From contig CADEFN010000002.1 of the NCBI GenBank assembly GCA_902826615.1, forward strand, positions 615,344-679,343: a stretch of 64,000 nucleotides of DNA, in the 5' to 3' direction. The notes under the pieces are model-generated. The model did no database searches and was not told the origin of the DNA. It saw only the letters and a program-made list of their open reading frames with translations. The first letter of the stretch is position 1. Every line of letters starts with the position of its first letter. Made by a program: the position numbers and the translations under genes. The DNA comes from an uncultured Gemmatimonadota bacterium. GTDB taxonomy: Bacteria > Gemmatimonadota > Gemmatimonadetes > Gemmatimonadales > Gemmatimonadaceae. Of the stretch, positions 1-64,000 are shown piece after piece.

Positions 1-752
1 ATAGACATCAGCCGGAGTTCCCACCCCGCGCTCCCGGGCCAGTTGAACGCCAGCAATTTGCCATCGGGCGACAGCGCGGGTCGTGCCTGTGACACGATGT
101 TTCCAGTGAGCAGCGCACTCTCCGCGCCATCACGCATCGAGCGCAGCCGCACCTGATCGCCGCCGGCACGTGTTTTTGATGTGTAGACGATGCGCTGGCC
201 ATCCGAAAAGATCTGCGGTCGCATCTCGAGCCCCGCCTCGCGTGTGAGACGCGTTTTTTCACCGGTGCTCAGCTCAATCCGCCGAAGATCCAGGTCGCCA
301 CCGGCGTCGAGGTTGGTGTAGAGCAACGCTCGTCCATCCGGCGTGAAGACAGGGTCCATCGCCATTCCACGATCAAGTTCGCGCTCGGCCCCGCTTTTCA
401 TATCGCGGACCATGACCGCCAGGGTGCGCGAATCATCCCGGACAAAGGCCAGCCACTGGCCATCGGGCGACCACGCAGGCCGGGAGTCCACTCCGCCCGA
501 GTTCGTGATGCGACGCGCGATACCCGTGCCCGTGTCGAGCAGCCAGAGCCAGCCTCGGGACGCGACGGCGATTGTCACCCCATCCGGGCTCGGGGCGGCG
601 TCCCCCGGCCCCTCGGCGAGGATCGGGAGCTCGTACCCCTCCAGGTACACCTGATGGCCGAACCCGACGTTCCGTGGGTAGCGGTTGGTCCACTGCCCGT
701 ACGCTGGGCAGGTGATGGCCAGGAGGAGGACCAGTGTCAGCCTGTAGGACAT
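1..752 (-). CDS. exported PD40 beta-propeller protein (C-terminus outside window)
   Basis: The reading frame is open from the left edge to an ATG at 750-752 on the minus strand, so the 3' end of the gene is missing. The first 20 residues form a signal peptide (MSYRLTLVLLLA core, cleavage after PAYG, mature protein starting QWTN). The rest carries repeated TolB/PD40-type blades with SPDG, FTPDG, FSDGQ and LSPDGK cores about 45 residues apart. Proteins of this kind fold as six- or seven-bladed propellers in the periplasm and usually bind proteins or peptides; the specific partner is not visible here. It is transcribed away from the toxin-antitoxin pair on its right. A prolyl-oligopeptidase or amidohydrolase domain could follow beyond the edge, so the full function is open. 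Confidence 0.8.
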   Translation of the reverse strand, partial: MSYRLTLVLLLAITCPAYGQWTNRYPRNVGFGHQVYLEGYELPILAEGPGDAAPSPDGVTIAVASRGWLWLLDTGTGIARRITNSGGVDSRPAWSPDGQWLAFVRDDSRTLAVMVRDMKSGAERELDRGMAMDPVFTPDGRALLYTNLDAGGDLDLRRIELSTGEKTRLTREAGLEMRPQIFSDGQRIVYTSKTRAGGDQVRLRSMRDGAESALLTGNIVSQARPALSPDGKLLAFNWPGSAGWELRLMS

Positions 753-824
753 TTCGGGGGCCTAGGTATCTGGGAGGGGTAATTCGTCGCAGCGACCTTA
801 CAACCAAGCGCACACATCCGCCAT

Positions 825-860
825 TTGTATTGCCAAGGAACTAAACATGTTGTATTGTTT
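825..860 (+). promoter_or_regulatory. candidate operator/promoter of the Xre-RES pair
   Basis: This AT-rich stretch just before the antitoxin start holds two exact TTGTATTG direct repeats (825-832 and 850-857), spaced 25 bp start to start. An overlapping inverted repeat AAACA-N8-TGTTT spans 843-860. Xre-type antitoxins of this class normally repress their own promoter, so this is the natural place for the binding site. Binding itself is inference. Confidence 0.45.
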
Positions 861-874
861 CTTCAGGAATTGAT

Positions 875-1255
875 ATGAGCGCCCTACCAGCCTTCCACAT
901 CGAAGCCTCTCCCGGCCCCACGCTCTCCAAGGCGGTGGTTCGGGCGGCGGGATTCCTTGGCCTCAACCAGGCGGCACTGGCCGACGTGCTGGGGGTCTCA
1001 CGACCGACGGCCTCGCGCCTGGTGGCGGGTGTATACCAGCTGGAACCGGCGCGCACCAAGGAGTGGGAGCTGGCACTGCTCTTTGTGCGCGTCTTTCGCT
1101 CCCTCGACGCGGTCATGGGGCATGGGGAGTCGGCGCGAACGTGGATGAGCGGGGAGAATCTGGCCCTGGGCGGAAAGCCGCTCGACCTGATTCGCAGCGC
1201 CGAAGGACTGGTTCGCACGGTGCACTATCTCGATGCTGCCCGCGGCCGGATCTGA
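875..1255 (+). CDS. Xre/MbcA/ParS-type antitoxin (DUF2384 domain)
   Basis: This is a 126-residue protein with the two-part layout of antitoxins paired with RES toxins. A helix-turn-helix lies at about residues 20-60 (GFLGLNQAALADVLGVSR core, then RPTASRLVAG). The C-terminal toxin-binding domain contains the EWELALLFVRVFRSLD helix and the MSGENLALGGKPLDLIRS segment typical of DUF2384. The protein should neutralise the RES toxin by covering its NAD site and should bind DNA upstream to repress the operon. The start is supported by CAGGA nine bases upstream. The gene overlaps the toxin gene by 23 bp, which fits translational coupling. Family assignment is firm; activity is inferred. Confidence 0.88.
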   Translation: MSALPAFHIEASPGPTLSKAVVRAAGFLGLNQAALADVLGVSRPTASRLVAGVYQLEPARTKEWELALLFVRVFRSLDAVMGHGESARTWMSGENLALGGKPLDLIRSAEGLVRTVHYLDAARGRI

Positions 1256-1946
1256 GCCCGCTGTCACGCTTGCACTCTGGCGAGCGGTAGAAGCGCAGCA
1301 TGTGGTGTCGACGATGAGCCTGGTCGACACCCGGGAGGAGCAACGCTTGCTCGAAGAGATGCTCGACCACGCCAAACCTCCCGTGCCGGCCGACGCGCGC
1401 TCGTTGCACTACCTCCTCTCCACGCCCTTCCGCTATCCCTCGCCGTACGGATCGCGTTTTCGCCGCCCCACGGACACCGGTGTGCTCTACGGTGCCGAAG
1501 AAGTTCGCACATCGTGCGCCGAACTCGGCTACTGGCGCTGGCGATTCCTGCTCGACAGCCCGGCGCTGTCGCGGCTGGACAACATGCCGCAGACGGTCTT
1601 CCAGTTCGGCGTGCGTGGCCGCGCCATCGACCTGCGTGTGGCACCCTGGGACAGCCGACGGCACGACTGGATGCATCCCACCGACTATTCGGCCTGTCAG
1701 GCGTTAGGCGCGGAAGCGCGGGGCGCGGGTGTGGAGATCATCCGTTATGCCTCGGTGCGTGATCCCGAACATGCCGGTTGCGGTGCGGTGTTGTCGGCGG
1801 CCGCCATCGAGGGAGGGTCACCGCGGGTCCGCGAAACCTGGTACCTGCTGGTGCAGCGCGAACGTGTCCGGTGGTGGCGGACCGAGGGATCCGGGGGTGA
1901 ACCGGCCTACGATTTCGACACGGCGGCGTGGGAGCGTCCTGCCTAA
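1233..1946 (+). CDS. RES-domain toxin (NAD+-degrading type)
   Basis: This 237-residue protein sits directly behind and overlapping the Xre antitoxin. The RES signature residues are in order: an Arg in the SRFRRPTD segment (residues 74-81), the YGAEE segment with Glu89/90, and Ser174 in IIRYASVRDP. Characterised RES toxins (MbcT, the RES toxin of Pseudomonas) destroy NAD+ by phosphorolysis or hydrolysis, and ParT modifies Prs. Which reaction this one performs cannot be told from sequence. It is longer than minimal RES domains (about 150 residues), with an N-terminal extension of about 70 residues. Its stop codon and the stop of the convergent NADH dehydrogenase gene share the four bases CTAA. 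Confidence 0.88.
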   Translation: MLPAAGSEPAVTLALWRAVEAQHVVSTMSLVDTREEQRLLEEMLDHAKPPVPADARSLHYLLSTPFRYPSPYGSRFRRPTDTGVLYGAEEVRTSCAELGYWRWRFLLDSPALSRLDNMPQTVFQFGVRGRAIDLRVAPWDSRRHDWMHPTDYSACQALGAEARGAGVEIIRYASVRDPEHAGCGAVLSAAAIEGGSPRVRETWYLLVQRERVRWWRTEGSGGEPAYDFDTAAWERPA

Positions 1947-3193
1947 CCGCGATTCCCGAGGATCAGCCGCACCCCGCGTTCCCAGGTGAAGTACTCCCAC
2001 GCCCAGTGCACCAGCACCACCAGCCGGTTGCGGAAGCCCGCCAGGTAGGCGATGTGGATGAAGAGCCAGAGGAGCCAGGCCACGGCACCACCGAAGCGCA
2101 GGTTCCCCCCCAGGTCGGCCACCGCGCGGTGCCTGCCTAACGTGGCCATGTCGCCCTTGTTGAGATACCGAAAGGGACGACGCTCGCGCCGTTCGAGAGA
2201 ACGCACAATGTTGTCGCCGGCGCAGGCGCCTCCCTGAATGCCACCCTGCGCCACACCGGGCACGGGCCGCCCATCGCGCTGGCTGGTGACCGCCATGTCA
2301 CCCACCACAAATACCTCGGGCCGTCCGGGCACCGAGAGATCGGGCTCCACTAGCACACGCCCGGCGTTGTCCAGCGGGGCGCCGAGGAAGCGGGCCAGCG
2401 GTGACGCCACATTGCCGGCCGCCCAGATCACGGTGTGCGTGGCCACCACCTCATCGCCGATGCGAACGGAATGTTCGTCGATCTCCGACACCAGGGTGTT
2501 GAGCCGCACCTCCACACCCATTCCGCGCAAATCTTCGAGGGCGCGCGCCGAGAGCTCCTCAGGCATTCCCGGCAGCACACGTGCTCCGCCTTCCACCAGG
2601 ATCACGCGTGTGTTGATGGTATCGATGACCCGGAACTCGGGACGCAGCGCCTTGTGGGCAATGGTCACCATGATCCCGGCGAGTTCGGCACCGGTGGGGC
2701 CACCACCCACAATCACGATGGTTTGCCATGCGGCGCGTGCGGCCGCATCGGTGGCCAACTCTGCCTGCTCGAAGGCATACAGAAATCTGCTGCGGATATT
2801 GAGGGCGTCTTCGACCGACTTGAGCCCGGGCGCATTGGCCTCCCAATGATCTCGCCCGAAGTACGAGTGCCTCGATCCCGCCGCCACGACCAGAAAGTCG
2901 TATGGCTCGACCCGTTCCCCATCGACGGTCACGGTTCGGGCATCGGGGTCGATGGCCGTGACGTTTCCCAGAATCACACTGGTGTTGGCCTGCTTGCGCA
3001 GGTACCAGCGAATGGGCACGGCAATGTCACTCGGCGCGAGACTCCCCGACGCCACCTGATAGAGCAGTGGCTGGAAGACAAAGTGATTATGCCGGTCGAT
3101 CACCAGCACTTCGGCGGCCGCCGTGCGCAGACGCTGTGCCGCCGCGACCCCACCAAAGCCCCCACCAATGATCACCACCCGAGGTCGTTTCAT
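1943..3193 (-). CDS. ndh: type II NADH dehydrogenase (NDH-2)
   Basis: This 416-residue flavoprotein should oxidise NADH and pass electrons to membrane quinone without pumping protons. It has the FAD-binding GGGFGG at residues 10-15, a second nucleotide motif GGGPTG at 163-168 for NADH, and the late FAD motif VFVVGDMA. The C-terminal 50 residues (WLLWLFIHIAYLAGF region) are hydrophobic and amphipathic, as in membrane-attached NDH-2 enzymes. Length is normal for the family. The ATG follows the PIG-L gene stop by only 8 bp, so the two are probably co-transcribed. A sulfide:quinone reductase is the main alternative, but its conserved cysteines are not apparent. Confidence 0.9.
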   Translation of the reverse strand: MKRPRVVIIGGGFGGVAAAQRLRTAAAEVLVIDRHNHFVFQPLLYQVASGSLAPSDIAVPIRWYLRKQANTSVILGNVTAIDPDARTVTVDGERVEPYDFLVVAAGSRHSYFGRDHWEANAPGLKSVEDALNIRSRFLYAFEQAELATDAAARAAWQTIVIVGGGPTGAELAGIMVTIAHKALRPEFRVIDTINTRVILVEGGARVLPGMPEELSARALEDLRGMGVEVRLNTLVSEIDEHSVRIGDEVVATHTVIWAAGNVASPLARFLGAPLDNAGRVLVEPDLSVPGRPEVFVVGDMAVTSQRDGRPVPGVAQGGIQGGACAGDNIVRSLERRERRPFRYLNKGDMATLGRHRAVADLGGNLRFGGAVAWLLWLFIHIAYLAGFRNRLVVLVHWAWEYFTWERGVRLILGNRG

Positions 3194-3201
3194 GATCGGT
3201 T

Positions 3202-5859
3202 CTACTGCGCGATCCGCGCCGCTCCCGCCGAAAGCAGGTTCACAAACAGGCGCGCCGCCCCGGGAACGCCGTTAGGCAGCTGCCGGAAGAACGCCAGCGA
3301 TGTGTACACGTAGGTCCCGCGGCCATATTCCGCGACGAGCAGTCCCCCACGATTGGCGGGCTCACCCGGGTCGTTCATTTCGAGAAGGGGCCGGTAGGCC
3401 GGGTCGAAGGTGCGCGGCATGTACAGCGCGCGGTCCTGCACCCAGCCGTCGAAATCCTTTGTAGTGATGGCGTTAGGCGCGGCCAGCACACTGGCGGACG
3501 CATCGAGCACCTTGACCGGTGCCCCTTCGACCGTGACCCGGTCGGCCGGCCGCCCGAGGGTGATCGGGAAAGGCATCATGCCCGGGGCGAGCATCTCGTA
3601 TTGTCCGTATTGCACCACCAGAGTGCCCCCGTTCCGGGTGTACTCCAGGAGGCGCGGGTTGGCGGCCACCAGTGCCGGTGAGGCCTCGTAGGCCCGCGTC
3701 CCTACCACCACTGCGGTGTACTTCGACAGGTCCGCACGACCCAGCTCGGCGGGGTCGATGACGGTGACCGCAAGCCCGAGCTGCTGCAGCACGGGGGCCA
3801 CGTTGTCGCCTACACCATTGATGTAGGCCACCTGCATGGCACGAGGCAGCTGCACATCAACGGCTTCGATGCCGAGTTGCGCTTCGCGATAGAGTCGCTG
3901 GGTGCGAATGTGATCGTAGGCAACCCCTTGATAGCCGGCGGTGAAGGTCTGGCCCGCACTGGTCGCGGACGCCGATACCATGTGTCGTCCAGGCGTCAGC
4001 CTGCCGCGAACACTGAAGGTGACCGTGCGCACGACCTCGGCACCCGGTCCGCCGGTCATGCCAAAGAGCGCGGCCGCCTCGCTGGGATTGGCTTCGCGCG
4101 CGTTGCCGGGGAGTGAAATCGTCCGGGTGACGCTGTCGGCAATCAGCCCCGCCGGAAGGGCGAGTCTGACTTCGACCTGACGTGCCGCACGCGCGTGCGA
4201 ACGCACCTGCACCCGAATGGTGCGCTGCAGCGGCGCGTTTGCCTGCGCGTATTCGATATCCCGATCCATCGTGATGGCAATGGCGGGCGCGCCCACCACC
4301 GGCCGGTTGATCTCACCCTTGATGGGATCGGCAAAACGAAAGGTCACCGGCGTGAAGACACCGAAGCTCGCACCCTCGACCTCAAAGAACGACAGCAGTG
4401 TCGGCGACGCACGCCGTTGCCCGTCATCAAGTGTGGTGCCAGGCACGGAGAACATCGGCCCCGTGCGCGGGGTCGCCAGCCACCAGGGACCACCGGCATT
4501 GTCCGCAGACACCTCCAGGCTGTCACGAAGTGCGGAGTCCGGAGCCAGAGCCACACTCGTCCGCAGCAACTCGGCAGCGGCGCGTCCTCCACCGACCATC
4601 ATCCGGCGCACCAGACGCACCGGCGATGCACCGCGGTTGTAGGTGCCCACGGCGATACGTGTGGGTTCGCCGCTGGCCAGCACCTCACGTGGCGCCGTGG
4701 CTTCAACCGCCACGCCGGCCGCGAGTGCCAGCGCAGCCTCGACGCGGCTGCTGGCAACCTCGACGGACCGGAAGAGATCGCCGTTATGCACAACAAGCGA
4801 GTTGCCATCGGCCGACAGTGATGCACAGGGATTGCCGGGTCCCGCACCACCACACACCCGGCCCAGGAGACGCTGCACCGCGCCTAACGCACTCAGCACA
4901 GCGGCAGGACGACGCAGGTCGAGACGGGTGCGAGCGGCGGCAAAGGCGGCGGGGAGGGAGTCGAGCGCGGCCCGTTGGGCTCGGGTACGCACCACCGACG
5001 CAAAACGCGACCAGGTGGTGTCCACACCATCGAGCAGCGAGCGCTCCCGCCGCGCATCGGAGGGCCCCACCCGTGCCGCCTCACGCAGGAGCTGATCATA
5101 TCGCGCCCCCTTGAGCTGCAACGCACCCATCGCCTGCGACTTGTGCTGCGATCGTGAGTCCGACGCCACCTCGGAGTAGGAACGCCCCGACACCACATCG
5201 AACTCGCCGACATTGATGCGCAGTGTGGCCTGCGCCTGATTCCGGAAAAGCGCACCCCGATAGAACTTCTGTACCGTCCAGCCACCATTTCCGCCCGTCA
5301 CGCGGCGCGGGAATCGCACCGTGTCGGCGCTGATGTCATACGCCTCTCGCGCCAGCATGCCCGCCACCTGGTGATGCCCGTGACCATCGGCGGGAGTACC
5401 CGAGAAGACACTCACGATCACGTGGGGCCTGAAGGCCCGTACCACGGTGATCACGTCGCGCAGAATCGAGTCACGCGACCACTGTGTGAGTGCCTCTTCG
5501 GCGTTCTTTGAAAACCCGAAGTCGAATGCCCGGGTGAAGTACTGCTTGCCACCATCGAGCCGTCGCGCCGCCAGCAACTCCTCGGTCCGGATCGCGCCTA
5601 ACGGTTCGCCGAGTTCGTTGCCCACAAGGTTCTGGCCGCCGTCGCCGCGAGTGAGCGAGAGATAGGCGGTCTCCACCTGCCGGCCTCGCGCCAGCCAGGC
5701 AATAAGCTGGGTGTCCTCATCGTCGGGATGGGCCGCAATCACGAGCACACGCGCCGACACGCCGAGCCCTTCGACGAGCGGGGCCAGTGCGGACGCCTGT
5801 CCGAGAAGCACGGGAGGCACGAGAAGCACGAGAAGCACGAGAGACGCGAAACGTTTCAT
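3202..5859 (-). CDS. exported PIG-L family (LmbE-like) deacetylase, multidomain
   Basis: This is an 885-residue exported protein. Residues 1-20 are a signal peptide made largely of a repeated Leu-Leu-Val unit (mature end QASALAP). The catalytic domain follows, with the zinc motif AHPDDE at 43-48 and HGHH at 160-163. PIG-L enzymes remove acetyl groups from N-acetylglucosamine-type substrates, and a periplasmic target such as a glycan is likely but unproven. The middle part looks like beta-sandwich domains. The last 220 residues (VAYINGVGDNVAPVLQQLG to the end) resemble a ThuA/glutamine-amidotransferase-like fold. The gene lies between sucA and ndh on the same strand. Its start codon sits in the loop of a very long inverted repeat (5803-5928), so translation may be gated by RNA structure. 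Confidence 0.85.
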   Translation of the reverse strand: MKRFASLVLLVLLVPPVLLGQASALAPLVEGLGVSARVLVIAAHPDDEDTQLIAWLARGRQVETAYLSLTRGDGGQNLVGNELGEPLGAIRTEELLAARRLDGGKQYFTRAFDFGFSKNAEEALTQWSRDSILRDVITVVRAFRPHVIVSVFSGTPADGHGHHQVAGMLAREAYDISADTVRFPRRVTGGNGGWTVQKFYRGALFRNQAQATLRINVGEFDVVSGRSYSEVASDSRSQHKSQAMGALQLKGARYDQLLREAARVGPSDARRERSLLDGVDTTWSRFASVVRTRAQRAALDSLPAAFAAARTRLDLRRPAAVLSALGAVQRLLGRVCGGAGPGNPCASLSADGNSLVVHNGDLFRSVEVASSRVEAALALAAGVAVEATAPREVLASGEPTRIAVGTYNRGASPVRLVRRMMVGGGRAAAELLRTSVALAPDSALRDSLEVSADNAGGPWWLATPRTGPMFSVPGTTLDDGQRRASPTLLSFFEVEGASFGVFTPVTFRFADPIKGEINRPVVGAPAIAITMDRDIEYAQANAPLQRTIRVQVRSHARAARQVEVRLALPAGLIADSVTRTISLPGNAREANPSEAAALFGMTGGPGAEVVRTVTFSVRGRLTPGRHMVSASATSAGQTFTAGYQGVAYDHIRTQRLYREAQLGIEAVDVQLPRAMQVAYINGVGDNVAPVLQQLGLAVTVIDPAELGRADLSKYTAVVVGTRAYEASPALVAANPRLLEYTRNGGTLVVQYGQYEMLAPGMMPFPITLGRPADRVTVEGAPVKVLDASASVLAAPNAITTKDFDGWVQDRALYMPRTFDPAYRPLLEMNDPGEPANRGGLLVAEYGRGTYVYTSLAFFRQLPNGVPGAARLFVNLLSAGAARIAQ

Positions 5860-5928
5860 TGGGTAGTGCGAGGATCAGAATCGTGCGCCAGCGTGCTTCC
5901 CGTGCTTCCCGTGCTTCCCGTGCTTCTC
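5803..5928 (-). promoter_or_regulatory. 37-bp inverted repeat enclosing the PIG-L start codon
   Basis: Arm 5803-5839 and arm 5892-5928 are built of four 9-bp units each (GTGCTTCCC or GTGCTTCTC) and are near-perfect reverse complements. In the minus-strand RNA they give 34 Watson-Crick pairs, two G-U pairs and one A-C mismatch around a loop of 52 nt. The loop holds the ribosome-binding region and the ATG of the PIG-L gene. One arm starts within the sucA stop codon; the other encodes the Leu-Leu-Val repeats of the signal peptide. It could terminate or process the sucA message, hide the PIG-L start, or both. Confidence 0.7.
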
Positions 5929-8695
5929 ACCTCATGACCGGCCGCCCGCGTGGCACCAGAGGCGCCGCATGGACGTCGCCCACAATCCGCGCCTGCTCGG
6001 CGAGGTGTGCGCTGTTGTACCCCTCGGCGGGACTCGCCCGCTCCGGACGACCGATGTAACGGATGATCAGAGCGTTGCCGGCGGACACGCGAAGACGTGG
6101 GGCCACAAAACTCCAGGCACCCATGTTCTTCGGTTCCTCCTGCGTCCACACAATCTCGGCAACATTCGGGTAGCGGTCGACGATGCGCGACACCTCCTCA
6201 AGCGGCCAGGGATAGAGCTGCTCGATGCGCACCACCGCGAGATGACTCGGGTGATCCTTGCTGACGAGATCGTAGTAGATCTTTCCGGTGCAGAAGACGA
6301 GGCGCGTCACCTCATCACGATTCTGCACCATGGGATCGTCGATCACCGGCTGGAAGCGTCCACCCGTGAGGTCGTCGAGCCGGCTGGTCGCGGCCGGAAG
6401 GCGCAACATGCTTTTGGGCTGCATGAGCACCAGGGGCCGCTTGACGGGCAGCCGCGACTGGCGTCGCAGGATGTGGAAGTACTGCGCCGGCGTGCTGGGA
6501 TAGGCCACCCGCAGGTTGCCTTCGGCGCAGAGCTGGAGGAAACGCTCGAGCCGAGCCGACGAATGTTCGGGTCCCTGCCCTTCGTAGCCATGTGGCAGCA
6601 GCATCACCACGCCCGAATCCTGACGCCACTTGGCTCGGTCGGCGGCAATGAACTGGTCGATGATGGGGGCGGCCATGTTCACGAAGTCGCCAAACTGCGC
6701 TTCCCACAACACCAGTGCCTCGAGATCAGCGGTGCTGTAGCCGTACTCGAAGGCCAGCACGGCCAGTTCGGTGAGCGGCGAGTTGTAGATCTCGAAGCGA
6801 CCGGACGCCTGCGGAATGTGCTGCAGGGGGGTGTACTTCACCCCGGTGTTCACATCGTTGAGCACCGCGTGACGATGCGTAAAGGTGCCACGTTCGGCAT
6901 CCTGGCCGGTGAAGCGGATGTTCACGCCCTCACTCAGCAGCGAGGCAAAGGCCAGGGCTTCGGCATGCCCCCAATCGATACCACCGGCCTCGCCTAACGC
7001 TTCGCGCCGGCGTTCGAGCTGTTTGGCCAGACGCGGGTGCACGGCGTGGGTTTCGGGCCACGTCAGGAGACGCTCGTTGAGCCCGATGATGGTTTCGGCG
7101 CGCAACCCCGTTTCCACCGGCGGGAGCGAGGTGGGCGTGAGCCGTGGTGCGTCGGTCTCATCATGTCCCTCGTGATGGTCCGCTTCGGACTGCCTCGAAA
7201 GCGCCAGCACATCGTCCATCTGCCGCTGGAATTCGGCGTCCATCGCCGCGACCGCGTCAGCGGTCACCACACCACGTTTCACCAGCTGCTCACCCCAGAT
7301 CTGCCGCGGTGTAGGGTGTTGGCGGATGATGCTGTACAGCGCCGGCTGGGTGTACGACGGCTCGTCGGCTTCGTTATGCCCCCAGCGGCGGTAGCCGACG
7401 AGATCGATCAGGACATCCTTGCCGAACTTGGCGCGATAGGCGATGGCCAGTCGGATGACCGCAATGCACGACGACGGATCGTCGCCATTGACGTGCATGA
7501 TGGGCACTTCGAAGCCCTTGGCCAGATCGCTCGCGTAGTACGTCGAGCGCGCGTCGGACGGGTTGGTGGTGAACCCCACCTGGTTGTTGGCGATGATGTG
7601 CAGCGAGCCACCCACGCGATACCCGGGGAGGCGAGACATGTTGAACGCCTCGGCCACCACGCCCTCGCCCGGAAAAGCCGCGTCACCATGAATCACGATC
7701 GGGAGCACACTCGCGTCCCCGCCACCGGAGATGTCGCGACGAGCACGCGCCACACCCGTGAGCACGGGATTGACCACTTCGAGGTGCGACGGATTGGGCA
7801 CCAGCGACACCCGCACGGTGCGCCCATCGGCGTACGTGCGCTCGGTGTCAGCACCCAGGTGGTACTTCACGTCACCGGTTTCGCTGTCGACATGGTCGGC
7901 GTGTTTGCCGTCAAACTCGTTGAAGAGTTTGCCATACGGCTTGTCCAGCAGATGCACCAGCACGTTGAGGCGACCACGATGGGCCATGCCAATCACGACG
8001 TCCTGCACGCCTAACGCGGCGCTTTCGTCGATCGCCGCATCGAGCATCGGTACCATCACATCGATGCCTTCGATGGAAAATCGCTTGACGTTGACATAGG
8101 CACGCGCGATGAAACGCTCGAGCCCATCCACCTGGGTGAGCCGCTTGAGCACGCCCACCTGCTCGTCGGCCGTGAGCTCGTGGGAGTAGTCACCACGTTC
8201 GATGGCCTGGCGCAGCCAGTTGCGCTCGGCGTCGTCCTCGATGTGGGCGAACTCGTACCCGACGCGTCCCGCAAAGGTGGCGCGAAGACGCGCCGCGACA
8301 TCGGCGGCGGTGGCCTCGGGATACCCCACCGCTGCTCCCGGCACCAGGGCCAGGTCGGCTTCGGTAATGCCGTGGAACTCCGGCGTGAGTTCCGTTGCGC
8401 CAGACGGGGCCGAGCCTAACGGGTCGATGGGAACGGCCAGATGCCCGTAGTGGCGAATGGCATCGATCAGCGCCGCCGCTCCAGCCACCTTGCGCAGGAA
8501 GTTGGCGTCGGTCGGGGCCGCCGGCGCCGCTATGGCTGCGGCTGGCGAGCTGGTCGGGGCCCCCGACAGGGACAGGGCGAAGGTGAAGTACTGGCGCCAG
8601 GACTCGTCGACGGAGGCGGGATCGCGGCGGAAGGCCTCATACAGTTCGGCGACATGACCGTCATTGTAGACGCCGATGATCGGAGTACTCGTCAT
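5927..8695 (-). CDS. sucA: 2-oxoglutarate dehydrogenase E1 component
   Basis: This 922-residue thiamine-diphosphate enzyme catalyses decarboxylation of 2-oxoglutarate in the citric acid cycle and hands the succinyl group to the E2 lipoyl domain. The N-terminal recognition segment (YEAFRRDPASVDESWRQYF) is followed by the E1 core, including GMAHRGRLNVL, the VPNPSHLEVVNPV segment, GDAAFPGEG and GYRRWGHNEADEPSYTQP. The C-terminal half has HGYEGQGPEHSSARLERFLQ. I place the start at the ATG at 8695, which begins MTSTPIIG; a GTG 24 bp upstream is possible. E2 (sucB) and E3 (lpd) genes are not adjacent, which is unusual for this pathway. PIG-L and ndh genes follow downstream on the same strand. Confidence 0.95.
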   Translation of the reverse strand: MTSTPIIGVYNDGHVAELYEAFRRDPASVDESWRQYFTFALSLSGAPTSSPAAAIAAPAAPTDANFLRKVAGAAALIDAIRHYGHLAVPIDPLGSAPSGATELTPEFHGITEADLALVPGAAVGYPEATAADVAARLRATFAGRVGYEFAHIEDDAERNWLRQAIERGDYSHELTADEQVGVLKRLTQVDGLERFIARAYVNVKRFSIEGIDVMVPMLDAAIDESAALGVQDVVIGMAHRGRLNVLVHLLDKPYGKLFNEFDGKHADHVDSETGDVKYHLGADTERTYADGRTVRVSLVPNPSHLEVVNPVLTGVARARRDISGGGDASVLPIVIHGDAAFPGEGVVAEAFNMSRLPGYRVGGSLHIIANNQVGFTTNPSDARSTYYASDLAKGFEVPIMHVNGDDPSSCIAVIRLAIAYRAKFGKDVLIDLVGYRRWGHNEADEPSYTQPALYSIIRQHPTPRQIWGEQLVKRGVVTADAVAAMDAEFQRQMDDVLALSRQSEADHHEGHDETDAPRLTPTSLPPVETGLRAETIIGLNERLLTWPETHAVHPRLAKQLERRREALGEAGGIDWGHAEALAFASLLSEGVNIRFTGQDAERGTFTHRHAVLNDVNTGVKYTPLQHIPQASGRFEIYNSPLTELAVLAFEYGYSTADLEALVLWEAQFGDFVNMAAPIIDQFIAADRAKWRQDSGVVMLLPHGYEGQGPEHSSARLERFLQLCAEGNLRVAYPSTPAQYFHILRRQSRLPVKRPLVLMQPKSMLRLPAATSRLDDLTGGRFQPVIDDPMVQNRDEVTRLVFCTGKIYYDLVSKDHPSHLAVVRIEQLYPWPLEEVSRIVDRYPNVAEIVWTQEEPKNMGAWSFVAPRLRVSAGNALIIRYIGRPERASPAEGYNSAHLAEQARIVGDVHAAPLVPRGRPVMR

Positions 8696-8840
8696 GCGCG
8701 CAAATCTAATCCCGCACACGTGTTACGTCACGTCGCCCACACGTTCGTCACGCAGGACCGGTCTTCCTGTCTGCGACCTGCAGCTCAGGATCCCGCCGTG
8801 TACATAACCGCGACCCCAAACGGCGCGACAGTTGTCGACG

Positions 8841-8890
8841 TGATCGGCCGATCACAGACCGTAGGGGTGACCCCCAACTCCGGGGGTTTT
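8841..8890 (+). promoter_or_regulatory. palindrome and hairpin in the sucA / lipoprotein divergent spacer
   Basis: The 262-bp spacer between sucA and the lipoprotein gene holds a perfect 14-bp palindrome TGATCGGCCGATCA (8841-8854). Just downstream lie two overlapping dyads: GGGGTGACCCC (8864-8874) and ACCCCC-N6-GGGGGT followed by TTTT (8870-8890). The first looks like a protein-binding site. The last pair looks like an attenuator or intrinsic terminator reading toward the lipoprotein gene, with the two dyads competing for the same C-run. No coding sequence ends upstream of it on the plus strand, so a leader RNA is the simplest explanation. Confidence 0.4.
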
Positions 8891-8957
8891 CGGGATGCGG
8901 CCATCCGCCTTGCTTTCAAGGAACTGGCCACCACGGTGAAACGGACGGAGCACGCCA

Positions 8958-9449
8958 ATGCGGTACCCCATCAGATCCCTCTTGCTGGCCGCGCCCCTGC
9001 TGGCGGCCTGTGGCCAGGCACCTCTCGCGTCCGGAGCAACGCTCAACAGCGGCCCGGCAAGCCTGGAGCGCCGCGTCAACGTGGCATTCGGCGGATACTC
9101 CTGGTGGATCGAAGTCGACAGCACATCGGCGTCGCTCAGCGTGAAGTGCGAGCAGTTGACAGGATCGCGCGTCGGGAATCCCTGTGCCAACTACCCGGCC
9201 CGCACCGTCAGCCTCGCGCCGACCGACGTGCGGTCCCTGTTTTCGCTCACCCGGCAGCAAGACTTTGTGAACGCCAAAGCCGAGTACGACATGTCAGCCA
9301 CCTTTGTGGATGGGCCCTCGTATTCGATTGCGCTGGTCGCAAATGGCGTCTCAAAACAGGTGCGCTGGTCCGACGCCGAGCGTGCCCTCCCGTCGTCGCT
9401 TCGTTCGGTGAGCGACCGCATGCTTTCACTGGCGGGGCTTACCCCGTAG
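8958..9449 (+). CDS. lipoprotein of unknown function, paralogue 1
   Basis: This 163-residue protein has a type II signal peptide (MRYPIRSLLLAAPLLAAC, lipobox LAAC) and no recognised domain. The mature part contains two cysteines 12 residues apart (VKCEQ and NPCANY), which could form a disulfide, then TDVRSLFSLTRQQDF. The same order of features occurs in the lipoprotein at 10719-11192, so the two are paralogues. GGAG lies about 10 bases before the ATG. The 3' end overlaps the convergent methyltransferase gene by 24 bp. Anchoring in the membrane is well supported by the lipobox; a role is not known. Confidence 0.7.
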   Translation: MRYPIRSLLLAAPLLAACGQAPLASGATLNSGPASLERRVNVAFGGYSWWIEVDSTSASLSVKCEQLTGSRVGNPCANYPARTVSLAPTDVRSLFSLTRQQDFVNAKAEYDMSATFVDGPSYSIALVANGVSKQVRWSDAERALPSSLRSVSDRMLSLAGLTP

Positions 9450-10625
9450 CACCTGCTGCCCCGCTGCCACCGAAAAGGCGACGCGGATTCCTCCAGCGCT
9501 GGTGGTAAACACCTGGCGCCAGTCGACGCGGGCGCTGTTTCGCAGCCCCTGAGAGCTGGTCAGTAGCGCGGCGGACCACCCCTGGAACGACCCTCGGGCC
9601 AGGTGCCCGAACGAGGCGTAGAGGTCGCGCAGGGCCTTGGCGTCGCCCACCCGTTCACCCCACGGCGGGTTGGCAATCAGGAGTCCCGGCGCGCTGACGT
9701 TGTCCGACGGTGCCGCCTGCGACAATGCCTGACGAGTGAAGACGATGTCGCCCGCCACACCGGCCCTCTCGGCGTTGGCGATTGCAGCTTCGATAGCGCC
9801 GGCATCGCGATCGGAGCCCGCGATCGGCACCGGAACCTGCGCCCGCTCGTTTGCCCGTGCCTCGCTGACCACCCGCTTCCACACGGCGGGCTCGAACATC
9901 GGCCACTGCGCAAAGACAAACGCGCGAGAGATGCCCGGTGCGATCCCACGCGCCACGAGGGCCGCCTCGATGGGGAGTGTGCCCGAGCCGCACATGGGAT
10001 CAGTCAGCGGTGTGTCACCGCGCCACTGGGCCCCGCGCAACATGGCGGCGGCGAGTGTTTCACGCAGCGGCGCCCGCGCCACCGCCTGCCGGTAACCACG
10101 GCGGTGCAGCAGTTCGCCCGACGAGTCGAGGGACAGCGTGCACTGATCGTGATCGATGCGGACGAGGATGAGCTGCCCGGCACTCGGCTCCTCGTCGTCA
10201 GTCACCCGGGCACCGGTGACTCCTTTCACGGCCTGGGACACCACGCCGAGTACACGCTCCGCCACCGCACCGGAGTGATAGAGCCGCGACTTCTTGCATG
10301 TCACACGCAGCGCCACCTGGGCACCGGGAGCAATCCAGCGTGGCCACTCAACACCCTGTGTGCCTGCCTCGAGTTGTGAAAAGTGCGCGGCCTTGAACTC
10401 GGCGAGACGCACCACCACTCGACTCGCAATGCGGGAGTGCAGGTTGGCGCGATAAATCCCCTCGAGCGCGGATTCGAAGCTCACCCCCGCGTCACTGACA
10501 TCTGTCGGTGTCAGCCCAAGCTCACGCAACTCCTCCGCGAGCAGTGGGGCGAGACCCGGTGCGGCAATCGCGAACGACCGAAGTGTGACAGCGTGAGGCA
10601 CGCGGGGAGCAGGCTGTTTGCGCAC
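9426..10625 (-). CDS. rlmL: RlmL-type 23S rRNA guanine-N2 methyltransferase
   Basis: This 399-residue enzyme matches the N-terminal half of RlmKL: a THUMP RNA-binding domain (about residues 15-165) followed by an AdoMet-dependent methyltransferase domain. Motif I-like DPMCGSGTLPIEAAL and the catalytic NPPWGER are both visible. Members methylate the N2 of a guanine in 23S rRNA (G2445 in E. coli), which aids ribosome assembly. The second domain of the fused E. coli protein (RlmK) is absent, as in many bacteria. Translation begins at GTG 10623-10625, with no clear ribosome-binding site. The gene is framed by two related lipoprotein genes on the other strand. Exact target base is inferred from family only. 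Confidence 0.85.
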   Translation of the reverse strand: MRKQPAPRVPHAVTLRSFAIAAPGLAPLLAEELRELGLTPTDVSDAGVSFESALEGIYRANLHSRIASRVVVRLAEFKAAHFSQLEAGTQGVEWPRWIAPGAQVALRVTCKKSRLYHSGAVAERVLGVVSQAVKGVTGARVTDDEEPSAGQLILVRIDHDQCTLSLDSSGELLHRRGYRQAVARAPLRETLAAAMLRGAQWRGDTPLTDPMCGSGTLPIEAALVARGIAPGISRAFVFAQWPMFEPAVWKRVVSEARANERAQVPVPIAGSDRDAGAIEAAIANAERAGVAGDIVFTRQALSQAAPSDNVSAPGLLIANPPWGERVGDAKALRDLYASFGHLARGSFQGWSAALLTSSQGLRNSARVDWRQVFTTSAGGIRVAFSVAAGQQVLRGKPRQ

Positions 10626-10718
10626 GGTGAAGTGATTTGTCGGGGCGCAGGGTATGACTGCGAGTCTATTCAGCAGGGGGCCGACGGTCGGCTCCCACTC
10701 AGACCATAGTCACTCGAC

Positions 10719-11192
10719 ATGACAATACGTGCATTGATAGCCGGATCAGCACTCCCCTTTCTCGCGGCATGCGGCAACACGCTCTCCGTTGCGGTTGACC
10801 TCCCCGTTCCGCAGGCCACACCCGTCATTCAGCTCGAATCCCTCGGCGGCATTGCCTCACTGCGTGTTCAGCTGCGACTGGACAGCACGACGGCGACGTT
10901 GTCGCGGGAAACATGCGGCATGACGGTGACGGCCGCCGAGTGCGGAATCAGAGGACGTCGCGACGTGATCGGCGTGCCCGCCGCCGACGTGGCTCGGCTC
11001 TTCGCCATGACCACCACTGCGGATTTTCGCGCGCTCAAAGCCGACTACGGCCACAGCACGCAGGGTGCAGACCTGATGGATCACACACTGACGATCACCA
11101 CGGGCGGCCGCACGCGCAGTGTTCGTGGCGACGACATCACGCGTCCTGACCTCATGGCCGGCGTGATGGCGGCACTGAACGGATTCCGGTAG
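10719..11192 (+). CDS. lipoprotein of unknown function, paralogue 2
   Basis: This 157-residue protein has a lipoprotein signal peptide ending in the LAAC lipobox (MTIRALIAGSALPFLAACG). It resembles the lipoprotein at 8958-9449: SLRVQLRLDSTTATLSRETC matches WWIEVDSTSASLSVKC in the first, both have a second Cys about ten residues on, and ADVARLFAMTTTADFRALKADYGHS matches its TDVRSLFSLTRQQDFVNAKAEYDMS. No family is recognised. It is followed by a strong hairpin that should end transcription from both sides. The pair probably arose by duplication around, or insertion of, the methyltransferase gene. Confidence 0.7.
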   Translation: MTIRALIAGSALPFLAACGNTLSVAVDLPVPQATPVIQLESLGGIASLRVQLRLDSTTATLSRETCGMTVTAAECGIRGRRDVIGVPAADVARLFAMTTTADFRALKADYGHSTQGADLMDHTLTITTGGRTRSVRGDDITRPDLMAGVMAALNGFR

Positions 11193-11200
11193 GAAACACG

Positions 11201-11227
11201 ATGGCCCCGGCACGACACCGGGGCCAT
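11201..11227. terminator. bidirectional terminator hairpin
   Basis: A perfect 10-bp stem ATGGCCCCGG / CCGGGGCCAT with a 7-nt loop lies in the 59-bp gap between two convergent genes. The T-runs on either side are short, so it may pause or stop transcription in both directions. Confidence 0.7.
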
Positions 11228-11251
11228 TTGGCGTAAAGCCGGGAAGCGAAG

Positions 11252-12490
11252 CTACTTCTGCTTCGGAACCTTGAGCACCATCGTCTGCCCTTCCCAGCCG
11301 AACACCAGACCCGATGCCGTTTCCACGGCCTTGATGGCGTCGGTCGTCGACGTCAGGGGCGCGTTCATCGAGACCATCCGGGCGCCTAACGTGGTGTCCT
11401 GCAGGAAGAGTTCGGTGCCGTACCAGCGCTTGATCTCCACCAGGGTCTGCTTGAGCGATTTGTTGTCGACCGCAAAGGTGCCGTCGACATAACCAAAAGC
11501 TTCTTGCAGGTGTGCAGGCGTGGGCTGGGCCGTCTTGCCGTCCTTGCCGATCACGAGCGTCTGTCCGGCGGTGAGGGTCTGTGTGCTTTCCTCGGGCTCC
11601 TGCACCTCGACCTTCACCGAACCCTCTTTCACGCGGGCAATGACGACGTCCTCATCCTTGTAGTGACGGATGGCAAACACGTCGTTGCCGGTGGAGGTGA
11701 ACATCACGTTGGCCGCCAGGACCTGGAAGGGCACGGCATCCACCTTGGGGGTGAACTCCGCCACCCCTTCGATGCCGACGCCACGCGACGCTTCGTTGAA
11801 TTGGTCGGGGAGTGTGACCCGTGTTTCGGCGCCGAACATGGCCTTCGAACCGTCATCGAGGGTCACGTTCCCGCGTTGTCCGGTGCCGGTTTTGACGTCC
11901 TTCACCGCGGACTGGATCTGTCGTGCCAGACGTCCCTTTTCTCCCGACTTGGCAAAGAGATATCCGCCACCACCAACCGCTGCCAGGAGACCGAGGGTTG
12001 CCAGCGCGCGCCCCAGGATTGGCTTCTGCTTGGTCATTTCACGGATATGGCCACCGGCCTCGTGCCGCAGCTTGTCTTTCATCGCTTCGGCCTGGGCCAA
12101 CGCTTCGGCACTCGGCCCCTGAATGACGGCCGCCACTTTGCCCCACACGTCATCGACGCTGGGCGCGGGTGCTGACGTCGCCTTGCCACCGTCATCGCGC
12201 TTGCGGATACCGGCCAGCCGGCTGCGCTCACGGACCGCAGCTTCGTGCACAGCGCCGTCGAGCATGCCCGTGAGGGCCTCTGGCGTGCTGAAGCTGGCGC
12301 GCTCCGCGAAGAGCTTGGGGATCAGGCGTTCGACCACGCGGGCCGCCGCGGTGTCATCGCCAACGACTTCTTTCGCCTTGGCCATGAGGACGGGGAAGGC
12401 AGCACGAAAGAGTTTTTCGAGTGCGCCAAGGTCGCCTGACTTGAGCTTGCCTAGCAGCGTGGCGTCGAGGCCGGGAATGGAGAGAGACAT
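11252..12490 (-). CDS. FecR-like membrane protein with sigma-region-2-like N-terminus
   Basis: This is a 412-residue single-pass protein. Residues 15-100 (LGALEKLFRAAFPVLMAKAKEVVG, then AARVVERLIPKLFAER and the LTGMLDGAVHEAAVRERSR helix) follow the helical pattern of ECF sigma region 2. A membrane helix lies at about residues 160-182 (RALATLGLLAAVGGGGYLFA). A FecR domain (GNVTLDDGSKAMFGAETRV) and a DUF4974-like C-terminal domain (GTFAVDNKSLKQTLVEIKRWYG) follow. FecR proteins are anti-sigma regulators that sense TonB receptors, but no sigma gene is adjacent here, and the N-terminus is where an anti-sigma domain would normally be. I start at ATG 12490 (MSLSIPGLD); 35 further in-frame codons upstream look non-coding. 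Confidence 0.7.
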   Translation of the reverse strand: MSLSIPGLDATLLGKLKSGDLGALEKLFRAAFPVLMAKAKEVVGDDTAAARVVERLIPKLFAERASFSTPEALTGMLDGAVHEAAVRERSRLAGIRKRDDGGKATSAPAPSVDDVWGKVAAVIQGPSAEALAQAEAMKDKLRHEAGGHIREMTKQKPILGRALATLGLLAAVGGGGYLFAKSGEKGRLARQIQSAVKDVKTGTGQRGNVTLDDGSKAMFGAETRVTLPDQFNEASRGVGIEGVAEFTPKVDAVPFQVLAANVMFTSTGNDVFAIRHYKDEDVVIARVKEGSVKVEVQEPEESTQTLTAGQTLVIGKDGKTAQPTPAHLQEAFGYVDGTFAVDNKSLKQTLVEIKRWYGTELFLQDTTLGARMVSMNAPLTSTTDAIKAVETASGLVFGWEGQTMVLKVPKQK

Positions 12491-12616
12491 GGATGCCTGT
12501 TGGGGGTCGGCGTCTGACAATGATGCCGCGAGACCACCCCGGAACGGTCCAAGTGGCCGCGGCTTAGCGCGGGTAGCTTGGACCTCCGGAGGCACAAGAG
12601 CAAGAGGGGTCTCCCC

Positions 12617-15055
12617 CTACTCGCTCCGAATGGCACGAACGGGATCCACCCCCGCCGCCCGGCGTGCGGGGACCCAGATGGCCAGAGCGGCTACTGCCGT
12701 GAGCACCAGCGGTACCCCGACGAAGGTGACGGGGTCGAGGGCGCTGCCGCCGTACAACATGCCGCGAATCAGCTGCGAGGCGCCGAGGGCCAGCGCCAGC
12801 CCCACACCACCACCGATGGCCACGAGCTTGAGCCCCTGCTTCATGACCAGTCCAACCACCTCCCCACGCGCTGCACCGATGGCCATTCGGATACCAATCT
12901 CCCGGGTGCGCTGCGCTACCGAGTACGCCATGACGCCGTAAATGCCCACGGAGGCCAGCACCAGCCCAAGGAGCCCGAACACACCTAACGCCCCACCCGC
13001 GAGCCGCGCCGGCATCAGCGCGATGCCGAGATGATTGTTGAGGGTGCGGATGTTGGAGACGGGGAGGGTGGGATCGAGCGCCGCAATTTCGTTGCGCAAC
13101 ACCGGAACGATGGTCGACGGATCGGACCGGGTTCGGATCTCTAGTGTGGCATCGATGTTCCGCGCCTGCGTCTTGGGATAGTAGGCATAGGCCAGCGGGG
13201 CTTCACCCAGAGAGCGGTATTTCCCCGTTGGCACGACGCCAACGATGGTGTGTTCCTCGCCCCGCGCCCGCAGGGTCTTGCCGACCACGTCTTGCCCGGG
13301 CCAGAAGCGTTCGGCGAAACGCTGATTCACCACCACCACGCGCGGTGCGAGGGTGTCGTCGTTGATAGTGAAGCCACGTCCCTTGATGAGCCGAACACCC
13401 ATGGCGCTGAAGTACTCGGGCGAGACGACGTCGAAGTCGATCGACATCTGCTCATCTTTTGCCGGTGTGTACCCCGGGATCTCGACACCGGTCTGATGAT
13501 TGGCGAGCCCCAGCGGGAGGTTCTCGCTGTAGCTCACCGCTTCCACGCCGGGCGTCTGCTTGAGTCGCTGCACCAGCGTGGCGTAGAACTGATCGGCCTT
13601 CGCGCGTGAGTACCCCTGGAGACCAGGCTGCACGTCGGCCAGAAGGACATTCCCTCCCTCGAATCCCTTGTCGACGGCGGTGGCCGAACGAAGGTTGCGC
13701 AGAAAGAGCCCGGCACAAACCAGCAACAACATGGAGAGTGCCATCTGGGCGATCACCAGGATGCGGCTGGCACGTGAGCGGGAATCGCCGGCCGGCGCCT
13801 CACCCTTGAGGGCGGGAATGAGCGCGGGCCGCGTGGCCTGCAGGGCCGGCGCGAGCCCGAACAGCACGCCGGTCACCAGTGTCACCGCCAGCGTGAAAAG
13901 GAGCACCGGTGTACTCAGCTGCAGGTTGGCGCTGAAGGCAACGTCGACGGGAAGCTGGATGCGATTGAGCAGCGACATGGCCCACGATGCAATGGCGATC
14001 CCCACGACACCGGCCACCGCGGCAAAGAGCAGACTCTCGATGAGCAGCTGCCGGATGATCACCGCGCGCCTGGCGCCGAGACTCAGGCGAACCGCCATCT
14101 CACGCCAGCGATCACGCGCCCGCGCCAAAAAGAGGTTGGCCACGTTCACACAAGCGATGAGGAGCAACATCACCACCACCGCCATGACCACGGCCGACAG
14201 TCCCACCTGCGCCCCACGCATCGACGGGTGAATACCGGCATCATTCTGCCTTACGAGGAGGATGCCGGAGTTCTCATAGGCGTCTTTCATGTCCGCTGTG
14301 AGCTGCGCCAGGACTGCCTTGAGCCGGCTATCGGCTGCTTCCGGAGTCACGCCCGGCTTCAAACGCGCTATCGCCTGCATGAAGTTGTTGTCGCGCGAGG
14401 TCAGCGCCGCGCGATTGTCCGGATCGATGGTGGCGACTTGCGTCAGCGGGACCCAGAGCGCAGGCGCGACGACGGGAAGAGGCCCGCTGAAATTCGGCGG
14501 CATGACGCCCACTACCTCGAACGGCGAGCCATTGAGAATGATCCGTCGTCCGACAATCTGAGGATCACCACCAAACAACCCCTGCCACCCCGAGTGACTC
14601 AGCACCACAATCGGGTTGCCACCGATGTTGGCGTCCTCGGCTGGTATGAACGTGCGACCGCGCGCTGCGGTTGCTCCCAGGACATTGAAGAAGTTGCTGG
14701 ATGCCATCGTGCCGAACACACGCTGCGTCTTGCCATCGGAGGCCAAATTCACCGGTGTGAAGTTCCAGACGGCGATGTCGTCAAAGACATCCTTGGTCCG
14801 GTCGCGCACATCGTAGACATTGAGCGGCCCCCACGAGCCATACTCGATTCCCGGCCACGATCGGTAGAGCTGCACGAGCTGCTCGGGTGCCCGCACTCCC
14901 GGCAAGGGTCGCAGGAGGAGCGCGTCGATCGCCGAAAAGACCGCCGTGTTGAGGCCGATGCCGAGGCCCAGGGTGAGCACCGCCACGGTGGTGAAGAGCG
15001 GGTTCTTCGTCAGCAACCGGCGGGCGGAGCGGAGGTCGTGCAGGAGAGTCGACAT
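12617..15055 (-). CDS. ADOP-type ABC transporter permease (MacB/FtsX fold), copy 1
   Basis: This 812-residue protein belongs to the duplicated orphan permeases common in Acidobacteria and relatives. It has two FtsX-like halves, each with a MacB periplasmic core domain. It begins with a short cytoplasmic LHDLRSARRLLTKNPLFT helix before the first membrane segment (TVAVLTLGLGIGLNTAVFS). The signature ACVNVANLFLARARDR follows the first half, and GIYGVMAYSVAQRTREIGIR the second. Partner ATPases are not encoded nearby, as is usual. Members probably couple cytoplasmic ATP hydrolysis to movement in the periplasm, such as macrolide, lipoprotein or peptide export; the substrate is unknown. The start at 15055 has GAGATAAGG before it. 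Copy 2 lies at 39841-42279 and is exactly as long. Confidence 0.9.
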   Translation of the reverse strand: MSTLLHDLRSARRLLTKNPLFTTVAVLTLGLGIGLNTAVFSAIDALLLRPLPGVRAPEQLVQLYRSWPGIEYGSWGPLNVYDVRDRTKDVFDDIAVWNFTPVNLASDGKTQRVFGTMASSNFFNVLGATAARGRTFIPAEDANIGGNPIVVLSHSGWQGLFGGDPQIVGRRIILNGSPFEVVGVMPPNFSGPLPVVAPALWVPLTQVATIDPDNRAALTSRDNNFMQAIARLKPGVTPEAADSRLKAVLAQLTADMKDAYENSGILLVRQNDAGIHPSMRGAQVGLSAVVMAVVVMLLLIACVNVANLFLARARDRWREMAVRLSLGARRAVIIRQLLIESLLFAAVAGVVGIAIASWAMSLLNRIQLPVDVAFSANLQLSTPVLLFTLAVTLVTGVLFGLAPALQATRPALIPALKGEAPAGDSRSRASRILVIAQMALSMLLLVCAGLFLRNLRSATAVDKGFEGGNVLLADVQPGLQGYSRAKADQFYATLVQRLKQTPGVEAVSYSENLPLGLANHQTGVEIPGYTPAKDEQMSIDFDVVSPEYFSAMGVRLIKGRGFTINDDTLAPRVVVVNQRFAERFWPGQDVVGKTLRARGEEHTIVGVVPTGKYRSLGEAPLAYAYYPKTQARNIDATLEIRTRSDPSTIVPVLRNEIAALDPTLPVSNIRTLNNHLGIALMPARLAGGALGVFGLLGLVLASVGIYGVMAYSVAQRTREIGIRMAIGAARGEVVGLVMKQGLKLVAIGGGVGLALALGASQLIRGMLYGGSALDPVTFVGVPLVLTAVAALAIWVPARRAAGVDPVRAIRSE

Positions 15056-15101
15056 CGCCTTATCTCGTGAGGGGCCAGGGCATTCGACAGCGCGATGAGC
15101 C

Positions 15102-16589
15102 CTACTGTTTGGAGCGAGACCGGGTTTCGGTCCGACCACCTGTGCCTGGCGTGAGCCGCGACACGACCAGAAAGACGAGGAGCGACGACACCAGCGCAAG
15201 GGCGGTCGCGGTCACGCCGGCGGGGAATGTGAAGACCCGCATGTAGGCCAGCGATTCCATGACCAGGGAGACAGCCAGGCCCGTGCCAATCGAGGCAATC
15301 GCCCCGGCGCGTGTGGCACCTGGCCAGCTGAGCCCGATCGCGAGCGCCGGCACGAGGGTCGAGGCGAAGAGCCCGTAGCCGAAAATGCCGAGGAAGGCCA
15401 CCATCGCTTGGGAGCGCGAGGCGACCGCCGCAGCCAGGAGTGAAATGACCAGTGTGCTCAGCCGCCCCCATCGGAGTTCGTCGCGCACCGTGCGACCGAG
15501 GGCGCGGGGAATGTCGTGGGTCACCGCCGCGGCGCCGATGCTGAGGAAGGCATTCACCGAGCTCATGATCGCGGCAGCCACTCCAGCGAACACCAGCCCC
15601 GCCAGCCACGAGGGTGCGTACTGTGTGAGAAAGGCGGGCGTGGCATCGTCGGCGCGGCCAAGCGGGGGCATCTCCCCACGAACCACCAGCGCCTTCACCG
15701 CGAGTCCCACTCCAACGAAGAGCAGAACCGTCAGGCTCATGGCGATGGTCATGACCATGGGATACCAGCGCAGCCGTGCTGGATCCTTGAGCATGTAGAA
15801 CTTGTGGAGCACGTGGGGCTGCCCCAGGGCCCCGATGCCAAAAACAAAAAACAGCGATAGCGCCGCCATGGGTGTGAGTTTGCCAAAGGGCCCAAGGAAG
15901 GCCGGATCAGCGGGCACAATGGTCGCCGCAAAGCCTTCGGTGCCAGCCCCCGCACTCATTGCGAGGGCAAATACCAGAATCGACGCCACCGCCATCACAC
16001 TCCCCTGCAGCACGTCGGTGTACACACCGGCCAGCGCGCCCCCCGACACCGAGTAGGCGAGGGTGACCAGCGCCCCGATCCACACCCCCGTGGTCACGCT
16101 GACCCCCAGGACGGCGCCCAGCACCACACCTAACGCGAGGAAGTTGGTGGCCAGGTAACCGATGACCGCGACCAGCAGCGCGACACCAGCGAGTCCCTGC
16201 GCTGCTGGCGACTGGTACCTGATGCCGATGGCGTCGGGGATGGTGTACGCCCCATGCGAATCGGCGAGCGCGCGCAACTTGCCGGCCAGGAGCCACGCGG
16301 TCATCGACGTGGTCAGCGAGAGCGGCAGCAGCACATAGACCGCGCCGATGCCCACGGTATACACCAGGCCCGGGCCACCAATGAATGCAAAACCCGAGAG
16401 CGACGCCGCCATGGCCGCCATCGCCATGGGGAAGAGCCCAATCGTGCCCCCCGCCACGAAAAAGTCGCGCACACTTCTGGTACGTCGCGTGGCCCACCAG
16501 GCGATACCCGCTACGGCGACAAAGTAGAGCACCATCGTGGCGACGACGGGGGGTTGTGTGGTGAGGGCCGCCTGAGTCTGCGGCGTCAT
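15102..16589 (-). CDS. sodium/solute symporter (SSF family)
   Basis: This 495-residue inner-membrane protein has about 13 hydrophobic segments. The SSF pattern is clear: FFVAGGTIGLFPMAMAAMAAS near the N-terminus, the sodium-site region SGFAFIGGPG, and the GQPHVLHKFYMLKDPAR loop shared with PutP-like transporters. It should import a small organic solute using the sodium gradient; proline, acetate, pantothenate and others are all possible and cannot be separated by eye. Its ATG overlaps the stop of the small membrane protein upstream (ATGA, 16586-16589), so the two are co-translated and may work together, as ActP and YjcH do. Confidence 0.9.
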   Translation of the reverse strand: MTPQTQAALTTQPPVVATMVLYFVAVAGIAWWATRRTRSVRDFFVAGGTIGLFPMAMAAMAASLSGFAFIGGPGLVYTVGIGAVYVLLPLSLTTSMTAWLLAGKLRALADSHGAYTIPDAIGIRYQSPAAQGLAGVALLVAVIGYLATNFLALGVVLGAVLGVSVTTGVWIGALVTLAYSVSGGALAGVYTDVLQGSVMAVASILVFALAMSAGAGTEGFAATIVPADPAFLGPFGKLTPMAALSLFFVFGIGALGQPHVLHKFYMLKDPARLRWYPMVMTIAMSLTVLLFVGVGLAVKALVVRGEMPPLGRADDATPAFLTQYAPSWLAGLVFAGVAAAIMSSVNAFLSIGAAAVTHDIPRALGRTVRDELRWGRLSTLVISLLAAAVASRSQAMVAFLGIFGYGLFASTLVPALAIGLSWPGATRAGAIASIGTGLAVSLVMESLAYMRVFTFPAGVTATALALVSSLLVFLVVSRLTPGTGGRTETRSRSKQ

Positions 16590-16987
16590 TCCGGTGGTGT
16601 CACCTGCGTCTCGAAGGTGAGCGCGTACACCAGCGGCAGCACCAGCAACGGCAGGACTCCCACACCATACAGCACCACCGCCGTCCGCACGGGAAGCCCA
16701 AGCAGGAGTTGCGGGGCCTGTGGATTACGCTCGGGATAGGCGAGTGCAAAGCCGAAGCCGGCCACGAGCTGTACCACCACAACCGCCAGGGTGAGCCACA
16801 GCATTCGGCGGTTCTTCGCTTCGCGCATGGCGCCGAGGACAATGATCCCTGCCGAGAGTGCGGCGAGCCCGGCCACCATGAGCCAGGGTCCGGCGGTCAC
16901 ACCACGCCGTGTAAAGGCCAGGCCATACGCGAGCGCGAGACAGACACTCCCCGCCGCCACACTCGTGATGCCGAAGGCGCGCGGCAC
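16586..16987 (-). CDS. small four-helix membrane protein, likely symporter partner
   Basis: This 133-residue protein has four predicted membrane helices at roughly residues 5-25, 33-53, 62-84 and 100-125, joined by short charged loops (MREAKNRR). No family is recognised. It sits between MsrQ (whose stop is adjacent to this ATG) and the sodium/solute symporter (4-bp overlap). That spacing suggests a role with the symporter, by analogy to other small accessory subunits of SSF transporters. It begins MPRAFGITS; the TAG of msrQ ends at the base directly before its ATG. Confidence 0.65.
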   Translation of the reverse strand: MPRAFGITSVAAGSVCLALAYGLAFTRRGVTAGPWLMVAGLAALSAGIIVLGAMREAKNRRMLWLTLAVVVVQLVAGFGFALAYPERNPQAPQLLLGLPVRTAVVLYGVGVLPLLVLPLVYALTFETQVTPPE

Positions 16988-17692
16988 CTAACGCGCCAGA
17001 GCAGTCATCTGCCGGCGTTGTGTTTCACGACGGTTCCAGAACCAGCGATACCCGAACGAGGCAGCCAGAATGGCGCCATACAGCAGCGGCTCGCGCACGT
17101 CGCGCTTCACTGCCATGTAGAAGTGGATCACACCCAGCACCCCGGACACGTAGACCAGCCGATGCAACGCATTCCACTTCTTGTTGCCCAGGCGTTTGAT
17201 CCACCCCTTGGTGCTGGTGATAGCCAGCGGCACCATGAGCAGCAGGGCCAGCATGCCTAACGTGATGTACAACCGGTCCAGGACATCCTCGACCAGGTTG
17301 CTCCACATCAGTTCGATGTCGAGCCCGAAGTAGATGCCCAGATGCACCACAGCGTACCCGAACGCGATCAACCCGAAGGTGCGGCGATACTTCACCAGCC
17401 ACCCCAGTCCGATGATCCGCATCAGCGGTGTCACCGCCAGACAGACCAGCAGGAAACGCAGGGCCCACTTACCGGTGAAGTGCTCGGCTTCCTTGATGGG
17501 CTCCGACGTGAGGAGGCGTGTGTTGTTGACGAGGTCGGAGTAGAAGGCGTAGGCCACCCACACAAATGGGATGATGCTCGCCGCCACCACCAGCGGGTGC
17601 AACCAGCCCGGAGGGCGAAAGCCTTGAGGCCGTGCCCTGCTCCCACGGCCGTCCGCGGAGGCCAACGCACTCTCCTCGCCAACGGCTGTCAT
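16988..17692 (-). CDS. msrQ: MsrQ, heme-binding membrane subunit of periplasmic methionine sulfoxide reductase
   Basis: This 234-residue protein passes electrons from the quinone pool or cytosolic flavin to MsrP. It has six hydrophobic segments of the YedZ type, with histidines placed as heme ligands in EAEHFTGKWALRF, AVVHLGIYF and ALHRLVYVSG / GVIHFYMAV. About 30 N-terminal residues are polar and non-conserved, so a start a little downstream is possible. MsrP lies 45 bp upstream on the same strand, in the usual order. The stop TAG is part of the recurring word CGTTAGGT. Confidence 0.92.
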   Translation of the reverse strand: MTAVGEESALASADGRGSRARPQGFRPPGWLHPLVVAASIIPFVWVAYAFYSDLVNNTRLLTSEPIKEAEHFTGKWALRFLLVCLAVTPLMRIIGLGWLVKYRRTFGLIAFGYAVVHLGIYFGLDIELMWSNLVEDVLDRLYITLGMLALLLMVPLAITSTKGWIKRLGNKKWNALHRLVYVSGVLGVIHFYMAVKRDVREPLLYGAILAASFGYRWFWNRRETQRRQMTALAR

Positions 17693-17736
17693 CTGCCGTC
17701 TGTTCTCTGCCGTCTGAAATCCGCCATCTGCCGCCT
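17692..17736. repeat. direct repeats between msrP and msrQ
   Basis: TCTGCCGTCTG occurs twice (17692-17702, 17706-17716) and the variant ATCTGCCGCCTG a third time (about 17725-17736). They fill the whole gap between the two genes. The reverse complement contains the GGCAGATGGC unit that forms the tandem repeat at 55704-55745. Confidence 0.6.
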
Positions 17737-17737
17737 G

Positions 17738-18679
17738 TTAGAAGTTCCGGCGGAGATCCATGCCCGAATACAACGACGCCACCTGCGTGTACCCATTGAA
17801 CATCAGGGTGTCCCGGCGGCGCAGCTCACCGATGCGGCGTTCACGCGCCTGCGTCCAGCGCGGGTGATCCACTTCGGGGTTCACATTGGCAAAGAAGCCG
17901 TATTCGTTGGGTGTGGCGACCGCCCAGGCAGTTGCCGGCTGTTTGTCAGTGAACTTGATGCTCACAATCGACTTGCAGCTCTTGAAGCCGTACTTCCACG
18001 GCACGATGTGACGGAGCGGGGCCCCATTCTGGTTGGGGAGCATCTTGCCGTAGACGCCGACCACCATCATGGCGAGCGGGTGCATGGCTTCGTCCAGACG
18101 TAGCCCTTCGACATAGGGCCAGTCGAGCACCGGAAAGCGCACCCCCGGCATCTGCTGGGGATCGAGCGCCGTGGTGAACTGGATGTACTTCGCCGACGCC
18201 GTTGGCTCCACACGCTTGATGAGATCGGACATCGGGAAGCCCATCCACGGAATCACCATGGACCAGGCCTCCACGCAGCGATGCCTGTAGATGCGATCCT
18301 CGAGTTTGTGCGGCTTGAGGAAGTCCTCGATGTTGTACGTGGCCGGCTTGGCCACCATCCCCTCGACCTTCACGGTCCAAGGCTTCGTGCGGAAATTCTT
18401 CGCGTTCGGCTTGGGGTCATCCTTCCCCGTCCCGAATTCATAGAAGTTGTTGTAGCTGGTCACGTCCTCTTCAGGCGTCAGTTCGCCCTTGAGCTCGGCG
18501 CCACCGATGCTGGTCCCGCCCTGCTGCGCCTTGGCGGTTCGCGCTCCGGAAAGCGTGGCGGCCAGCCCCACACCGAGCAGCCCTGCCTCCTTTACGAAAT
18601 CGCGGCGGTTCTGATAGACACCTTCCGGGGTGATTTCGGAGGAGGGAATCGGATGGTCGGGGGTTACGCGGATGATCAT
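17738..18679 (-). CDS. msrP: MsrP, periplasmic molybdopterin methionine sulfoxide reductase
   Basis: This 313-residue molybdoenzyme reduces methionine sulfoxide in periplasmic proteins, using electrons from MsrQ. The start [19 protein letters not shown] is the family's usual N-terminus, and the Tat signal [15 protein letters not shown] directs folded export; the mature protein begins QQGG after TAKA. The molybdenum-coordinating cysteine is in [10 protein letters not shown]. Other family blocks are WTVKVEGMV, the [19 protein letters not shown] segment and the conserved C-terminal [10 protein letters not shown] longer frame upstream adds 19 residues that do not fit the family. Repair of periplasmic proteins after hypochlorite-type oxidation is the expected role. 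Confidence 0.95.
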
Positions 18680-18838
18680 GGGAGTCGGGGTGCAGTCGTG
18701 AGGTAGAAGCCCCACCATGGGCGCTGAGTTCCTCAAGCTACGTCCGGGGCGCCTTCATTGGATGCCCCGGCAACGGTGACCCCTGTCATTTCGGCTCGGT
18801 GGGATCTCACCCATGTTTCGCGTATGCTGCGTGATGTG

Positions 18839-19906
18839 ATGAAGGGGATGGCTCGCGCCCGGATGGCGGTGGTTTTGCCCGCGTTCGCGGCCACGGTTGC
18901 CGCCCAGCCGCCGGGGATGCAGGACAAGCGCTTCCAGGAAGCTGCGGTGATTGTCCTGACACTCGACGCCTGGACGACCAAGTGTGCCGAGCGCGGGGGC
19001 CTCAAGGGTGACTCGGCCGTCGTGGCCACGTGGAACTCCACTCAGGGAGGGGACCTCGTCAGAGCTCGAATTCGGGAGCTCGAGCAAGCCTCGCCTCCCG
19101 ACCGACTCCTGCAGCAGGCTCGCTCCTTCGTGTCAGGGATGACCAGGCTTCCACTTGGCTCCCCCTGTGGGCAGGCCGCTGCCATCGCCCGCAATCCGAA
19201 GAACCAGTACGCGACCCGAATGCCCGACCTTCTTCGTGCGCTTGGCCCCGCTGCCCCCGCGGTCGCGCCAGCCGAGGGACCGCCGGAGACCGCACCCCCG
19301 ATCGCAACCGCGCCGACACCGGTAGCGCCGCCCGCCAGTCCGGAGAGGGATGAACTGCTGGCGCGGATCGAATCGTTCGCGTTCGCCACACGTGCAGCGA
19401 TAGGCGTGGGTGGATTCATCACCACGCGCATTTACCCAGTGGTCCTCTTTCGCAACGGTGAGGCCCTCACGGACATCGACCAGCTGGCGACAGCTGGCGC
19501 CTCCGGGCGACGTGACGAGCACTGGACCCGCTGGCGACGCCAGGGCGGTGAGCTTCAGCTGCAAAAGGAAGGTCGCTGGGAAAAGCTCCCCTTCAACCGC
19601 ACATACCCGCAGCTCCCTGACGACTTCCGGCTCGACGGCCTCTTTCGGCATCTCGGTGGCGCGGGCACCCTCGCAATCGGTGGCGAGCAATCGGTGACAG
19701 CGTGGAACGAGTATCGGTTCTGGCCTGATGGACGTGTGCGTCGTGGGGGTGGTGCGGGCTCGACATCGGCGAGCGGCGACGTCTCGACGGCGACGTCGGC
19801 GGTGGCTCCGGAACGTCGCGGGCGCTATCGCGTGCGCGGACTCGACCTCACCATCTCATGGGACAATGGCTCAACGGAGCGTCGGCTGCTGGTCGCCGAC
19901 CCCTAG
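18839..19906 (+). CDS. secreted protein of unknown function
   Basis: This protein of about 355 residues has a signal peptide (MARARMAVVLPAFAATVAA, mature start QPPG). The first half is helical and contains two cysteines (WTTKCAER and GSPCGQAAAI). A Pro/Ala-rich linker follows at about residues 140-170, then a beta-rich second half. The C-terminal block (YRFWPDGRVRRG, then RGRYRVRGLDLTISWDNG) resembles small barrel-like repeat domains seen in secreted proteins with a W-x-DG core. I do not recognise the family. Several ATGs are in frame between 18758 and 18848; I chose 18839 because it gives a compact signal peptide. It is not linked to the SusC gene, which lies 319 bp further on. Confidence 0.6.
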   Translation: MKGMARARMAVVLPAFAATVAAQPPGMQDKRFQEAAVIVLTLDAWTTKCAERGGLKGDSAVVATWNSTQGGDLVRARIRELEQASPPDRLLQQARSFVSGMTRLPLGSPCGQAAAIARNPKNQYATRMPDLLRALGPAAPAVAPAEGPPETAPPIATAPTPVAPPASPERDELLARIESFAFATRAAIGVGGFITTRIYPVVLFRNGEALTDIDQLATAGASGRRDEHWTRWRRQGGELQLQKEGRWEKLPFNRTYPQLPDDFRLDGLFRHLGGAGTLAIGGEQSVTAWNEYRFWPDGRVRRGGGAGSTSASGDVSTATSAVAPERRGRYRVRGLDLTISWDNGSTERRLLVADP

Positions 19907-20086
19907 GACCCGAAAACGGCCATCTGGCTGGACGGCGTCGGGTACGTGAGACGGTGAGCCTTTCCACCGGCTAGCGAGGGAGTGCATCCCGTGCGGCGGG
20001 CGTCACGGCATCCCGCTGTCGTTTCTTAACGATGCGCCACCTCCTGTGTAGTCCTGCGTTGCATGGACGGTGTGTGGGCTGATAGA

Positions 20087-20109
20087 AAGCCGCCAAAGCC
20101 TGGCGGCTT
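20087..20109 (+). promoter_or_regulatory. hairpin in the long leader of the susC-like gene
   Basis: The 319-bp gap between the unknown secreted protein and the SusC start contains a perfect 8-bp stem AAGCCGCC / GGCGGCTT with a 7-nt loop (AAAGCCT), about 117 nt before the ATG. No T-run follows it, so it is not a standard terminator. It may be part of a structured leader controlling receptor synthesis. I see no match to a riboswitch class I know, and nothing else recognisable in the gap. Confidence 0.4.
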
Positions 20110-20225
20110 CGCCTTTCGAGAGTGCGTGCCGAGGGGTATCGTTGCACGACCAGCCTGGGCCGTGGCGGTTGCAGTCGTCGCCGGTCAGGCCCTCCCTTAC
20201 CTCCGCACTCACGGTCGAGGTGCAC

Positions 20226-23200
20226 ATGTCACTCAGAACGGTCAGAACGACCCTGGCGTTTGCCGCAGCTTTTCTCGCGGCGGTGCCACTTCGGGTCTCC
20301 GCACAATCCGGTCAGCAGGGGTCCATCACGGGCCGAGTCACCGATGCCGCCAGCGGCCAGCCTATTGGGGCAGCCCAGATTGCCGTCGTCGGTACAACAC
20401 TCGGCGCCCAGACAAACACCGACGGGCAGTACACGATCCGCGGTGTGAATGCGGGCACGGTGCAGGTGCGCGTCCTTCGCCTGGGATACGGTGAACTCCG
20501 CCGGCCAGCGACGGTCACCGCCGGCCAGCCCATTACGCTCGACTTTGCGTTGACGGCCCTGGCCGTCAACCTGAATCCGGTGGTCACCACCGCCACCGGT
20601 CAGCAGCGGCGCATCGAAGTCGGCAACGCCATCGCCCAGCTGGAGGTGGGGCAGCTGATCGAGTCGAAGCCCGTTTCGGGGATGGCCGACCTGCTGACGT
20701 CGCGCGCGGCAGGCGTCCTCATCACCCCGGGGACTCAGACCGGGGCCGGCACGCGCATCCGGATTCGCGGCACCAGCTCACTGTCGCTGACCAACAATCC
20801 CATCGTGGTCATCGATGGTGTCCGCGTGGAGTCCTCCACGGGCTCATCGTCGGTCGGCGTCGGAGGGACGACGACCTCGCGCTTCGACGACCTCAACCCC
20901 GAGGAGTTCGAGTCCATCGAAGTTGTGCGAGGCCCCTCAGCGGCCACCCTCTACGGGACCGACGCTGCAAACGGCGTCATTGTGATCACCACCAAAAAGG
21001 GCACAGCAGGTCGGCCGCAGTGGTCGTTCTACTCCGAGCAGACCGGCATCACCGATCGCAATACCTACCCCACGGCCTGGCATGGCTGGCGCACAGGCAC
21101 CACCGCCACCACCAACTCCACGCCCTCCAACACGGTGCAGTGTTTCCTCTCGCAGGTGGTGGCGCGCGCCTGCACGCAGGACAGTGTGACGAGCTACAAC
21201 CTGCATGAGGACAAGGACGCGACGCCGTTTGGCGTCGGGTATCGGCGCCAATACGGGGCGCAGCTGCGCGGCGGGTCAGAGGTCGCTCGGTACTTCCTCC
21301 ACACCGAAATGGAAGACGAGGATGGCGTCACCAAGGTGCCCGAGTTCGAAAAGCGATACCTGGCGGCCAACAACCGGTCGCTCAGCGACCGTCAGCAGGA
21401 TCCGGGGCGTCGGGGCCGCATCACGGGCCGAAGCAATGTGAACATCACGCTGCCGCGCAACGCGGAAATGCAGGTGAATGCCGGCTTCACGTCGCAGGAC
21501 ATCTTTCTCCCGCGCAGTGACGACTCCGGCACTCCCGGAATCGCCGCCAACACCTTTGGTGGTCCCGGCTTCCGCTACAATCTCAACCCGCAGGGCGATA
21601 CGCTCTTCGGGTGGAGACAGTTCACCCCGCGTGACATCTACCAGACCGAAACCACGCAGTCGGTTGAGCGCTTCATCGGGTCGGCCAACACCAGCTGGCG
21701 TGCCTCCGACTGGTTGTCTGCCCGCGCGAACTTCGGGCTCGATTACACCAACCGCCTGGATTCGCAGCTCTGCCGCTTTGACAACTGCACCAACACCGGG
21801 CAGGACCGTCTGGGGTTCAAGACCGACAACCGCACGAACTTCTTTGTGTACACGGTGGATGCCGGGCTGACCGCCACCAAGCGGCTGAGTGACGCGATCG
21901 AGTCCAAGACCACCGGCGGTGTGCAGTTCTATCGCAACATCTTCAATCGCAACGGCGCCAGCGCTTCCCTGCTGCCGCCCGGCGCCGTAACGGTGACCTC
22001 CGGCTCGGTGGCCACCGCCGACGAGACAACGGCGGAAAGCCGCACGCTGGGCGCCTTTGTGGAGCAAGCCATCTCGTTCCGCGACAAACTGTTTGTAACT
22101 GGTGCGGTCCGCTCCGACCGCAACAGTGCCTTCGGTGCCAACTTCAAGACCGTCTTCTATCCCAAACTCTCGGCCTCCTGGGTTGTGAGCGAGGAAGGCT
22201 TCTTCCCCAAAGCCGGCTGGCTCAGCCAGCTGCGCGTGCGCTCTGCCTACGGCGCCTCGGGTGTGCAGCCCGGCACCATCGACGCCGTGCAGTTCTTCGG
22301 GGCGTCCGTCTTCCGCGGCGAAAGCGGCGACCAGCCAGCGCTCGTCTATTCGGCCCTCGGCAATCGTGACCTCAAGCCCGAGCGCTCGACCGAACTCGAA
22401 ATGGGAGTGGATGGCAGCTTCTTCAACTCGCGCGTGACCACGGAGCTGACCTACTATCGCAAGTCGTCACGCGACGCCCTCATCTCACGCATTCTCCCGC
22501 CCTCGGTCGGCACCGGCGCCACCGCGCGCCTGGAGAATCTGGGCGAGGTGCAAAACACCGGTTGGGAAGCGCTGATCAACGCGCAGATCGTGAGCCGCGA
22601 CGCCATCGGCTGGGACCTCTCGATCAATGCGTCGACAAACGACAACCAGCTTGTCAGCCTCGGCGGGGTGCCGCCGATTGTGGGCGCCACGCAGCACCAG
22701 AAGGAGGGTTATCCCCTCTACGGCTGGTGGTCGCGCCGTCTCACCGGATACAGCGACAAGGATGGCGACGGAATCATTCGCTACAGCACCGACGCGAACC
22801 TGAGCGAGATCACCGTCAGCGATACCGCCGAGTTTCACGGGTATCCCCTGCCGCGATATGAGTTCGCCGTGACCAACAGCATCGAGTTGTTCAAACGTGC
22901 CCTGCGCCTGTCGGCAATGATCGACTACAAGGGCGGGAACCTCGTCTACAACAACTCCGATCGCATCCGCTGCGCCTCACGGTTCAACTGCGAAGGGCTC
23001 ATCAACCCCAAGGCCCCGCTCTTCGAGCAGGCACGCACCGTGATGGTGCGTGAGCATCCCAGTCGTTCGGTCGCCGGGTTCTTCGAGGATGGTGACTTCC
23101 TCCGGCTGCGCGAACTCTCCGCCTCATGGACGATGTCGCGCAGCCTCACCACGCGTCTCCTGCACGGTCGCGCCTTCTCGGTGACGGCCGCGGTCCGAAA

Positions 23201-23333
23201 CCTGGGCATCCTCTGGACCAACTATCTCGGCGTCGATCCCGAATCGTTTGGCTCCACCGGCGACGCGCCCTCGTCATTCCAGGCCTTTGCTCCACCGACG
23301 TTTTTTGCCTTCCGTTTCAACCTTGCCTACTAA
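20226..23333 (+). CDS. SusC/RagA-like TonB-dependent outer-membrane receptor
   Basis: This receptor of 1035 residues imports large ligands across the outer membrane using energy from TonB. The signal peptide ends RVSA with mature start QSGQQG. A carboxypeptidase-regulatory-like domain follows (SITGRVTDAASGQPIGAAQ), then a TonB-box-like stretch (LNPVVTTATG) and the plug (SGMADLLTSRAAGV, IRIRGTSSLSLTNNPIVVIDG, ESIEVVRGPSAATLYG). The beta-barrel runs to an aromatic C-terminus (FAFRFNLAY). The SusD partner begins 14 bp later. I place the start at ATG 20226, preceded by GAGGTG. Substrate cannot be read from sequence; the acylase downstream hints at an N-acyl or peptide ligand rather than starch. 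Confidence 0.93.
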   Translation: MSLRTVRTTLAFAAAFLAAVPLRVSAQSGQQGSITGRVTDAASGQPIGAAQIAVVGTTLGAQTNTDGQYTIRGVNAGTVQVRVLRLGYGELRRPATVTAGQPITLDFALTALAVNLNPVVTTATGQQRRIEVGNAIAQLEVGQLIESKPVSGMADLLTSRAAGVLITPGTQTGAGTRIRIRGTSSLSLTNNPIVVIDGVRVESSTGSSSVGVGGTTTSRFDDLNPEEFESIEVVRGPSAATLYGTDAANGVIVITTKKGTAGRPQWSFYSEQTGITDRNTYPTAWHGWRTGTTATTNSTPSNTVQCFLSQVVARACTQDSVTSYNLHEDKDATPFGVGYRRQYGAQLRGGSEVARYFLHTEMEDEDGVTKVPEFEKRYLAANNRSLSDRQQDPGRRGRITGRSNVNITLPRNAEMQVNAGFTSQDIFLPRSDDSGTPGIAANTFGGPGFRYNLNPQGDTLFGWRQFTPRDIYQTETTQSVERFIGSANTSWRASDWLSARANFGLDYTNRLDSQLCRFDNCTNTGQDRLGFKTDNRTNFFVYTVDAGLTATKRLSDAIESKTTGGVQFYRNIFNRNGASASLLPPGAVTVTSGSVATADETTAESRTLGAFVEQAISFRDKLFVTGAVRSDRNSAFGANFKTVFYPKLSASWVVSEEGFFPKAGWLSQLRVRSAYGASGVQPGTIDAVQFFGASVFRGESGDQPALVYSALGNRDLKPERSTELEMGVDGSFFNSRVTTELTYYRKSSRDALISRILPPSVGTGATARLENLGEVQNTGWEALINAQIVSRDAIGWDLSINASTNDNQLVSLGGVPPIVGATQHQKEGYPLYGWWSRRLTGYSDKDGDGIIRYSTDANLSEITVSDTAEFHGYPLPRYEFAVTNSIELFKRALRLSAMIDYKGGNLVYNNSDRIRCASRFNCEGLINPKAPLFEQARTVMVREHPSRSVAGFFEDGDFLRLRELSASWTMSRSLTTRLLHGRAFSVTAAVRNLGILWTNYLGVDPESFGSTGDAPSSFQAFAPPTFFAFRFNLAY

Positions 23334-23346
23334 GGTGATCGTCATC

Positions 23347-24729
23347 ATGCGAGCATATATCACTCAACAGACAGCGCGTGCTCACGTGCGCGTGCTTGTG
23401 CGGCGAACCGGCGTGGTTGCGCTTGGACTGCTGGCGTCCTGCTCCACCGCCACCGAGATCCTCGAGGTCAAGGACCCTGACATCGTCAACCCTGCTGACG
23501 TGCAGTCCATCGCCGGCGCCAACGCCGTGCGACTTGGCGCCCTGGCCCGGCTGAACTCGGCGACCAGCGGCGACGAGTCCCTCTTCCTCCTGGGCGGGCT
23601 CCTCTCCGACGAATGGATCAATGGCGACTCCTTCATCGCGCGCCAGGAAATCGATCAGCGCACCATCACACGCGAGAACACCTTCCTCACAGCGGCCAAC
23701 CGCGTGTTGCATCGTGCACGTCTCTCGGCTGAACAGGCCGTGAGTCTGCTTACCGAATTCAACGCCGCGGCACCAGGATGGCAGGTGGCCGAAATGTTTT
23801 TTGTGCAGGCCTACACCATCAACATCATGGCCGAGCACTACTGCAGCGGGTTGGTCTTCAGTTCGATCGTGGATGGCGTCGAGCAGTATGGTGCGCCCCT
23901 GACGACAACCGCGACCTTCGAACGGGCGTTGGCCCTCGTGGACCAGGGCATTCCGCGGGTCACCGGTACCACCGCCGACGACGTCCGCGTCCGCAATGCC
24001 TTGCGCGTGCTGCGCGGCCGCATTCTGGTCAACCTCAATCGGCACGCCGATGCGGCGACGGCGGTCGCTGGTGTTCCGAATTCGTTCACGTACAACATGC
24101 TCCATGCTGCGACGGCGACGAGCAATCAGATCTGGACATTCAACAGTTTGTCACGCCGGTACAGCGTGAGTGTGAGCGAGGGAACCAATGGCCTCAACTT
24201 TGGCTCAGCCAGTGACCCGCGTGTCCCGGTCTGTCAGGGTGGTGACGTGGCGTGTCGTGCACTCGGCGTGACTCTCGCCACGCGCGACGATCTGCTGCGG
24301 CCCATCATCATCGCGGCCGCCTGGCCGGTGCGCGAAACACCGGTGGCCATCACCAACGGCATCGAGGCGCGCATGATCGAAGCCGAGGCACAGCTCAAAG
24401 CAGGTAGTGCCGCCACGGCGCTGGCAACGCTGAATGCCGCACGCGCAACCGTCCCCGGTCTTGCTCCTCTGACGCTCGCTGCCACACCCGCCGCACAACT
24501 TGACCAGTTGTTCCGCGAGCGTGCCTTCTGGAGCTTTGGTCGCGGGTATCGTACTGGCGACCTGCGTCGGCTTATCCGTCAGTATCAACGGCCCGCCAAC
24601 ACGGTCTTTCCGACGGGCACGTGGCACAAGGGCGGCAACTACGGTGTGGACGTAAACTTCCCCATCCCGCAGGCCGAACAGAACAACCCCAACGCGGCCG
24701 GTGCGGCGTGTATCGATCGTAACGCCTGA
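23347..24729 (+). CDS. SusD/RagB-like surface lipoprotein
   Basis: This lipoprotein of 460 residues acts as the lid and ligand-binding partner of the SusC receptor. The signal peptide carries a lipobox (LGLLASC). The mature N-terminus EVKDPDIVNPADV and the helical TPR-like core match SusD/RagB, and the late block RERAFWSFGRGYRTGDLRR is the conserved family C-terminal region. The start at 23347 has AAGGTGAT before it; a longer frame begins inside the receptor gene and is unlikely. It is followed by an intrinsic terminator at 24762-24798. Confidence 0.9.
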   Translation: MRAYITQQTARAHVRVLVRRTGVVALGLLASCSTATEILEVKDPDIVNPADVQSIAGANAVRLGALARLNSATSGDESLFLLGGLLSDEWINGDSFIARQEIDQRTITRENTFLTAANRVLHRARLSAEQAVSLLTEFNAAAPGWQVAEMFFVQAYTINIMAEHYCSGLVFSSIVDGVEQYGAPLTTTATFERALALVDQGIPRVTGTTADDVRVRNALRVLRGRILVNLNRHADAATAVAGVPNSFTYNMLHAATATSNQIWTFNSLSRRYSVSVSEGTNGLNFGSASDPRVPVCQGGDVACRALGVTLATRDDLLRPIIIAAAWPVRETPVAITNGIEARMIEAEAQLKAGSAATALATLNAARATVPGLAPLTLAATPAAQLDQLFRERAFWSFGRGYRTGDLRRLIRQYQRPANTVFPTGTWHKGGNYGVDVNFPIPQAEQNNPNAAGAACIDRNA

Positions 24730-24761
24730 CCGCTCGCGTTCACCCACACGATGGACAAACA

Positions 24762-24798
24762 GGCGCCTGCCGATCCCATGATCTGCAGGCGCCGTTTT
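24762..24798 (+). terminator. intrinsic terminator after the SusC/SusD genes
   Basis: A perfect 9-bp stem GGCGCCTGC / GCAGGCGCC (24762-24770, 24785-24793) with a 14-nt loop is followed by GTTTTACT. It sits 32 bp after the SusD stop. It also falls inside a possible 20-codon N-terminal extension of the acylase, which argues that the acylase really starts at 24811. Confidence 0.75.
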
Positions 24799-24810
24799 AC
24801 TCTCCCTGCC

Positions 24811-26964
24811 ATGCGACTGACCTCCCGACTCTTCCTTCTCGGCACCCTCGTTGCCGCCGCGACGCCGGCACTCGCGCGCCATCTCTCCGCGCAGCCGACA
24901 CGTGCCTATGCCGATCGCGTGGAGATACGGCGCACCGCGCACGGTATCCCGCATATCACCGCCGAAGACATAGGCGCCTTTGGGTATGCCATGGCCTGGG
25001 TACAGCTCGAAGACTACGGCGCGCGTGCCGCCATGGGTGTGGTGCGCGCGCGAGGCCATCTGGGTCGGTACTACGGACGCGACTCGGTCGAACGCGACTT
25101 TGACGCTCGCCTGTCGCACGCACGCGCAGTGGCTACCTATCGGCAGCTGCAGATTGAAACACGCGAAACGTACGAAGGGTTCGCCGCCGGCATCAACGAT
25201 TACGTGCGCCAGCACCGCGCCGACTTCCCGGCGTGGATGCCAACCGATGTACAGGGCGTCGACATCGCAGCGCTGTGGATGGAGTCACCCGTCCCCGACG
25301 GCGCGCGCACATTCGCCGATCGGGCGCAACGCCAGCGTGAGCGCGCTCGTCAGGACTCTTTGCAGCGTGAGGGCGAGGGTTCCAACGCCTGGGCCTTTGC
25401 TCCGTCTCGCACCAAATCCGGCCGGGCAATACTCTTGCGCAACCCGCATCTCGACTGGAGTGCGGGTTACTACGAGGCCCATGTCACCGTGCCGCAGGTG
25501 ATGGACTTTTACGGCGACTTCCGTATCGGCAATCCGGCGTTGCTGGTCGGCGGCTTCAATCGGTACCTCGGCTGGGCCACCACCAACAACAACACCGACA
25601 ACGAAGCATTGTACGCGCTCGAGGTGGACTCACTGCGCCCCGATCACTATCTGCTCGACGGCCGCTCCTTTCCCATCGAGCGTGTCGATGTGGTGGCAGA
25701 GTATCGCAACGGCGCAGGGCTGTCGTCGGAGGTGCGCACCCGCTGGAAGACGTCGCTTGGTCCGGTGGTCGATCGCGCGGACGGGAAGGTGGTGATCGCC
25801 CGCTGGCCCGCCGACGGGGAGTTCCGCAAAACCGAGCAGTTCCTGCGCCTCATGCGCGCGCGAACATTGGAAGAGTGGAAGGACGCCATGCGTCTGCGCG
25901 CGCACACGACGTCCAACCTCACCTACGCCGACAACAAGGGCAACATCTTCTACGTGTGGAATGCCACGGTGCCTCGGCTGCCGCATGCCAGTGGAGGTGA
26001 CAGTATCGCGATTCCTGCGCGGACGAGTGCAGAGATCTGGCAGGACATGGTGCCCTTTGATTCGCTGCCGCAGCTGCTCAACCCGCCCGGCGGCTACCTG
26101 CAGCAGTCGAACGATCCGTTCCACTACACCAATCTCAACGCCATCATCGATTCGCTGCGCTTTCCGTCCAACTTCTCGCGCCCGGCACTGGGCTTTCGCA
26201 CACAGCTGGGGATCAGGCTTGCCACGCAGGAACGCAAGATGTCGCTGGAGGATGTGGTGCGCCTCAAGCACTCGTACCGCATGATTGCGGGCGAGCGTTT
26301 TGCCGACGACCTGCTGGCTGCCGTGCAGGCCAATGCACCAACCCCAGCCGCAAAGGATGCTGCCGAGTTGTTGTCTCGATGGGATCGTACGACGGGGCCG
26401 GACTCGCGGGGTGGGGTGTTGTTCGAGACCTGGTACAACCGTCACTTGCAGGGCGATGCACTCCGCGGTCTGTCGTTCGCCGAGCGCGCGCGTCGGACCT
26501 TTGCGACACCCTGGAGCCCCGAGCGTCCGAATGACACACCCGATGGGCTGGCCGACCCCGCGCGTGCCGCCGCGGACTTTGCGTGGGCGGTGGACCAGGT
26601 GACGCGCAAGTATGGACGGGCGGATGTGGCGTGGGGCGAGGTGCATCGTGTGCGCCGGGGCGACGTGGACGTGCCCGTGGGCGGCTGCACCGGAGCGCTG
26701 GGGTGTTTTCGTGTGCTGCAGTTCACTGAAATGCCCGACGGCAAGCGGGCCGCGCGCGGGGGCGACGGGTGGGTGCTGGCCGTCGAGTTCACACCGGTGC
26801 CGCGCGCCTATTCGGTGCTGGCGTATGGACAGAGCAACAACCCGGCATCGCCTTATTTCGCCGATCAGGCGGCGATGTTTGCGCGCGGGGAGATGAAGCG
26901 GGTGGCGTATGCGCCGGAGGATGTGGAGCGGGCGACGGTGCGGCGGTATCGGCCGGGGCGCTGA
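24811..26964 (+). CDS. penicillin acylase family N-terminal-nucleophile amidase
   Basis: This exported enzyme of 717 residues should cleave an amide bond between an acyl group and an amine. Known members act on penicillins, acyl-homoserine lactones or cephalosporin side chains. The signal peptide ends HLSA with mature start QPTRAYADRVEI. The precursor is self-cleaved before the Ser of GEGSNAWAFAPSRTKSG, which becomes the catalytic N-terminus of the beta chain. The alpha-chain segment ITAEDIGAFGYAMAWVQLEDY and the beta-chain blocks LRNPHLDWSAGYYEAHV and FNRYLGWATTNNNTDNEALY are typical. The long linker at residues 170-190 (RQRERARQDSLQREG) is probably the removed spacer. It lies just after SusC/SusD but behind their terminator, so some regulation is separate. 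Confidence 0.9.
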   Translation: MRLTSRLFLLGTLVAAATPALARHLSAQPTRAYADRVEIRRTAHGIPHITAEDIGAFGYAMAWVQLEDYGARAAMGVVRARGHLGRYYGRDSVERDFDARLSHARAVATYRQLQIETRETYEGFAAGINDYVRQHRADFPAWMPTDVQGVDIAALWMESPVPDGARTFADRAQRQRERARQDSLQREGEGSNAWAFAPSRTKSGRAILLRNPHLDWSAGYYEAHVTVPQVMDFYGDFRIGNPALLVGGFNRYLGWATTNNNTDNEALYALEVDSLRPDHYLLDGRSFPIERVDVVAEYRNGAGLSSEVRTRWKTSLGPVVDRADGKVVIARWPADGEFRKTEQFLRLMRARTLEEWKDAMRLRAHTTSNLTYADNKGNIFYVWNATVPRLPHASGGDSIAIPARTSAEIWQDMVPFDSLPQLLNPPGGYLQQSNDPFHYTNLNAIIDSLRFPSNFSRPALGFRTQLGIRLATQERKMSLEDVVRLKHSYRMIAGERFADDLLAAVQANAPTPAAKDAAELLSRWDRTTGPDSRGGVLFETWYNRHLQGDALRGLSFAERARRTFATPWSPERPNDTPDGLADPARAAADFAWAVDQVTRKYGRADVAWGEVHRVRRGDVDVPVGGCTGALGCFRVLQFTEMPDGKRAARGGDGWVLAVEFTPVPRAYSVLAYGQSNNPASPYFADQAAMFARGEMKRVAYAPEDVERATVRRYRPGR

Positions 26965-26977
26965 TCAGAGGACCAGT

Positions 26978-27021
26978 GGGGGGCTCTGCGATCCGTCGGC
27001 GTCGCAGTGCTCCCCCCTTTT
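26978..27021 (+). terminator. terminator after the acylase gene
   Basis: GGGGGG (26978-26983) pairs with CCCCCC (27012-27017), with an inner CTGCGA / TCGCAG helix and small bulges, followed by TTTT. It overlaps the stop of the convergent PD40 lipoprotein gene by a few bases. Confidence 0.65.
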
Positions 27022-28444
27022 AGCGGACGACGGAAGGCTGGCCAAACGTAGGAAGCCAAACAGGAATCTTTTCTGATCCATCGGGCCGGACCAGAAGGAG
27101 ACGTGGAGCCATGGTGACAAGCCATGCCCCGTCAGCAGACCAATCGACGCCGAGATTGTCTGCCACGTTGGGAAGAAGCGACTTCTGGTCCGACCCATCA
27201 GCGTTCATCACCCAGAGCTCGGCATTTCGGACAAACGCAATGCGTTGACCATTCGGCGACCAGCGCGGCATGAAGCCGGTGGTGAGCGGCGAGGTGATCG
27301 ATGGGGCAGAGAGATCCATGATGTAGATATTGCCGTCGCTCCACCACGCCAGACGCGAGCCATCGGGCGACGGATCGGGGACACTCCCGAAGGGGCCGAT
27401 CTGCTGAGGCAACGTTCCGTCGGGACGTACACGCCACAGTCCGCGATCCGAGGCGAAGTACACCCATTGTCCGTCACGTGTCAGCCGCTGCCATCCCGTC
27501 CACAGCAGACCCGTGCCCGTCACCAGGGGATCGACGCGGCTCCCGTTAGGCCGGAGGATGACAAGGCGATCGGCGTCCCGGTACACCACACCAACGCCAG
27601 CCTGCGCAATGGGATACCCCTCAAAGCCGCTGAAGCCCGCGACGTCGGTTTGAACTCCCGTGGCCAGATCAAGCCGGACCACTCGGCGCGTGAGTTCGGA
27701 TACGACGCCGATCAACTCCATCGATGGCGTGATCGCGACATCAAGGGTGTCGGACACGGATCCCACCGCGGCGCGAATTGCGCAGAGCGCTGGGCGATCG
27801 CCACGAAGTGCCGCGCCGGACAACACGGAACACGCTGAGTTGAAGGATTCGTACGTCGGCGATTCTGGCCGAGTGTTGCTCGCGCGGTCCAAATGCGAGG
27901 CGCGCAGCGGCAGCGTTCGTCCTACCCCCATGAACGTGTCGGGCATGACAAATCGCACGCGCACACCGGCGCCGGGCTCGACTGAGTATCGGGCGGTGTC
28001 GTTGAATGACAAGCTTGGGACTGAGATCGCGATACGTGCCGGTCCGGCTACACGTCCAAATCGCACTGAGGCAGAAAGGCGACCGCTCGCGTTGGTGGTG
28101 TCCTCGAACTGCGACTGAGGAGTGGTGCTCCCTTGCGCCGAAACGTAGATGCCGCGCAAGAAACGGCGCGCGGTGTCCTCAGGCGGAAGGGCCGAGAAGC
28201 GCACCAGGGTTCCTTGGACGGGCCTACCGTTTGTGCCGGTGACTTCGACCACGAGTGCCTGCCGGAGCTCTGCTTCGATCGTGTCGGTCGTACCAGCGCC
28301 GGAGACAATGCGCACACCCGCTGGCTGTGGATCGGGCTCGGGGGTGACAGGCTCTGCTGGGCCACACGCTGTCAGCGCGAATGAGGAAATGGCGAGTGAC
28401 AGCCATCTCCGGTAGATCCCTGCCCCAACACGTGAAGTGCTCAT
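27020..28444 (-). CDS. PD40-repeat lipoprotein with Ig-like N-terminal domain
   Basis: This 474-residue protein has a lipoprotein signal peptide (LAISSFALTAC). Residues 40-165 look like a bacterial Ig-like (Big-1-type) domain: AELRQALVVEVTGTNGRPVQ, LVRFSALPPE, TNASGRLSASVRFG. A short bridging region follows, then PD40 propeller blades from about residue 235 (LTRRVVRLDLATG, LTRDGQWVYFASDRG, SPDGSRLAWWSDGN, WSPNGQRIAFVRNAE, WSADGAWLV). Such proteins sit at the envelope and probably bind a protein or glycan; the ligand is unknown. It is convergent with the acylase gene and divergent from the globin gene. Confidence 0.8.
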   Translation of the reverse strand: MSTSRVGAGIYRRWLSLAISSFALTACGPAEPVTPEPDPQPAGVRIVSGAGTTDTIEAELRQALVVEVTGTNGRPVQGTLVRFSALPPEDTARRFLRGIYVSAQGSTTPQSQFEDTTNASGRLSASVRFGRVAGPARIAISVPSLSFNDTARYSVEPGAGVRVRFVMPDTFMGVGRTLPLRASHLDRASNTRPESPTYESFNSACSVLSGAALRGDRPALCAIRAAVGSVSDTLDVAITPSMELIGVVSELTRRVVRLDLATGVQTDVAGFSGFEGYPIAQAGVGVVYRDADRLVILRPNGSRVDPLVTGTGLLWTGWQRLTRDGQWVYFASDRGLWRVRPDGTLPQQIGPFGSVPDPSPDGSRLAWWSDGNIYIMDLSAPSITSPLTTGFMPRWSPNGQRIAFVRNAELWVMNADGSDQKSLLPNVADNLGVDWSADGAWLVTMAPRLLLVRPDGSEKIPVWLPTFGQPSVVR

Positions 28445-28519
28445 GATACTCTCGCAGTCAGCTGAAAGTGCCGCGCATTTGCGCCAACTCCAGAAAGATA
28501 TCGATCACATGTCCAGAAA

Positions 28520-28537
28520 TTGCGCGTTTCAGCGCAA
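28520..28537. promoter_or_regulatory. inverted repeat upstream of the globin gene
   Basis: TTGCGC-N6-GCGCAA forms a perfect 6-bp inverted repeat about 50 bp before the globin start, in the 144-bp divergent spacer. This is the right place and size for a dimeric repressor or activator site, for example one responding to nitric oxide or oxygen. It does not match a consensus I can name. Confidence 0.35.
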
Positions 28538-28588
28538 CCCCTGCGACCCCCTCCTCGGGGCCGACCTCGAACCTGGAGTTTGACTACC

Positions 28589-29014
28589 ATGGCACTGCAA
28601 GCAGCTGTACTGCGTTCAAGCCTCGAACTGGTCGCCTCACGCGAGCCGCAAATCACTCGGCGCTTCTACGAGATTCTCTTCGCCCGCTACCCACAAGCCA
28701 AGCCTCTCTTTGGACGCAATGCGCCCGAACACCAGCAGAAGATGCTCCAGGATGCGATTGTGGCGGTGGTGGATCACGTCGAAGACGCCGCGTGGCTCAG
28801 CGAGACACTGCACGGCCTTGGCCGCAAGCATGGGGAGTATGGCGTCACCCCTGAGATGTACGGCTGGGTTGGTGAGAGCCTGTTGGCGACCCTTGCCGAG
28901 ATCGCAGCTGGCGAATGGACAGCTGACGTCGCAACCGCGTGGAAAGACGCCTACACTGCCATCACTTCGCTGATGCTCGAGGGTGCGGCCAGTCAGCCAA
29001 GCCGTCTTGCATGA
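28589..29014 (+). CDS. single-domain bacterial globin
   Basis: This 141-residue heme protein is like Vitreoscilla haemoglobin or the globin domain of flavohaemoglobin, without the reductase part. The key residues line up: Tyr27 at B10 (ITRRFYEILF), Phe41 at CD1 (KPLFGRN), Gln49 at E7 (EHQQKML) and the proximal His81 at F8 (LGRKHGEYGV). The Tyr/Gln distal pair favours tight oxygen binding and nitric oxide dioxygenation; a separate reductase would have to supply electrons. The start at 28589 has GGAG nine bases upstream, and a longer in-frame extension lacks globin sequence. Confidence 0.92.
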   Translation: MALQAAVLRSSLELVASREPQITRRFYEILFARYPQAKPLFGRNAPEHQQKMLQDAIVAVVDHVEDAAWLSETLHGLGRKHGEYGVTPEMYGWVGESLLATLAEIAAGEWTADVATAWKDAYTAITSLMLEGAASQPSRLA

Positions 29015-29038
29015 CTGCACCAATGGGGGCGGGCGAGG

Positions 29039-29072
29039 CGAGGGGCTTTCCGGTGCCTCGCGCCGCCCCTCG
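29039..29072. terminator. hairpin between globin and GH97 genes
   Basis: A perfect 8-bp stem CGAGGGGC / GCCCCTCG with an 18-nt loop sits in the 102-bp gap between two convergent genes. It lacks a T-run on either side, so termination is plausible but not certain. Confidence 0.4.
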
Positions 29073-29116
29073 ATGCTCGCGGTGTCAGATCAGACGAGTG
29101 CGACCACGGCGCGCGC

Positions 29117-31180
29117 CTATCGAGTGTGGGTCCTGCGCTTCGATATCCGGATCGCCTGCCCCCCTCCTGGCGCCAGTCTCAGCCGCAAACGCGACGCGCG
29201 TGTTACTGGAGTGCTGCTGATGGTCACAGGAAGTGGATTCGTGAGCCAGTGGGCGGTTGGGCCATCGGCGTATACCTGCGCCGTCATTGCCACCCCGGGA
29301 GGCAGAAAGGAGAGCGGCACATCGAACGTGCGACTCTCTTCGTCGGTAATGGCGCCGATGAACCAGTCGCCGCTCCCTTTGGCCCGTCTCGCAACGACCA
29401 CGTAGTCGCCGATCTTGCCGTCAACCACAACCGTGGAGTCCCAATCCACAGCCACGTCGCGCACAAACTGGAAAGCCGGTTGTGCGTCGTAGTTCTCGAT
29501 CAGGTCGGCGGCCATTTGCACTGGCGACCAGAGGACCACGTAGAGCGCGAGTTGCTTGGCAAGCGTCGTCCGTACTCGAGGTTGATCCGGCGTTCGCCCA
29601 ATTCCGGTGGGACGACGCAGCAGGATATCGAATATTCCCGGTGTGTAGTCCATCGGGCCGGCCAGCAGCCGAGTGAAGAAGAGGATGGTCTCGTGCTCCG
29701 GCGGATTGCCGCCATCGGGACCTCCGGCGTTGTACTCACCGCCACGTGCCCCCTCACGGCTCAGCATGTTGGGCCAGGTGCGACGCTCCCCGGTGTCCAT
29801 GATGGGCTCGTGCGCGTTCACCGTGATGCCGTATCGCGCCGCCGTCTCGATCACCGTGCGAAAGTGACGCACCATCCGTTGCCCTGTGTGTGCGTGTCCT
29901 TCTGCCGTGCGATCGTTGACGTACCCGGTCTTGATCTGCGAGATGCCGAGCTGCCGATAGAGCGCAAACGCCGAGTCGAGTTGCTGCTCGTAGTGATCGA
30001 GCCCCATGGCGGTCTCGTTATGCGCGATAAGGGAGACCCCCTTGGCCCTGGCATACTCCGCGACCGCGCGCAGATCATAGTCCGGGTAGGGCTGGGTGAA
30101 AGAGAAGTTGCGGCCGTACGTTCCAATCCAGTCGCCATCCCAGCCGATATTCCAGCCCTCGACGAGTGTTCCGCCCAGCCTGTTTGCGGCGGCAAAGTCG
30201 ATGTAGCGTTTTGCGTTGGCCGTGGTGGCGCCATGTTTGGGACCTGCAGGCCAGGTGTAGACGCCTGCGTGCATCCCCCACCAGATGCCGTTGTAGGTCA
30301 TGGGGCGAATCCACCGCGTGTCGGAGATTCGGCTCGGTGGGTTGAGCTTGAGACCCAGCACCGAGGGCACCAGGTCGGCTGGCCGGTCGGCGAGCTGTAT
30401 GGTGCGCCATGGAGTGACAAAGGGTGTACGCCCGCGGACCTTCACTCCATCGGCCCAGGGCGCGAGTGCGGGACGAAAGGTGCGTTCGCCCACGCGCGCC
30501 AGATCCATCGCGGCGTAGTCTTCCAGGTGCGCCTCGTGCAATACCACCACGGGGCCACCCTGCATTTCCAGGGTGAGGGGCGTGCGTACCGTGTCGAGCA
30601 TACTCACCGGCGACGACGCGTACAGCATCTCGTAGCGGTCCATCGCCGGCCGATTGGCCGGTATCCACCAGGCCTTGGAGTTGTCCGCCAGCACGAACTC
30701 GGTCAGCTCTTCTTCGATTTCGAAGTCGGCAAGACCGGGTTGCGATGGGAGTTCGTATCGAAAGGCGACACCATCATCAAAGGCGCGAAACACCACCACG
30801 ATCTCGCGCGCGGGTGGAGCGCTCTCTGCCAGACGGAGCCTGAGCTCGCGATGATGATCGCGAACACGCCCGGTTTCGCCCCACGGTTGTATCCACGACG
30901 TATCTCGCTCGGCGCGTGTGCTTGTGATTACCCGCAAGGCACCCAGGACCGGCGCACCACGGAACAGGAATCCGAGGTTCGACGGCAGTACAATCGCGCG
31001 ACCGTCGCGCTGTACCGCATATCGCGCCACGCCGTCGGCGACGTCGACCTGAACCACATGCCGGCCGTTGGGCGACTGCAGCCGCAGTGGTGTCTGCGAA
31101 GCGCCGGTGGTGGCGATGGAAAGTGCACCGGCAATGCTCAACGCGGTGCGGACTCCTGACGCTCTTGAGAGTTCTCGCAT
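29117..31180 (-). CDS. glycoside hydrolase family 97 (SusB-like alpha-glucosidase/galactosidase)
   Basis: This exported enzyme of 687 residues cleaves terminal alpha-linked sugars. The signal peptide ends TTGAS with mature start QTPLRLQSPNG, itself the usual beginning of the GH97 N-terminal beta-sandwich. The TIM barrel carries the family blocks: VEGWNIGWDGDW, YDLRAVAEYARAKGVSLIAHNE, VNAHEPIMDTGERRTWPN with the acid Glu, and GGPDGGNPPEHETILFFTRLL, which supplies a glutamate typical of inverting members. The presence of that second Glu suggests the inverting alpha-glucosidase branch rather than retaining alpha-galactosidases. GH97 genes often sit beside SusC/SusD, but here the nearest such pair is 5 kb away and linked to an acylase. 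Confidence 0.93.
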   Translation of the reverse strand: MRELSRASGVRTALSIAGALSIATTGASQTPLRLQSPNGRHVVQVDVADGVARYAVQRDGRAIVLPSNLGFLFRGAPVLGALRVITSTRAERDTSWIQPWGETGRVRDHHRELRLRLAESAPPAREIVVVFRAFDDGVAFRYELPSQPGLADFEIEEELTEFVLADNSKAWWIPANRPAMDRYEMLYASSPVSMLDTVRTPLTLEMQGGPVVVLHEAHLEDYAAMDLARVGERTFRPALAPWADGVKVRGRTPFVTPWRTIQLADRPADLVPSVLGLKLNPPSRISDTRWIRPMTYNGIWWGMHAGVYTWPAGPKHGATTANAKRYIDFAAANRLGGTLVEGWNIGWDGDWIGTYGRNFSFTQPYPDYDLRAVAEYARAKGVSLIAHNETAMGLDHYEQQLDSAFALYRQLGISQIKTGYVNDRTAEGHAHTGQRMVRHFRTVIETAARYGITVNAHEPIMDTGERRTWPNMLSREGARGGEYNAGGPDGGNPPEHETILFFTRLLAGPMDYTPGIFDILLRRPTGIGRTPDQPRVRTTLAKQLALYVVLWSPVQMAADLIENYDAQPAFQFVRDVAVDWDSTVVVDGKIGDYVVVARRAKGSGDWFIGAITDEESRTFDVPLSFLPPGVAMTAQVYADGPTAHWLTNPLPVTISSTPVTRASRLRLRLAPGGGQAIRISKRRTHTR

Positions 31181-31281
31181 GGTGGGGCAGCTTGTAGTCT
31201 CCAGCCATGAACCGCAAGGCGGAGCAGCCGGCTGGTGCGTGAACCGCGCGCCCTGACGCCCACATCCCGCCCCGCACTCCC

Positions 31282-32961
31282 ATGTTCCTGCGACCCGCCG
31301 CTCTGTTCGCCGCCCTGGCTGCGCTCACCACTGTCTTGCCCGCCCAGCATGTCGTCGGCGCGCGCGATGACTACGCCCTACGCGCGGACAGCGTCTTTCA
31401 GCGCTTTGACCGCACCGACTCCCCGGGTTGCGCCCTGGGGGTCTACGAAAACAATCGCATTCGCTACGCGCGGGGCTACGGCATGGCCAGCCTCGAACAC
31501 GGGATCGCTCTCTCCCCGCGCTCCGTACTCGACATCGGGTCCATCTCCAAGCAGTTCACCGCGATGGCCGTGCTCCTGCTGCAGCAGGAGGGCAAGCTCT
31601 CCATCGATGATGCCATCCGGAAATACATCCCCGAGCTACCACCGTACGCGGATGGCGTCACCATTCGCCGCGCGCTGAGTCAGACCAGCGGCCTGCGCGA
31701 CCTCTACGGGTTGCATTCCCAAACTGGGCGCACCATCGCTGGTGACACTCTCGACGCCCTGCGCATTTTGACCCTTCCGACGGAGACCAACTACGCACCG
31801 GGTACCCGCTATCTGTACACCAACTCGGGATGGGTCCTCGTGGCCCAGGCCATCTATCGCCTCACGGGCAAGACACTCGCGCAGTTCGCCGAGGAGCGCA
31901 TTTTTGCGCCGTTAGGCATGCGTGAGACCCGGTACCAGGCCGACGTGTCCGCCATCCGTGTGAATGGCGCAGAGGGCTACCAGCCGCGACCCGGCGGCGG
32001 CTTTCGTGTGAATCGGTCGACGTACGATGGTGCGATTCTGGGCGCGGGTGCGGTCCACACCACCATCGAAGACTTCGGCCGATGGCTCGCCAACTACGAC
32101 GACGCCACTGTTGGTGGACGTGAAGCGATCGCCGCGCTGACCACACCCACCAAACTCACCGATGGGTCGCCCGCTGTCTCGGGCGTGGGTACCGCATATG
32201 CCATCGGGCTCAACGCCGGGACGATGCGCGGCCTGCGCACCATTTCACATGGCGGGAGCTGGGCGGGTTATCGCGCGCACTTCATCCGCTTTCCCGAACA
32301 GCGCACCGCCGTGGCCGTGTTCTGCAACTTCACCACATCGGGCCCCGACTCGCTGGCCCGCAAGGTGGCCGGCATCTACCTGGGCGATCGCATGCAGCCC
32401 GACAGTGCCGCCCTGTGGACCGAGGCCCTCCAGCGCGCGCCCAGAGCGACGTCGTCAGCAGCCGACCTGAAAGCACTGGTTGGTGTCTGGCGCAATGTGG
32501 ACCGTGGCGAAGTGCGCCGCACCCGCGTGGTCGGTGACTCGCTGTACCTGGTTGGTGACGAGACGGCCGTGCTCACCCCCATCGACGGCGGACGTTTCCG
32601 CACAAGGACTAACGCCGAGGTACATGTCAGGGCGCAGCAGCTGACCGTGCGTACCACGGGCGACGTTGCGACCTACACCAGGGCAGATGCGGCTTCGCTC
32701 TCCGAAACCCAGCTCGCCGAGTACGCCGGGAACTACCGCAGCGAGGAAGTGGATGCGACCCACACCTGGCGTGTCGAACGCGGGCAACTGGTGCTGTACA
32801 TCAGCAACCGGCGGCTCGGAACGTTGGAGCCGACATATCGCGATGGCTTCCTGCGCGGAGGCACGGTGGTCGACGTGCAGCGGGACGCACGAGGACGGAT
32901 TACCGGCTTCCTGGTCGAGGCGGGGCGTGTGCGTCATCTCCGGTTTACCCGCCTCCCCTGA
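31282..32961 (+). CDS. class C beta-lactamase-like serine hydrolase with C-terminal domain
   Basis: This exported protein of 559 residues has a signal peptide ending VLPA (mature QHVVG). The catalytic domain has the SxxK motif SISK (Ser87), the YxN motif in RYLYTNSG, and HGGSW in the place of the KTG triad. Proteins like this include esterases, D-aminopeptidases and penicillin-binding enzymes, so a lactamase role should not be assumed. Residues from about 390 to the end form two small beta-rich units (LVGVWRNVDRGEVRRTRV and YAGNYRSEEVDATHTWRV), often seen fused to such hydrolases. It is divergent from the GH97 gene, about 100 bp away. Confidence 0.88.
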   Translation: MFLRPAALFAALAALTTVLPAQHVVGARDDYALRADSVFQRFDRTDSPGCALGVYENNRIRYARGYGMASLEHGIALSPRSVLDIGSISKQFTAMAVLLLQQEGKLSIDDAIRKYIPELPPYADGVTIRRALSQTSGLRDLYGLHSQTGRTIAGDTLDALRILTLPTETNYAPGTRYLYTNSGWVLVAQAIYRLTGKTLAQFAEERIFAPLGMRETRYQADVSAIRVNGAEGYQPRPGGGFRVNRSTYDGAILGAGAVHTTIEDFGRWLANYDDATVGGREAIAALTTPTKLTDGSPAVSGVGTAYAIGLNAGTMRGLRTISHGGSWAGYRAHFIRFPEQRTAVAVFCNFTTSGPDSLARKVAGIYLGDRMQPDSAALWTEALQRAPRATSSAADLKALVGVWRNVDRGEVRRTRVVGDSLYLVGDETAVLTPIDGGRFRTRTNAEVHVRAQQLTVRTTGDVATYTRADAASLSETQLAEYAGNYRSEEVDATHTWRVERGQLVLYISNRRLGTLEPTYRDGFLRGGTVVDVQRDARGRITGFLVEAGRVRHLRFTRLP

Positions 32962-33089
32962 CGGGGCACCGCTGAACCGGGTACGCGGCGCACAGCACGC
33001 GGCGCGTACCCGGACCACGATGTCCAGTTCCTGGCCTTTCTGTCGCCATCCCTCGAGTGCAGGGGATTCTCAACGACGGAGAGGACAGG

Positions 33090-35471
33090 ATGCAGATCGC
33101 GAGCGTGGCCAGGGGAATGGCTGTGGCCGCTGTGCTGACGGCGGCAGTGGGGTGTGCGGATGGTCCGGCGGAGCCAAGGAAGCCGTCGCCTGACAAGCCC
33201 AGTCAGCAGGTGAGTACCAGTGGACCGACCGGGGCCATTCCGATCGTGTGCGATCGCAATTGGGCCGCTCCCGTCGATGGCGACTGGAACGACCGGTTCG
33301 CGTGGATACCATCCGCGATACCGACCGCCGGCACCACCGTGTGTTTTGTGGATCCCGGGAGCTACACCGTGACGCTCCCGGACAGCGCGACAGTGAAAGG
33401 CATCCTTCTGACCTCCGGCGTCAACGTTGCCTTCTGGTCATCCACAGCAGAACTCGTAGTCAACGGGACCGTCGAAGTGAGGGCGGGGGCCGGCCTTGTG
33501 CTGCGTCACGTCATCGACGTCAGCGCTGATTCCATCGTGATCGACGGTGAGCTGCGGCTCAAGGGGTGGACCGACCTGCAGGGAGACGGCTTTCTGCACA
33601 ATCGCGGCATCCTGGAGTTGGACACTTTCGCGGGCCTGGGCGTCGGGCATTTCGTGAACGATGGGGAGATTTCGCTCCCGCGGCGCTCGTACATCGGCAT
33701 TGACAGCCTGTTCGAGCAACGCGCTGGCACGATCCGGGGAAGCCTGATCTCACTCTCCGATGGGTTCGCGTCCAGCTCTGGTCGTTTTGTGTGGAGCGGC
33801 GGCACTCTCGAACCGCGGCAGGGAGAACCGGTGGTGGTCGAGACGAGTGGATTGACGCTGATCCTTGCCTCGTCGCAGCTGAGCGGCGCCCTGGTCATGA
33901 CCGTCAGTGGCGATTCCCTCATCGGCGACATTGGTCCAGGTCTCGATCTCACGGTGAGAAGTATCACCTGGACTGACTCGTTCTGGCACATCCCATCAGT
34001 GAGCGCGCCCCCGAACACCCCCGTTCTGATCGAAGGCACTTTGCGGTTTGTCATGGACGAGCCGTTTGGTGTCGCGAGCACGCTCAACTATCACTCACCC
34101 AACCCCATCATCAATCGCGGGCGCCTGGAAGTAGTGGGACGAGCAATGCCGTGGCATCTCGTGCCGCGCGCGCCGGCTCTGGACAATCACGGGACCTTGA
34201 CCGGAACGGGAGCCTCGAGAGCGCACCTGCGCCTCTCGGAGCCCGCGCCCTTCGTATTCCGCAACTACGGCACCGTCGACTCCATCCACACGCAACATCT
34301 GAGTGGTGAATACGTCGCGCTCGCGGGGAGCCGACATCAGGACCTCATCTACATGAATGGGGGAACACTGCGTGGTGGTGGCTATGTGCGGTCGGTGTGG
34401 GCCGGCACGGGCGCTATCTCACCAGGCACCGCGTTCGGCGAGCAGCTGCCCATACCGCTCGTGGCGGCGCTGCAGATCGACTCGCTCTGGTTGCAGCCCG
34501 GCAGCGAGGTCGTGGTCGACATGCTGTCGTCCAAGGTGACGGACCAGGTCATTGTTGGAGACCACATCGAGTTTCGCGGCCGCATCACGCCGCGGGCCAC
34601 ATTGAGTTATCTCGCCTCGGCGGGCACCTGTGGGCAGATGGTACCGATCTTCCTCACGTCGGGGGTGCCCAGCTCAGGCATCGTCTACCCTGGTACGACC
34701 AGCCTTCCGGTGGCGACGGGCCGGGCCTGGCGAGTCCACCATGCCGCTGACACCACCTGGCTGGCGGGATACAATCCCGACGTCTCGCTCGATCTCGCGC
34801 CTAACGTTTCAGTCACCGAAGGTGGGAGCGCAAAGGTGGTCGACGCCTGCCTTGGCGTACCGGTCCGAACACGTGATGTCGTGGCGACGATGGCGAGTAG
34901 TGGCGGGGACGTGAGCGTCTCGCCCTCGACGCTGACCTTCACGGCGGCAGATTTCGCGCTTCCCCGTCGCGTGACATTTGCCGCGGTGGACGATGCCATC
35001 AGTGAAGGTCCACACACCGATAGCATTGTCCCGCTTGTCACGGCGGGGGGACCGCCCCTGACTCCAGCGGCACGCACAACCAGGGTGAACCTCACTGACA
35101 ATGATCCGGGCGTCGACCTGACCGTGGTCCTGCTGTCGGCGAACGACCCGGTCGTGGAAGGCACTCAAGTCGAGCGGCGATTCCTGGTGACGAACTTCGG
35201 CCCGGGCGCCTCCACAGGTTCTGTCGTGTCGTTCCCAGGCCTTGCTGGGGTAACCTTCGCGGCGAACCGCACGGGCGCCGACTGCGCGGTAGTGGGCACT
35301 GAGCTGCAGTGCAACGTTGGGGAGATCGCGTCGGGCGCGTCTTACGAGTTCAAGATCCTGCTCAACGTAACCACCATCGGCGTGCACCAGAATACGATCA
35401 GAGTACGTGGACTGGACTGGGACCACGTGCCTGCCAACGACAATGTGCCCTGGGTGTTGACGGTGCAGTAA
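33090..35471 (+). CDS. large surface lipoprotein with beta-rich repeats and Calx-beta / DUF11-like C-terminus
   Basis: This protein of 793 residues begins with a lipoprotein signal (VAAVLTAAVGC) and a Pro/Ser-rich linker. The body starts with a W-W-x-P pattern (DGDWNDRFAWIPSAIPTAG) like the opening strand of secreted beta-helix proteins, followed by many short strand repeats (VVNGTVEVRAGAGLVL, LHNRGILELDTF, VNDGEISLP, LDNHGTLTG). Near residues 570-680 comes a Calx-beta-like stretch (SVTEGGSAKVV, HTDSIVPLVTAG, VNLTDNDPGVDL), then a DUF11-like domain (VEGTQVERRFLVTNFGPG). Such architecture fits an adhesin or surface-layer component. ATG 33090 is preceded by GAGAGGA. No partner gene is adjacent. 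Confidence 0.75.
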   Translation: MQIASVARGMAVAAVLTAAVGCADGPAEPRKPSPDKPSQQVSTSGPTGAIPIVCDRNWAAPVDGDWNDRFAWIPSAIPTAGTTVCFVDPGSYTVTLPDSATVKGILLTSGVNVAFWSSTAELVVNGTVEVRAGAGLVLRHVIDVSADSIVIDGELRLKGWTDLQGDGFLHNRGILELDTFAGLGVGHFVNDGEISLPRRSYIGIDSLFEQRAGTIRGSLISLSDGFASSSGRFVWSGGTLEPRQGEPVVVETSGLTLILASSQLSGALVMTVSGDSLIGDIGPGLDLTVRSITWTDSFWHIPSVSAPPNTPVLIEGTLRFVMDEPFGVASTLNYHSPNPIINRGRLEVVGRAMPWHLVPRAPALDNHGTLTGTGASRAHLRLSEPAPFVFRNYGTVDSIHTQHLSGEYVALAGSRHQDLIYMNGGTLRGGGYVRSVWAGTGAISPGTAFGEQLPIPLVAALQIDSLWLQPGSEVVVDMLSSKVTDQVIVGDHIEFRGRITPRATLSYLASAGTCGQMVPIFLTSGVPSSGIVYPGTTSLPVATGRAWRVHHAADTTWLAGYNPDVSLDLAPNVSVTEGGSAKVVDACLGVPVRTRDVVATMASSGGDVSVSPSTLTFTAADFALPRRVTFAAVDDAISEGPHTDSIVPLVTAGGPPLTPAARTTRVNLTDNDPGVDLTVVLLSANDPVVEGTQVERRFLVTNFGPGASTGSVVSFPGLAGVTFAANRTGADCAVVGTELQCNVGEIASGASYEFKILLNVTTIGVHQNTIRVRGLDWDHVPANDNVPWVLTVQ

Positions 35472-35505
35472 GGACGCAGAGAGGGGCTGGTGCGGTGCGC
35501 GCTGC

Positions 35506-36759
35506 TTAGTTTGTCGACGCCGCGCCGGCCCTCGCCGCGTTTCCAGCACGATACCGCGCCAGAAACGCCTCGCTCCACCCACCAAACGTCCCAGCGCGCA
35601 ACTGCGTGCGGGCCTCCGCCATCAGCGTCACCAGAAAGTGCACGTTGTGCAGCGATAGCAATCGCAGCCCCAGCATCTCCTCGGCCACAAAGAGGTGTCG
35701 CAGGTAGGCACGATCGTAGCCCTCGCAGGTCGGGCAGGTGCAGCCTTCGACCAGCGGGCTGCGATCGATGCGGTGTGACGATTTGCGGATGTTGAGAGAG
35801 CCGTCAGGAGTGAACGCCGTCCCGTGACGCCCCATGCGCGTGGGCACCACGCAGTCAAAGAGGTCGATGCCGCGGCGCACCCCCTCCACCAGATCGTCGG
35901 GAAAGCCCACACCCATCAGGTATCGCGGACGATCCCGCGGCAGCACGGGATCACACACCTCGATCGTGGCGTACATGTCGCTCTTGGCCTCACCAACGGA
36001 CAAACCGCCAATAGCAATTCCACGCCAGTCACCCGTGGCAAGAATGCCCGCCATGGAGGCGCGCCGCAGCTCAGGTGAGAGGCCCCCCTGCACAATCGGA
36101 AAAAGCGCCTGCGGTGGTGCCGCGCGTTCGTCGTCCGAATGCAGTGCCGAGAGATCGGGTGTACCGATTGGTGTCTCGATGGCACCGAGTGGTGCGCGCC
36201 CCTCGCGTGTGATGGTGTCGAAGGCCACACGACATCGCTCGAGCCATCGCAGACTGCGCTCCATGGCCGCACGTGATTGATCCGGTGTCGACTTGCTTTC
36301 GATGAGTTCGTCGAGCTGCATGATGATGTCGGCGCCGAGGTTCCGCTCGATTTCCATGACGCGTTCCGGTGTGTAGTCGTGCACCACACCATCGAGCGGG
36401 CTCTTGAATCGAACGCCCCGTTCGCCCACTTCGCGAAACTCCGCCAGTGAATAGACCTGAAAGCCTCCCGAGTCGGTGAGCATTGGCCCACGCCAGCGCG
36501 CAAAGGCATGTAGTCCACCCAGTGCGCGGATCACCGCATCGCCCGGGCGCAAGTACAGGTGGTAGGCATTGCCCAGGACAATACGTGCGCCGGTCGCCGC
36601 GACCTCAGGCATGCTGAGTCCACGCACCGAGGCGTTGGTGCCCACGGGCATGAAGGCGGGCGTCTCGACCACGCCATGTGGTGTGTCAAACCAGCCATGC
36701 CGCGCTGCGCCACTTTCGTGGGCGGTGCGGAAGCTGAAGTCGGTAATCGGAGGCTGCAT
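35506..36759 (-). CDS. tgt: tRNA-guanine transglycosylase
   Basis: This 417-residue enzyme swaps guanine-34 of certain tRNAs for the queuosine precursor preQ1. The nucleophile region is DLFDCVVPTRMGRHG and the other catalytic aspartate, Asp96, is in TDSGGFQVYSL. The zinc site CTCPTCEGYDRAYLRHLF with the later LHNVHF is complete. There is a small extra loop around ETPIGTPDLSALHSDDERAAPP before the FPIVQGG motif, making it some 30-40 residues longer than typical. The start MQPPITDFSF is at ATG 36759; an upstream in-frame extension of 28 residues is unlikely. No other queuosine genes are nearby. Confidence 0.96.
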   Translation of the reverse strand: MQPPITDFSFRTAHESGAARHGWFDTPHGVVETPAFMPVGTNASVRGLSMPEVAATGARIVLGNAYHLYLRPGDAVIRALGGLHAFARWRGPMLTDSGGFQVYSLAEFREVGERGVRFKSPLDGVVHDYTPERVMEIERNLGADIIMQLDELIESKSTPDQSRAAMERSLRWLERCRVAFDTITREGRAPLGAIETPIGTPDLSALHSDDERAAPPQALFPIVQGGLSPELRRASMAGILATGDWRGIAIGGLSVGEAKSDMYATIEVCDPVLPRDRPRYLMGVGFPDDLVEGVRRGIDLFDCVVPTRMGRHGTAFTPDGSLNIRKSSHRIDRSPLVEGCTCPTCEGYDRAYLRHLFVAEEMLGLRLLSLHNVHFLVTLMAEARTQLRAGTFGGWSEAFLARYRAGNAARAGAASTN

Positions 36760-37310
36760 AGACCGGGAAAGTTGATGACCTCGCCCGCGAGGGGCTACCG
36801 CAATCCGACACGGGCTTGGGACCGCTGTACCGACCCGCTTCACTCAACTGCGGGCCTCCGACCTCCTGCGATACCGGGGAACTCGGGGCCGCGTCGTCAG
36901 CTGCAGTCCGTCCTTGGAGGCAACCCCTCAGCGCCACTGCGCTCATGCGGCGAGTGCGGCTACCTTCGCGGTGCAGCCGCTTCCGGCAACGGCCGGTCGG
37001 CGAGGTGTGTCGGGCCGAGGCCTTCTGCGGGCGGCCGACATCGTAATCACCCGGGCATACTCGGGTCGCATGCTGGTGCCTGGGGGCTGGCCATCTGTCA
37101 GGCAAACCCCTGTGGGGCGCCTACTCACCCTGTGGCCCGAACATCGTCCTGACCGATTGCACGGGGCCGTCGGACCGGCAAATATTGCTGGCCATGGGCC
37201 CACTGCGGGGACTCAAGCCCCCCGCGCGGACCGCCGATGCTGGATGAGACGGGTCTGATCTGACGTCGCGCGAGTTGCCGCGTCTTCTACCAACACCCCA
37301 CAAGCGATCG
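36760..37310. other. long spacer between tgt and the hybrid kinase, no recognised gene
   Basis: About 550 bp separate two divergent genes. Open frames here have no recognisable domain and look like chance frames of GC-rich DNA. A GCGGGG / CCCCGC stem (37205-37210, 37220-37225) and several smaller dyads are present, so a structured RNA is possible. I found no tRNA T-loop sequence and no motif of RNase P RNA, SRP RNA or tmRNA. Confidence 0.5.
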
Positions 37311-39140
37311 ATGACGGCGGCAGTATCCCCGCAGGCGCAGGAGTCCACGCGGGATATCCAGGCACAAATTGACCTGGAGCGTATCAGCACGATCTACCGC
37401 CTGGCGCCCCAGCCTCAGGTGGGCGCTGTGGCGTTTGTCCTGGTGGTCTCCTATGGGCTGTGGGGGCTCGTGGCCCCGGCGTGGATCATCGGCTGGGCGA
37501 TCGCGCGGATCTGCGTCAGTATTGGCCGCACGCTGGAGACTCGCCGATTCGAGCGCGATGCGAACCGCGCGCAACGTCTCGGCTATTGGCGGACGCGATT
37601 CGAGGCGCTCATCGTCGTCGACAATCTCTGCTGGAGCCTCATTTCGGTCGTCTTTGTGCCGGCCACGCAGGGCACCATGCTGGGAACGCTGCTCTTTGGC
37701 AGTGTCCTGTGCCTCATGGCGTTAGGCGTTTTTGTGCTGACCGGGAGTTTTCGCACCTCCGTCATCAACTTTGTGTCGATGTTGTTGCCATTGCTGGGAC
37801 GTGTGATCTGGGACGCACAACCCGGCATGTGGGTGGTACTGAGCAGCACGGTCATCTACGCCATCGTGCTTGGACAGGAAAGCTGGCGGGCGCACCAGCA
37901 GTGGACCGAAATGACCCGCCTGCGCCTGCAGAGTGATTCGCTGGCGGCGGAACGCGAACATGCGCGTCAGGCGGCCGTCGAGGCCAGTCAGGCCAAGAGC
38001 CGGTTCCTGGCCAACATGAGTCACGAGATCCGCACGCCGATGAATGGCATCCTCGGAATGTCCGAGCTGTTGCAGAACACCAGACTCGACACCGAACAGG
38101 CGCGTTATGCACAGGCCATCTCCACGGCTGCGCACGCCTTGCATGATCTGCTCGGCGACATCCTCGATCTCTCCAAGATCGAGGAGGGCAAGGTGTCGCT
38201 GGAACGCGTCGACTTCGACCCCGAGCAACTGCTGGCGGGGACGGCCGCCATTTACCGCGAGCTCGGCTCCGCCCGCAGTACTGCGTTTGTCACAGATATC
38301 GACCTGGCGACGTTGCCCCCGGTGAGCGGAGACCCCACCCGGTTGCGTCAGGTGGTGAGCAACCTGCTGGGGAACGCCCTCAAGTTTTCGCAGGGCGGCA
38401 CCGTGACGCTCACCAGCCGTGTGTCCACGCTCGAACCCGATGGACGGAGCTGGATACGCATTGGCGTCCAGGACACCGGAATCGGCATGTCACCGGTGCA
38501 GCTCTCCCAGCTGTTTCAGCGATTCAGTCAGGCCGATGCGTCCACGACACGACGATTCGGGGGCTCGGGTCTGGGACTGGTGATCTGCAAACACTTTGTC
38601 GATCTCATGGGTGGCTCGATCCGCGTGCAGAGCGAGCTTGGCAAAGGGAGCGCCTTCTGGCTCGATATCCCTCTGCTCCCGGCCCTGGCTGGCCCCGCTC
38701 CGGTGGCAGAGAAGAGCGCGTCTGCCGAACCGGCTCCCGCTCCCGCCGTCCCACGCAAAGCGCGCATCCTGGTCGCCGAGGACAACGCGGTCAACCAGCT
38801 GGTGGTGCGCTCCATGCTCGAACGCCTGGGGATGACGGTTTCGGTGGCCAAGGACGGCGCCGACGCGACGGCAATGGCAGAAAGCGAGACGTTCGACCTC
38901 GTGCTGATGGACTGCCAGATGCCCGTGATGGACGGGTATCAAGCCACCAGGAACATTCGGGCCTCCGGTGCGCGCATTCCCATCATTGCGCTCACCGCCA
39001 ATGCTCTCTCGGAGGACCGGCAGCGCTGCGTTGATGCCGGGATGGACAGCTACCTCGCCAAACCAGTCACGGGCACCGCGCTGGCTGAGATGCTGGTGCG
39101 ATTCCTGGGACCTCGCGAGGAGGAGTTGGTTTCCTCTTAG
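37311..39140 (+). CDS. membrane hybrid histidine kinase with receiver domain
   Basis: This is a 609-residue sensor. The N-terminal 190 residues hold about six membrane helices ([57 protein letters not shown] and others). A short coiled segment follows, then HisKA with the phospho-acceptor His238 in [18 protein letters not shown], the ATPase domain ([28 protein letters not shown]) and a C-terminal receiver with the aspartate in [20 protein letters not shown]. Phosphate probably passes on to a separate Hpt protein, which is not encoded nearby. The ATG at 37311 lacks a clear ribosome-binding site; a TTG 36 bp upstream is an alternative. Confidence 0.9.
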
Positions 39141-39318
39141 GCGCAGGTAGTTCGGCGGGTACTTCTCATCAGTCCATTGGCGAGCTGTAACCGGAGACCT
39201 CAGAACGATCTCCGTCCGCAGGCATCCTACGACGACGCTGGCAAATGCCTGACAGGCTGCGTTGAGCTGTGGCCGATATTGGTGAGGAAGTCTCTCCCTC
39301 AACCAGTGGGCACGCGCC

Positions 39319-39807
39319 ATGACTCGCGAGATTCGAAGCTTTGACTACGTGAATCATCCGTATGAAGTGGTGCGCGCTGCGCTCCAAGCCGACACGGTCG
39401 GCATTGTGCGAGCTGCAACAATGGCCGCCACATCCCGTGCGGTCGCCGTAGCGAGCGAGCTGCATGTGCAACTCGCAGGTCTGGATATTTCCGCGCCGAT
39501 CGAGCTGGCGGTCGACGAGATATCGGAAACGAATGGCGGTGCAACCAGAGCCTCCACCCTGCGTGTGCCGATTCGATGGAAGGCGGCCCAGCGACCAGCG
39601 CTCTTTCCGGTGATGGATGCGGAACTCGTGGTCTATCCACTCACCGGGAGCGAAACGCAGCTCGATTTCCTCGGCCGGTATGAGCCACCGTTAGGCTTGC
39701 TCGGCGCCACGATTGACGCCGCGATCGGGCACCGCATTGCCGAGGCGTCAGTGCAGCGCTTCGTCGCGGAGGTCGCGCAGCATCTCCGCATGAAGCTCAT
39801 AGGCTAG
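39319..39807 (+). CDS. SRPBCC-like small protein, function unknown
   Basis: This 162-residue protein without a signal peptide shows the pattern of the START/SRPBCC fold. It has an N-terminal strand and helix (YVNHPYEVVRAALQADTVG), central strands (LDISAPIELAVDEISE, LRVPIRWKAAQRPALFPVMDAELVVYPL, ETQLDFLGRYEPPLG) and a long C-terminal helix (IAEASVQRFVAEVAQHLR). Such proteins bind hydrophobic ligands in a cavity. I cannot assign a specific family. It starts at ATG 39319, about 180 bp after the hybrid kinase gene on the same strand, and ends shortly before the convergent ADOP permease gene. Confidence 0.6.
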   Translation: MTREIRSFDYVNHPYEVVRAALQADTVGIVRAATMAATSRAVAVASELHVQLAGLDISAPIELAVDEISETNGGATRASTLRVPIRWKAAQRPALFPVMDAELVVYPLTGSETQLDFLGRYEPPLGLLGATIDAAIGHRIAEASVQRFVAEVAQHLRMKLIG

Positions 39808-39840
39808 CTGCCCTCGTGGCAGGCACCGTCGAGTTCGCCG

Positions 39841-42279
39841 CTAGTCCTGCCGGATCGCGCTTAGCGCACTTCCGCGCACGGTGCGACGTACGGGGAGGAG
39901 CGTCGCCACGGCCGCCACCATCGCGAGCACAAGGGGCGACAACACGAAAGAAGCAATCGTGAGTGATCCCACGCCGTACAAGATGCCACGCATCAGGATG
40001 AACGCACCGCCCGCGCCGAGAATACCCAGCACGCACCCCACAGCCACGAATCGCATACCCTGACCGAAGACCAGCCGGGTGACGCGACCCTCCGTGGACC
40101 CCAACGCCATGCGGATCCCGATCTCGCGCGTGCGCTGGCCAACGGCCTGTGTCATCACGCCATAAATCCCGACTGCCGCGAGCAAGAGGCCGACCACGCC
40201 AAAGAAGCCCAGCGCCCCGCCGGCGATGCGTGCGGGAAGGAGCGACGTCCCCATATGCGACGTCATCGTGCGCAACCCGGTCACTGGCATCTGCGGATCG
40301 AGAGCACGCACCTCGGCGCGAATGTTGGCGAGTAGTGCGGTGTCGTCACCGCGATGCCGCACGACGACTCGCATGGTCGAGATCCAGGTCTGCGCATGCG
40401 CGAAGTACATGTATGCTGTGGGCTCCTCACCCAGTGAGCGATACTTTCCCGTCGCCACCACGCCGATCACCGAGAAGTCGCGCGTTCCCCGCCGGACGGT
40501 GCGACCAAGTGGATCCTCGCCGGGCCAGAACCGCTCGGCGAAACGCTGGTTCACCACCACCACCGGGATGGCGGCACTGTCGTCCTGCGCGGTGACCTCG
40601 CGTCCCGCCACGAGGCGGATCCCCATGGCGCGGAAGTACCCCGGCGTCACGCTGGCATGCAGGATGTTCATGCCCTCCCCTTCTGCCGGTGTGTAGCCCG
40701 GAATCTGCACACGGGTGTCGGAGCTGCCGATGCCCAGCGGAAGGACGTCGACCAGTCCCACCTCATCCACCCCGTTGAGGGCACGCAGCCGATCCTGCAA
40801 CGCCCGGTAGAATTGTTCGGCGCGCTGGCGGTCGTATCCCTGGAGCGCAGGGGAAAGTGTGGCCGTCGCGGTACCGGCTGGTTCGAAGCCGACCTGCACG
40901 GTGGTGGCCCGCTGGACGTTGGAGACAAACATGCCGGCGCAGGTGAGCAGAATGATCGAGAGCGCCACCTGGGCGAGGATCAGCGTGTCTCGCATACGCG
41001 ACCGGCTCCGCCCCGCCTGCAGTTCCCCCTTCAGTCCGGGGATCAGCGAGGGGCGGGTCGCCTGGAGCGCCGGCAACATTCCGACAACCAGACCGGCGAC
41101 GAGCGAGACGCTCATGGTGAAGGCGAGCACGCGACCGCTGAGCGTGAGATCGGGCCTGACACCAAGGTCACCGACCGGAATCTCGATGGCGTTGCCGACC
41201 GCCACTCCGCCGCCCGCGACCAGGAGGCCCACCCCTCCGGCAACTGCGGCAAGGAGCAGGCTCTCGATCATGAGCTGGCGAACGAGATGCCATCGGCTCG
41301 CTCCGATGGCCAGTCGAACGGCCATCTCACGCGCGCGATCACGGGCCCGCGCAAGGAAGAGGCTCGCCACGTTGACACATGCCAGCAGCAGTAGAAGGAA
41401 GACCACTCCCATCAGGGCAGCGGAGATCCCCAGTTGCGCGGTCCGCATCGACGGATGCGTGCCGACATCGGCAAGCGGAATGATGCGTGTCCCGCTGTTG
41501 CTGTAAGGTCCGGGCCAGGCGGCGGCGAGTTCGGTGTTGACGGCGTCGAGACGTTCCGCCGCCCGCGCGCGGGTGACACCCGGCCTCAGGCGCGCAATCA
41601 CATTGAGGAAGTTGCGACCGCGATTGTCGAGCGACCCGGCGCGATCCGCATCGAGTGCCTCCATCTGCATCAGCGGAACGAAGATCGCTGGCTCGAGCAT
41701 CGGGACTGTGCCGCGGAACGCTGGAGGCGCGACACCGATCACTTCCATCGCCTGACCATTCAGCTGTATCGTACGACCCACGATGTTCGGGTCGCCACCA
41801 AACCGGCGATGCCAGGTGCCATCGCCGAGTATCACAACCGGATGTGCGCCACGACCGCTGTCTTCGGCGGGCACAAAGAAGCGCCCGCGCGCGGGCTGCA
41901 CGCCCAGTGTAGCAAAGTAGGTCGCGGAGACCAGCTGCCCGGCGAGCACCTGCGGCTGATCGCCGTCCCCATGGCTGAAGGCGGCGAAGGTCCAGGCAGC
42001 CACGTGCTCAAAGACGTCGGTGGTCCGCTCCTGCACGTCGATGAAGTGCGGGACCGAATTCGAACCCCAGGGCACTCCTGGTGCCGTGCGATACAGTCCC
42101 ACCACGTGCTCCGGGGCGCGGACGCCCGGAAGTGGGCGGAGCAGCAGAGCGTCCACCGCGGCAAGGACAGCGCTGTTGAGACCGATGGCAACCGCGATGG
42201 TGGCCACCACCATGGCGGTAAAATGCGGTCGACGGACCAGCAAACGGCCAGCAAGGCGGACATCGTGTGCAAGGGTCAT
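39841..42279 (-). CDS. ADOP-type ABC transporter permease (MacB/FtsX fold), copy 2
   Basis: This 812-residue protein has the same length and layout as copy 1 (12617-15055): a short leading helix (LAHDVRLAGRLLVRRPHFT), the membrane segment VVATIAVAIGLNSAVLAAVDALLLRPLPGVR in part, two MacB periplasmic domains, ACVNVASLFLARARDR, and GIYGVMTQAVGQRTREIGIR. Shared blocks such as VVVNQRFAERFWPG are nearly identical between the copies. Its ATG overlaps the stop of the serine-hydrolase lipoprotein gene by 4 bp (ATGA), so those two are one operon. The LytS/LytTR pair lies divergently upstream. Substrate is unknown. Confidence 0.9.
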   Translation of the reverse strand: MTLAHDVRLAGRLLVRRPHFTAMVVATIAVAIGLNSAVLAAVDALLLRPLPGVRAPEHVVGLYRTAPGVPWGSNSVPHFIDVQERTTDVFEHVAAWTFAAFSHGDGDQPQVLAGQLVSATYFATLGVQPARGRFFVPAEDSGRGAHPVVILGDGTWHRRFGGDPNIVGRTIQLNGQAMEVIGVAPPAFRGTVPMLEPAIFVPLMQMEALDADRAGSLDNRGRNFLNVIARLRPGVTRARAAERLDAVNTELAAAWPGPYSNSGTRIIPLADVGTHPSMRTAQLGISAALMGVVFLLLLLACVNVASLFLARARDRAREMAVRLAIGASRWHLVRQLMIESLLLAAVAGGVGLLVAGGGVAVGNAIEIPVGDLGVRPDLTLSGRVLAFTMSVSLVAGLVVGMLPALQATRPSLIPGLKGELQAGRSRSRMRDTLILAQVALSIILLTCAGMFVSNVQRATTVQVGFEPAGTATATLSPALQGYDRQRAEQFYRALQDRLRALNGVDEVGLVDVLPLGIGSSDTRVQIPGYTPAEGEGMNILHASVTPGYFRAMGIRLVAGREVTAQDDSAAIPVVVVNQRFAERFWPGEDPLGRTVRRGTRDFSVIGVVATGKYRSLGEEPTAYMYFAHAQTWISTMRVVVRHRGDDTALLANIRAEVRALDPQMPVTGLRTMTSHMGTSLLPARIAGGALGFFGVVGLLLAAVGIYGVMTQAVGQRTREIGIRMALGSTEGRVTRLVFGQGMRFVAVGCVLGILGAGGAFILMRGILYGVGSLTIASFVLSPLVLAMVAAVATLLPVRRTVRGSALSAIRQD

Positions 42280-43430
42280 GGCACAAGCTGGTTAGGTGTT
42301 CTGGTCAGAATGTCATTCAACCGCTGCGTTAACGTCTGCGCGGCACGAATCGGGTCGCGGTCGAAGTTGAGGGCCGTCACCACAATGACGGCCGCACGCG
42401 AGGGAAAGATGAGAATGGTCTGCCCACCCCACCCACTGGCGGCATACACCGGATCGGCGGGGTCCCAGGCACCACGCGCACCCCACATCCACCACTGATA
42501 GCCGTACCGTACAGCCGTCGTGCCGACATGCGGCGTGAGCGACGCAGCAATCCACGAAGCGGGCACCACTTGCACACCACCGTACCGACCCGTGTCGCGC
42601 ACGAGACGACCGATGCGGAGCAGGTCCAGCGGGCGGAGCGAGAGCCCGCTGCCGGCGTTTGCCACACCGTTTGCCGCGTGGTGCCATGACGGCGCGGGGA
42701 TGCCCAGCGGCCCAAAGAGCCGCTCCTGTGCGAACGACGCAATCGGACGACGGAGTGCCAGACCGACGACTTCACCCAGGAGTATGGTTGCACCAGTGTT
42801 GTAGGCATAACGAGTGCCGGGCGCGGCCGTCATGGGCTGTGCCAGCATGTGCCCGATCCAGTCACGCGTGGCCAGCATGAGGCCCACCGGGTTCGCTGGT
42901 TCGGTGTAGGCTGTCGAGAGTTCGTCCCAGGCGATCCCGGCGCGCATGGTCAGCAGGTCCTCCACCGTGATCCGCGCGCGTCGAGCATCGGTGGCAAAGA
43001 GGGTGTCGTGCGCACGCAGCAGCGGGCGAATCGGGGCGCGAACGGAGTCCAGTGCGCGTGCCTCCAGCGCAAGACCGGTCAGCAGCGAGGTGATGCTCTT
43101 GGAAATGGAATAAACCGGTGCCGCCTGAGTGCGCTGTGTTCCCCGAAAGTAGTACTCCACCGGCGGATGCTCTCCAACGAGGAGGAGCAGACTGCGAATG
43201 TCCCCCATGGCCCCGTCACGCATGTCGCGGACGAGCGAGTCGAGTCCTGCGCGGTGGACTTCTGGTGGGATGGGGGCGACCAGTGTGTCCGCCGCGCACG
43301 CACTCGTCGCAACGACGACCGCGAAAGTGCAAGAACGCACCAGCCGGTCTGGGGGCGGAAAAGCCCAGGACGCACGCCCAGCAGGTAGCGGGACACGATG
43401 ACTACCAGGCTGGCTTTGCGGGTTGGTCAT
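42276..43430 (-). CDS. serine hydrolase (beta-lactamase family) lipoprotein
   Basis: This protein of 384 residues has a lipoprotein signal (CTFAVVVATSAC) after a rather long polar N-terminus. Catalytic motifs are SISKSITSLL (SxxK) and the YAYNTGAT segment in the YxN position; GWGGQT stands where class C enzymes have KTG or HGG. Known relatives are 6-aminohexanoate-dimer hydrolases and esterases. I start it at ATG 43430 (MTNPQSQPG), since upstream codons show no domain. It is co-translated with ADOP permease 2, so hydrolase and transporter probably share a substrate or envelope task. Confidence 0.87.
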   Translation of the reverse strand: MTNPQSQPGSHRVPLPAGRASWAFPPPDRLVRSCTFAVVVATSACAADTLVAPIPPEVHRAGLDSLVRDMRDGAMGDIRSLLLLVGEHPPVEYYFRGTQRTQAAPVYSISKSITSLLTGLALEARALDSVRAPIRPLLRAHDTLFATDARRARITVEDLLTMRAGIAWDELSTAYTEPANPVGLMLATRDWIGHMLAQPMTAAPGTRYAYNTGATILLGEVVGLALRRPIASFAQERLFGPLGIPAPSWHHAANGVANAGSGLSLRPLDLLRIGRLVRDTGRYGGVQVVPASWIAASLTPHVGTTAVRYGYQWWMWGARGAWDPADPVYAASGWGGQTILIFPSRAAVIVVTALNFDRDPIRAAQTLTQRLNDILTRTPNQLVP

Positions 43431-43619
43431 GATCTCAGGCAGGGGGATGCCGCGGTACCGCTCCCTGATCCTACGAGGCGCAACGCCCCCCGTGCCGGGA
43501 GTCGTCCCTCCGAGTCGGCAATTCGCCCCATGACGCTGAATCCGGCACCGCGTCGAGCGGCAAGGGGCGAGTATCCTGCACATCCGACACCTGCGTGTGG
43601 TCGGTCCGTACGTTCACCC

Positions 43620-44723
43620 ATGTCAGCAACACAGACTCCCCTGCGCCGCGTACTCGGCACCAGCCTCGCCTCGTGGGGCGTAGTGCTCGTGCTGCACGTC
43701 GCCGCCAGCTACAGCGACATGCTGCGGCGTGGCACACCGCTGACACTCCGTACCCTCCTTGGCGCGTACCTGATTGCCTACCTCCCGTGGGTGGTCTACA
43801 CCACGGTTCTGTACCCGGTCATGGAACGTGTTCGTTCAGAGCTGGCGGACCGGCGACTGGTGGTGCGCCTGTATGTCGCGAGCCTCTTCTTGTTCCTGAT
43901 TCCCGAAGTGGCGTGGCAGGTCGCGGCGGTGGCCGTTCGTAGTGCCGCCGATCCATTCGCGGCCTTTCTCCCGCGCCTGCGTGGCTGGCCCGCTGAGTTG
44001 TGGCTACTCGACCTGGCCCTGATGACCGGCAGCTTTGTGGCGATCCACGCGATGGTCACGCTGCGGGAGGGGCGCGCCATTCGCGAACGGCAGCAGGCCG
44101 CCGAGTCGGAGCGGCTCGCCCTGCACCTCGAGCTCGAACAACAACGACTGCGGGGCCTCCGTGCGCAACTCGAACCGCACTTCCTCTTCAACGCCCTGAG
44201 TGCCATTGCCGGGCTTGTTCGCAACAACGATCAGCGGGTCGCCATCGATGCCATCGGCCAGCTCAGTGCCCAACTACGGCATGCCGTAACGGCAAGCCAG
44301 AAGGACTGGAGCACCATTGGTGAAGAGCTGGCGTTTGTGCGCGGCTACCTGGCACTCCAGGCGCTTCGGTATCCCGAGCGCCTCCACGTGTCGTTCGAGG
44401 TGCCGGAGTCGGTTGATGAAGTCATCTGCCCGCCTCTTGTCCTCCAGCCACTGGTGGAGAACGCCATTCGGCATGACCTCGAGTGTCATCAGGGCACGTC
44501 GCACATTCACGTGGCGGTCGTCCTGGCGGCCAACGGGACTACAATCACCGTGCGCAACACCATGCAGCTGGGAGCCCCTGCCAATCCCGGGCTCGGGCTC
44601 GGCCTGCGTGCGATGGGCGATCGGCTGGCCTTGTTGTACGGTGCCACGGCGCGCCTCGAGGCTGGTCCGGTTGATGGCCATTTCGTGGTGACACTGTTCC
44701 TTCCTTCAGTGGCGTCGCAGTGA
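43620..44723 (+). CDS. LytS-type sensor histidine kinase
   Basis: This sensor of 367 residues has four membrane helices in the first 145 residues and no large external domain, so it probably senses something in or at the membrane. A charged coiled segment (REGRAIRERQQAAESERLALHLELEQQ) leads to the His_kinase domain with His187 in LEPHFLFNALSAIAGLV, followed by the ATPase domain (LVLQPLVENAIRH and GLGLRAMGDRL). The start MSATQTPLRR at 43620 leaves 189 bp to the divergent serine-hydrolase gene. Its last bases overlap the response-regulator start (GTGA). Confidence 0.9.
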   Translation: MSATQTPLRRVLGTSLASWGVVLVLHVAASYSDMLRRGTPLTLRTLLGAYLIAYLPWVVYTTVLYPVMERVRSELADRRLVVRLYVASLFLFLIPEVAWQVAAVAVRSAADPFAAFLPRLRGWPAELWLLDLALMTGSFVAIHAMVTLREGRAIRERQQAAESERLALHLELEQQRLRGLRAQLEPHFLFNALSAIAGLVRNNDQRVAIDAIGQLSAQLRHAVTASQKDWSTIGEELAFVRGYLALQALRYPERLHVSFEVPESVDEVICPPLVLQPLVENAIRHDLECHQGTSHIHVAVVLAANGTTITVRNTMQLGAPANPGLGLGLRAMGDRLALLYGATARLEAGPVDGHFVVTLFLPSVASQ

Positions 44724-45538
44724 GTCCTGACCTCATCCGGGTGCTCATCGTCGATGACGAGCCCCTCGCCCGCACCAACCTGCGGCATGCGCTCGCCGCC
44801 CACCTCCTGTTCCATGTCGTTGCCGAATGCCCGGGGGTAACGGAGGCGCGCGCGTTCCTCGGCTTGACTGCCGATGGAACGACCCCGGACGCTGCGCGTG
44901 CCGTGGACGTCGTCTTCCTCGACATTCGCATGCCGGTGGAGAACGGCATGGTCCTGGCGCGCGAGCTCATCGCGCGCTCCGAGCCACCCATCATCGTGTT
45001 TGTCACCGCACATGGCGACTTCGCCATCGAAGCATTCGAGCTACATGCGCTCGACTACCTCCTCAAGCCGGTGGACGATGCCCGACTCGCGCTCGCCACC
45101 ACCCGCATCGCGGAGATGTTGCGGTTGCGGCAGCGTGCGGCGTATGCGACAGCGGTGCGTGGCTACCTGGCCGACGCTGGTGATGTCTCCGCCGGATCAC
45201 GCCTGCCATACCTCACGAGACTCAGTGTGCGCTCGGTGGGGCGCATCGAATCGGTGGCGCTCAACGACGTGCAATGGATTGGCGCGTCGGGCAACTACGT
45301 GGAGCTGCACCTGGCGAAACGTGTCGTGCTGCACCGCTTGTCGATTGGTGCCCTGGAGCGACGCCTCGACCCAGCCGTCTTTTTGCGTGTCCACCGGAGC
45401 GCCATTGTGCGACGGGCCGATGTAGGCACGCTCCGCGTCACTGGCGACGGCACCTATCTGCTGCAACTGCGCTCCGGGCCGCAGGTCAGCGTGAGCGAGC
45501 GGTATGTCGACGCCGTACGCGCGATCATGGGGGAGTAA
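44720..45538 (+). CDS. LytTR-family response regulator
   Basis: This 272-residue regulator begins with GTG overlapping the kinase stop. The receiver has DDE near the start (LIVDDEPLA) and the phospho-acceptor Asp68 in VVFLDIRMPVENG. The C-terminal LytTR domain (DVQWIGASGNYVELHLAKRVVLHRLSIGALERRLDP, read in parts, and VHRSAIVRRADV) binds direct repeats in DNA. The most likely target is the divergent hydrolase-permease operon and its own promoter, in the spacer 43431-43619. Binding sites are not obvious by eye. Confidence 0.92.
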   Translation: MSPDLIRVLIVDDEPLARTNLRHALAAHLLFHVVAECPGVTEARAFLGLTADGTTPDAARAVDVVFLDIRMPVENGMVLARELIARSEPPIIVFVTAHGDFAIEAFELHALDYLLKPVDDARLALATTRIAEMLRLRQRAAYATAVRGYLADAGDVSAGSRLPYLTRLSVRSVGRIESVALNDVQWIGASGNYVELHLAKRVVLHRLSIGALERRLDPAVFLRVHRSAIVRRADVGTLRVTGDGTYLLQLRSGPQVSVSERYVDAVRAIMGE

Positions 45539-45552
45539 TCCATGAGGCGTCG

Positions 45553-46113
45553 CTATCGCTGGCGGTCAAACCGATAGTAGTACCCAAGTTCACTCCAGCT
45601 CACACCGCCATCATCGGAACGATGGAGGCGCTTGACGAAGGCATCGGAGCTGATCTCCGAGTCAACCTCGCGATACAGGTAGTTGCCATCATCACCGTAC
45701 CCGCCGATCCTGGATATCACGTAACGGTCGCCCTCAAAGCGGCCGGCGAATTCCACTCGCTGGTTGCGTCGCGCATCTGAGTAGCGGTGGACCAGGCCGC
45801 GACCCTGGTCGGAAGTGATCAGATGTACCCCGTGAAAACCTTCGGCGCTGGCTTCATGGAACTCCACGAGGAGGCTCAGTCCATCACGCAGGTACCGCGC
45901 ACGCATGAATGATCGCACTGGGAGCTCCACGAACACACCGCCGGAATCCCTGACGAAGTTTCTGACCGACCATTGCCCGGCAAGGTAGCCAAGTCGCCGC
46001 AGCGCGGGCGCGGCACCATTGCTGGCGGAATCGCGGTCTGGCTCAACGGACTGCGGTTGCAATGGGGCGGCAAGGCCGCCGACGGCGACGAGAGCCAGGA
46101 CGAATCGGTGCAT
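45553..46113 (-). CDS. secreted DUF1579/lipocalin-like protein
   Basis: This 186-residue protein has a signal peptide (mature start near QSVEPDRD). The core begins with LRRLGYLAGQWSVRN, the usual first strand of DUF1579-like beta-barrels (L-x-G-x-W), and continues as alternating strands (LSLLVEFHEASAEGFHG, YVISRIGGYGDDGNYLYR) to a C-terminal YYYRFDR. Related domains occur in two genes nearby (46896-47402 and the C-terminal part of 47519-49003). Members are thought to bind small lipophilic molecules; no ligand is known. It is convergent with the LytTR regulator. Confidence 0.65.
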   Translation of the reverse strand: MHRFVLALVAVGGLAAPLQPQSVEPDRDSASNGAAPALRRLGYLAGQWSVRNFVRDSGGVFVELPVRSFMRARYLRDGLSLLVEFHEASAEGFHGVHLITSDQGRGLVHRYSDARRNQRVEFAGRFEGDRYVISRIGGYGDDGNYLYREVDSEISSDAFVKRLHRSDDGGVSWSELGYYYRFDRQR

Positions 46114-46194
46114 GCTGCTCCAGTGTAGGTACCGTTCACCGCCTGCGCGCGATCATGGCGGAGTGATGCACGACTCTACGTGACCAGCGCAGCG

Positions 46195-46668
46195 TCAGCT
46201 CGACGGTGGTGTGAGACCCATCATTCGCAGGTAGGTCACGAGGTTCCCGTAGTGCAGGGTGGTGTGAGAGATGTTCTGCAGCAACGGCAGCGGGGTGCCG
46301 CGTTCGTAGGCAGTGGCGCACGTTTCGGTCGCCGCCTTCAGCTTCCGTTGGAGCGTGGCCTTGTCGAGCGGACCCTTCTTCTCGGTCGCGGCGGACCACG
46401 GAGTCGCCACACCTGCCGCGTTCGGGCAATAGTAGATGTAGGCGTCGATCACGTGCGCCAGCATTTCCCCAACGGTGCGCACACCCTCCGTGGGACGGTA
46501 AGTGTAGCGATCGGACGGCACGAGCTCGGCGACGTGCGTCATCCAGCCACTCACCTCCGTGAACCCGTCCCGCAGCATCCGGGATGTGCTGTCGCGCGCA
46601 GCCTGCGCGTGGACTGGCGATGCGGTAAGCGACAAGACCGCAGCGAGGACATGACGTAGAGGGAGCAT
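46195..46668 (-). CDS. exported DinB-family protein
   Basis: This 157-residue protein has an N-terminal signal peptide (MLPLRHVLAAVLSLTASPVHA, mature QAARDSTSRM). The rest is the four-helix DinB/YfiT bundle with possible metal ligands in MLAHVIDAYIYY and SHTTLHYGNLVTYLRM. DinB proteins are usually cytoplasmic thiol or metal-dependent transferases such as bacillithiol transferases, so the export signal is notable, although exported DinB proteins are known in related soil phyla. The start at 46668 (GGAG lies just after on the plus strand and is not an SD) is chosen because the upstream in-frame codons do not resemble a protein. Function is unknown. Confidence 0.75.
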   Translation of the reverse strand: MLPLRHVLAAVLSLTASPVHAQAARDSTSRMLRDGFTEVSGWMTHVAELVPSDRYTYRPTEGVRTVGEMLAHVIDAYIYYCPNAAGVATPWSAATEKKGPLDKATLQRKLKAATETCATAYERGTPLPLLQNISHTTLHYGNLVTYLRMMGLTPPSS

Positions 46669-46895
46669 GGAGGCTTTCGAAACGTGATGGAGGTCGGTGG
46701 TCGCACGAGGCTGACGGTAGTGGTCCGCTCGCACCAGTCCCCAAGACACGGACAGCCGTTTTCCTGACACGAACACCAAGGGTTCGTCACACGCTGGCGG
46801 ATGCTCGTACCATCGGCGGCACTCTGCGGCTTGTTGGTCGTACGAACGCGTATCTGCCGTGCGCGCCCGCATTTCGTCAACACACCCACCCTCTC

Positions 46896-47402
46896 ATGAA
46901 ACGCCTCGCACTTTCCCCACTCGTCGCTGCCACGTTGCTCGTTTCCGCTTCTGTCGCTGCACAAGGCTCCACTGCGGGCACCCTGCAGGCTGCGCGCGAG
47001 CGCCTGCGCTTCATCGAGGGGAGTTATCATGCCTCGTCCGGTGTCGCCGGCGACACCTCGACCGTGATGTGGCGATTTCGCCCGGTGCTGGAAGGCAAGT
47101 ACCTCGAGCTCGAAGAAGTGCTCCGCGTGGCCTTCCGCGTGACGATTGGCTTTGATTCCACGAGCCAGCGATACCGCATGAGCCTCCTGGACGCCGGCAC
47201 CGGAGCGTTTGATGTCTACGACGGCGACTTTGATGCTGCAGGCACACTGGTCCTGCAGAACCCGAACTTCTGGCGTGTTTCCTTTGCCCCGACTCCGGTC
47301 GGCCTGACCTGGCGCTTCGAGCACTCCACGGACCGTGGCGCGACCTGGAAAGGCCAGCCCGCGTCAGAGCTCAAGCGAATGCGAATCGTGGAGCACCCCT
47401 GA
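46896..47402 (+). CDS. secreted DUF1579/lipocalin-like protein
   Basis: This 168-residue exported protein has a signal peptide ending SVAA (mature QGSTAGTLQAARERL). Its barrel-like core has the RLRFIEGSYHASSG opening, YLELEEVLRVAFRVTIGFD, RYRMSLLDAGTGAFDVYDGDF and WRFEHSTDRGATWK. The order of strands matches the C-terminal domain of the metallo-hydrolase that follows (YRFVLTLSYDVAQQRYRVAALDD, FEGILGDDGSLVV, ESVDGGTTW). It lies 116 bp before that gene and may be co-transcribed. The function is unknown; ligand binding is the family's suspected role. Confidence 0.68.
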   Translation: MKRLALSPLVAATLLVSASVAAQGSTAGTLQAARERLRFIEGSYHASSGVAGDTSTVMWRFRPVLEGKYLELEEVLRVAFRVTIGFDSTSQRYRMSLLDAGTGAFDVYDGDFDAAGTLVLQNPNFWRVSFAPTPVGLTWRFEHSTDRGATWKGQPASELKRMRIVEHP

Positions 47403-47518
47403 ACTCCGCCCAACGCGTCGGCGGTGCTCGCATCATCGCAGCGGATGTTGGTCACTCCGCGACTCGTCGTCACGCGCTGGCGCCCTACCCTGCCCTCCCC
47501 TTCACCGAACTTGCCCTC

Positions 47519-49003
47519 GTGCGTATCCACCCACTCGTCCACGCGCTCCACGCGTTACCACTGCTGCTTGGAGCGACCACCACTCTCGGCGCGCAAAGCC
47601 CGGCATCGGTCGCACCACCGGCACAGATCCATGTCGCAACCGGCGATGCGCGCTCCTACTTCACCAACGCCTGGTGGATCGAGACCGCCGAAGGGCTCGT
47701 GTTGATCGACGCGATGTGCCTGCGCAGTGATGTCGACCGACTCATCGCGACTTTGCGCAAGACCGGCAAACCGCTCGCCGCTGTATTCATCACGCATCCG
47801 CATGCCGACCACTTTGGAGGCCTCACCCAGCTGAAGGAGGCCTTTCCGAAGGCCCGAATCATCGCCACCAGCGCCACCGCCGGTGCCATGCAGGGTGTGC
47901 ACGATCAGGCGCTGCAGCCCGGAGGTTGGCTCGCTGCGCTTGGCGCTGAATACGAGCGAAGGCTCCAGCGGCCTGACTCGCTCGTCGCATCAGGGAGCAC
48001 ACTCCGCATCGCCGGGTTGACATACACGGTGCGCGACTACGGGCCTGCGGAAGCGGAGAACAACAGCGTGGTGTATCTCCACGAGTTGAGCGCACTCTTT
48101 ACCGGCGATCTCACCGTCGCCGGTGGCGCGTATTTCATTGGCGAACAGCACTCGCGTCTGGCACAACTGGCGTTACCCAAACTCCTCGTCGATTTCCCGG
48201 GTGCAGTCACATCGTACTCGGGTCACTTCGCCCCCATGCCACTGGCGGCCGTGGTGCAGGAGAACACCGAACAGGTTCGTTTCTTCCGCCTCGCCGCCGC
48301 CGCGGAGTTTGCCGATTCCAGTTCGCTCACGCCATCGGGCGTCCTGAACGCCGCAGCCATGCGGCGGCTCACGCGCACATACGCTGCTTTTCTACGCGGG
48401 CGGAACACCTATGGCATGGGTGCCGTGGCCGTCGCCCAGATGAATGCAAGCGGGGTGGTGGCCGAGATGCGCGACGCCGCAGCGCAGGTGCGTGTGCGGC
48501 CCATTCACCAGCAGGTGCGTGCGGGGTTGCGTCCCTTGCGCTACCTGCTGGGCCGCTGGCGTGGCACGCAGTTCGCCGCCGATACATCGGCTACCGCAAC
48601 CACAGCGTCGGCGCCCCGCGCGCTCGACATCATCTCAGAGTTTGTCCCCGTGCTCGGCGGTGCCGCATACGAAGGGCGAATGACGGCCTCGGGTTATCGC
48701 TTTGTGCTCACTCTCTCATACGATGTTGCGCAGCAGCGATATCGTGTTGCCGCACTCGACGATGTGTCGGGGCTCCTCGACATCTTCGAGGGAATTCTTG
48801 GGGACGATGGCTCGCTGGTGGTCGACAACGTTCGGCCAGGCACCTTTTACGCGAACCCCAGTGGCGTGCGGGTTCACACGCGACTGACATTCGCCCCTGC
48901 GGCGCCTGACCTCTTTCGCCTGGATGTCGCCGAGTCGGTGGATGGGGGCACAACATGGCGGACGGTCACTCAGTATCAGGCGAGTCAGCGGCTCGTGCCC
49001 TGA
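47519..49003 (+). CDS. exported metallo-beta-lactamase fold hydrolase with DUF1579-like domain
   Basis: This protein of 494 residues starts at GTG and has a signal peptide ending TLGA (mature QSPAS). The catalytic domain contains the zinc motif HPHADHFGG (about residues 94-102) and the later GDLTVAGG aspartate and SYSGHFAPM histidine. A helical part follows (about residues 245-330), and from about 340 a barrel-like domain (LRYLLGRWRGTQF to YQASQRLVP) resembles the protein encoded just upstream. The fold covers beta-lactamases, lactonases and many esterases; the substrate here is not known. The fusion suggests that the small neighbour acts with it. Confidence 0.82.
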   Translation: MRIHPLVHALHALPLLLGATTTLGAQSPASVAPPAQIHVATGDARSYFTNAWWIETAEGLVLIDAMCLRSDVDRLIATLRKTGKPLAAVFITHPHADHFGGLTQLKEAFPKARIIATSATAGAMQGVHDQALQPGGWLAALGAEYERRLQRPDSLVASGSTLRIAGLTYTVRDYGPAEAENNSVVYLHELSALFTGDLTVAGGAYFIGEQHSRLAQLALPKLLVDFPGAVTSYSGHFAPMPLAAVVQENTEQVRFFRLAAAAEFADSSSLTPSGVLNAAAMRRLTRTYAAFLRGRNTYGMGAVAVAQMNASGVVAEMRDAAAQVRVRPIHQQVRAGLRPLRYLLGRWRGTQFAADTSATATTASAPRALDIISEFVPVLGGAAYEGRMTASGYRFVLTLSYDVAQQRYRVAALDDVSGLLDIFEGILGDDGSLVVDNVRPGTFYANPSGVRVHTRLTFAPAAPDLFRLDVAESVDGGTTWRTVTQYQASQRLVP

Positions 49004-49162
49004 TTGGCGTGGCATCCGCCAGCGTCCGTCGGCACCTCTGGTGCGATTACCCCCCGAGAGACAGTCGTGGCGGCCCGTAGTTGGCGCTTCACGGCTCGCG
49101 CCCGTTACATTCGACGCCCCGCCCGCACACTCGGGCGTCACCCGTCGTGACAGGAGTTTGTT

Positions 49163-49960
49163 ATGGCCCGCCGCACCAGCCTCCGCTTCATTCTTCCAAT
49201 CGGACTTCTGCTTTCGGCCGGGCCCGCTCTTGCCCAGCTCCCGGCTCCCAATGCGGCCGGCGTTTCGTCGGGGCACATCCACCTCATGGTGCGCGACCCG
49301 GCGGCCCACAAGAAGATCTGGGTCGATCTCTTCGGCGCGCAGGTGGTCAAGAGCGGTACCCTCGAACTCCTCAAGCTCCCCGGCCTCTTCCTCATCCTCG
49401 GCCAGGGCGCGACGACCGAGGGTTCGATCGGGTCCACCCTCGACCACTTCGCGTTTCGGGTGAAAGACCTGGCGGGAACCAGCGCCAAACTCAAGGCTGC
49501 CGGCATTCCACTGACACGTGATGACTCCCTGGAAATCGTCGCGTCCTTTCCGGACCAGGTGAAGGTGGAGTTCTATCCGGCGCCCACACAGAGCGCCCCC
49601 ATCGAACACTTCCATGTGCACTTCTACGCGGCTGACATCGACGGACTCCGCGCCTGGTACGCCAAGCACTTCGGCGCCGCGATGCCCACGGCGGCCAATG
49701 CGAACGCCCTGGGACTGCCCGGCATGTCGTTCAGCTTTCGCAAAACGGACGCAGCGCAAGCGGCAACCAAGGGCCGGTCGCTCGATCACATCGGGTTTGA
49801 AGTGAAGGACCTTGATGCCTTCTGCAAACGGCTCGCCGCGGACAACGTCACCTTCGAGGTCCCCTGCCGGGACGTGCCGGCCATCGGGCTCAAGATTGCG
49901 TTCCTGATCGATCCGGCCGGGACACGCATCGAGCTGACCGAAGGACTCGCGCGGCACTGA
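49163..49960 (+). CDS. exported VOC (glyoxalase/dioxygenase-fold) protein
   Basis: This 265-residue protein has a signal peptide ending PALA (mature QLPAP). Two VOC modules follow: the first with GHIHLMVRDPAAHKKIWVDLFGA and DHFAFRVKDLAG, the second with EHFHVHFYAADIDGLRAWY and LDHIGFEVKDLDAF, each offering a His near the first strand for metal binding, and a closing glutamate in GTRIELTEG. VOC enzymes are normally cytoplasmic (glyoxalase I, extradiol dioxygenases), so a periplasmic version is unusual. An AGGAG-like site lies 8 bases before the ATG. No aromatic-degradation genes are nearby. Confidence 0.78.
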   Translation: MARRTSLRFILPIGLLLSAGPALAQLPAPNAAGVSSGHIHLMVRDPAAHKKIWVDLFGAQVVKSGTLELLKLPGLFLILGQGATTEGSIGSTLDHFAFRVKDLAGTSAKLKAAGIPLTRDDSLEIVASFPDQVKVEFYPAPTQSAPIEHFHVHFYAADIDGLRAWYAKHFGAAMPTAANANALGLPGMSFSFRKTDAAQAATKGRSLDHIGFEVKDLDAFCKRLAADNVTFEVPCRDVPAIGLKIAFLIDPAGTRIELTEGLARH

Positions 49961-50033
49961 CCGCAGGAGACACGAGGTTCGTATTGCCCACAGTCACGCT
50001 GCCTGCAGCGACACGGGAGAACCAGGGTCTTAC

Positions 50034-50951
50034 CTAACGACTGTGGGCTTTGAAGAACGACCACATCACTTCCGTGGCATCGACCATGTTGCCCGGATCG
50101 TCAGCACCTCGCCGTCCCGCACGCCCGCCCGGCCAGGCATGACCCATCTCCTTCACCTGATGCAGCGCGACCGCACGTCCGGACGGGCACTCCCACGTCG
50201 TCAGCACAACCCCTGGTGATTCCCGCGTGGCCGGGGTCTGGCTGCAGCCCCCCGCCCTCGCCCAGTACATCCCCTGATCGATGTTGGGGCGCGGTGGCGT
50301 ACCATCCCACGCGTTGCGGCCCACACCGGCGCCGAGCCCACCATTGGCAGGCACCGCCTTGTCCAGCAGGCCGTTGAAGATGATGGCCGATACCGCACTC
50401 GCTGGCGGGCCTTCGTCGCCAAACACCGCCCCTACCACCGGAGCGATCGCCGCCGGCCGATGCCGCATTTCACGCCCCAGTCGGTGAGCCATCATTCCAC
50501 CGTTTGACATGCCCGTGACATAGATCCGCCGCTCGTCAATCGCATGCTCACCCGCGATCGCGTCGATCATCGCATCGATGAACGATACGTCATCCACCTT
50601 CGACTCCATCGCGAAGCCGCAGCAATGCACGGCGTTCCAGGTGAGAAGAGCTCCGCGGCCGGAGCCGTTCGGATACGCCACAATCAGCCGCTCTCGCTCC
50701 ACCAGCGACGAGAAGCCGCTCATGCGCTCTGCATTCTGGGCGTTCCCGCCTCCTCCATGCAGCACGATCACGAGCGGCATGGGCTCACCCCGGCGTGACG
50801 CCCCACGAGGAGCACGCACCACATAAGTGCGGGTTTTGCTCCCCACCACGACTGACTCCTCGTCGGTCGCCGTACGACGCAGACGCCGCCCGCGCTGTGC
50901 CTCGGCGGCCAGGGGCGCAAAGAGAAGGATCGCAATCAGGAAGCGTGGCAT
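50034..50951 (-). CDS. exported PHB-depolymerase/feruloyl-esterase-like hydrolase
   Basis: This 305-residue alpha/beta hydrolase has a signal peptide ending AAEA (mature QRGRR). The lines are those of the LpqC/PHB depolymerase family: LVIVLHGGGGNAQNAERM (oxyanion region), LIVAYPNGSGR, the nucleophile in VTGMSNGGMMAHRL, and the catalytic His in GHAWPGG. Characterised members cleave polyhydroxybutyrate, acetylxylan or ferulate esters, which cannot be told apart here. Conserved cysteines (HCCGF, GGCSQ, WECPSG) may form disulfides, fitting export. The stop TAG lies in the recurring word CGTTAGGT. Confidence 0.87.
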   Translation of the reverse strand: MPRFLIAILLFAPLAAEAQRGRRLRRTATDEESVVVGSKTRTYVVRAPRGASRRGEPMPLVIVLHGGGGNAQNAERMSGFSSLVERERLIVAYPNGSGRGALLTWNAVHCCGFAMESKVDDVSFIDAMIDAIAGEHAIDERRIYVTGMSNGGMMAHRLGREMRHRPAAIAPVVGAVFGDEGPPASAVSAIIFNGLLDKAVPANGGLGAGVGRNAWDGTPPRPNIDQGMYWARAGGCSQTPATRESPGVVLTTWECPSGRAVALHQVKEMGHAWPGGRAGRRGADDPGNMVDATEVMWSFFKAHSR

Positions 50952-51150
50952 GCACCGTGGGTGTTGGACACATGTGAATCGACGGCCCGGAACCCTCCGA
51001 CGTTAAGCGGGTCGAGGCGTTTTCAAGCCACGATCGGGAGTGCGACGCGATTCCGACCCGCAAGCCCGTCGAACGCTGCCAGCACGACGACCCCGTGGCC
51101 GGTTTTTTCGCGCCTTTGCGCCTCAAGGGAAACCTTCGCGAGAAACACCG

Positions 51151-52224
51151 ATGCGCGCCCGCCCCCTCCTCTTCGCCACGGCCGTCCTTGTGGCCTGCAG
51201 CGACTCCTCCGTTGGCCCTCGACAGCTCATCGACCGGCCGATCGAGGCCAACGCCAATCATCTCACCACCTGGACGCCGGAAATACTCCCCGTCCTCCCC
51301 GGCCATGACGTCGGTGAGGTCGAAGATATCAACGACAGCCGGTTGTCGGTGGGCTGGAGCCGGACCTTCAACGGGACTCAGATGCCGGTGCGGTGGTCGG
51401 CCGGCGGCACCGCCTCGCTGCTCACCATGCCCGGTACCGCCGATGGAGGCAATGCCGTTGCGATCAACAACGGCGGTCAAATCGTGGGCTGGACGAGAAG
51501 TAGTGGGGTGAACACGCCGGCTCGACTGGGGGCGAACCCGGCCTTGCTCATGCCCGGCTTCCGGGGCACCGCAAAGGACATCAACAGCTCGGGCGCGGTC
51601 GTCGGGTACATCCACCTCTCACCCTCGTCGGGAACGACATGGCCGATCCACTGGTCGGCCTCGGGCTCGCCTTCGTTTCTCAAGCTTCCCGCCGGCTACT
51701 TCGAAGCAGTGGCTACCGGCATCAGCGACGACGGCACCATCACCGGCTGGGCTCACTACTATGACGACTCGGACACCATCATTTACGTGGACTACCGCGC
51801 CGTCATGTGGAGTTCTCCATCAGCCACACCGGTGTTCCTGGGCCCGAGTAGCGTGACGGCGGCTCCCTGGGTCACCATGTCGCCCGATGGGGTGATCATG
51901 ATTGCCGCGGACCAGGGGAGCACCGGTTTCTCGGAATCGTATGCCCCGCCCTACGACGTCATGCTGGGGAGTACTCCGAGCATCGTCACCCGTGCGCGCA
52001 ACGCTCGTGATCGCATGGTAGGGCACAACCCCGCGACCAATCTCGCGCGCACCAGGCGCTCCGGCACCACGATCAACCTGGTGCAGCCTCCGGGCGCTGT
52101 CGCCTCTTCGGCCACTGGTGTGAACTCGTGCGGCTCGGTGGTTGGGTATTTCAGAACCACTACCGCGATCAATGCGCCTCTCCCTGTTCGGTGGGAGCGC
52201 GATGGGGTGTGCGACGCTCCATAG
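51151..52224 (+). CDS. HAF-repeat lipoprotein
   Basis: This protein of 357 residues has a lipoprotein signal (LLFATAVLVAC) and is built of HAF-type repeats, each about 45-50 residues with the core I-N-x-x-G-x-x-V-G. Examples are DINDSRLSVGWS, AINNGGQIVGWT, DINSSGAVVGYI, GISDDGTITGWA and GVNSCGSVVGYF, each followed by a strand containing W (PVRWSAGG, PIHWSASG, AVMWSSPS). The repeats probably close into a propeller. HAF repeats occur in extracellular proteins of unknown role. I start at ATG 51151; the frame is open further upstream but shows no domain. Confidence 0.78.
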   Translation: MRARPLLFATAVLVACSDSSVGPRQLIDRPIEANANHLTTWTPEILPVLPGHDVGEVEDINDSRLSVGWSRTFNGTQMPVRWSAGGTASLLTMPGTADGGNAVAINNGGQIVGWTRSSGVNTPARLGANPALLMPGFRGTAKDINSSGAVVGYIHLSPSSGTTWPIHWSASGSPSFLKLPAGYFEAVATGISDDGTITGWAHYYDDSDTIIYVDYRAVMWSSPSATPVFLGPSSVTAAPWVTMSPDGVIMIAADQGSTGFSESYAPPYDVMLGSTPSIVTRARNARDRMVGHNPATNLARTRRSGTTINLVQPPGAVASSATGVNSCGSVVGYFRTTTAINAPLPVRWERDGVCDAP

Positions 52225-52283
52225 TGATCACGATTGCAAAGTCGGCCTTGCGCCTGGTCCGTTGACGCAGTCCCCTTCCCGAC

Positions 52284-55001
52284 ATGCGCAGCCCAACGCC
52301 CAGCCAGTGGGCTCAGCTCGAACCGGTCCTCGATGAGGCAGTATTTCTCCCAGCCGAGGAGGCCGCCCAACGTGTGCGCGAAGCGTGCGCGGATGACCCC
52401 GAGCTGCTGGACTGGGCGTTCAAGGTTCTGGCTGGCGCGCATGGCAACAGCATTCCGGACACTCTCCCCGAAGCGCTCGTCTCGCGCGCAATAGCCCACG
52501 CCGATGCCACCGCCCCGGAATCGGGCGACCGCTACGGTCCATGGCGAATTGTGCGCGAGATCGGCCGCGGCGGCATGGGTGCGGTTTTCCTGGCCGAACG
52601 CGACGACGGGCAATTCGAGCAGCAGGTGGCGCTCAAGCTGGTCCCGCTCCTCACGGGCGGCGAAGTGGCGCAGCACCGGTTCAGGGCCGAGCGACAGATC
52701 CTCGCCCGCCTCGACCACCCGAATATCGCACGGCTGATTGATGGCGGCATCACAGCGCGCGGCCAGCCGTGGTTTGCGATGGAATACGTCCCCGGCGAAC
52801 CGCTCGACGACTATTGCGATCGCCGCACGCTCTCGATCGAAGCGCGCCTCGCGCTGTTTCTGGCGGTGTGCGACGCGGTCCAGTCGGCGCACCAGCGTCT
52901 GGTGATTCACCGGGACCTCAAGCCGTCGAACATTCTGGTCACCGGCGAGGGGCAGGTGAAGTTGCTCGACTTCGGCATTGCGAAGTTGGTCGAGCCGGGC
53001 GACACCGCCGCGACGCAGACCGGTCTGCGTGCCCTCACCCCGGAGTACGCCGCGCCTGAGCAATGGCGCGGCGACGTGGTCACCACGGCCACGGATACCT
53101 GGGCCCTGGGTGTGATCCTTCACGAGCTGCTCACGGGAACACGTCCGCATGACCTGCGCGCACGCCCCGAAGTGGAGTGGCCATCCATTGTGATGCGGGA
53201 GCCGGTGCGCGCCCTGGCCTCCCGGGTCCAGGACGCGTCGGCCGTCCTGCGCGGGACGTCGGCCACGAAACTGCGGTGGCGTCTGCGGGAGGATCTCGAG
53301 ACCATCACCCTGGCCGCCCTGCGTCCGGAGCCCGACCGGCGCTATCGCACGGTGGACCAGCTGGCCACCGACATCCGGCGGCATCTGGAGGGGCTCCCCA
53401 TCTCGGCCCGGCCCGATACCTGGCGCTACCGCACACGCAAGTTTGTGTCGCGCCATCGAGCCGCCGCTGGGGCGGGGGCCATTGCCTTGCTGGGCCTGAT
53501 TGGGGGGAGTGCGGGGATTGCGTGGCAGGCCCGCGCCACGGCGCGCGAGGCGGAACGTGCCCTGGCCACCCGGCGATTCCTGGCCGACATGTTTGCGGAG
53601 TCCGATCCCTATCACGCCCGTGGCGACTCACTGACGGCCGGCGACATGCTGGATCGTGCGGCCGCCCGGATCGACACGACGTTCGCCAGACAGCCCGCGG
53701 TGCGCTTCGACCTCCTCGTATCGTTAGGTACGATCTACCGCAATCTCGGCCGCCACGGCGCGGCGGATTCGCTCCTGAACCGGGCGCTCCCGCTTGCCGA
53801 CTCGCTCACCGACGATCGAGAGGACGCACGAGGCCGTGTGCGGTATGTCCTGGCCACCGTACTGCATGCCGCCGGACGTGTGAACGAGGCCGACACACTC
53901 GGTCGGCAGGCGACAGGGATCTGGAGGCGTGCCGGCGTGGCGGATTCGGTGCTCGCCGTTAGCGTGGGAGGCCAGGCCGTGGTCGCCCGCTCGCTGTATC
54001 GCTTTGACGAAGCCGATTCGCTCTTTCGCGAAGCCCTCGCGCTGGCCACACGCGGCAAGGCATCACGCGATGTGCTGAGCGGACTCTGGAACGATCTGGG
54101 ATTGATGCGGACCGACCTGGGCCAGTATCGCACCGCGCTGGAGGCACTGCGACAGGCCTATGACCTGAGCCGCCACCTGCCTGACGACGATCCGGGCCGG
54201 GTGACCACACTGGCCAACATGGGACTTGCCCTGGACGGCATCGGACGCAAGGACACCGCGAGCGTGATTGCCGAGGACGTGCTGCGGCTGACACGCCGCG
54301 CCTACCCAAACGGCCACGTGCGGGTGGCGGCGGCCATCAACGCCATTGCCTATCTGAAAATGGATCAGGGGTCCTTTCCCGAAGCGGACTCCCTCTTTCG
54401 CGAAGGCGCACTCCTGCTGACGCGGCTGAATGGGCCGGGCACACTCGAGTCGCTCATCATGCGCAACAACGCGGCGCGCGCCACCTTGCTTGCGGGTCGC
54501 ACCCGCGACGCGGAACCACGTTTTCACGCGGTATTTCGCGACGCATTTGCGGCGCTTGGTCCCGCGCACGGCTACCTCTCTCAGCCCATCCACTGGCTGG
54601 GCAGACTGTATTTGGTGGAGGGCCGACTGCGTGAAGCAGAACGTTTTCTTGATAGCGCGTCGACTTTGGCGGGGCGCACCCTTCCCGCGGACCATGAACG
54701 CTTTACCGACCTGGCGGCCGCGCGAGGCTCCCTGCGCCTGGCGCTGGCTGACACGACCGCGGCCGACTCACTCCTCCGCTGGGCCAACGCGCGCCGCGAC
54801 AGCGCGCAGGGCCCCGGCAGTGAAGAGGCCGTCGAGACAACCTTCATCCGGGCGACCATCGCCGCCGCGCGTGGGCGGTGGTCGGAGGCCGATTCCTTGC
54901 ACCGGGTTGTGACGGAGTCGCTGACCCGGTTCCCCTGGGCACGATGGCGAGTGACGCGAGGACAGGCGACCTGGGACTCGCTCCAGCTGCGGCGTCGCTA
55001 A
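52284..55001 (+). CDS. Ser/Thr protein kinase with TPR-like sensor part
   Basis: This 905-residue protein begins with a helical segment (QWAQLEPVLDEAVFLP) common to kinases encoded next to acidobacterial-type ECF sigma factors. The kinase domain runs from about 85 to 365: glycine loop GRGGMGAV, Lys118 in VALKLV, HRDLKPSN with Asp211, and LLDFGIAKL. A membrane helix lies at about 390-412 (AAAGAGAIALLGLIGGSAGIA). The rest is a run of TPR-like helical repeats (ADSLLNRALPLADSL, ADSLFREALALATRG, ADSLFREGALLLTRL, ADSLHRVVTESL). The TPR part probably binds the signal partner outside the membrane. It faces the ECF sigma gene, 22 bp away, with convergent transcription. Confidence 0.92.
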   Translation: MRSPTPSQWAQLEPVLDEAVFLPAEEAAQRVREACADDPELLDWAFKVLAGAHGNSIPDTLPEALVSRAIAHADATAPESGDRYGPWRIVREIGRGGMGAVFLAERDDGQFEQQVALKLVPLLTGGEVAQHRFRAERQILARLDHPNIARLIDGGITARGQPWFAMEYVPGEPLDDYCDRRTLSIEARLALFLAVCDAVQSAHQRLVIHRDLKPSNILVTGEGQVKLLDFGIAKLVEPGDTAATQTGLRALTPEYAAPEQWRGDVVTTATDTWALGVILHELLTGTRPHDLRARPEVEWPSIVMREPVRALASRVQDASAVLRGTSATKLRWRLREDLETITLAALRPEPDRRYRTVDQLATDIRRHLEGLPISARPDTWRYRTRKFVSRHRAAAGAGAIALLGLIGGSAGIAWQARATAREAERALATRRFLADMFAESDPYHARGDSLTAGDMLDRAAARIDTTFARQPAVRFDLLVSLGTIYRNLGRHGAADSLLNRALPLADSLTDDREDARGRVRYVLATVLHAAGRVNEADTLGRQATGIWRRAGVADSVLAVSVGGQAVVARSLYRFDEADSLFREALALATRGKASRDVLSGLWNDLGLMRTDLGQYRTALEALRQAYDLSRHLPDDDPGRVTTLANMGLALDGIGRKDTASVIAEDVLRLTRRAYPNGHVRVAAAINAIAYLKMDQGSFPEADSLFREGALLLTRLNGPGTLESLIMRNNAARATLLAGRTRDAEPRFHAVFRDAFAALGPAHGYLSQPIHWLGRLYLVEGRLREAERFLDSASTLAGRTLPADHERFTDLAAARGSLRLALADTTAADSLLRWANARRDSAQGPGSEEAVETTFIRATIAAARGRWSEADSLHRVVTESLTRFPWARWRVTRGQATWDSLQLRRR

Positions 55002-55023
55002 CGCAGTGGGCGGGAGAGTGCGC

Positions 55024-55578
55024 TCAGTCCTGCGTGAGCTCCACCGCCAGCCATCCCTTGGCCTTGAGCCAGTCACGGCGCACCGTGCGTGGGGACATGC
55101 CTAACGCGACGGCGGTGTCGTCTTCGGTCATGCCGCCAAAGAACCGGCACTCCACCACCTGCGCCAGCCGTGGCGCCACGAGAGCCAGGCGCTGAAGCGC
55201 CTCGTCGAGCTCCAGGAGGCGTCCGGCATCATCGGTAGCTGCCTGGAGCGCATCGTGCAGTTCGAGGGGAACGGCGCCTCCTCCGCGTTTGGCTGCCCGA
55301 TGGGCCCGGGCATAGTCGACCAGCACGCGTCGCATGGCCACCGACGCCGCCGCAAGAAAACGCGTGCGATTTTCGCGCGGCACGTTGGGCGCGTCGACCA
55401 GGCGAAGGAAGGCTTCGTGGACAAGCGCGGTGGTAGTGAGTGTGTGCCCCTCGGCTTCGCCGCGCAGATGGCGCCGTGCGATTCGACGGAGCTCGTCGTA
55501 CACCATGAGGCCGACCTGGTCAGCGGCGGCCTGGCTCCAGATTGGTGCCTGGACCAGGGCATTGACGTCGGGTGACAT
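55024..55578 (-). CDS. ECF-type RNA polymerase sigma factor (acidobacterial/SigHF-like)
   Basis: This 184-residue sigma factor matches the group typical of Acidobacteria and allies (region 2 VYDELRRIARRHLRGEAEGHTLTTTALVHEAFLRL, in parts, and FLAAASVAMRRVLVDYARA). Region 4 has the helix-turn-helix GGMTEDDTAVALGMSPRTVRRDW. In such systems a Ser/Thr kinase usually accompanies the sigma gene and is thought to control it; here the kinase gene is convergent rather than in line. No anti-sigma gene is adjacent. Start at 55578, just ahead of which lies the 482-bp spacer with the tandem repeat. Confidence 0.92.
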   Translation of the reverse strand: MSPDVNALVQAPIWSQAAADQVGLMVYDELRRIARRHLRGEAEGHTLTTTALVHEAFLRLVDAPNVPRENRTRFLAAASVAMRRVLVDYARAHRAAKRGGGAVPLELHDALQAATDDAGRLLELDEALQRLALVAPRLAQVVECRFFGGMTEDDTAVALGMSPRTVRRDWLKAKGWLAVELTQD

Positions 55579-55703
55579 ACGGGAGGAGGGAGGGACAACG
55601 GGGCCCGCAGTAGCTACTGCTTCCCGTCACAGGTCGCAAGTGGAGTGGTCAGGGTTACCGGCGGCCGGGGTGCCGAGGCGACGTGTGACGGGCGGATCTC
55701 GGG

Positions 55704-55745
55704 TGGCAGATGGCAGATGGCAGATGGCAGATGGCAGATGGCAAG
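55704..55745 (+). repeat. 7-bp tandem repeat (TGGCAGA)
   Basis: Five exact copies of TGGCAGA run from 55704 to 55738, followed by a sixth, altered copy (TGGCAAG). The array is in the spacer upstream of the sigma gene and ahead of the two small ORFs. The copy number could change by slippage. The same unit in a degenerate form occurs between msrP and msrQ. Confidence 0.9.
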
Positions 55746-55787
55746 TCACAGTGCTGGCTGCATCACGAGCGTCAAGCGTTGGAGTTC

Positions 55788-55889
55788 ATGCCTCGCTCGC
55801 TTACTTGCCGCTGGCGTTGGCGCATGCCGGGCAGCTTTAGTTTGCGCGACTTGCCCTGTCAGACCATTTCAGGAAGTCACCCGAGATGA
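55788..55889 (+). CDS. possible 33-residue leader peptide
   Basis: A short frame begins at ATG 55788 with GGAG six bases upstream and ends with a TGA that overlaps the next ATG (ATGA at 55886-55889). The peptide is rich in Arg and Trp near its start (LTCRWRWRMPG). Nothing similar is known to me. The strong ribosome-binding site and the coupling to the next frame are the reasons for listing it; it may still be chance. Confidence 0.3.
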   Translation: MPRSLTCRWRWRMPGSFSLRDLPCQTISGSHPR

Positions 55890-56050
55890 CCCTGCCAATG
55901 GGAACACATCGCCTGGCGCAGAGCCCTCAAGACCCCGATGGCAGCGCGTTCTGGTCGGAGGCGCGCGCGCTTCGTGCCAGGGCGTGGGAACGCGTCGTCC
56001 GTGAGGCCACCGGCGTCAGTGAGGAACGCCATCCACCTGCCGATGTGTGA
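55886..56050 (+). CDS. possible 54-residue small protein
   Basis: A frame of 54 codons starts at ATG 55886, with AGGAAG twelve bases before it, and ends at TGA 56050, just before the convergent kinase gene. The centre is a likely amphipathic helix with alternating Trp, Arg and Ala (FWSEARALRARAWERVVRE). Third codon positions are mostly G or C, as in the neighbouring genes. No domain is recognised. It overlaps the possible leader frame by 4 bp. Confidence 0.4.
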   Translation: MTLPMGTHRLAQSPQDPDGSAFWSEARALRARAWERVVREATGVSEERHPPADV

Positions 56051-56060
56051 CAGTGACCCG

Positions 56061-58781
56061 TCAGCGTCCCCCAACCAGTTGCCCGAGTTCCGTAAACCAG
56101 TTGCGAACCAGCACCAGACGCTCCTGCGTACCCACCCCTCCACTCGGCGCAGGTCGTACCATGAGGAAACGCTGGCCGTCCCGGGTCACGTCGTATGGCT
56201 TCGCGGTCCGGCCCTGACCCAGCCGCAGGCCCCTAACTGGAAAGAGCTGTCGCCGACTCACCACACGGAAGCTGTTGTCCGCGGAGTACTCTGCAACCAT
56301 CATCTGACCGCTCCCGTCGGTCGCAAACTGTATATAGAAGAGCTCCTTCGTCCCGCGCGACCAGATCGGGTTCCCCCCCGAATTTCCCGTCGACACCTGC
56401 ACCTGCCCCGCCCCTGCGGCCGGGAACGAACGCACGTACACCTGATTCAAGCCCGACTCGCTGGAGGCATATGCCAGGAATCGTCCGTCGGGCGACAGGT
56501 CGAGAAAGCTTTGGCGCGCGTCTCCGGAGGCGAATGCCGCGAGGTCCACACGACCGGTAGGCACCTCAAGCGATCCCACGCGTCCGCTGCCGGGGGCGTT
56601 TCCGATGTCATAGTGCAAGAAAACTGCGAAGCGGCCGTCGGGTGTGAACTCCATGTCAGCGACAGCCTTACCCTGGAGGCCGAAGACGCTATCCCCAGGT
56701 GGAGCGCTTCCATTGCGGGCGATCCTCCGCATGATGAACTGAGTCCGGCGTGCCTGATAGAGCAGGCTGTCGCCCCCAGCCACCCACACTGCATCTCGTC
56801 CGCCAGGCGTGAGAAGCTGGAGTGGCCCATCCGGCAGTTCCTTCACATACACGTCGCTGAGCTCGCGGGTGGTCTTGCTGAGAGAGGTCGCGACGGTTCG
56901 GTCGTCAGGCGACAGCGCCACTCCAGCAAACCGCTCGTACGCAGCGCTCGTGTCCACGGGCGTCGCCTTCCCCGCACGGTCCACCCAGACCAACTCGGAT
57001 TCCTCAGCGGCGATCCCGGCACCAGTCACGTAGAGGAGCGTCCCGTCCGGAGCGAGCGCTATGTCCGCAGTACCCACTCCGATCCGCACTCCATCGAAGA
57101 GCGGAATGGCGCTCGCACCATGTTGGAATGAGGACGGGTCGAAATCACGAGCCAGCACCCGTCCGTCAGAGGTTACGTACACGACGTGCCCCGACTTCAC
57201 GTACCAGGCTTTCGCCACCCCTTCGGCGAGGACCTTCACCTCGGCGAACTTCGAGTCGAGAAGGATCAAGTCCGCGTCGTCAACGGTGCACGCTCTCATG
57301 ACCCCGCGGCACGAGACAACGAGCGCCCCCTGTCCCTCGGGAAGCGCCTCGATCCACACTGGGAGAATGACCTCTTTGGTCGAGGCGAAGACGTGCCTCA
57401 AGATCGCGCCGCCGTCCTCGGAGATCTCCACGACTCGCCGGAACCCCTCGGCGGTGGTCACCGTCTGCTCATACCAGATCTTCCCGTCGGGGAGCCAGGC
57501 GATGGCGACCCTCGCCGGGTCCGCATCCTTCGCCAGGGTGATCGTCGAGCCGCCAAGCACGGGTCGTTTCACGATGTCTGTGCCGGTGGCGAACACGATC
57601 CATTCGCCGTCCGGCGAGAAGACCACATTCCGCGCGCCCTCGGTTCCCGGAAGGAGTGTGACCTCCAGCGACTCCCACGTGCGCAGACCCAGCTGCACCG
57701 TGCCGTCCGGACGCGTCACCGGCACCACGAGCTTTGTCCCATCCGGTGAGATCGCAACGTGCGACGCCCACGACGCCTCGAGTCCCGTGGTAGTGGGATC
57801 GAGGATCGTCTTCAGGACGGGAAGAGGCCGGTCTGGGCGGAGCTGCAGTGCAAGCGCGCCCACCAGCGCGAGCGAGAGGACGCCGGTGGCGACCTTCCAC
57901 GCGCCGGAACCCCTCGCCGACGACACAGCCGCAGCGGCCCCGTACCGGAACGACGAATCCGCCAAGGCAGACGCGAACTCCGTTGCCTTCGTGAACCGGT
58001 CCGCCGGCAACTTCTCCAGCGCCTTCCGAATGGCCGAGTCCACGTTCGCCGGCACACTCGGCCTCGCCTTCGTTGCGGAGACCTCGGCGCCGGCGATGAT
58101 CTGGCCGAGTACCGCCTGCGCGGTACTGCCCATGTAGGGCGGATCACCGGTGAGCATCTCGTACAGCACGGCGGCCAGCGAATAGACGTCGCTCGCCGGA
58201 CCGACGTGTTCACCGAGCCCCTGCTCCGGGCTCATGTAATACGGAGTGCCTAACGACAGGCCGGTCTCCGTGAGGCGACTCCCATTCCCCGCCCCGACGG
58301 CAATCGCGATGCCGAAGTCCGCGACCAGTGGCTCACCGCGGCTCAGCAGGATGTTCCCCGGCTTGATGTCGCGGTGCACGATCCCGTGGTCATGGGCGGC
58401 CTGGAGCGCACCAGCCACGGCCGTCGTGATGCGGATCGCTTCGCCGATCGGGAGCTGTTTCTCCCTGCCGAGCTTTTCCCGAAGGGTCTCCCCTTCCACG
58501 TACGGCATCACATAGTAGAGGAGCCCATCCGCGGAGCCCGAATCGTGCAGTGGCAGGATGTGCGGATGCTGCAGCCCGGCTGTAGTGCGGATCTCGGAAA
58601 GGAATCGCTGCTCGCCGACCACCGCCGACAGCTCCGGCTTGAGGACCTTGAGCGCGACCTTTCGCGCGTGCTTGAGGTCCTGGGCGAGGAAGACCGTGGC
58701 CATCCCGCCCTCGCCAAGTTCTCGCTCGAGCGTATACCGCCCATCGAGGGCAGACCTCAGGCGGTCGATCTCAGTCTGCAT
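56061..58781 (-). CDS. Ser/Thr protein kinase fused to a PD40-type propeller
   Basis: This 906-residue protein has an N-terminal kinase domain: glycine loop GEGGMATV, Lys45 in VALKVL, HRDIKPGN with Asp138 and the VADFGIAIA segment, then YYMSPEQ. A membrane helix follows at about residues 295-320 (VATGVLSLALVGALAL). The outer part is a propeller of repeated blades (AISPDGTKLVVP, VFSPDGEWIVFATG, ALAPDGTLLYVTG, ALSPDDRTVATS, DLSPDGRFLAYASS). This arrangement is common in Gemmatimonadota- and Acidobacteria-type kinases and should sense an external signal. I start at ATG 58781 (MQTEIDRL), since a longer frame would run into the sulfatase gene. The sulfatase lies 37 bp upstream on the same strand. 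Confidence 0.92.
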   Translation of the reverse strand: MQTEIDRLRSALDGRYTLERELGEGGMATVFLAQDLKHARKVALKVLKPELSAVVGEQRFLSEIRTTAGLQHPHILPLHDSGSADGLLYYVMPYVEGETLREKLGREKQLPIGEAIRITTAVAGALQAAHDHGIVHRDIKPGNILLSRGEPLVADFGIAIAVGAGNGSRLTETGLSLGTPYYMSPEQGLGEHVGPASDVYSLAAVLYEMLTGDPPYMGSTAQAVLGQIIAGAEVSATKARPSVPANVDSAIRKALEKLPADRFTKATEFASALADSSFRYGAAAAVSSARGSGAWKVATGVLSLALVGALALQLRPDRPLPVLKTILDPTTTGLEASWASHVAISPDGTKLVVPVTRPDGTVQLGLRTWESLEVTLLPGTEGARNVVFSPDGEWIVFATGTDIVKRPVLGGSTITLAKDADPARVAIAWLPDGKIWYEQTVTTAEGFRRVVEISEDGGAILRHVFASTKEVILPVWIEALPEGQGALVVSCRGVMRACTVDDADLILLDSKFAEVKVLAEGVAKAWYVKSGHVVYVTSDGRVLARDFDPSSFQHGASAIPLFDGVRIGVGTADIALAPDGTLLYVTGAGIAAEESELVWVDRAGKATPVDTSAAYERFAGVALSPDDRTVATSLSKTTRELSDVYVKELPDGPLQLLTPGGRDAVWVAGGDSLLYQARRTQFIMRRIARNGSAPPGDSVFGLQGKAVADMEFTPDGRFAVFLHYDIGNAPGSGRVGSLEVPTGRVDLAAFASGDARQSFLDLSPDGRFLAYASSESGLNQVYVRSFPAAGAGQVQVSTGNSGGNPIWSRGTKELFYIQFATDGSGQMMVAEYSADNSFRVVSRRQLFPVRGLRLGQGRTAKPYDVTRDGQRFLMVRPAPSGGVGTQERLVLVRNWFTELGQLVGGR

Positions 58782-58818
58782 TGGCGTGTTTGGGCGGGAC
58801 GAACGTGAGGGCGCGGGA

Positions 58819-60174
58819 TCAGGGGGTACCCACGGTCTTCGCTTCGCCGTCAACGGCGGCTTGCCACCCATCCAGCAAGGCACGAAGACGACGGGCGTTA
58901 TCCGGGTGCTGGCCGATCACATTGTTCCGCTCGCCGATGTCCGTTCGGAGATTGAAGAGCAGGGGTCGTCCGTCGTCGAAGATCAGCTTCCAGTCACCCG
59001 CCCGCACGGTCCGCTGTGATCGAGCGCCTGTTACGCGCCAGAACAGCGTCCGCTCAACTTGCGGCGCCTTCCCCGTGAGCACCGGAAAGAGGTTGATCCC
59101 GTCCAGCTTCGTTTCGGCTGGTACCACCGCACCGGCGGCCGCAAGGATGGACGCCGTGAGATCCATCGTCATGCCTAACTGTGCGGACACGCTGCCCGCC
59201 GGGATCTGCCCTGGCCACCGGACGATGGCAGGGACGCGGATGCCGCCTTCCCAGACCGAGCTCTTGTGGTGAAAGAGGGGACCCCCGTGCGAGAGCCATT
59301 CACCGCCGTTGTCGTTGGTGAAGATCACGATGGTCTTTCGGCGCAGGTCGAGCCGGTCGAGCACAGCGAGGATACGGCCCACGCCCGCATCCACGTGCTC
59401 GAGCATCGCGACATAGTCGGCTCGTGTGCTCGTCGCGCTATCAAGAGGCCCGAGGTGACGGCCGTTGTCGCGAGCCGTGGATGGCTGATTCGGGCGCTGA
59501 TAGGGCCAGTGCGGCGCGTTGTATGCCACATCGATGAAGAACGGCCGACTGGCATTTTGTTCAATGAAGCGAACAGACCGGTCAGTGATGAGGTCCGTCA
59601 TGTAACCCGGGACCTCGACCGCCTTGTCGTTCTCGAACAGGTCTGCCTTCAAGGGAGAATCGCTACCGGCGGTGTGCTGGTAGTAGTCGATGAACCCGCT
59701 CTTGAAGCCGAAGAAGTACTCGAACCCGTGGGCGGCCGGAGTGAACTCGCTCGTCCATCCGAGGTGCCATTTCCCCACCAACGCCGTGGTGTAGCCACGA
59801 TTCCGCAGGAGCTGCGGCAGTGACCGCCCGGTAACTGGCAGTCCCCGCTCATGGTCCTTCTCGGCTTGTGCCCCAAGCGGCGCCTCCAGCTGGTACCGCT
59901 GCTGGTAGCGTCCCGAAATAAGCCCCGCGCGCGTCGGTGTGCAGGTCGCGCCGTTCGCGTAGAAGTCGGTCAACCTCACGCCGTCGCGGGCCATGCCATC
60001 GATGTTTGGTGTCCGCACGTCGCGCGCACCATATCGACCGAAATCGCCGTAGCCCGCATCGTCCGTCATGATCAGCACGACGTTCGGTCGGTCGTCCGCC
60101 GATTGCGCCCACAGGTCGGAAGACGTAATCGCGCCAGCAAAGATGCCCAGCAGCAACCGCACAATTCGACGCAT
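58819..60174 (-). CDS. exported sulfatase (formylglycine-dependent)
   Basis: This 451-residue enzyme cleaves sulfate esters. The signal peptide ends DLWA (mature QSADDRPNVVLIMTDDAGYG), and the Asp pair at residues 38-39 binds calcium. The modified cysteine is Cys78 in CTPTRAGLISGR, which needs a formylglycine-generating enzyme not encoded here. Other family blocks are VGKWHLG, NAPHWPYQ, FTNDNGGE and AGDWKLIF. Typical substrates are sulfated polysaccharides or aryl sulfates; the choice is unclear. Start at ATG 60174 with GGGGGCAGG just before it. It is co-directional with the kinase-propeller gene. Confidence 0.92.
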   Translation of the reverse strand: MRRIVRLLLGIFAGAITSSDLWAQSADDRPNVVLIMTDDAGYGDFGRYGARDVRTPNIDGMARDGVRLTDFYANGATCTPTRAGLISGRYQQRYQLEAPLGAQAEKDHERGLPVTGRSLPQLLRNRGYTTALVGKWHLGWTSEFTPAAHGFEYFFGFKSGFIDYYQHTAGSDSPLKADLFENDKAVEVPGYMTDLITDRSVRFIEQNASRPFFIDVAYNAPHWPYQRPNQPSTARDNGRHLGPLDSATSTRADYVAMLEHVDAGVGRILAVLDRLDLRRKTIVIFTNDNGGEWLSHGGPLFHHKSSVWEGGIRVPAIVRWPGQIPAGSVSAQLGMTMDLTASILAAAGAVVPAETKLDGINLFPVLTGKAPQVERTLFWRVTGARSQRTVRAGDWKLIFDDGRPLLFNLRTDIGERNNVIGQHPDNARRLRALLDGWQAAVDGEAKTVGTP

Positions 60175-60268
60175 CCTGCCCCCTTTTGCTGAAGTCCGCC
60201 TCACGACCCGCGCTCTGATCCACACCGCAAACACAGGACTGCACCGTCTGGCACCACACTCGAGGAGT

Positions 60269-60587
60269 CTACCGTGCCGTGGCGGGTTCGGCCACTTTGG
60301 GGAGGATGGACTCGTCCATCCATGCCACAAACACCGGAAGGAGGGCGCCAAGGGCCTTGTCACGCTCAGAGACCGATCGGGCCAGCGGACTCGACATATT
60401 GGATCTCGCCACCGCTGAGCTGCTGGCGGTTAGTCGCGCGCATCTCCTCGGTGTGCTCGCGTACCTGGATGCCGACATAGAGCAGCGAGATCACGACGGC
60501 AATGGCGCCGATGACTTCGCCGATGTTGGCCCAATCCGCGAGCGTCAGCTTCCGCACTCGCACGCCGCTCCTGGCAACCTGGCTCAT
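60269..60587 (-). pseudogene. decayed or truncated single-pass membrane protein gene
   Basis: Residues 1-50 of a 73-codon frame (60366-60587; LADWANIGEVIGAIAVVISLLYVGIQVREHTEE) match the N-terminus of a widespread family of about 150-200 residues with one membrane helix and the IQVREHT-type ending. After RATNRQQL the frame diverges and stops. In the +1 frame the following DNA reads SPLARSVSERDKALGALL and VAWMDESILP, which resembles the family's later part. A frameshift plus internal deletion is the simplest reading. Alternatively it is a short functional membrane peptide. Confidence 0.5.
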
Positions 60588-60745
60588 GCTGTTTGGGCTC
60601 CGTGATCAGTTCGCGGACTAACAGCTTTTCACGCCGCAATCTGCGCCGCGCTCCGTGCCGCGTCGAGGACCCTCTCTGTCGTGCATCCGCAGACCTCGAA
60701 CGATGCGGAGGACCGCACGCACATTGGCGTCAGCTCACACTGCCG

Positions 60746-60775
60746 TTGACAGCCGGCGTCTCTACTGGACTCGAT
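60746..60775 (+). promoter_or_regulatory. possible promoter of the amine oxidase gene
   Basis: A consensus TTGACA (60746-60751) lies 72 bp before the amine oxidase ATG. The matching -10 region at the right spacing (CTCGAT) is poor, so this is only a candidate. Confidence 0.3.
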
Positions 60776-60822
60776 CACGCGTGAACGTAGGTTGAACCAT
60801 ACCCATCGACGATCGGAATCCC

Positions 60823-62841
60823 ATGTCAATGCACAGCTGGACGCGCGCACTACGGTACGCCGCGTGGTCGGTCGTCGCGCTCGTCGTTTTAGGCTGCCAG
60901 GCGCCAGCACCGTCCATGGTGCCCGAGGCGGCCGCTCCGCATCCGCTCGATCCCCTCACCGCCGCGGAGTACGCCCGAGCGGTGACCCTCCTCCGCGAGG
61001 CTGGCCACGTGTCCGACAGCTCACGGTTCGTGGCACTGGAACTGCGCGATCCGGATAAGGCCGAGGTACTGGCGTGGCGCACAGGGCAAGCGTTCGGCAG
61101 GACAGCGTTTGCCATCGTCAAAGCGGGTGCCCGGACCTTCGAAGGGATGGTCGACCTCGGGGCCGGACGGGTGAGTTCGTGGAACGAAATTCCGGGAGTT
61201 CAACCGACACTTCTCGGAGAGGAAATGGCCGCCGTGGGCGAGATCCTCGGCGGTGACCCGAGGTTCGTGGCCGCACTCGGCGCCCGGGGCTTCAAGATCG
61301 ACGGGGTCCTTTGCGCGCCCTGGACGCTCGGCAACTACGGGAACCCGGCTTATCGAGGTCGGCGACTGCTCAAGAGTGCCTGCTTTGTGATCGGAGCCGG
61401 TGGTAGTCCGTTCAATCGGCCTATCGAAGGACTCTGGGCCGTAGTGGACCTGAATACCAGGGAGGTCATCGAGATCCATGACGAGGCCGTGATCCCGGTT
61501 TCGACCGCCCCTGCCGCTGTCGACGCGGCCTCGGTCGCGTCACGACGCGCCCCGCTTCTGCCGGTTGTCGTTCAGCGTCCCGAGGGGTCCAACGTCACGG
61601 TGCGCGGGCACCAGGTCGACTGGGACAACTGGTCGTTCCACTATCGAATGGAAAAGCGCTCCGGCCTCGTGGTCTCGGCGGTGTCGTATCGTGACGGCGA
61701 CGAACGTCGCTCGGTGCTCTATCAAGGTGCGTTGTCCGAGTTGTTCGTGCCGTACATGGATCCGCACGGGGCCTGGTACTCGCGCACCTTCATGGACGTC
61801 GGCGAGTACGGCTTTGGTGCCAGCGCGACGCCGCTCACCGCCGGGGTTGACTGTCCTGAGTCCGCCCTGCTCGTCGACGCGATGATATCGGACGACAAAG
61901 GCGCCCCGGTGACGGTACCCGGTGCGATTTGCCTCTTCGAGCGCAATCCGGGCGATCCCGGGTGGCGCCACTACGACAACGTCCTCCAGACCGGCTTCGA
62001 AGGACGTCGCGCGGTGGAGTTGGTGGTACGCATGATCGCGACGGTCGGGAACTACGACTACATCCTCGACTGGGTTTTTTCTCAGGACGGGCGGATTCGG
62101 ATCCGAATCGGTGCGTCCGGCTACGACGGCCTCAAGGGAGTGCTGACGCAATCGATGGCCGACTCGACGGCTGCGCGGGACACACGGCACGGCACTTTGG
62201 TGGCGCCCGGGCTGGTGGCGATCAATCACGATCACTACTTCAGCTTCCGTCTCGACGTGGACGTCGCGGGCCCCCGCAACAGCCTGTCAATCGACCGGCT
62301 CGCGATGAAGGACTTCGAAGGTCCCCGGAGCGGCTGGATGTTGGAGTCGCAGGTGGCCCGAACTGAGAAAGAGGGGATGCTGGACTACAGCCTAACGAAG
62401 CCGGCGCACTGGCGGGTGCTCAATCCGAGTGCCGCTGGCCCGCTTGGCCACGCGCCCGGATACGTGGTGCATCCGGGGAATAGCGTGGCGCTCAGCATGC
62501 TCCACGAGGACGATCCTGCTGGCAGGCGGGCCGGCTTCATCCGTCATCAGCTCTGGGTTACGCCCCGCGCGGCCGACGAGCGATATGCCGCCGGGATGTA
62601 CGTCAACCAAAGCGAGAAAGGCCTGGGCCTCCCAACGTGGACCGCTGCCAACCGGCCCATCCAGGACACCGATATCGTGCTGTGGTACACGGCCGGATTC
62701 CACCACGTGCCGCGGACCGAGGACTACCCGATCATGCCGAGTGCCTGGCATGAAGTGGCCTTGCTGCCATTCAATTTCTTCGGGCGCAATCCGGCGCTAG
62801 ACGTGCCGACCACGTGGAGGGGTGCCACGGGAGCCCGGTAG
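60823..62841 (+). CDS. copper amine oxidase lipoprotein
   Basis: This 672-residue enzyme oxidises primary amines to aldehydes, giving ammonia and hydrogen peroxide. It is membrane-anchored through a lipobox (VVALVVLGC). The quinone cofactor is made from the Tyr of TVGNYDYILDW (the NYD motif). The catalytic base aspartate is in FMDVGEYGFG. Copper ligands are the HxH in AINHDHYFSFRLD and probably the His of AWHEVALLPFNFFGRNP; the NPALDVP ending is typical. A His at the third position lies in an AWHEV context instead of the more usual LxP. An amine or methylamine-like substrate would support nitrogen and carbon supply. Confidence 0.92.
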   Translation: MSMHSWTRALRYAAWSVVALVVLGCQAPAPSMVPEAAAPHPLDPLTAAEYARAVTLLREAGHVSDSSRFVALELRDPDKAEVLAWRTGQAFGRTAFAIVKAGARTFEGMVDLGAGRVSSWNEIPGVQPTLLGEEMAAVGEILGGDPRFVAALGARGFKIDGVLCAPWTLGNYGNPAYRGRRLLKSACFVIGAGGSPFNRPIEGLWAVVDLNTREVIEIHDEAVIPVSTAPAAVDAASVASRRAPLLPVVVQRPEGSNVTVRGHQVDWDNWSFHYRMEKRSGLVVSAVSYRDGDERRSVLYQGALSELFVPYMDPHGAWYSRTFMDVGEYGFGASATPLTAGVDCPESALLVDAMISDDKGAPVTVPGAICLFERNPGDPGWRHYDNVLQTGFEGRRAVELVVRMIATVGNYDYILDWVFSQDGRIRIRIGASGYDGLKGVLTQSMADSTAARDTRHGTLVAPGLVAINHDHYFSFRLDVDVAGPRNSLSIDRLAMKDFEGPRSGWMLESQVARTEKEGMLDYSLTKPAHWRVLNPSAAGPLGHAPGYVVHPGNSVALSMLHEDDPAGRRAGFIRHQLWVTPRAADERYAAGMYVNQSEKGLGLPTWTAANRPIQDTDIVLWYTAGFHHVPRTEDYPIMPSAWHEVALLPFNFFGRNPALDVPTTWRGATGAR

Positions 62842-62857
62842 CGAGGGCCGATGGCAG

Positions 62858-63739
62858 TCAGCGGCGGCTCAGCTCCTCGTAGACCGCGCGCACAAAGCGC
62901 TCGTGACCGCCCGCCCACTCCTTCTCATATGCTGTGGTGAGTTTGAGAGCGAGCACCTGATCAATCGTCTTCCCCGCCCGCACCTCCGCCTGCACCCGTT
63001 CGCGCACGGCGTACACGGCATCACGCCACGCCTTGAGCCGCTTGCGATCCGTCACCTGCCCGTGGCCGGGGATGATCTTGGTCTGATCGTTGGTCATGGC
63101 GTAGACCTTGTCGACCGCGCTGATCACACCATTCACTGACCCACCACTCGACAGGTCGATGAAAGGCAGTCCGGTGTTGTTGAAGACATCGCCCATGTGC
63201 ACCGCGTTGGCCTTGCGAAAGTGTACCACCGCATCGCCGTCCGTATGCGCGGGATCGACATGGGTCACGATCACTGAATCGCCGTTCAGGTGAAAGGTGA
63301 CGCCATCGTTGAACGTGACCACCGGCAGTGCCGCTTTGGGCGACGGAGGCTCGCGACGATTCATCGCCGCCATGAACTGCTCGGTCGACATGCGTTTGCG
63401 CACGTTGTCGTGCGCCACAATCACTGCGTCGGCCTTGCCGAAGTTCTCGTTGCCACCGGTGTGATCAAAGTGCCAGTGCGTGTTGACCACAAACTTCACC
63501 GGCTTGGGGCTCAACGTGCGGATGGCCGCGACGATTTTGGGCGTCAGCGGCGCGAACTGGTCGTCGATGATGAAGACGGCATCGTCGCCGACGGAGACGC
63601 CGATGTTTCCCCCGGCCCCAAAAAGCACATGCAGCCCCGGTGACAGCTGAACGGGGCGCACCTGCACGGTGTCGTAGTTGGTCTGGGCCGCCAGGGCCGC
63701 CGGCAGGCCGAGCAGGGCAAGCAACATTGGAATGCGCAC
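62858..63739 (-). CDS. exported metallo-beta-lactamase fold hydrolase
   Basis: This 293-residue exported protein has a signal peptide ending ALAA (mature QTNYDTVQV). The zinc motif NTHWHFDHTGGNENFG is complete, followed by the HVDPAHTDGDAVVHF histidine, HMGDVFNN and IIPGHGQVTDR. This arrangement matches the subclass B3/glyoxalase-like secreted hydrolases often annotated as MBL-fold metallohydrolases with a quinoprotein relative. Substrate is unknown, and a true lactamase role should not be assumed. It is convergent with the amine oxidase gene, 16 bp apart. Confidence 0.88.
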   Translation of the reverse strand: MRIPMLLALLGLPAALAAQTNYDTVQVRPVQLSPGLHVLFGAGGNIGVSVGDDAVFIIDDQFAPLTPKIVAAIRTLSPKPVKFVVNTHWHFDHTGGNENFGKADAVIVAHDNVRKRMSTEQFMAAMNRREPPSPKAALPVVTFNDGVTFHLNGDSVIVTHVDPAHTDGDAVVHFRKANAVHMGDVFNNTGLPFIDLSSGGSVNGVISAVDKVYAMTNDQTKIIPGHGQVTDRKRLKAWRDAVYAVRERVQAEVRAGKTIDQVLALKLTTAYEKEWAGGHERFVRAVYEELSRR

Positions 63740-63893
63740 AGAACACCGTGGTCGAGAGGTGAAGCGGGGAAGTTATCACGCCCCGGCGATTGCACCATCG
63801 TGGCAGGGCCGCGATGGGCCGATCGAGCCCCACGTGACGGCGTCGGGTGCACCCGGAAACCACTCGGCCCGCCAGCGTGTATTGGATCGCAGC

Positions 63894-64000
63894 ATGCGCC
63901 GATTCCTCGCCTCCCTCGTTCTCATGGTTGTCGCCTGCAGCGACAACCCCGCAGCCCCTTCTGCATCGACACCCGCCGAGGGTTTCGATGTGGTGTGGAG
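63894..64000 (+). CDS. start of a lipoprotein gene (right edge)
   Basis: A frame opens at ATG 63894 with a lipoprotein signal peptide (RRFLASLVLMVVAC, lipobox VVAC) followed by a Ser/Ala/Pro-rich stretch and runs off the window. Only 35 residues are visible, so no function can be given. Confidence 0.65.
   Translation, partial: MRRFLASLVLMVVACSDNPAAPSASTPAEGFDVVW

Follow-up and report, generated by a model that had tools for sequence, protein, structure and literature searches.

The question raised by this locus is what a sigma-like domain is doing at the front of a FecR-type membrane protein. Fused or mimic sigma factors are rare. According to one review (PMC8999054), IutY is the only ECF sigma factor whose activation through proteolytic cleavage of a membrane part fused to it has been characterized experimentally; among sigma mimics, the textbook example is PhyR (PMC8103513). 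The gene studied here lies in a 64,000-nucleotide stretch of DNA from an uncultured member of the Gemmatimonadaceae; we refer to this whole stretch as the window. The features of the gene and its product, which we call the fusion, are collected in Table 1.

Table 1. Features of the fusion gene and its product, in window coordinates
Feature	Position	Strand	Basis
Whole gene, pseudo-sigma2/TM/FecR fusion	11252..12490	minus	ATG start, 412 aa
Sigma region 2-like domain, residues 6-98	12197..12475	minus	Profile against PDB, AF2, structure match
Site of the region 2.2 core-binding motif, charge-reversed (residues 50-55, here A-R-V-V-E-R)	12326..12343	minus	Residue comparison
VDxxW helix, residues 110-126	12113..12163	minus	Sequence comparison; AF2 helix 112-124
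Helical stalk, residues 128-153, with His148	12032..12109	minus	Alignment, AF2
Single transmembrane segment, about residues 162-180	11951..12007	minus	Hydrophobic run in sequence; AF2 helix 159-193
FecR juxtamembrane beta domain, residues 198-293	11612..11899	minus	Pfam PF04773; PupR 6ovk match
FecR_C/STN-like subdomain, residues 339-403	11282..11476	minus	Pfam PF16344, E 0.015 (below cut-off); PupR CCSSD fold

Sigma region 2 homology and protein layout

When residues 1 to 110 were searched alone, Pfam gave no match and the NCBIfam sigma models gave weak ones (best E 0.007), and a PDB search with the N terminus as a single sequence returned no match, so that its identity was left undecided. 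A profile of residues 1 to 99 built from 23 orthologs made the sigma identity clear. Every significant match of this profile in the PDB was a sigma factor, the best being RpoE (9n9q, E 3.4e-7), followed by SigH (6in7), SigW (5wuq), AlgU (8z6g), and CnrH (4cxf). The NCBIfam model Sig70_bacteroi1 was matched by 20 of the 23 members (the best E value across all sigma models was 7.7e-8), and, compared pairwise, residues 8 to 124 were 38% identical to a relative's ECF sigma factor, whose gene adjoins one for FecR (E 5.5e-10). Structure comparison with Foldseek and VIA-align likewise ranked sigmaE region 2 (4lup) and other sigma factors at the top, 4lup fitting the fusion model with a TMt of 0.77 to 0.78, a Z score of 10.7, and an rmsd of 2.4 across 91 residues. 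The closest solved relative of the domain, 9n9q chain C, comes from an RNA-guided transcription complex, in which it is the RpoE subunit.

The initial annotation had likened the first ~100 residues to ECF sigma region 2, and profile and structure agree on this; neither of the contrary outcomes named beforehand, an unrelated bundle or a lack of region 2 similarity in profile searches, occurred. The N terminus is a genuine ECF-type sigma region 2 homolog that replaces the FecR anti-sigma domain. An unrelated helical bundle was rejected because profile and fold both match sigma region 2, and a plain or zinc-free anti-sigma domain was rejected for the N terminus because of its sigma region 2 homology. 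As had also been noted, region 4 is absent (0 of 23 members match a region 4 family at E <= 1), and the fusion therefore lacks a part that functional ECF sigma factors have.

The same annotation placed a membrane helix and FecR domains downstream, and this layout was borne out. There is one transmembrane segment, followed by a FecR domain that passes the Pfam cut-off (E 1.3e-6) and by a weak FecR_C match that fails its own. The AlphaFold2 model has a mean pLDDT of 84 for the whole protein and 82.6 for the cytoplasmic part. It places helices at residues 10 to 17, 21 to 43, 46 to 62, and 70 to 98 in the sigma2-like domain, shows the VDxxW helix with high confidence, and has residues 126 to 160 as a stalk that continues into the transmembrane helix. 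In fold, the match of the periplasmic part is to PupR (6ovk) and 4m0h. The protein thus has the FecR plus STN periplasmic domain of FecR-type regulators, whereas their N-terminal anti-sigma domain is missing, residues 1 to 99 being sigma2-like. By homology to FecR, the N terminus is expected to be cytoplasmic and the C terminus periplasmic. In the premembrane stalk, His148 (window 12047-12049, minus strand) is nearly invariant, occurring in 62 of 63 orthologs, and His143 is common too (45/63); these residues are possibly a ligand or contact site.

Residues at polymerase- and promoter-contacting positions

In sigma factors, the beta' clamp helices are the binding site of regions 2.1/2.2 (PMC7406223), and these contacts are electrostatic and made through conserved residues (PMC6411747). 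We compared 21 ordinary ECF sigma factors from the same and related bacteria with 23 and then 63 fusions. Ordinary sigma factors carry the region 2.2 motif E-[DE]-x-x-Q-[DE], turned toward the beta' clamp helices; it is gone from nearly all fusions, with its first acidic residue charge-reversed. An acidic residue at position 50 was present in 0/23 fusions versus 19/21 sigma factors, at position 51 in 0/23 (and 0/63) versus 21/21, and at position 55 in 0/23 versus 20/21, while Gln54 was found in 1/23 (and 3/63) versus 21/21; Fisher values for the comparison of 23 fusions with 21 sigma factors take no account of shared ancestry and serve only as description. Position 51 is instead Arg or Lys in 20 of the 23 and 58 of the 63 fusions, and the net charge of helix 46-62 shifts from about -3 in ordinary sigma factors to about 0. 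The acidic-x-x-Gln-acidic signature by which functional ECF sigma factors bind core is therefore lacking in the fusions.

Positions 82, 83, and 87 have changed as well. Arg82 is retained in 5/23 fusions versus 21/21 sigma factors, Asn or Asp at position 87 in 1/23 versus 20/21, and Asn83 in 0/23 (2/63) versus 20/21. The RN motif equates position 83 with N88 of sigmaH, the Asn wedge that opens the -10 base pair (PMC6411747). Residues of the core fold are kept: an aromatic residue at 61 (Trp in 58/63), Arg64 (61/63), Ala23, and aliphatic residues at 53, 57, and 77, including Leu77. Within the genus, dN/dS for the sigma2-like domain is about 0.09 to 0.2, and the constraint is no weaker than that on the FecR part. 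The domain is under purifying selection.

Judged from these substitutions, the domain is a pseudo-sigma: a sigma2 fold that has lost the promoter-melting residue and would lack the RNA polymerase clamp contacts. That it is a pseudo-sigma is what is new here, and it varies the theme of the sigma/anti-sigma hybrids and sigma mimics already known. The initial suggestion that the protein holds RNA polymerase at the membrane runs against the lost or charge-reversed region 2.2 motif and the loss of the -10 wedge Asn in nearly all orthologs, and such a role for the sigma2-like domain is disfavored. Degenerate core and promoter contacts on a sigma-like fold are instead the pattern of PhyR-type mimics.

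Distribution, origin, and genomic context

A search of 60 related genomes found full-length orthologs spanning both halves in more than 20, all of the same family. The 23 that we extracted are 26 to 78% identical to the window protein and have a common layout. The initial annotation had called for a survey of the phylum, and a profile search of 298 Gemmatimonadota genomes found the N-terminal part at more than 80 bits in 61, all of one family and usually in single copy. These 61 are among at least 103 sampled Gemmatimonadaceae genomes (genome numbers tallied by hand from the match table), and the fusion was absent from the ~195 sampled Gemmatimonadota genomes outside the family. The next scores, of 72 bits or less, belonged mostly to ordinary ECF sigma factors of about 200 aa. 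A contig search gave six matching loci, all in Gemmatimonadaceae/Gemmatimonadota MAGs. Because intact proteins of 406 to 442 aa with this layout recur in about 60 genomes, the layout is far beyond chance, and an assembly or frameshift artifact was rejected on the same grounds. One ortholog, at G106:C14:149017-149412, has a TAG within the matched region and may be a pseudogene or reflect a sequencing error.

The assembly of the fusion could be read against ordinary sigma/FecR pairs from the same and related genomes. Sigma homology extends through region 2.4 and just into the linker (...RRAALHRFEAHEG for the fusions and ...RRRKLERRWEEEHG for one sigma factor), and the VDxxW helix follows. In ordinary FecR proteins, V-D-x-x-W stands just before the membrane helix, after the ...LARYLAGEAT... 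anti-sigma helices. From this comparison, the fusion is without sigma4 and without the front of the anti-sigma domain, while the last premembrane helix of that domain was probably kept. The proposal that a sigma domain stands in place of the anti-sigma domain thus holds for the front and probably not for this helix. The resemblance to FecR and PupR of cell surface signaling accordingly spans the membrane helix, the FecR juxtamembrane domain, and the C-terminal STN subdomain, with the last anti-sigma helix probably common to both, whereas in the fusion sigma2 replaces the anti-sigma front and neither a sigma gene nor a TonB-dependent receptor gene adjoins.

In FecI/FecR, the FecR N terminus binds sigma4 (PMC9249621), and the parts lost from the fusion, sigma4 and the anti-sigma front, are the partners that bind each other there. 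Class I anti-sigma domains touch sigma2 regions 2.1/2.2 with their last helix (PMC7406223), and the VDxxW helix would correspond to this helix, with the reservation that FecR-type anti-sigma factors align poorly with the others (PMC7406223). Whether the tree is built from the FecR part or from the sigma2 part, the 23 fusions fall on one side of a single branch (SH-aLRT 100 and 99), consistent with one origin. Most likely, the fusion arose once, when an ECF sigma factor and its FecR regulator were joined and sigma4 and the anti-sigma front were lost, in an order of events that we infer.

No ordinary sigma gene sits beside the fusion, as first described: there is no PF04542 gene within 100 kb on the contig, the nearest matches being at C2:483887 and C2:737014 and the fusion gene at C2:626598. 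Outside the genus, we found no conserved partner gene adjoining it; the neighbors vary between genera, and in the distant genomes sampled they are unrelated housekeeping genes (among them those for pseudouridine synthase, DEAD helicase, RmuC, Rho, and peptidases). An operon with a TonB-dependent receptor was rejected for this reason. The fusion is thus without the cognate sigma and receptor genes that accompany FecR-type regulators. Several ordinary FecR genes in the same genomes do adjoin receptors, for example, C1:713227 (plug at C1:712313) and C5:328411 (with C5:327365), and likewise G002 C8:13477 (with C8:15036) and G019 C5:612345 (with C5:613829). The fusion itself has no receptor closer than about 8 kb in the window genome or 126 kb in G019. 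In the window genome, the plug domain of this nearest receptor lies at window 20652-20978 (plus strand; G000:C2:635995-636321), on the strand opposite the fusion.

In five genomes (G005, G006, G023, G027, and G029), the fusion was the only FecR-like protein detected, by searches that find ordinary FecR elsewhere, and the fusion is missing from the two genomes with the most FecR genes, G011 (29 FecR_C matches) and G243 (23). On both counts, the role of the fusion is seemingly independent of ordinary sigma/FecR pairs.

Possible roles of the fusion

The nearest known architecture is that of IutY of Pseudomonas putida, an ECF243 sigma/anti-sigma hybrid (PMC5411451, PMC9249621, PMC8999054). In both proteins, a single chain combines a cytoplasmic sigma domain with one membrane helix and a periplasmic domain of the FecR type, and both lack the FecR anti-sigma domain proper. 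IutY, however, has sigma4 (residues 100 to 164) as well as sigma2 (residues 8 to 84), is an active sigma factor after Prc/RseP cleavage, and adjoins the receptor gene iutA, whereas the fusion lacks the sigma4 of the IutY-type plan (sigma2, sigma4, transmembrane helix, FecR), has apparently lost its core and promoter contacts, and has no receptor neighbor. In the open-access literature, we found no published sigma2-only FecR fusion; only IutY surfaced. By analogy, PhyR offers the nearest functional model. Its sigma-like domain, which titrates NepR, has the correct ECF fold with core and promoter regions that are degenerate (PMC8103513). Like the fusion, PhyR links a sensor part to a sigma fold whose contacts to RNA polymerase and promoter are degenerate, but PhyR is soluble, has a receiver domain, and binds NepR, whereas the fusion is sigma2 only and membrane tethered.

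We put at about even the chance that the fusion is a stand-alone FecR-type membrane sensor with a pseudo-sigma cytoplasmic end, acting by protein contact as a tethered sigma mimic. In such a sensor, the periplasmic FecR/STN domain would sense a signal, and a conformational change or Prc/RseP-type proteolysis would expose or free the sigma2-like domain; release by Prc/RseP homologs, which the genome encodes, is a candidate step. The exposed or freed domain would then bind, titrate, or recruit a partner in the cytoplasm; a class I anti-sigma factor or a sigma domain is the most plausible candidate, by comparison with the sigma-like domain of PhyR. More specifically, the signal might expose or release a polymerase-dead sigma2 that titrates a class I anti-sigma factor and so switches on other sigma factors. 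The fusion would then correspond to PhyR as a one-component sensor of the envelope that arose independently in the Gemmatimonadaceae; we offer this version tentatively and think it rather unlikely.

The membrane-tethered decoy proposed at the outset fares accordingly: a PhyR-like decoy role is possible and compatible with PhyR-like degeneracy (PMC8103513), while its partner cannot universally be a FecR-type anti-sigma factor, given the five genomes in which the fusion is the only FecR-like protein. Those genomes, and the FecR-rich G011 and G243 without the fusion, also count against the sigma mimic reading. The surface that class I anti-sigma factors use on sigma2 overlaps the changed 2.1/2.2 face, which weakens the decoy role, and the protein's own VDxxW helix may cover that face, weakening it further.

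Such covering might be permanent. The protein would then be a collapsed sigma/anti-sigma unit, a plug or dimerization domain, whose partner binds elsewhere, for instance, at the stalk with its nearly invariant His148. We consider this doubtful. It draws on the position of the VDxxW helix just before the membrane in fusions and ordinary FecR alike, on its confident modeling, and on the contact of the last class I helix with regions 2.1/2.2. There is also some covariation of residues 25 to 29 and 88 to 92 with 112 to 119 (suggestive pairs are 91-116, 54-87, and 29-113), but this comes from an effective 43 sequences and is confounded by shared ancestry. The poor alignment of FecR-type anti-sigma factors with others speaks against it too, and a mere plug would not need so strong a constraint on the sigma2 domain.

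A membrane-stored sigma factor of the IutY kind, its sigma2 freed by proteolysis to work with RNA polymerase, either unaided or together with a sigma4 on another protein, strikes us as improbable. The IutY plan and the RseP and Prc homologs fit it, and so does the precedent of Bacillus subtilis SigO/RsoA, a split sigma with sigma2 and sigma4 on separate proteins, of which RsoA is the sigma2-only subunit (PMC8103513). RsoA resembles the fusion in having sigma2 without sigma4, but its gene accompanies that of its sigma4 partner, SigO, and it is transcriptionally active, whereas the fusion is membrane tethered, has no sigma4 gene alongside or conserved neighbor able to supply one, and has a charge-reversed core contact motif and, in almost all orthologs, no -10 wedge Asn. 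A search for sigma4-only partners gave 62 region 4-like matches in the genome, many resembling other helix-turn-helix regulators.

Very improbable is a decoy for TonB-dependent receptor signals, in which a complete FecR/STN periplasmic fold with no linked receptor of its own would compete with ordinary FecR for receptor signaling domains and the cytoplasmic domain would be a relic: that domain is not a relic, because it is constrained within the genus at least as strongly as the periplasmic one and kept family-wide, receptors with an STN domain are represented in the genome by a single weak candidate, and in five genomes no ordinary FecR was detected as a competitor.

The fusion suggests that sigma/FecR pairs can merge into a single polypeptide in which the sigma2 fold survives without the RNA polymerase contacts, and that such a protein has been maintained across a bacterial family. 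It places a pseudo-sigma under a membrane sensor in a form open to direct testing, and annotations that combine sigma-like and FecR domains need a residue check.

Two further observations concern the same part of the window. Two small predicted lipoproteins, paralog-like by eye, are encoded at 8958-9449 and 10719-11192 (plus strand), either side of a methyltransferase-like gene (9426-10625). At about 5787-5930, short repeats (of Arg-Glu-Ala type when translated) lie around the 3' end of a dehydrogenase-like gene (5927-8719).
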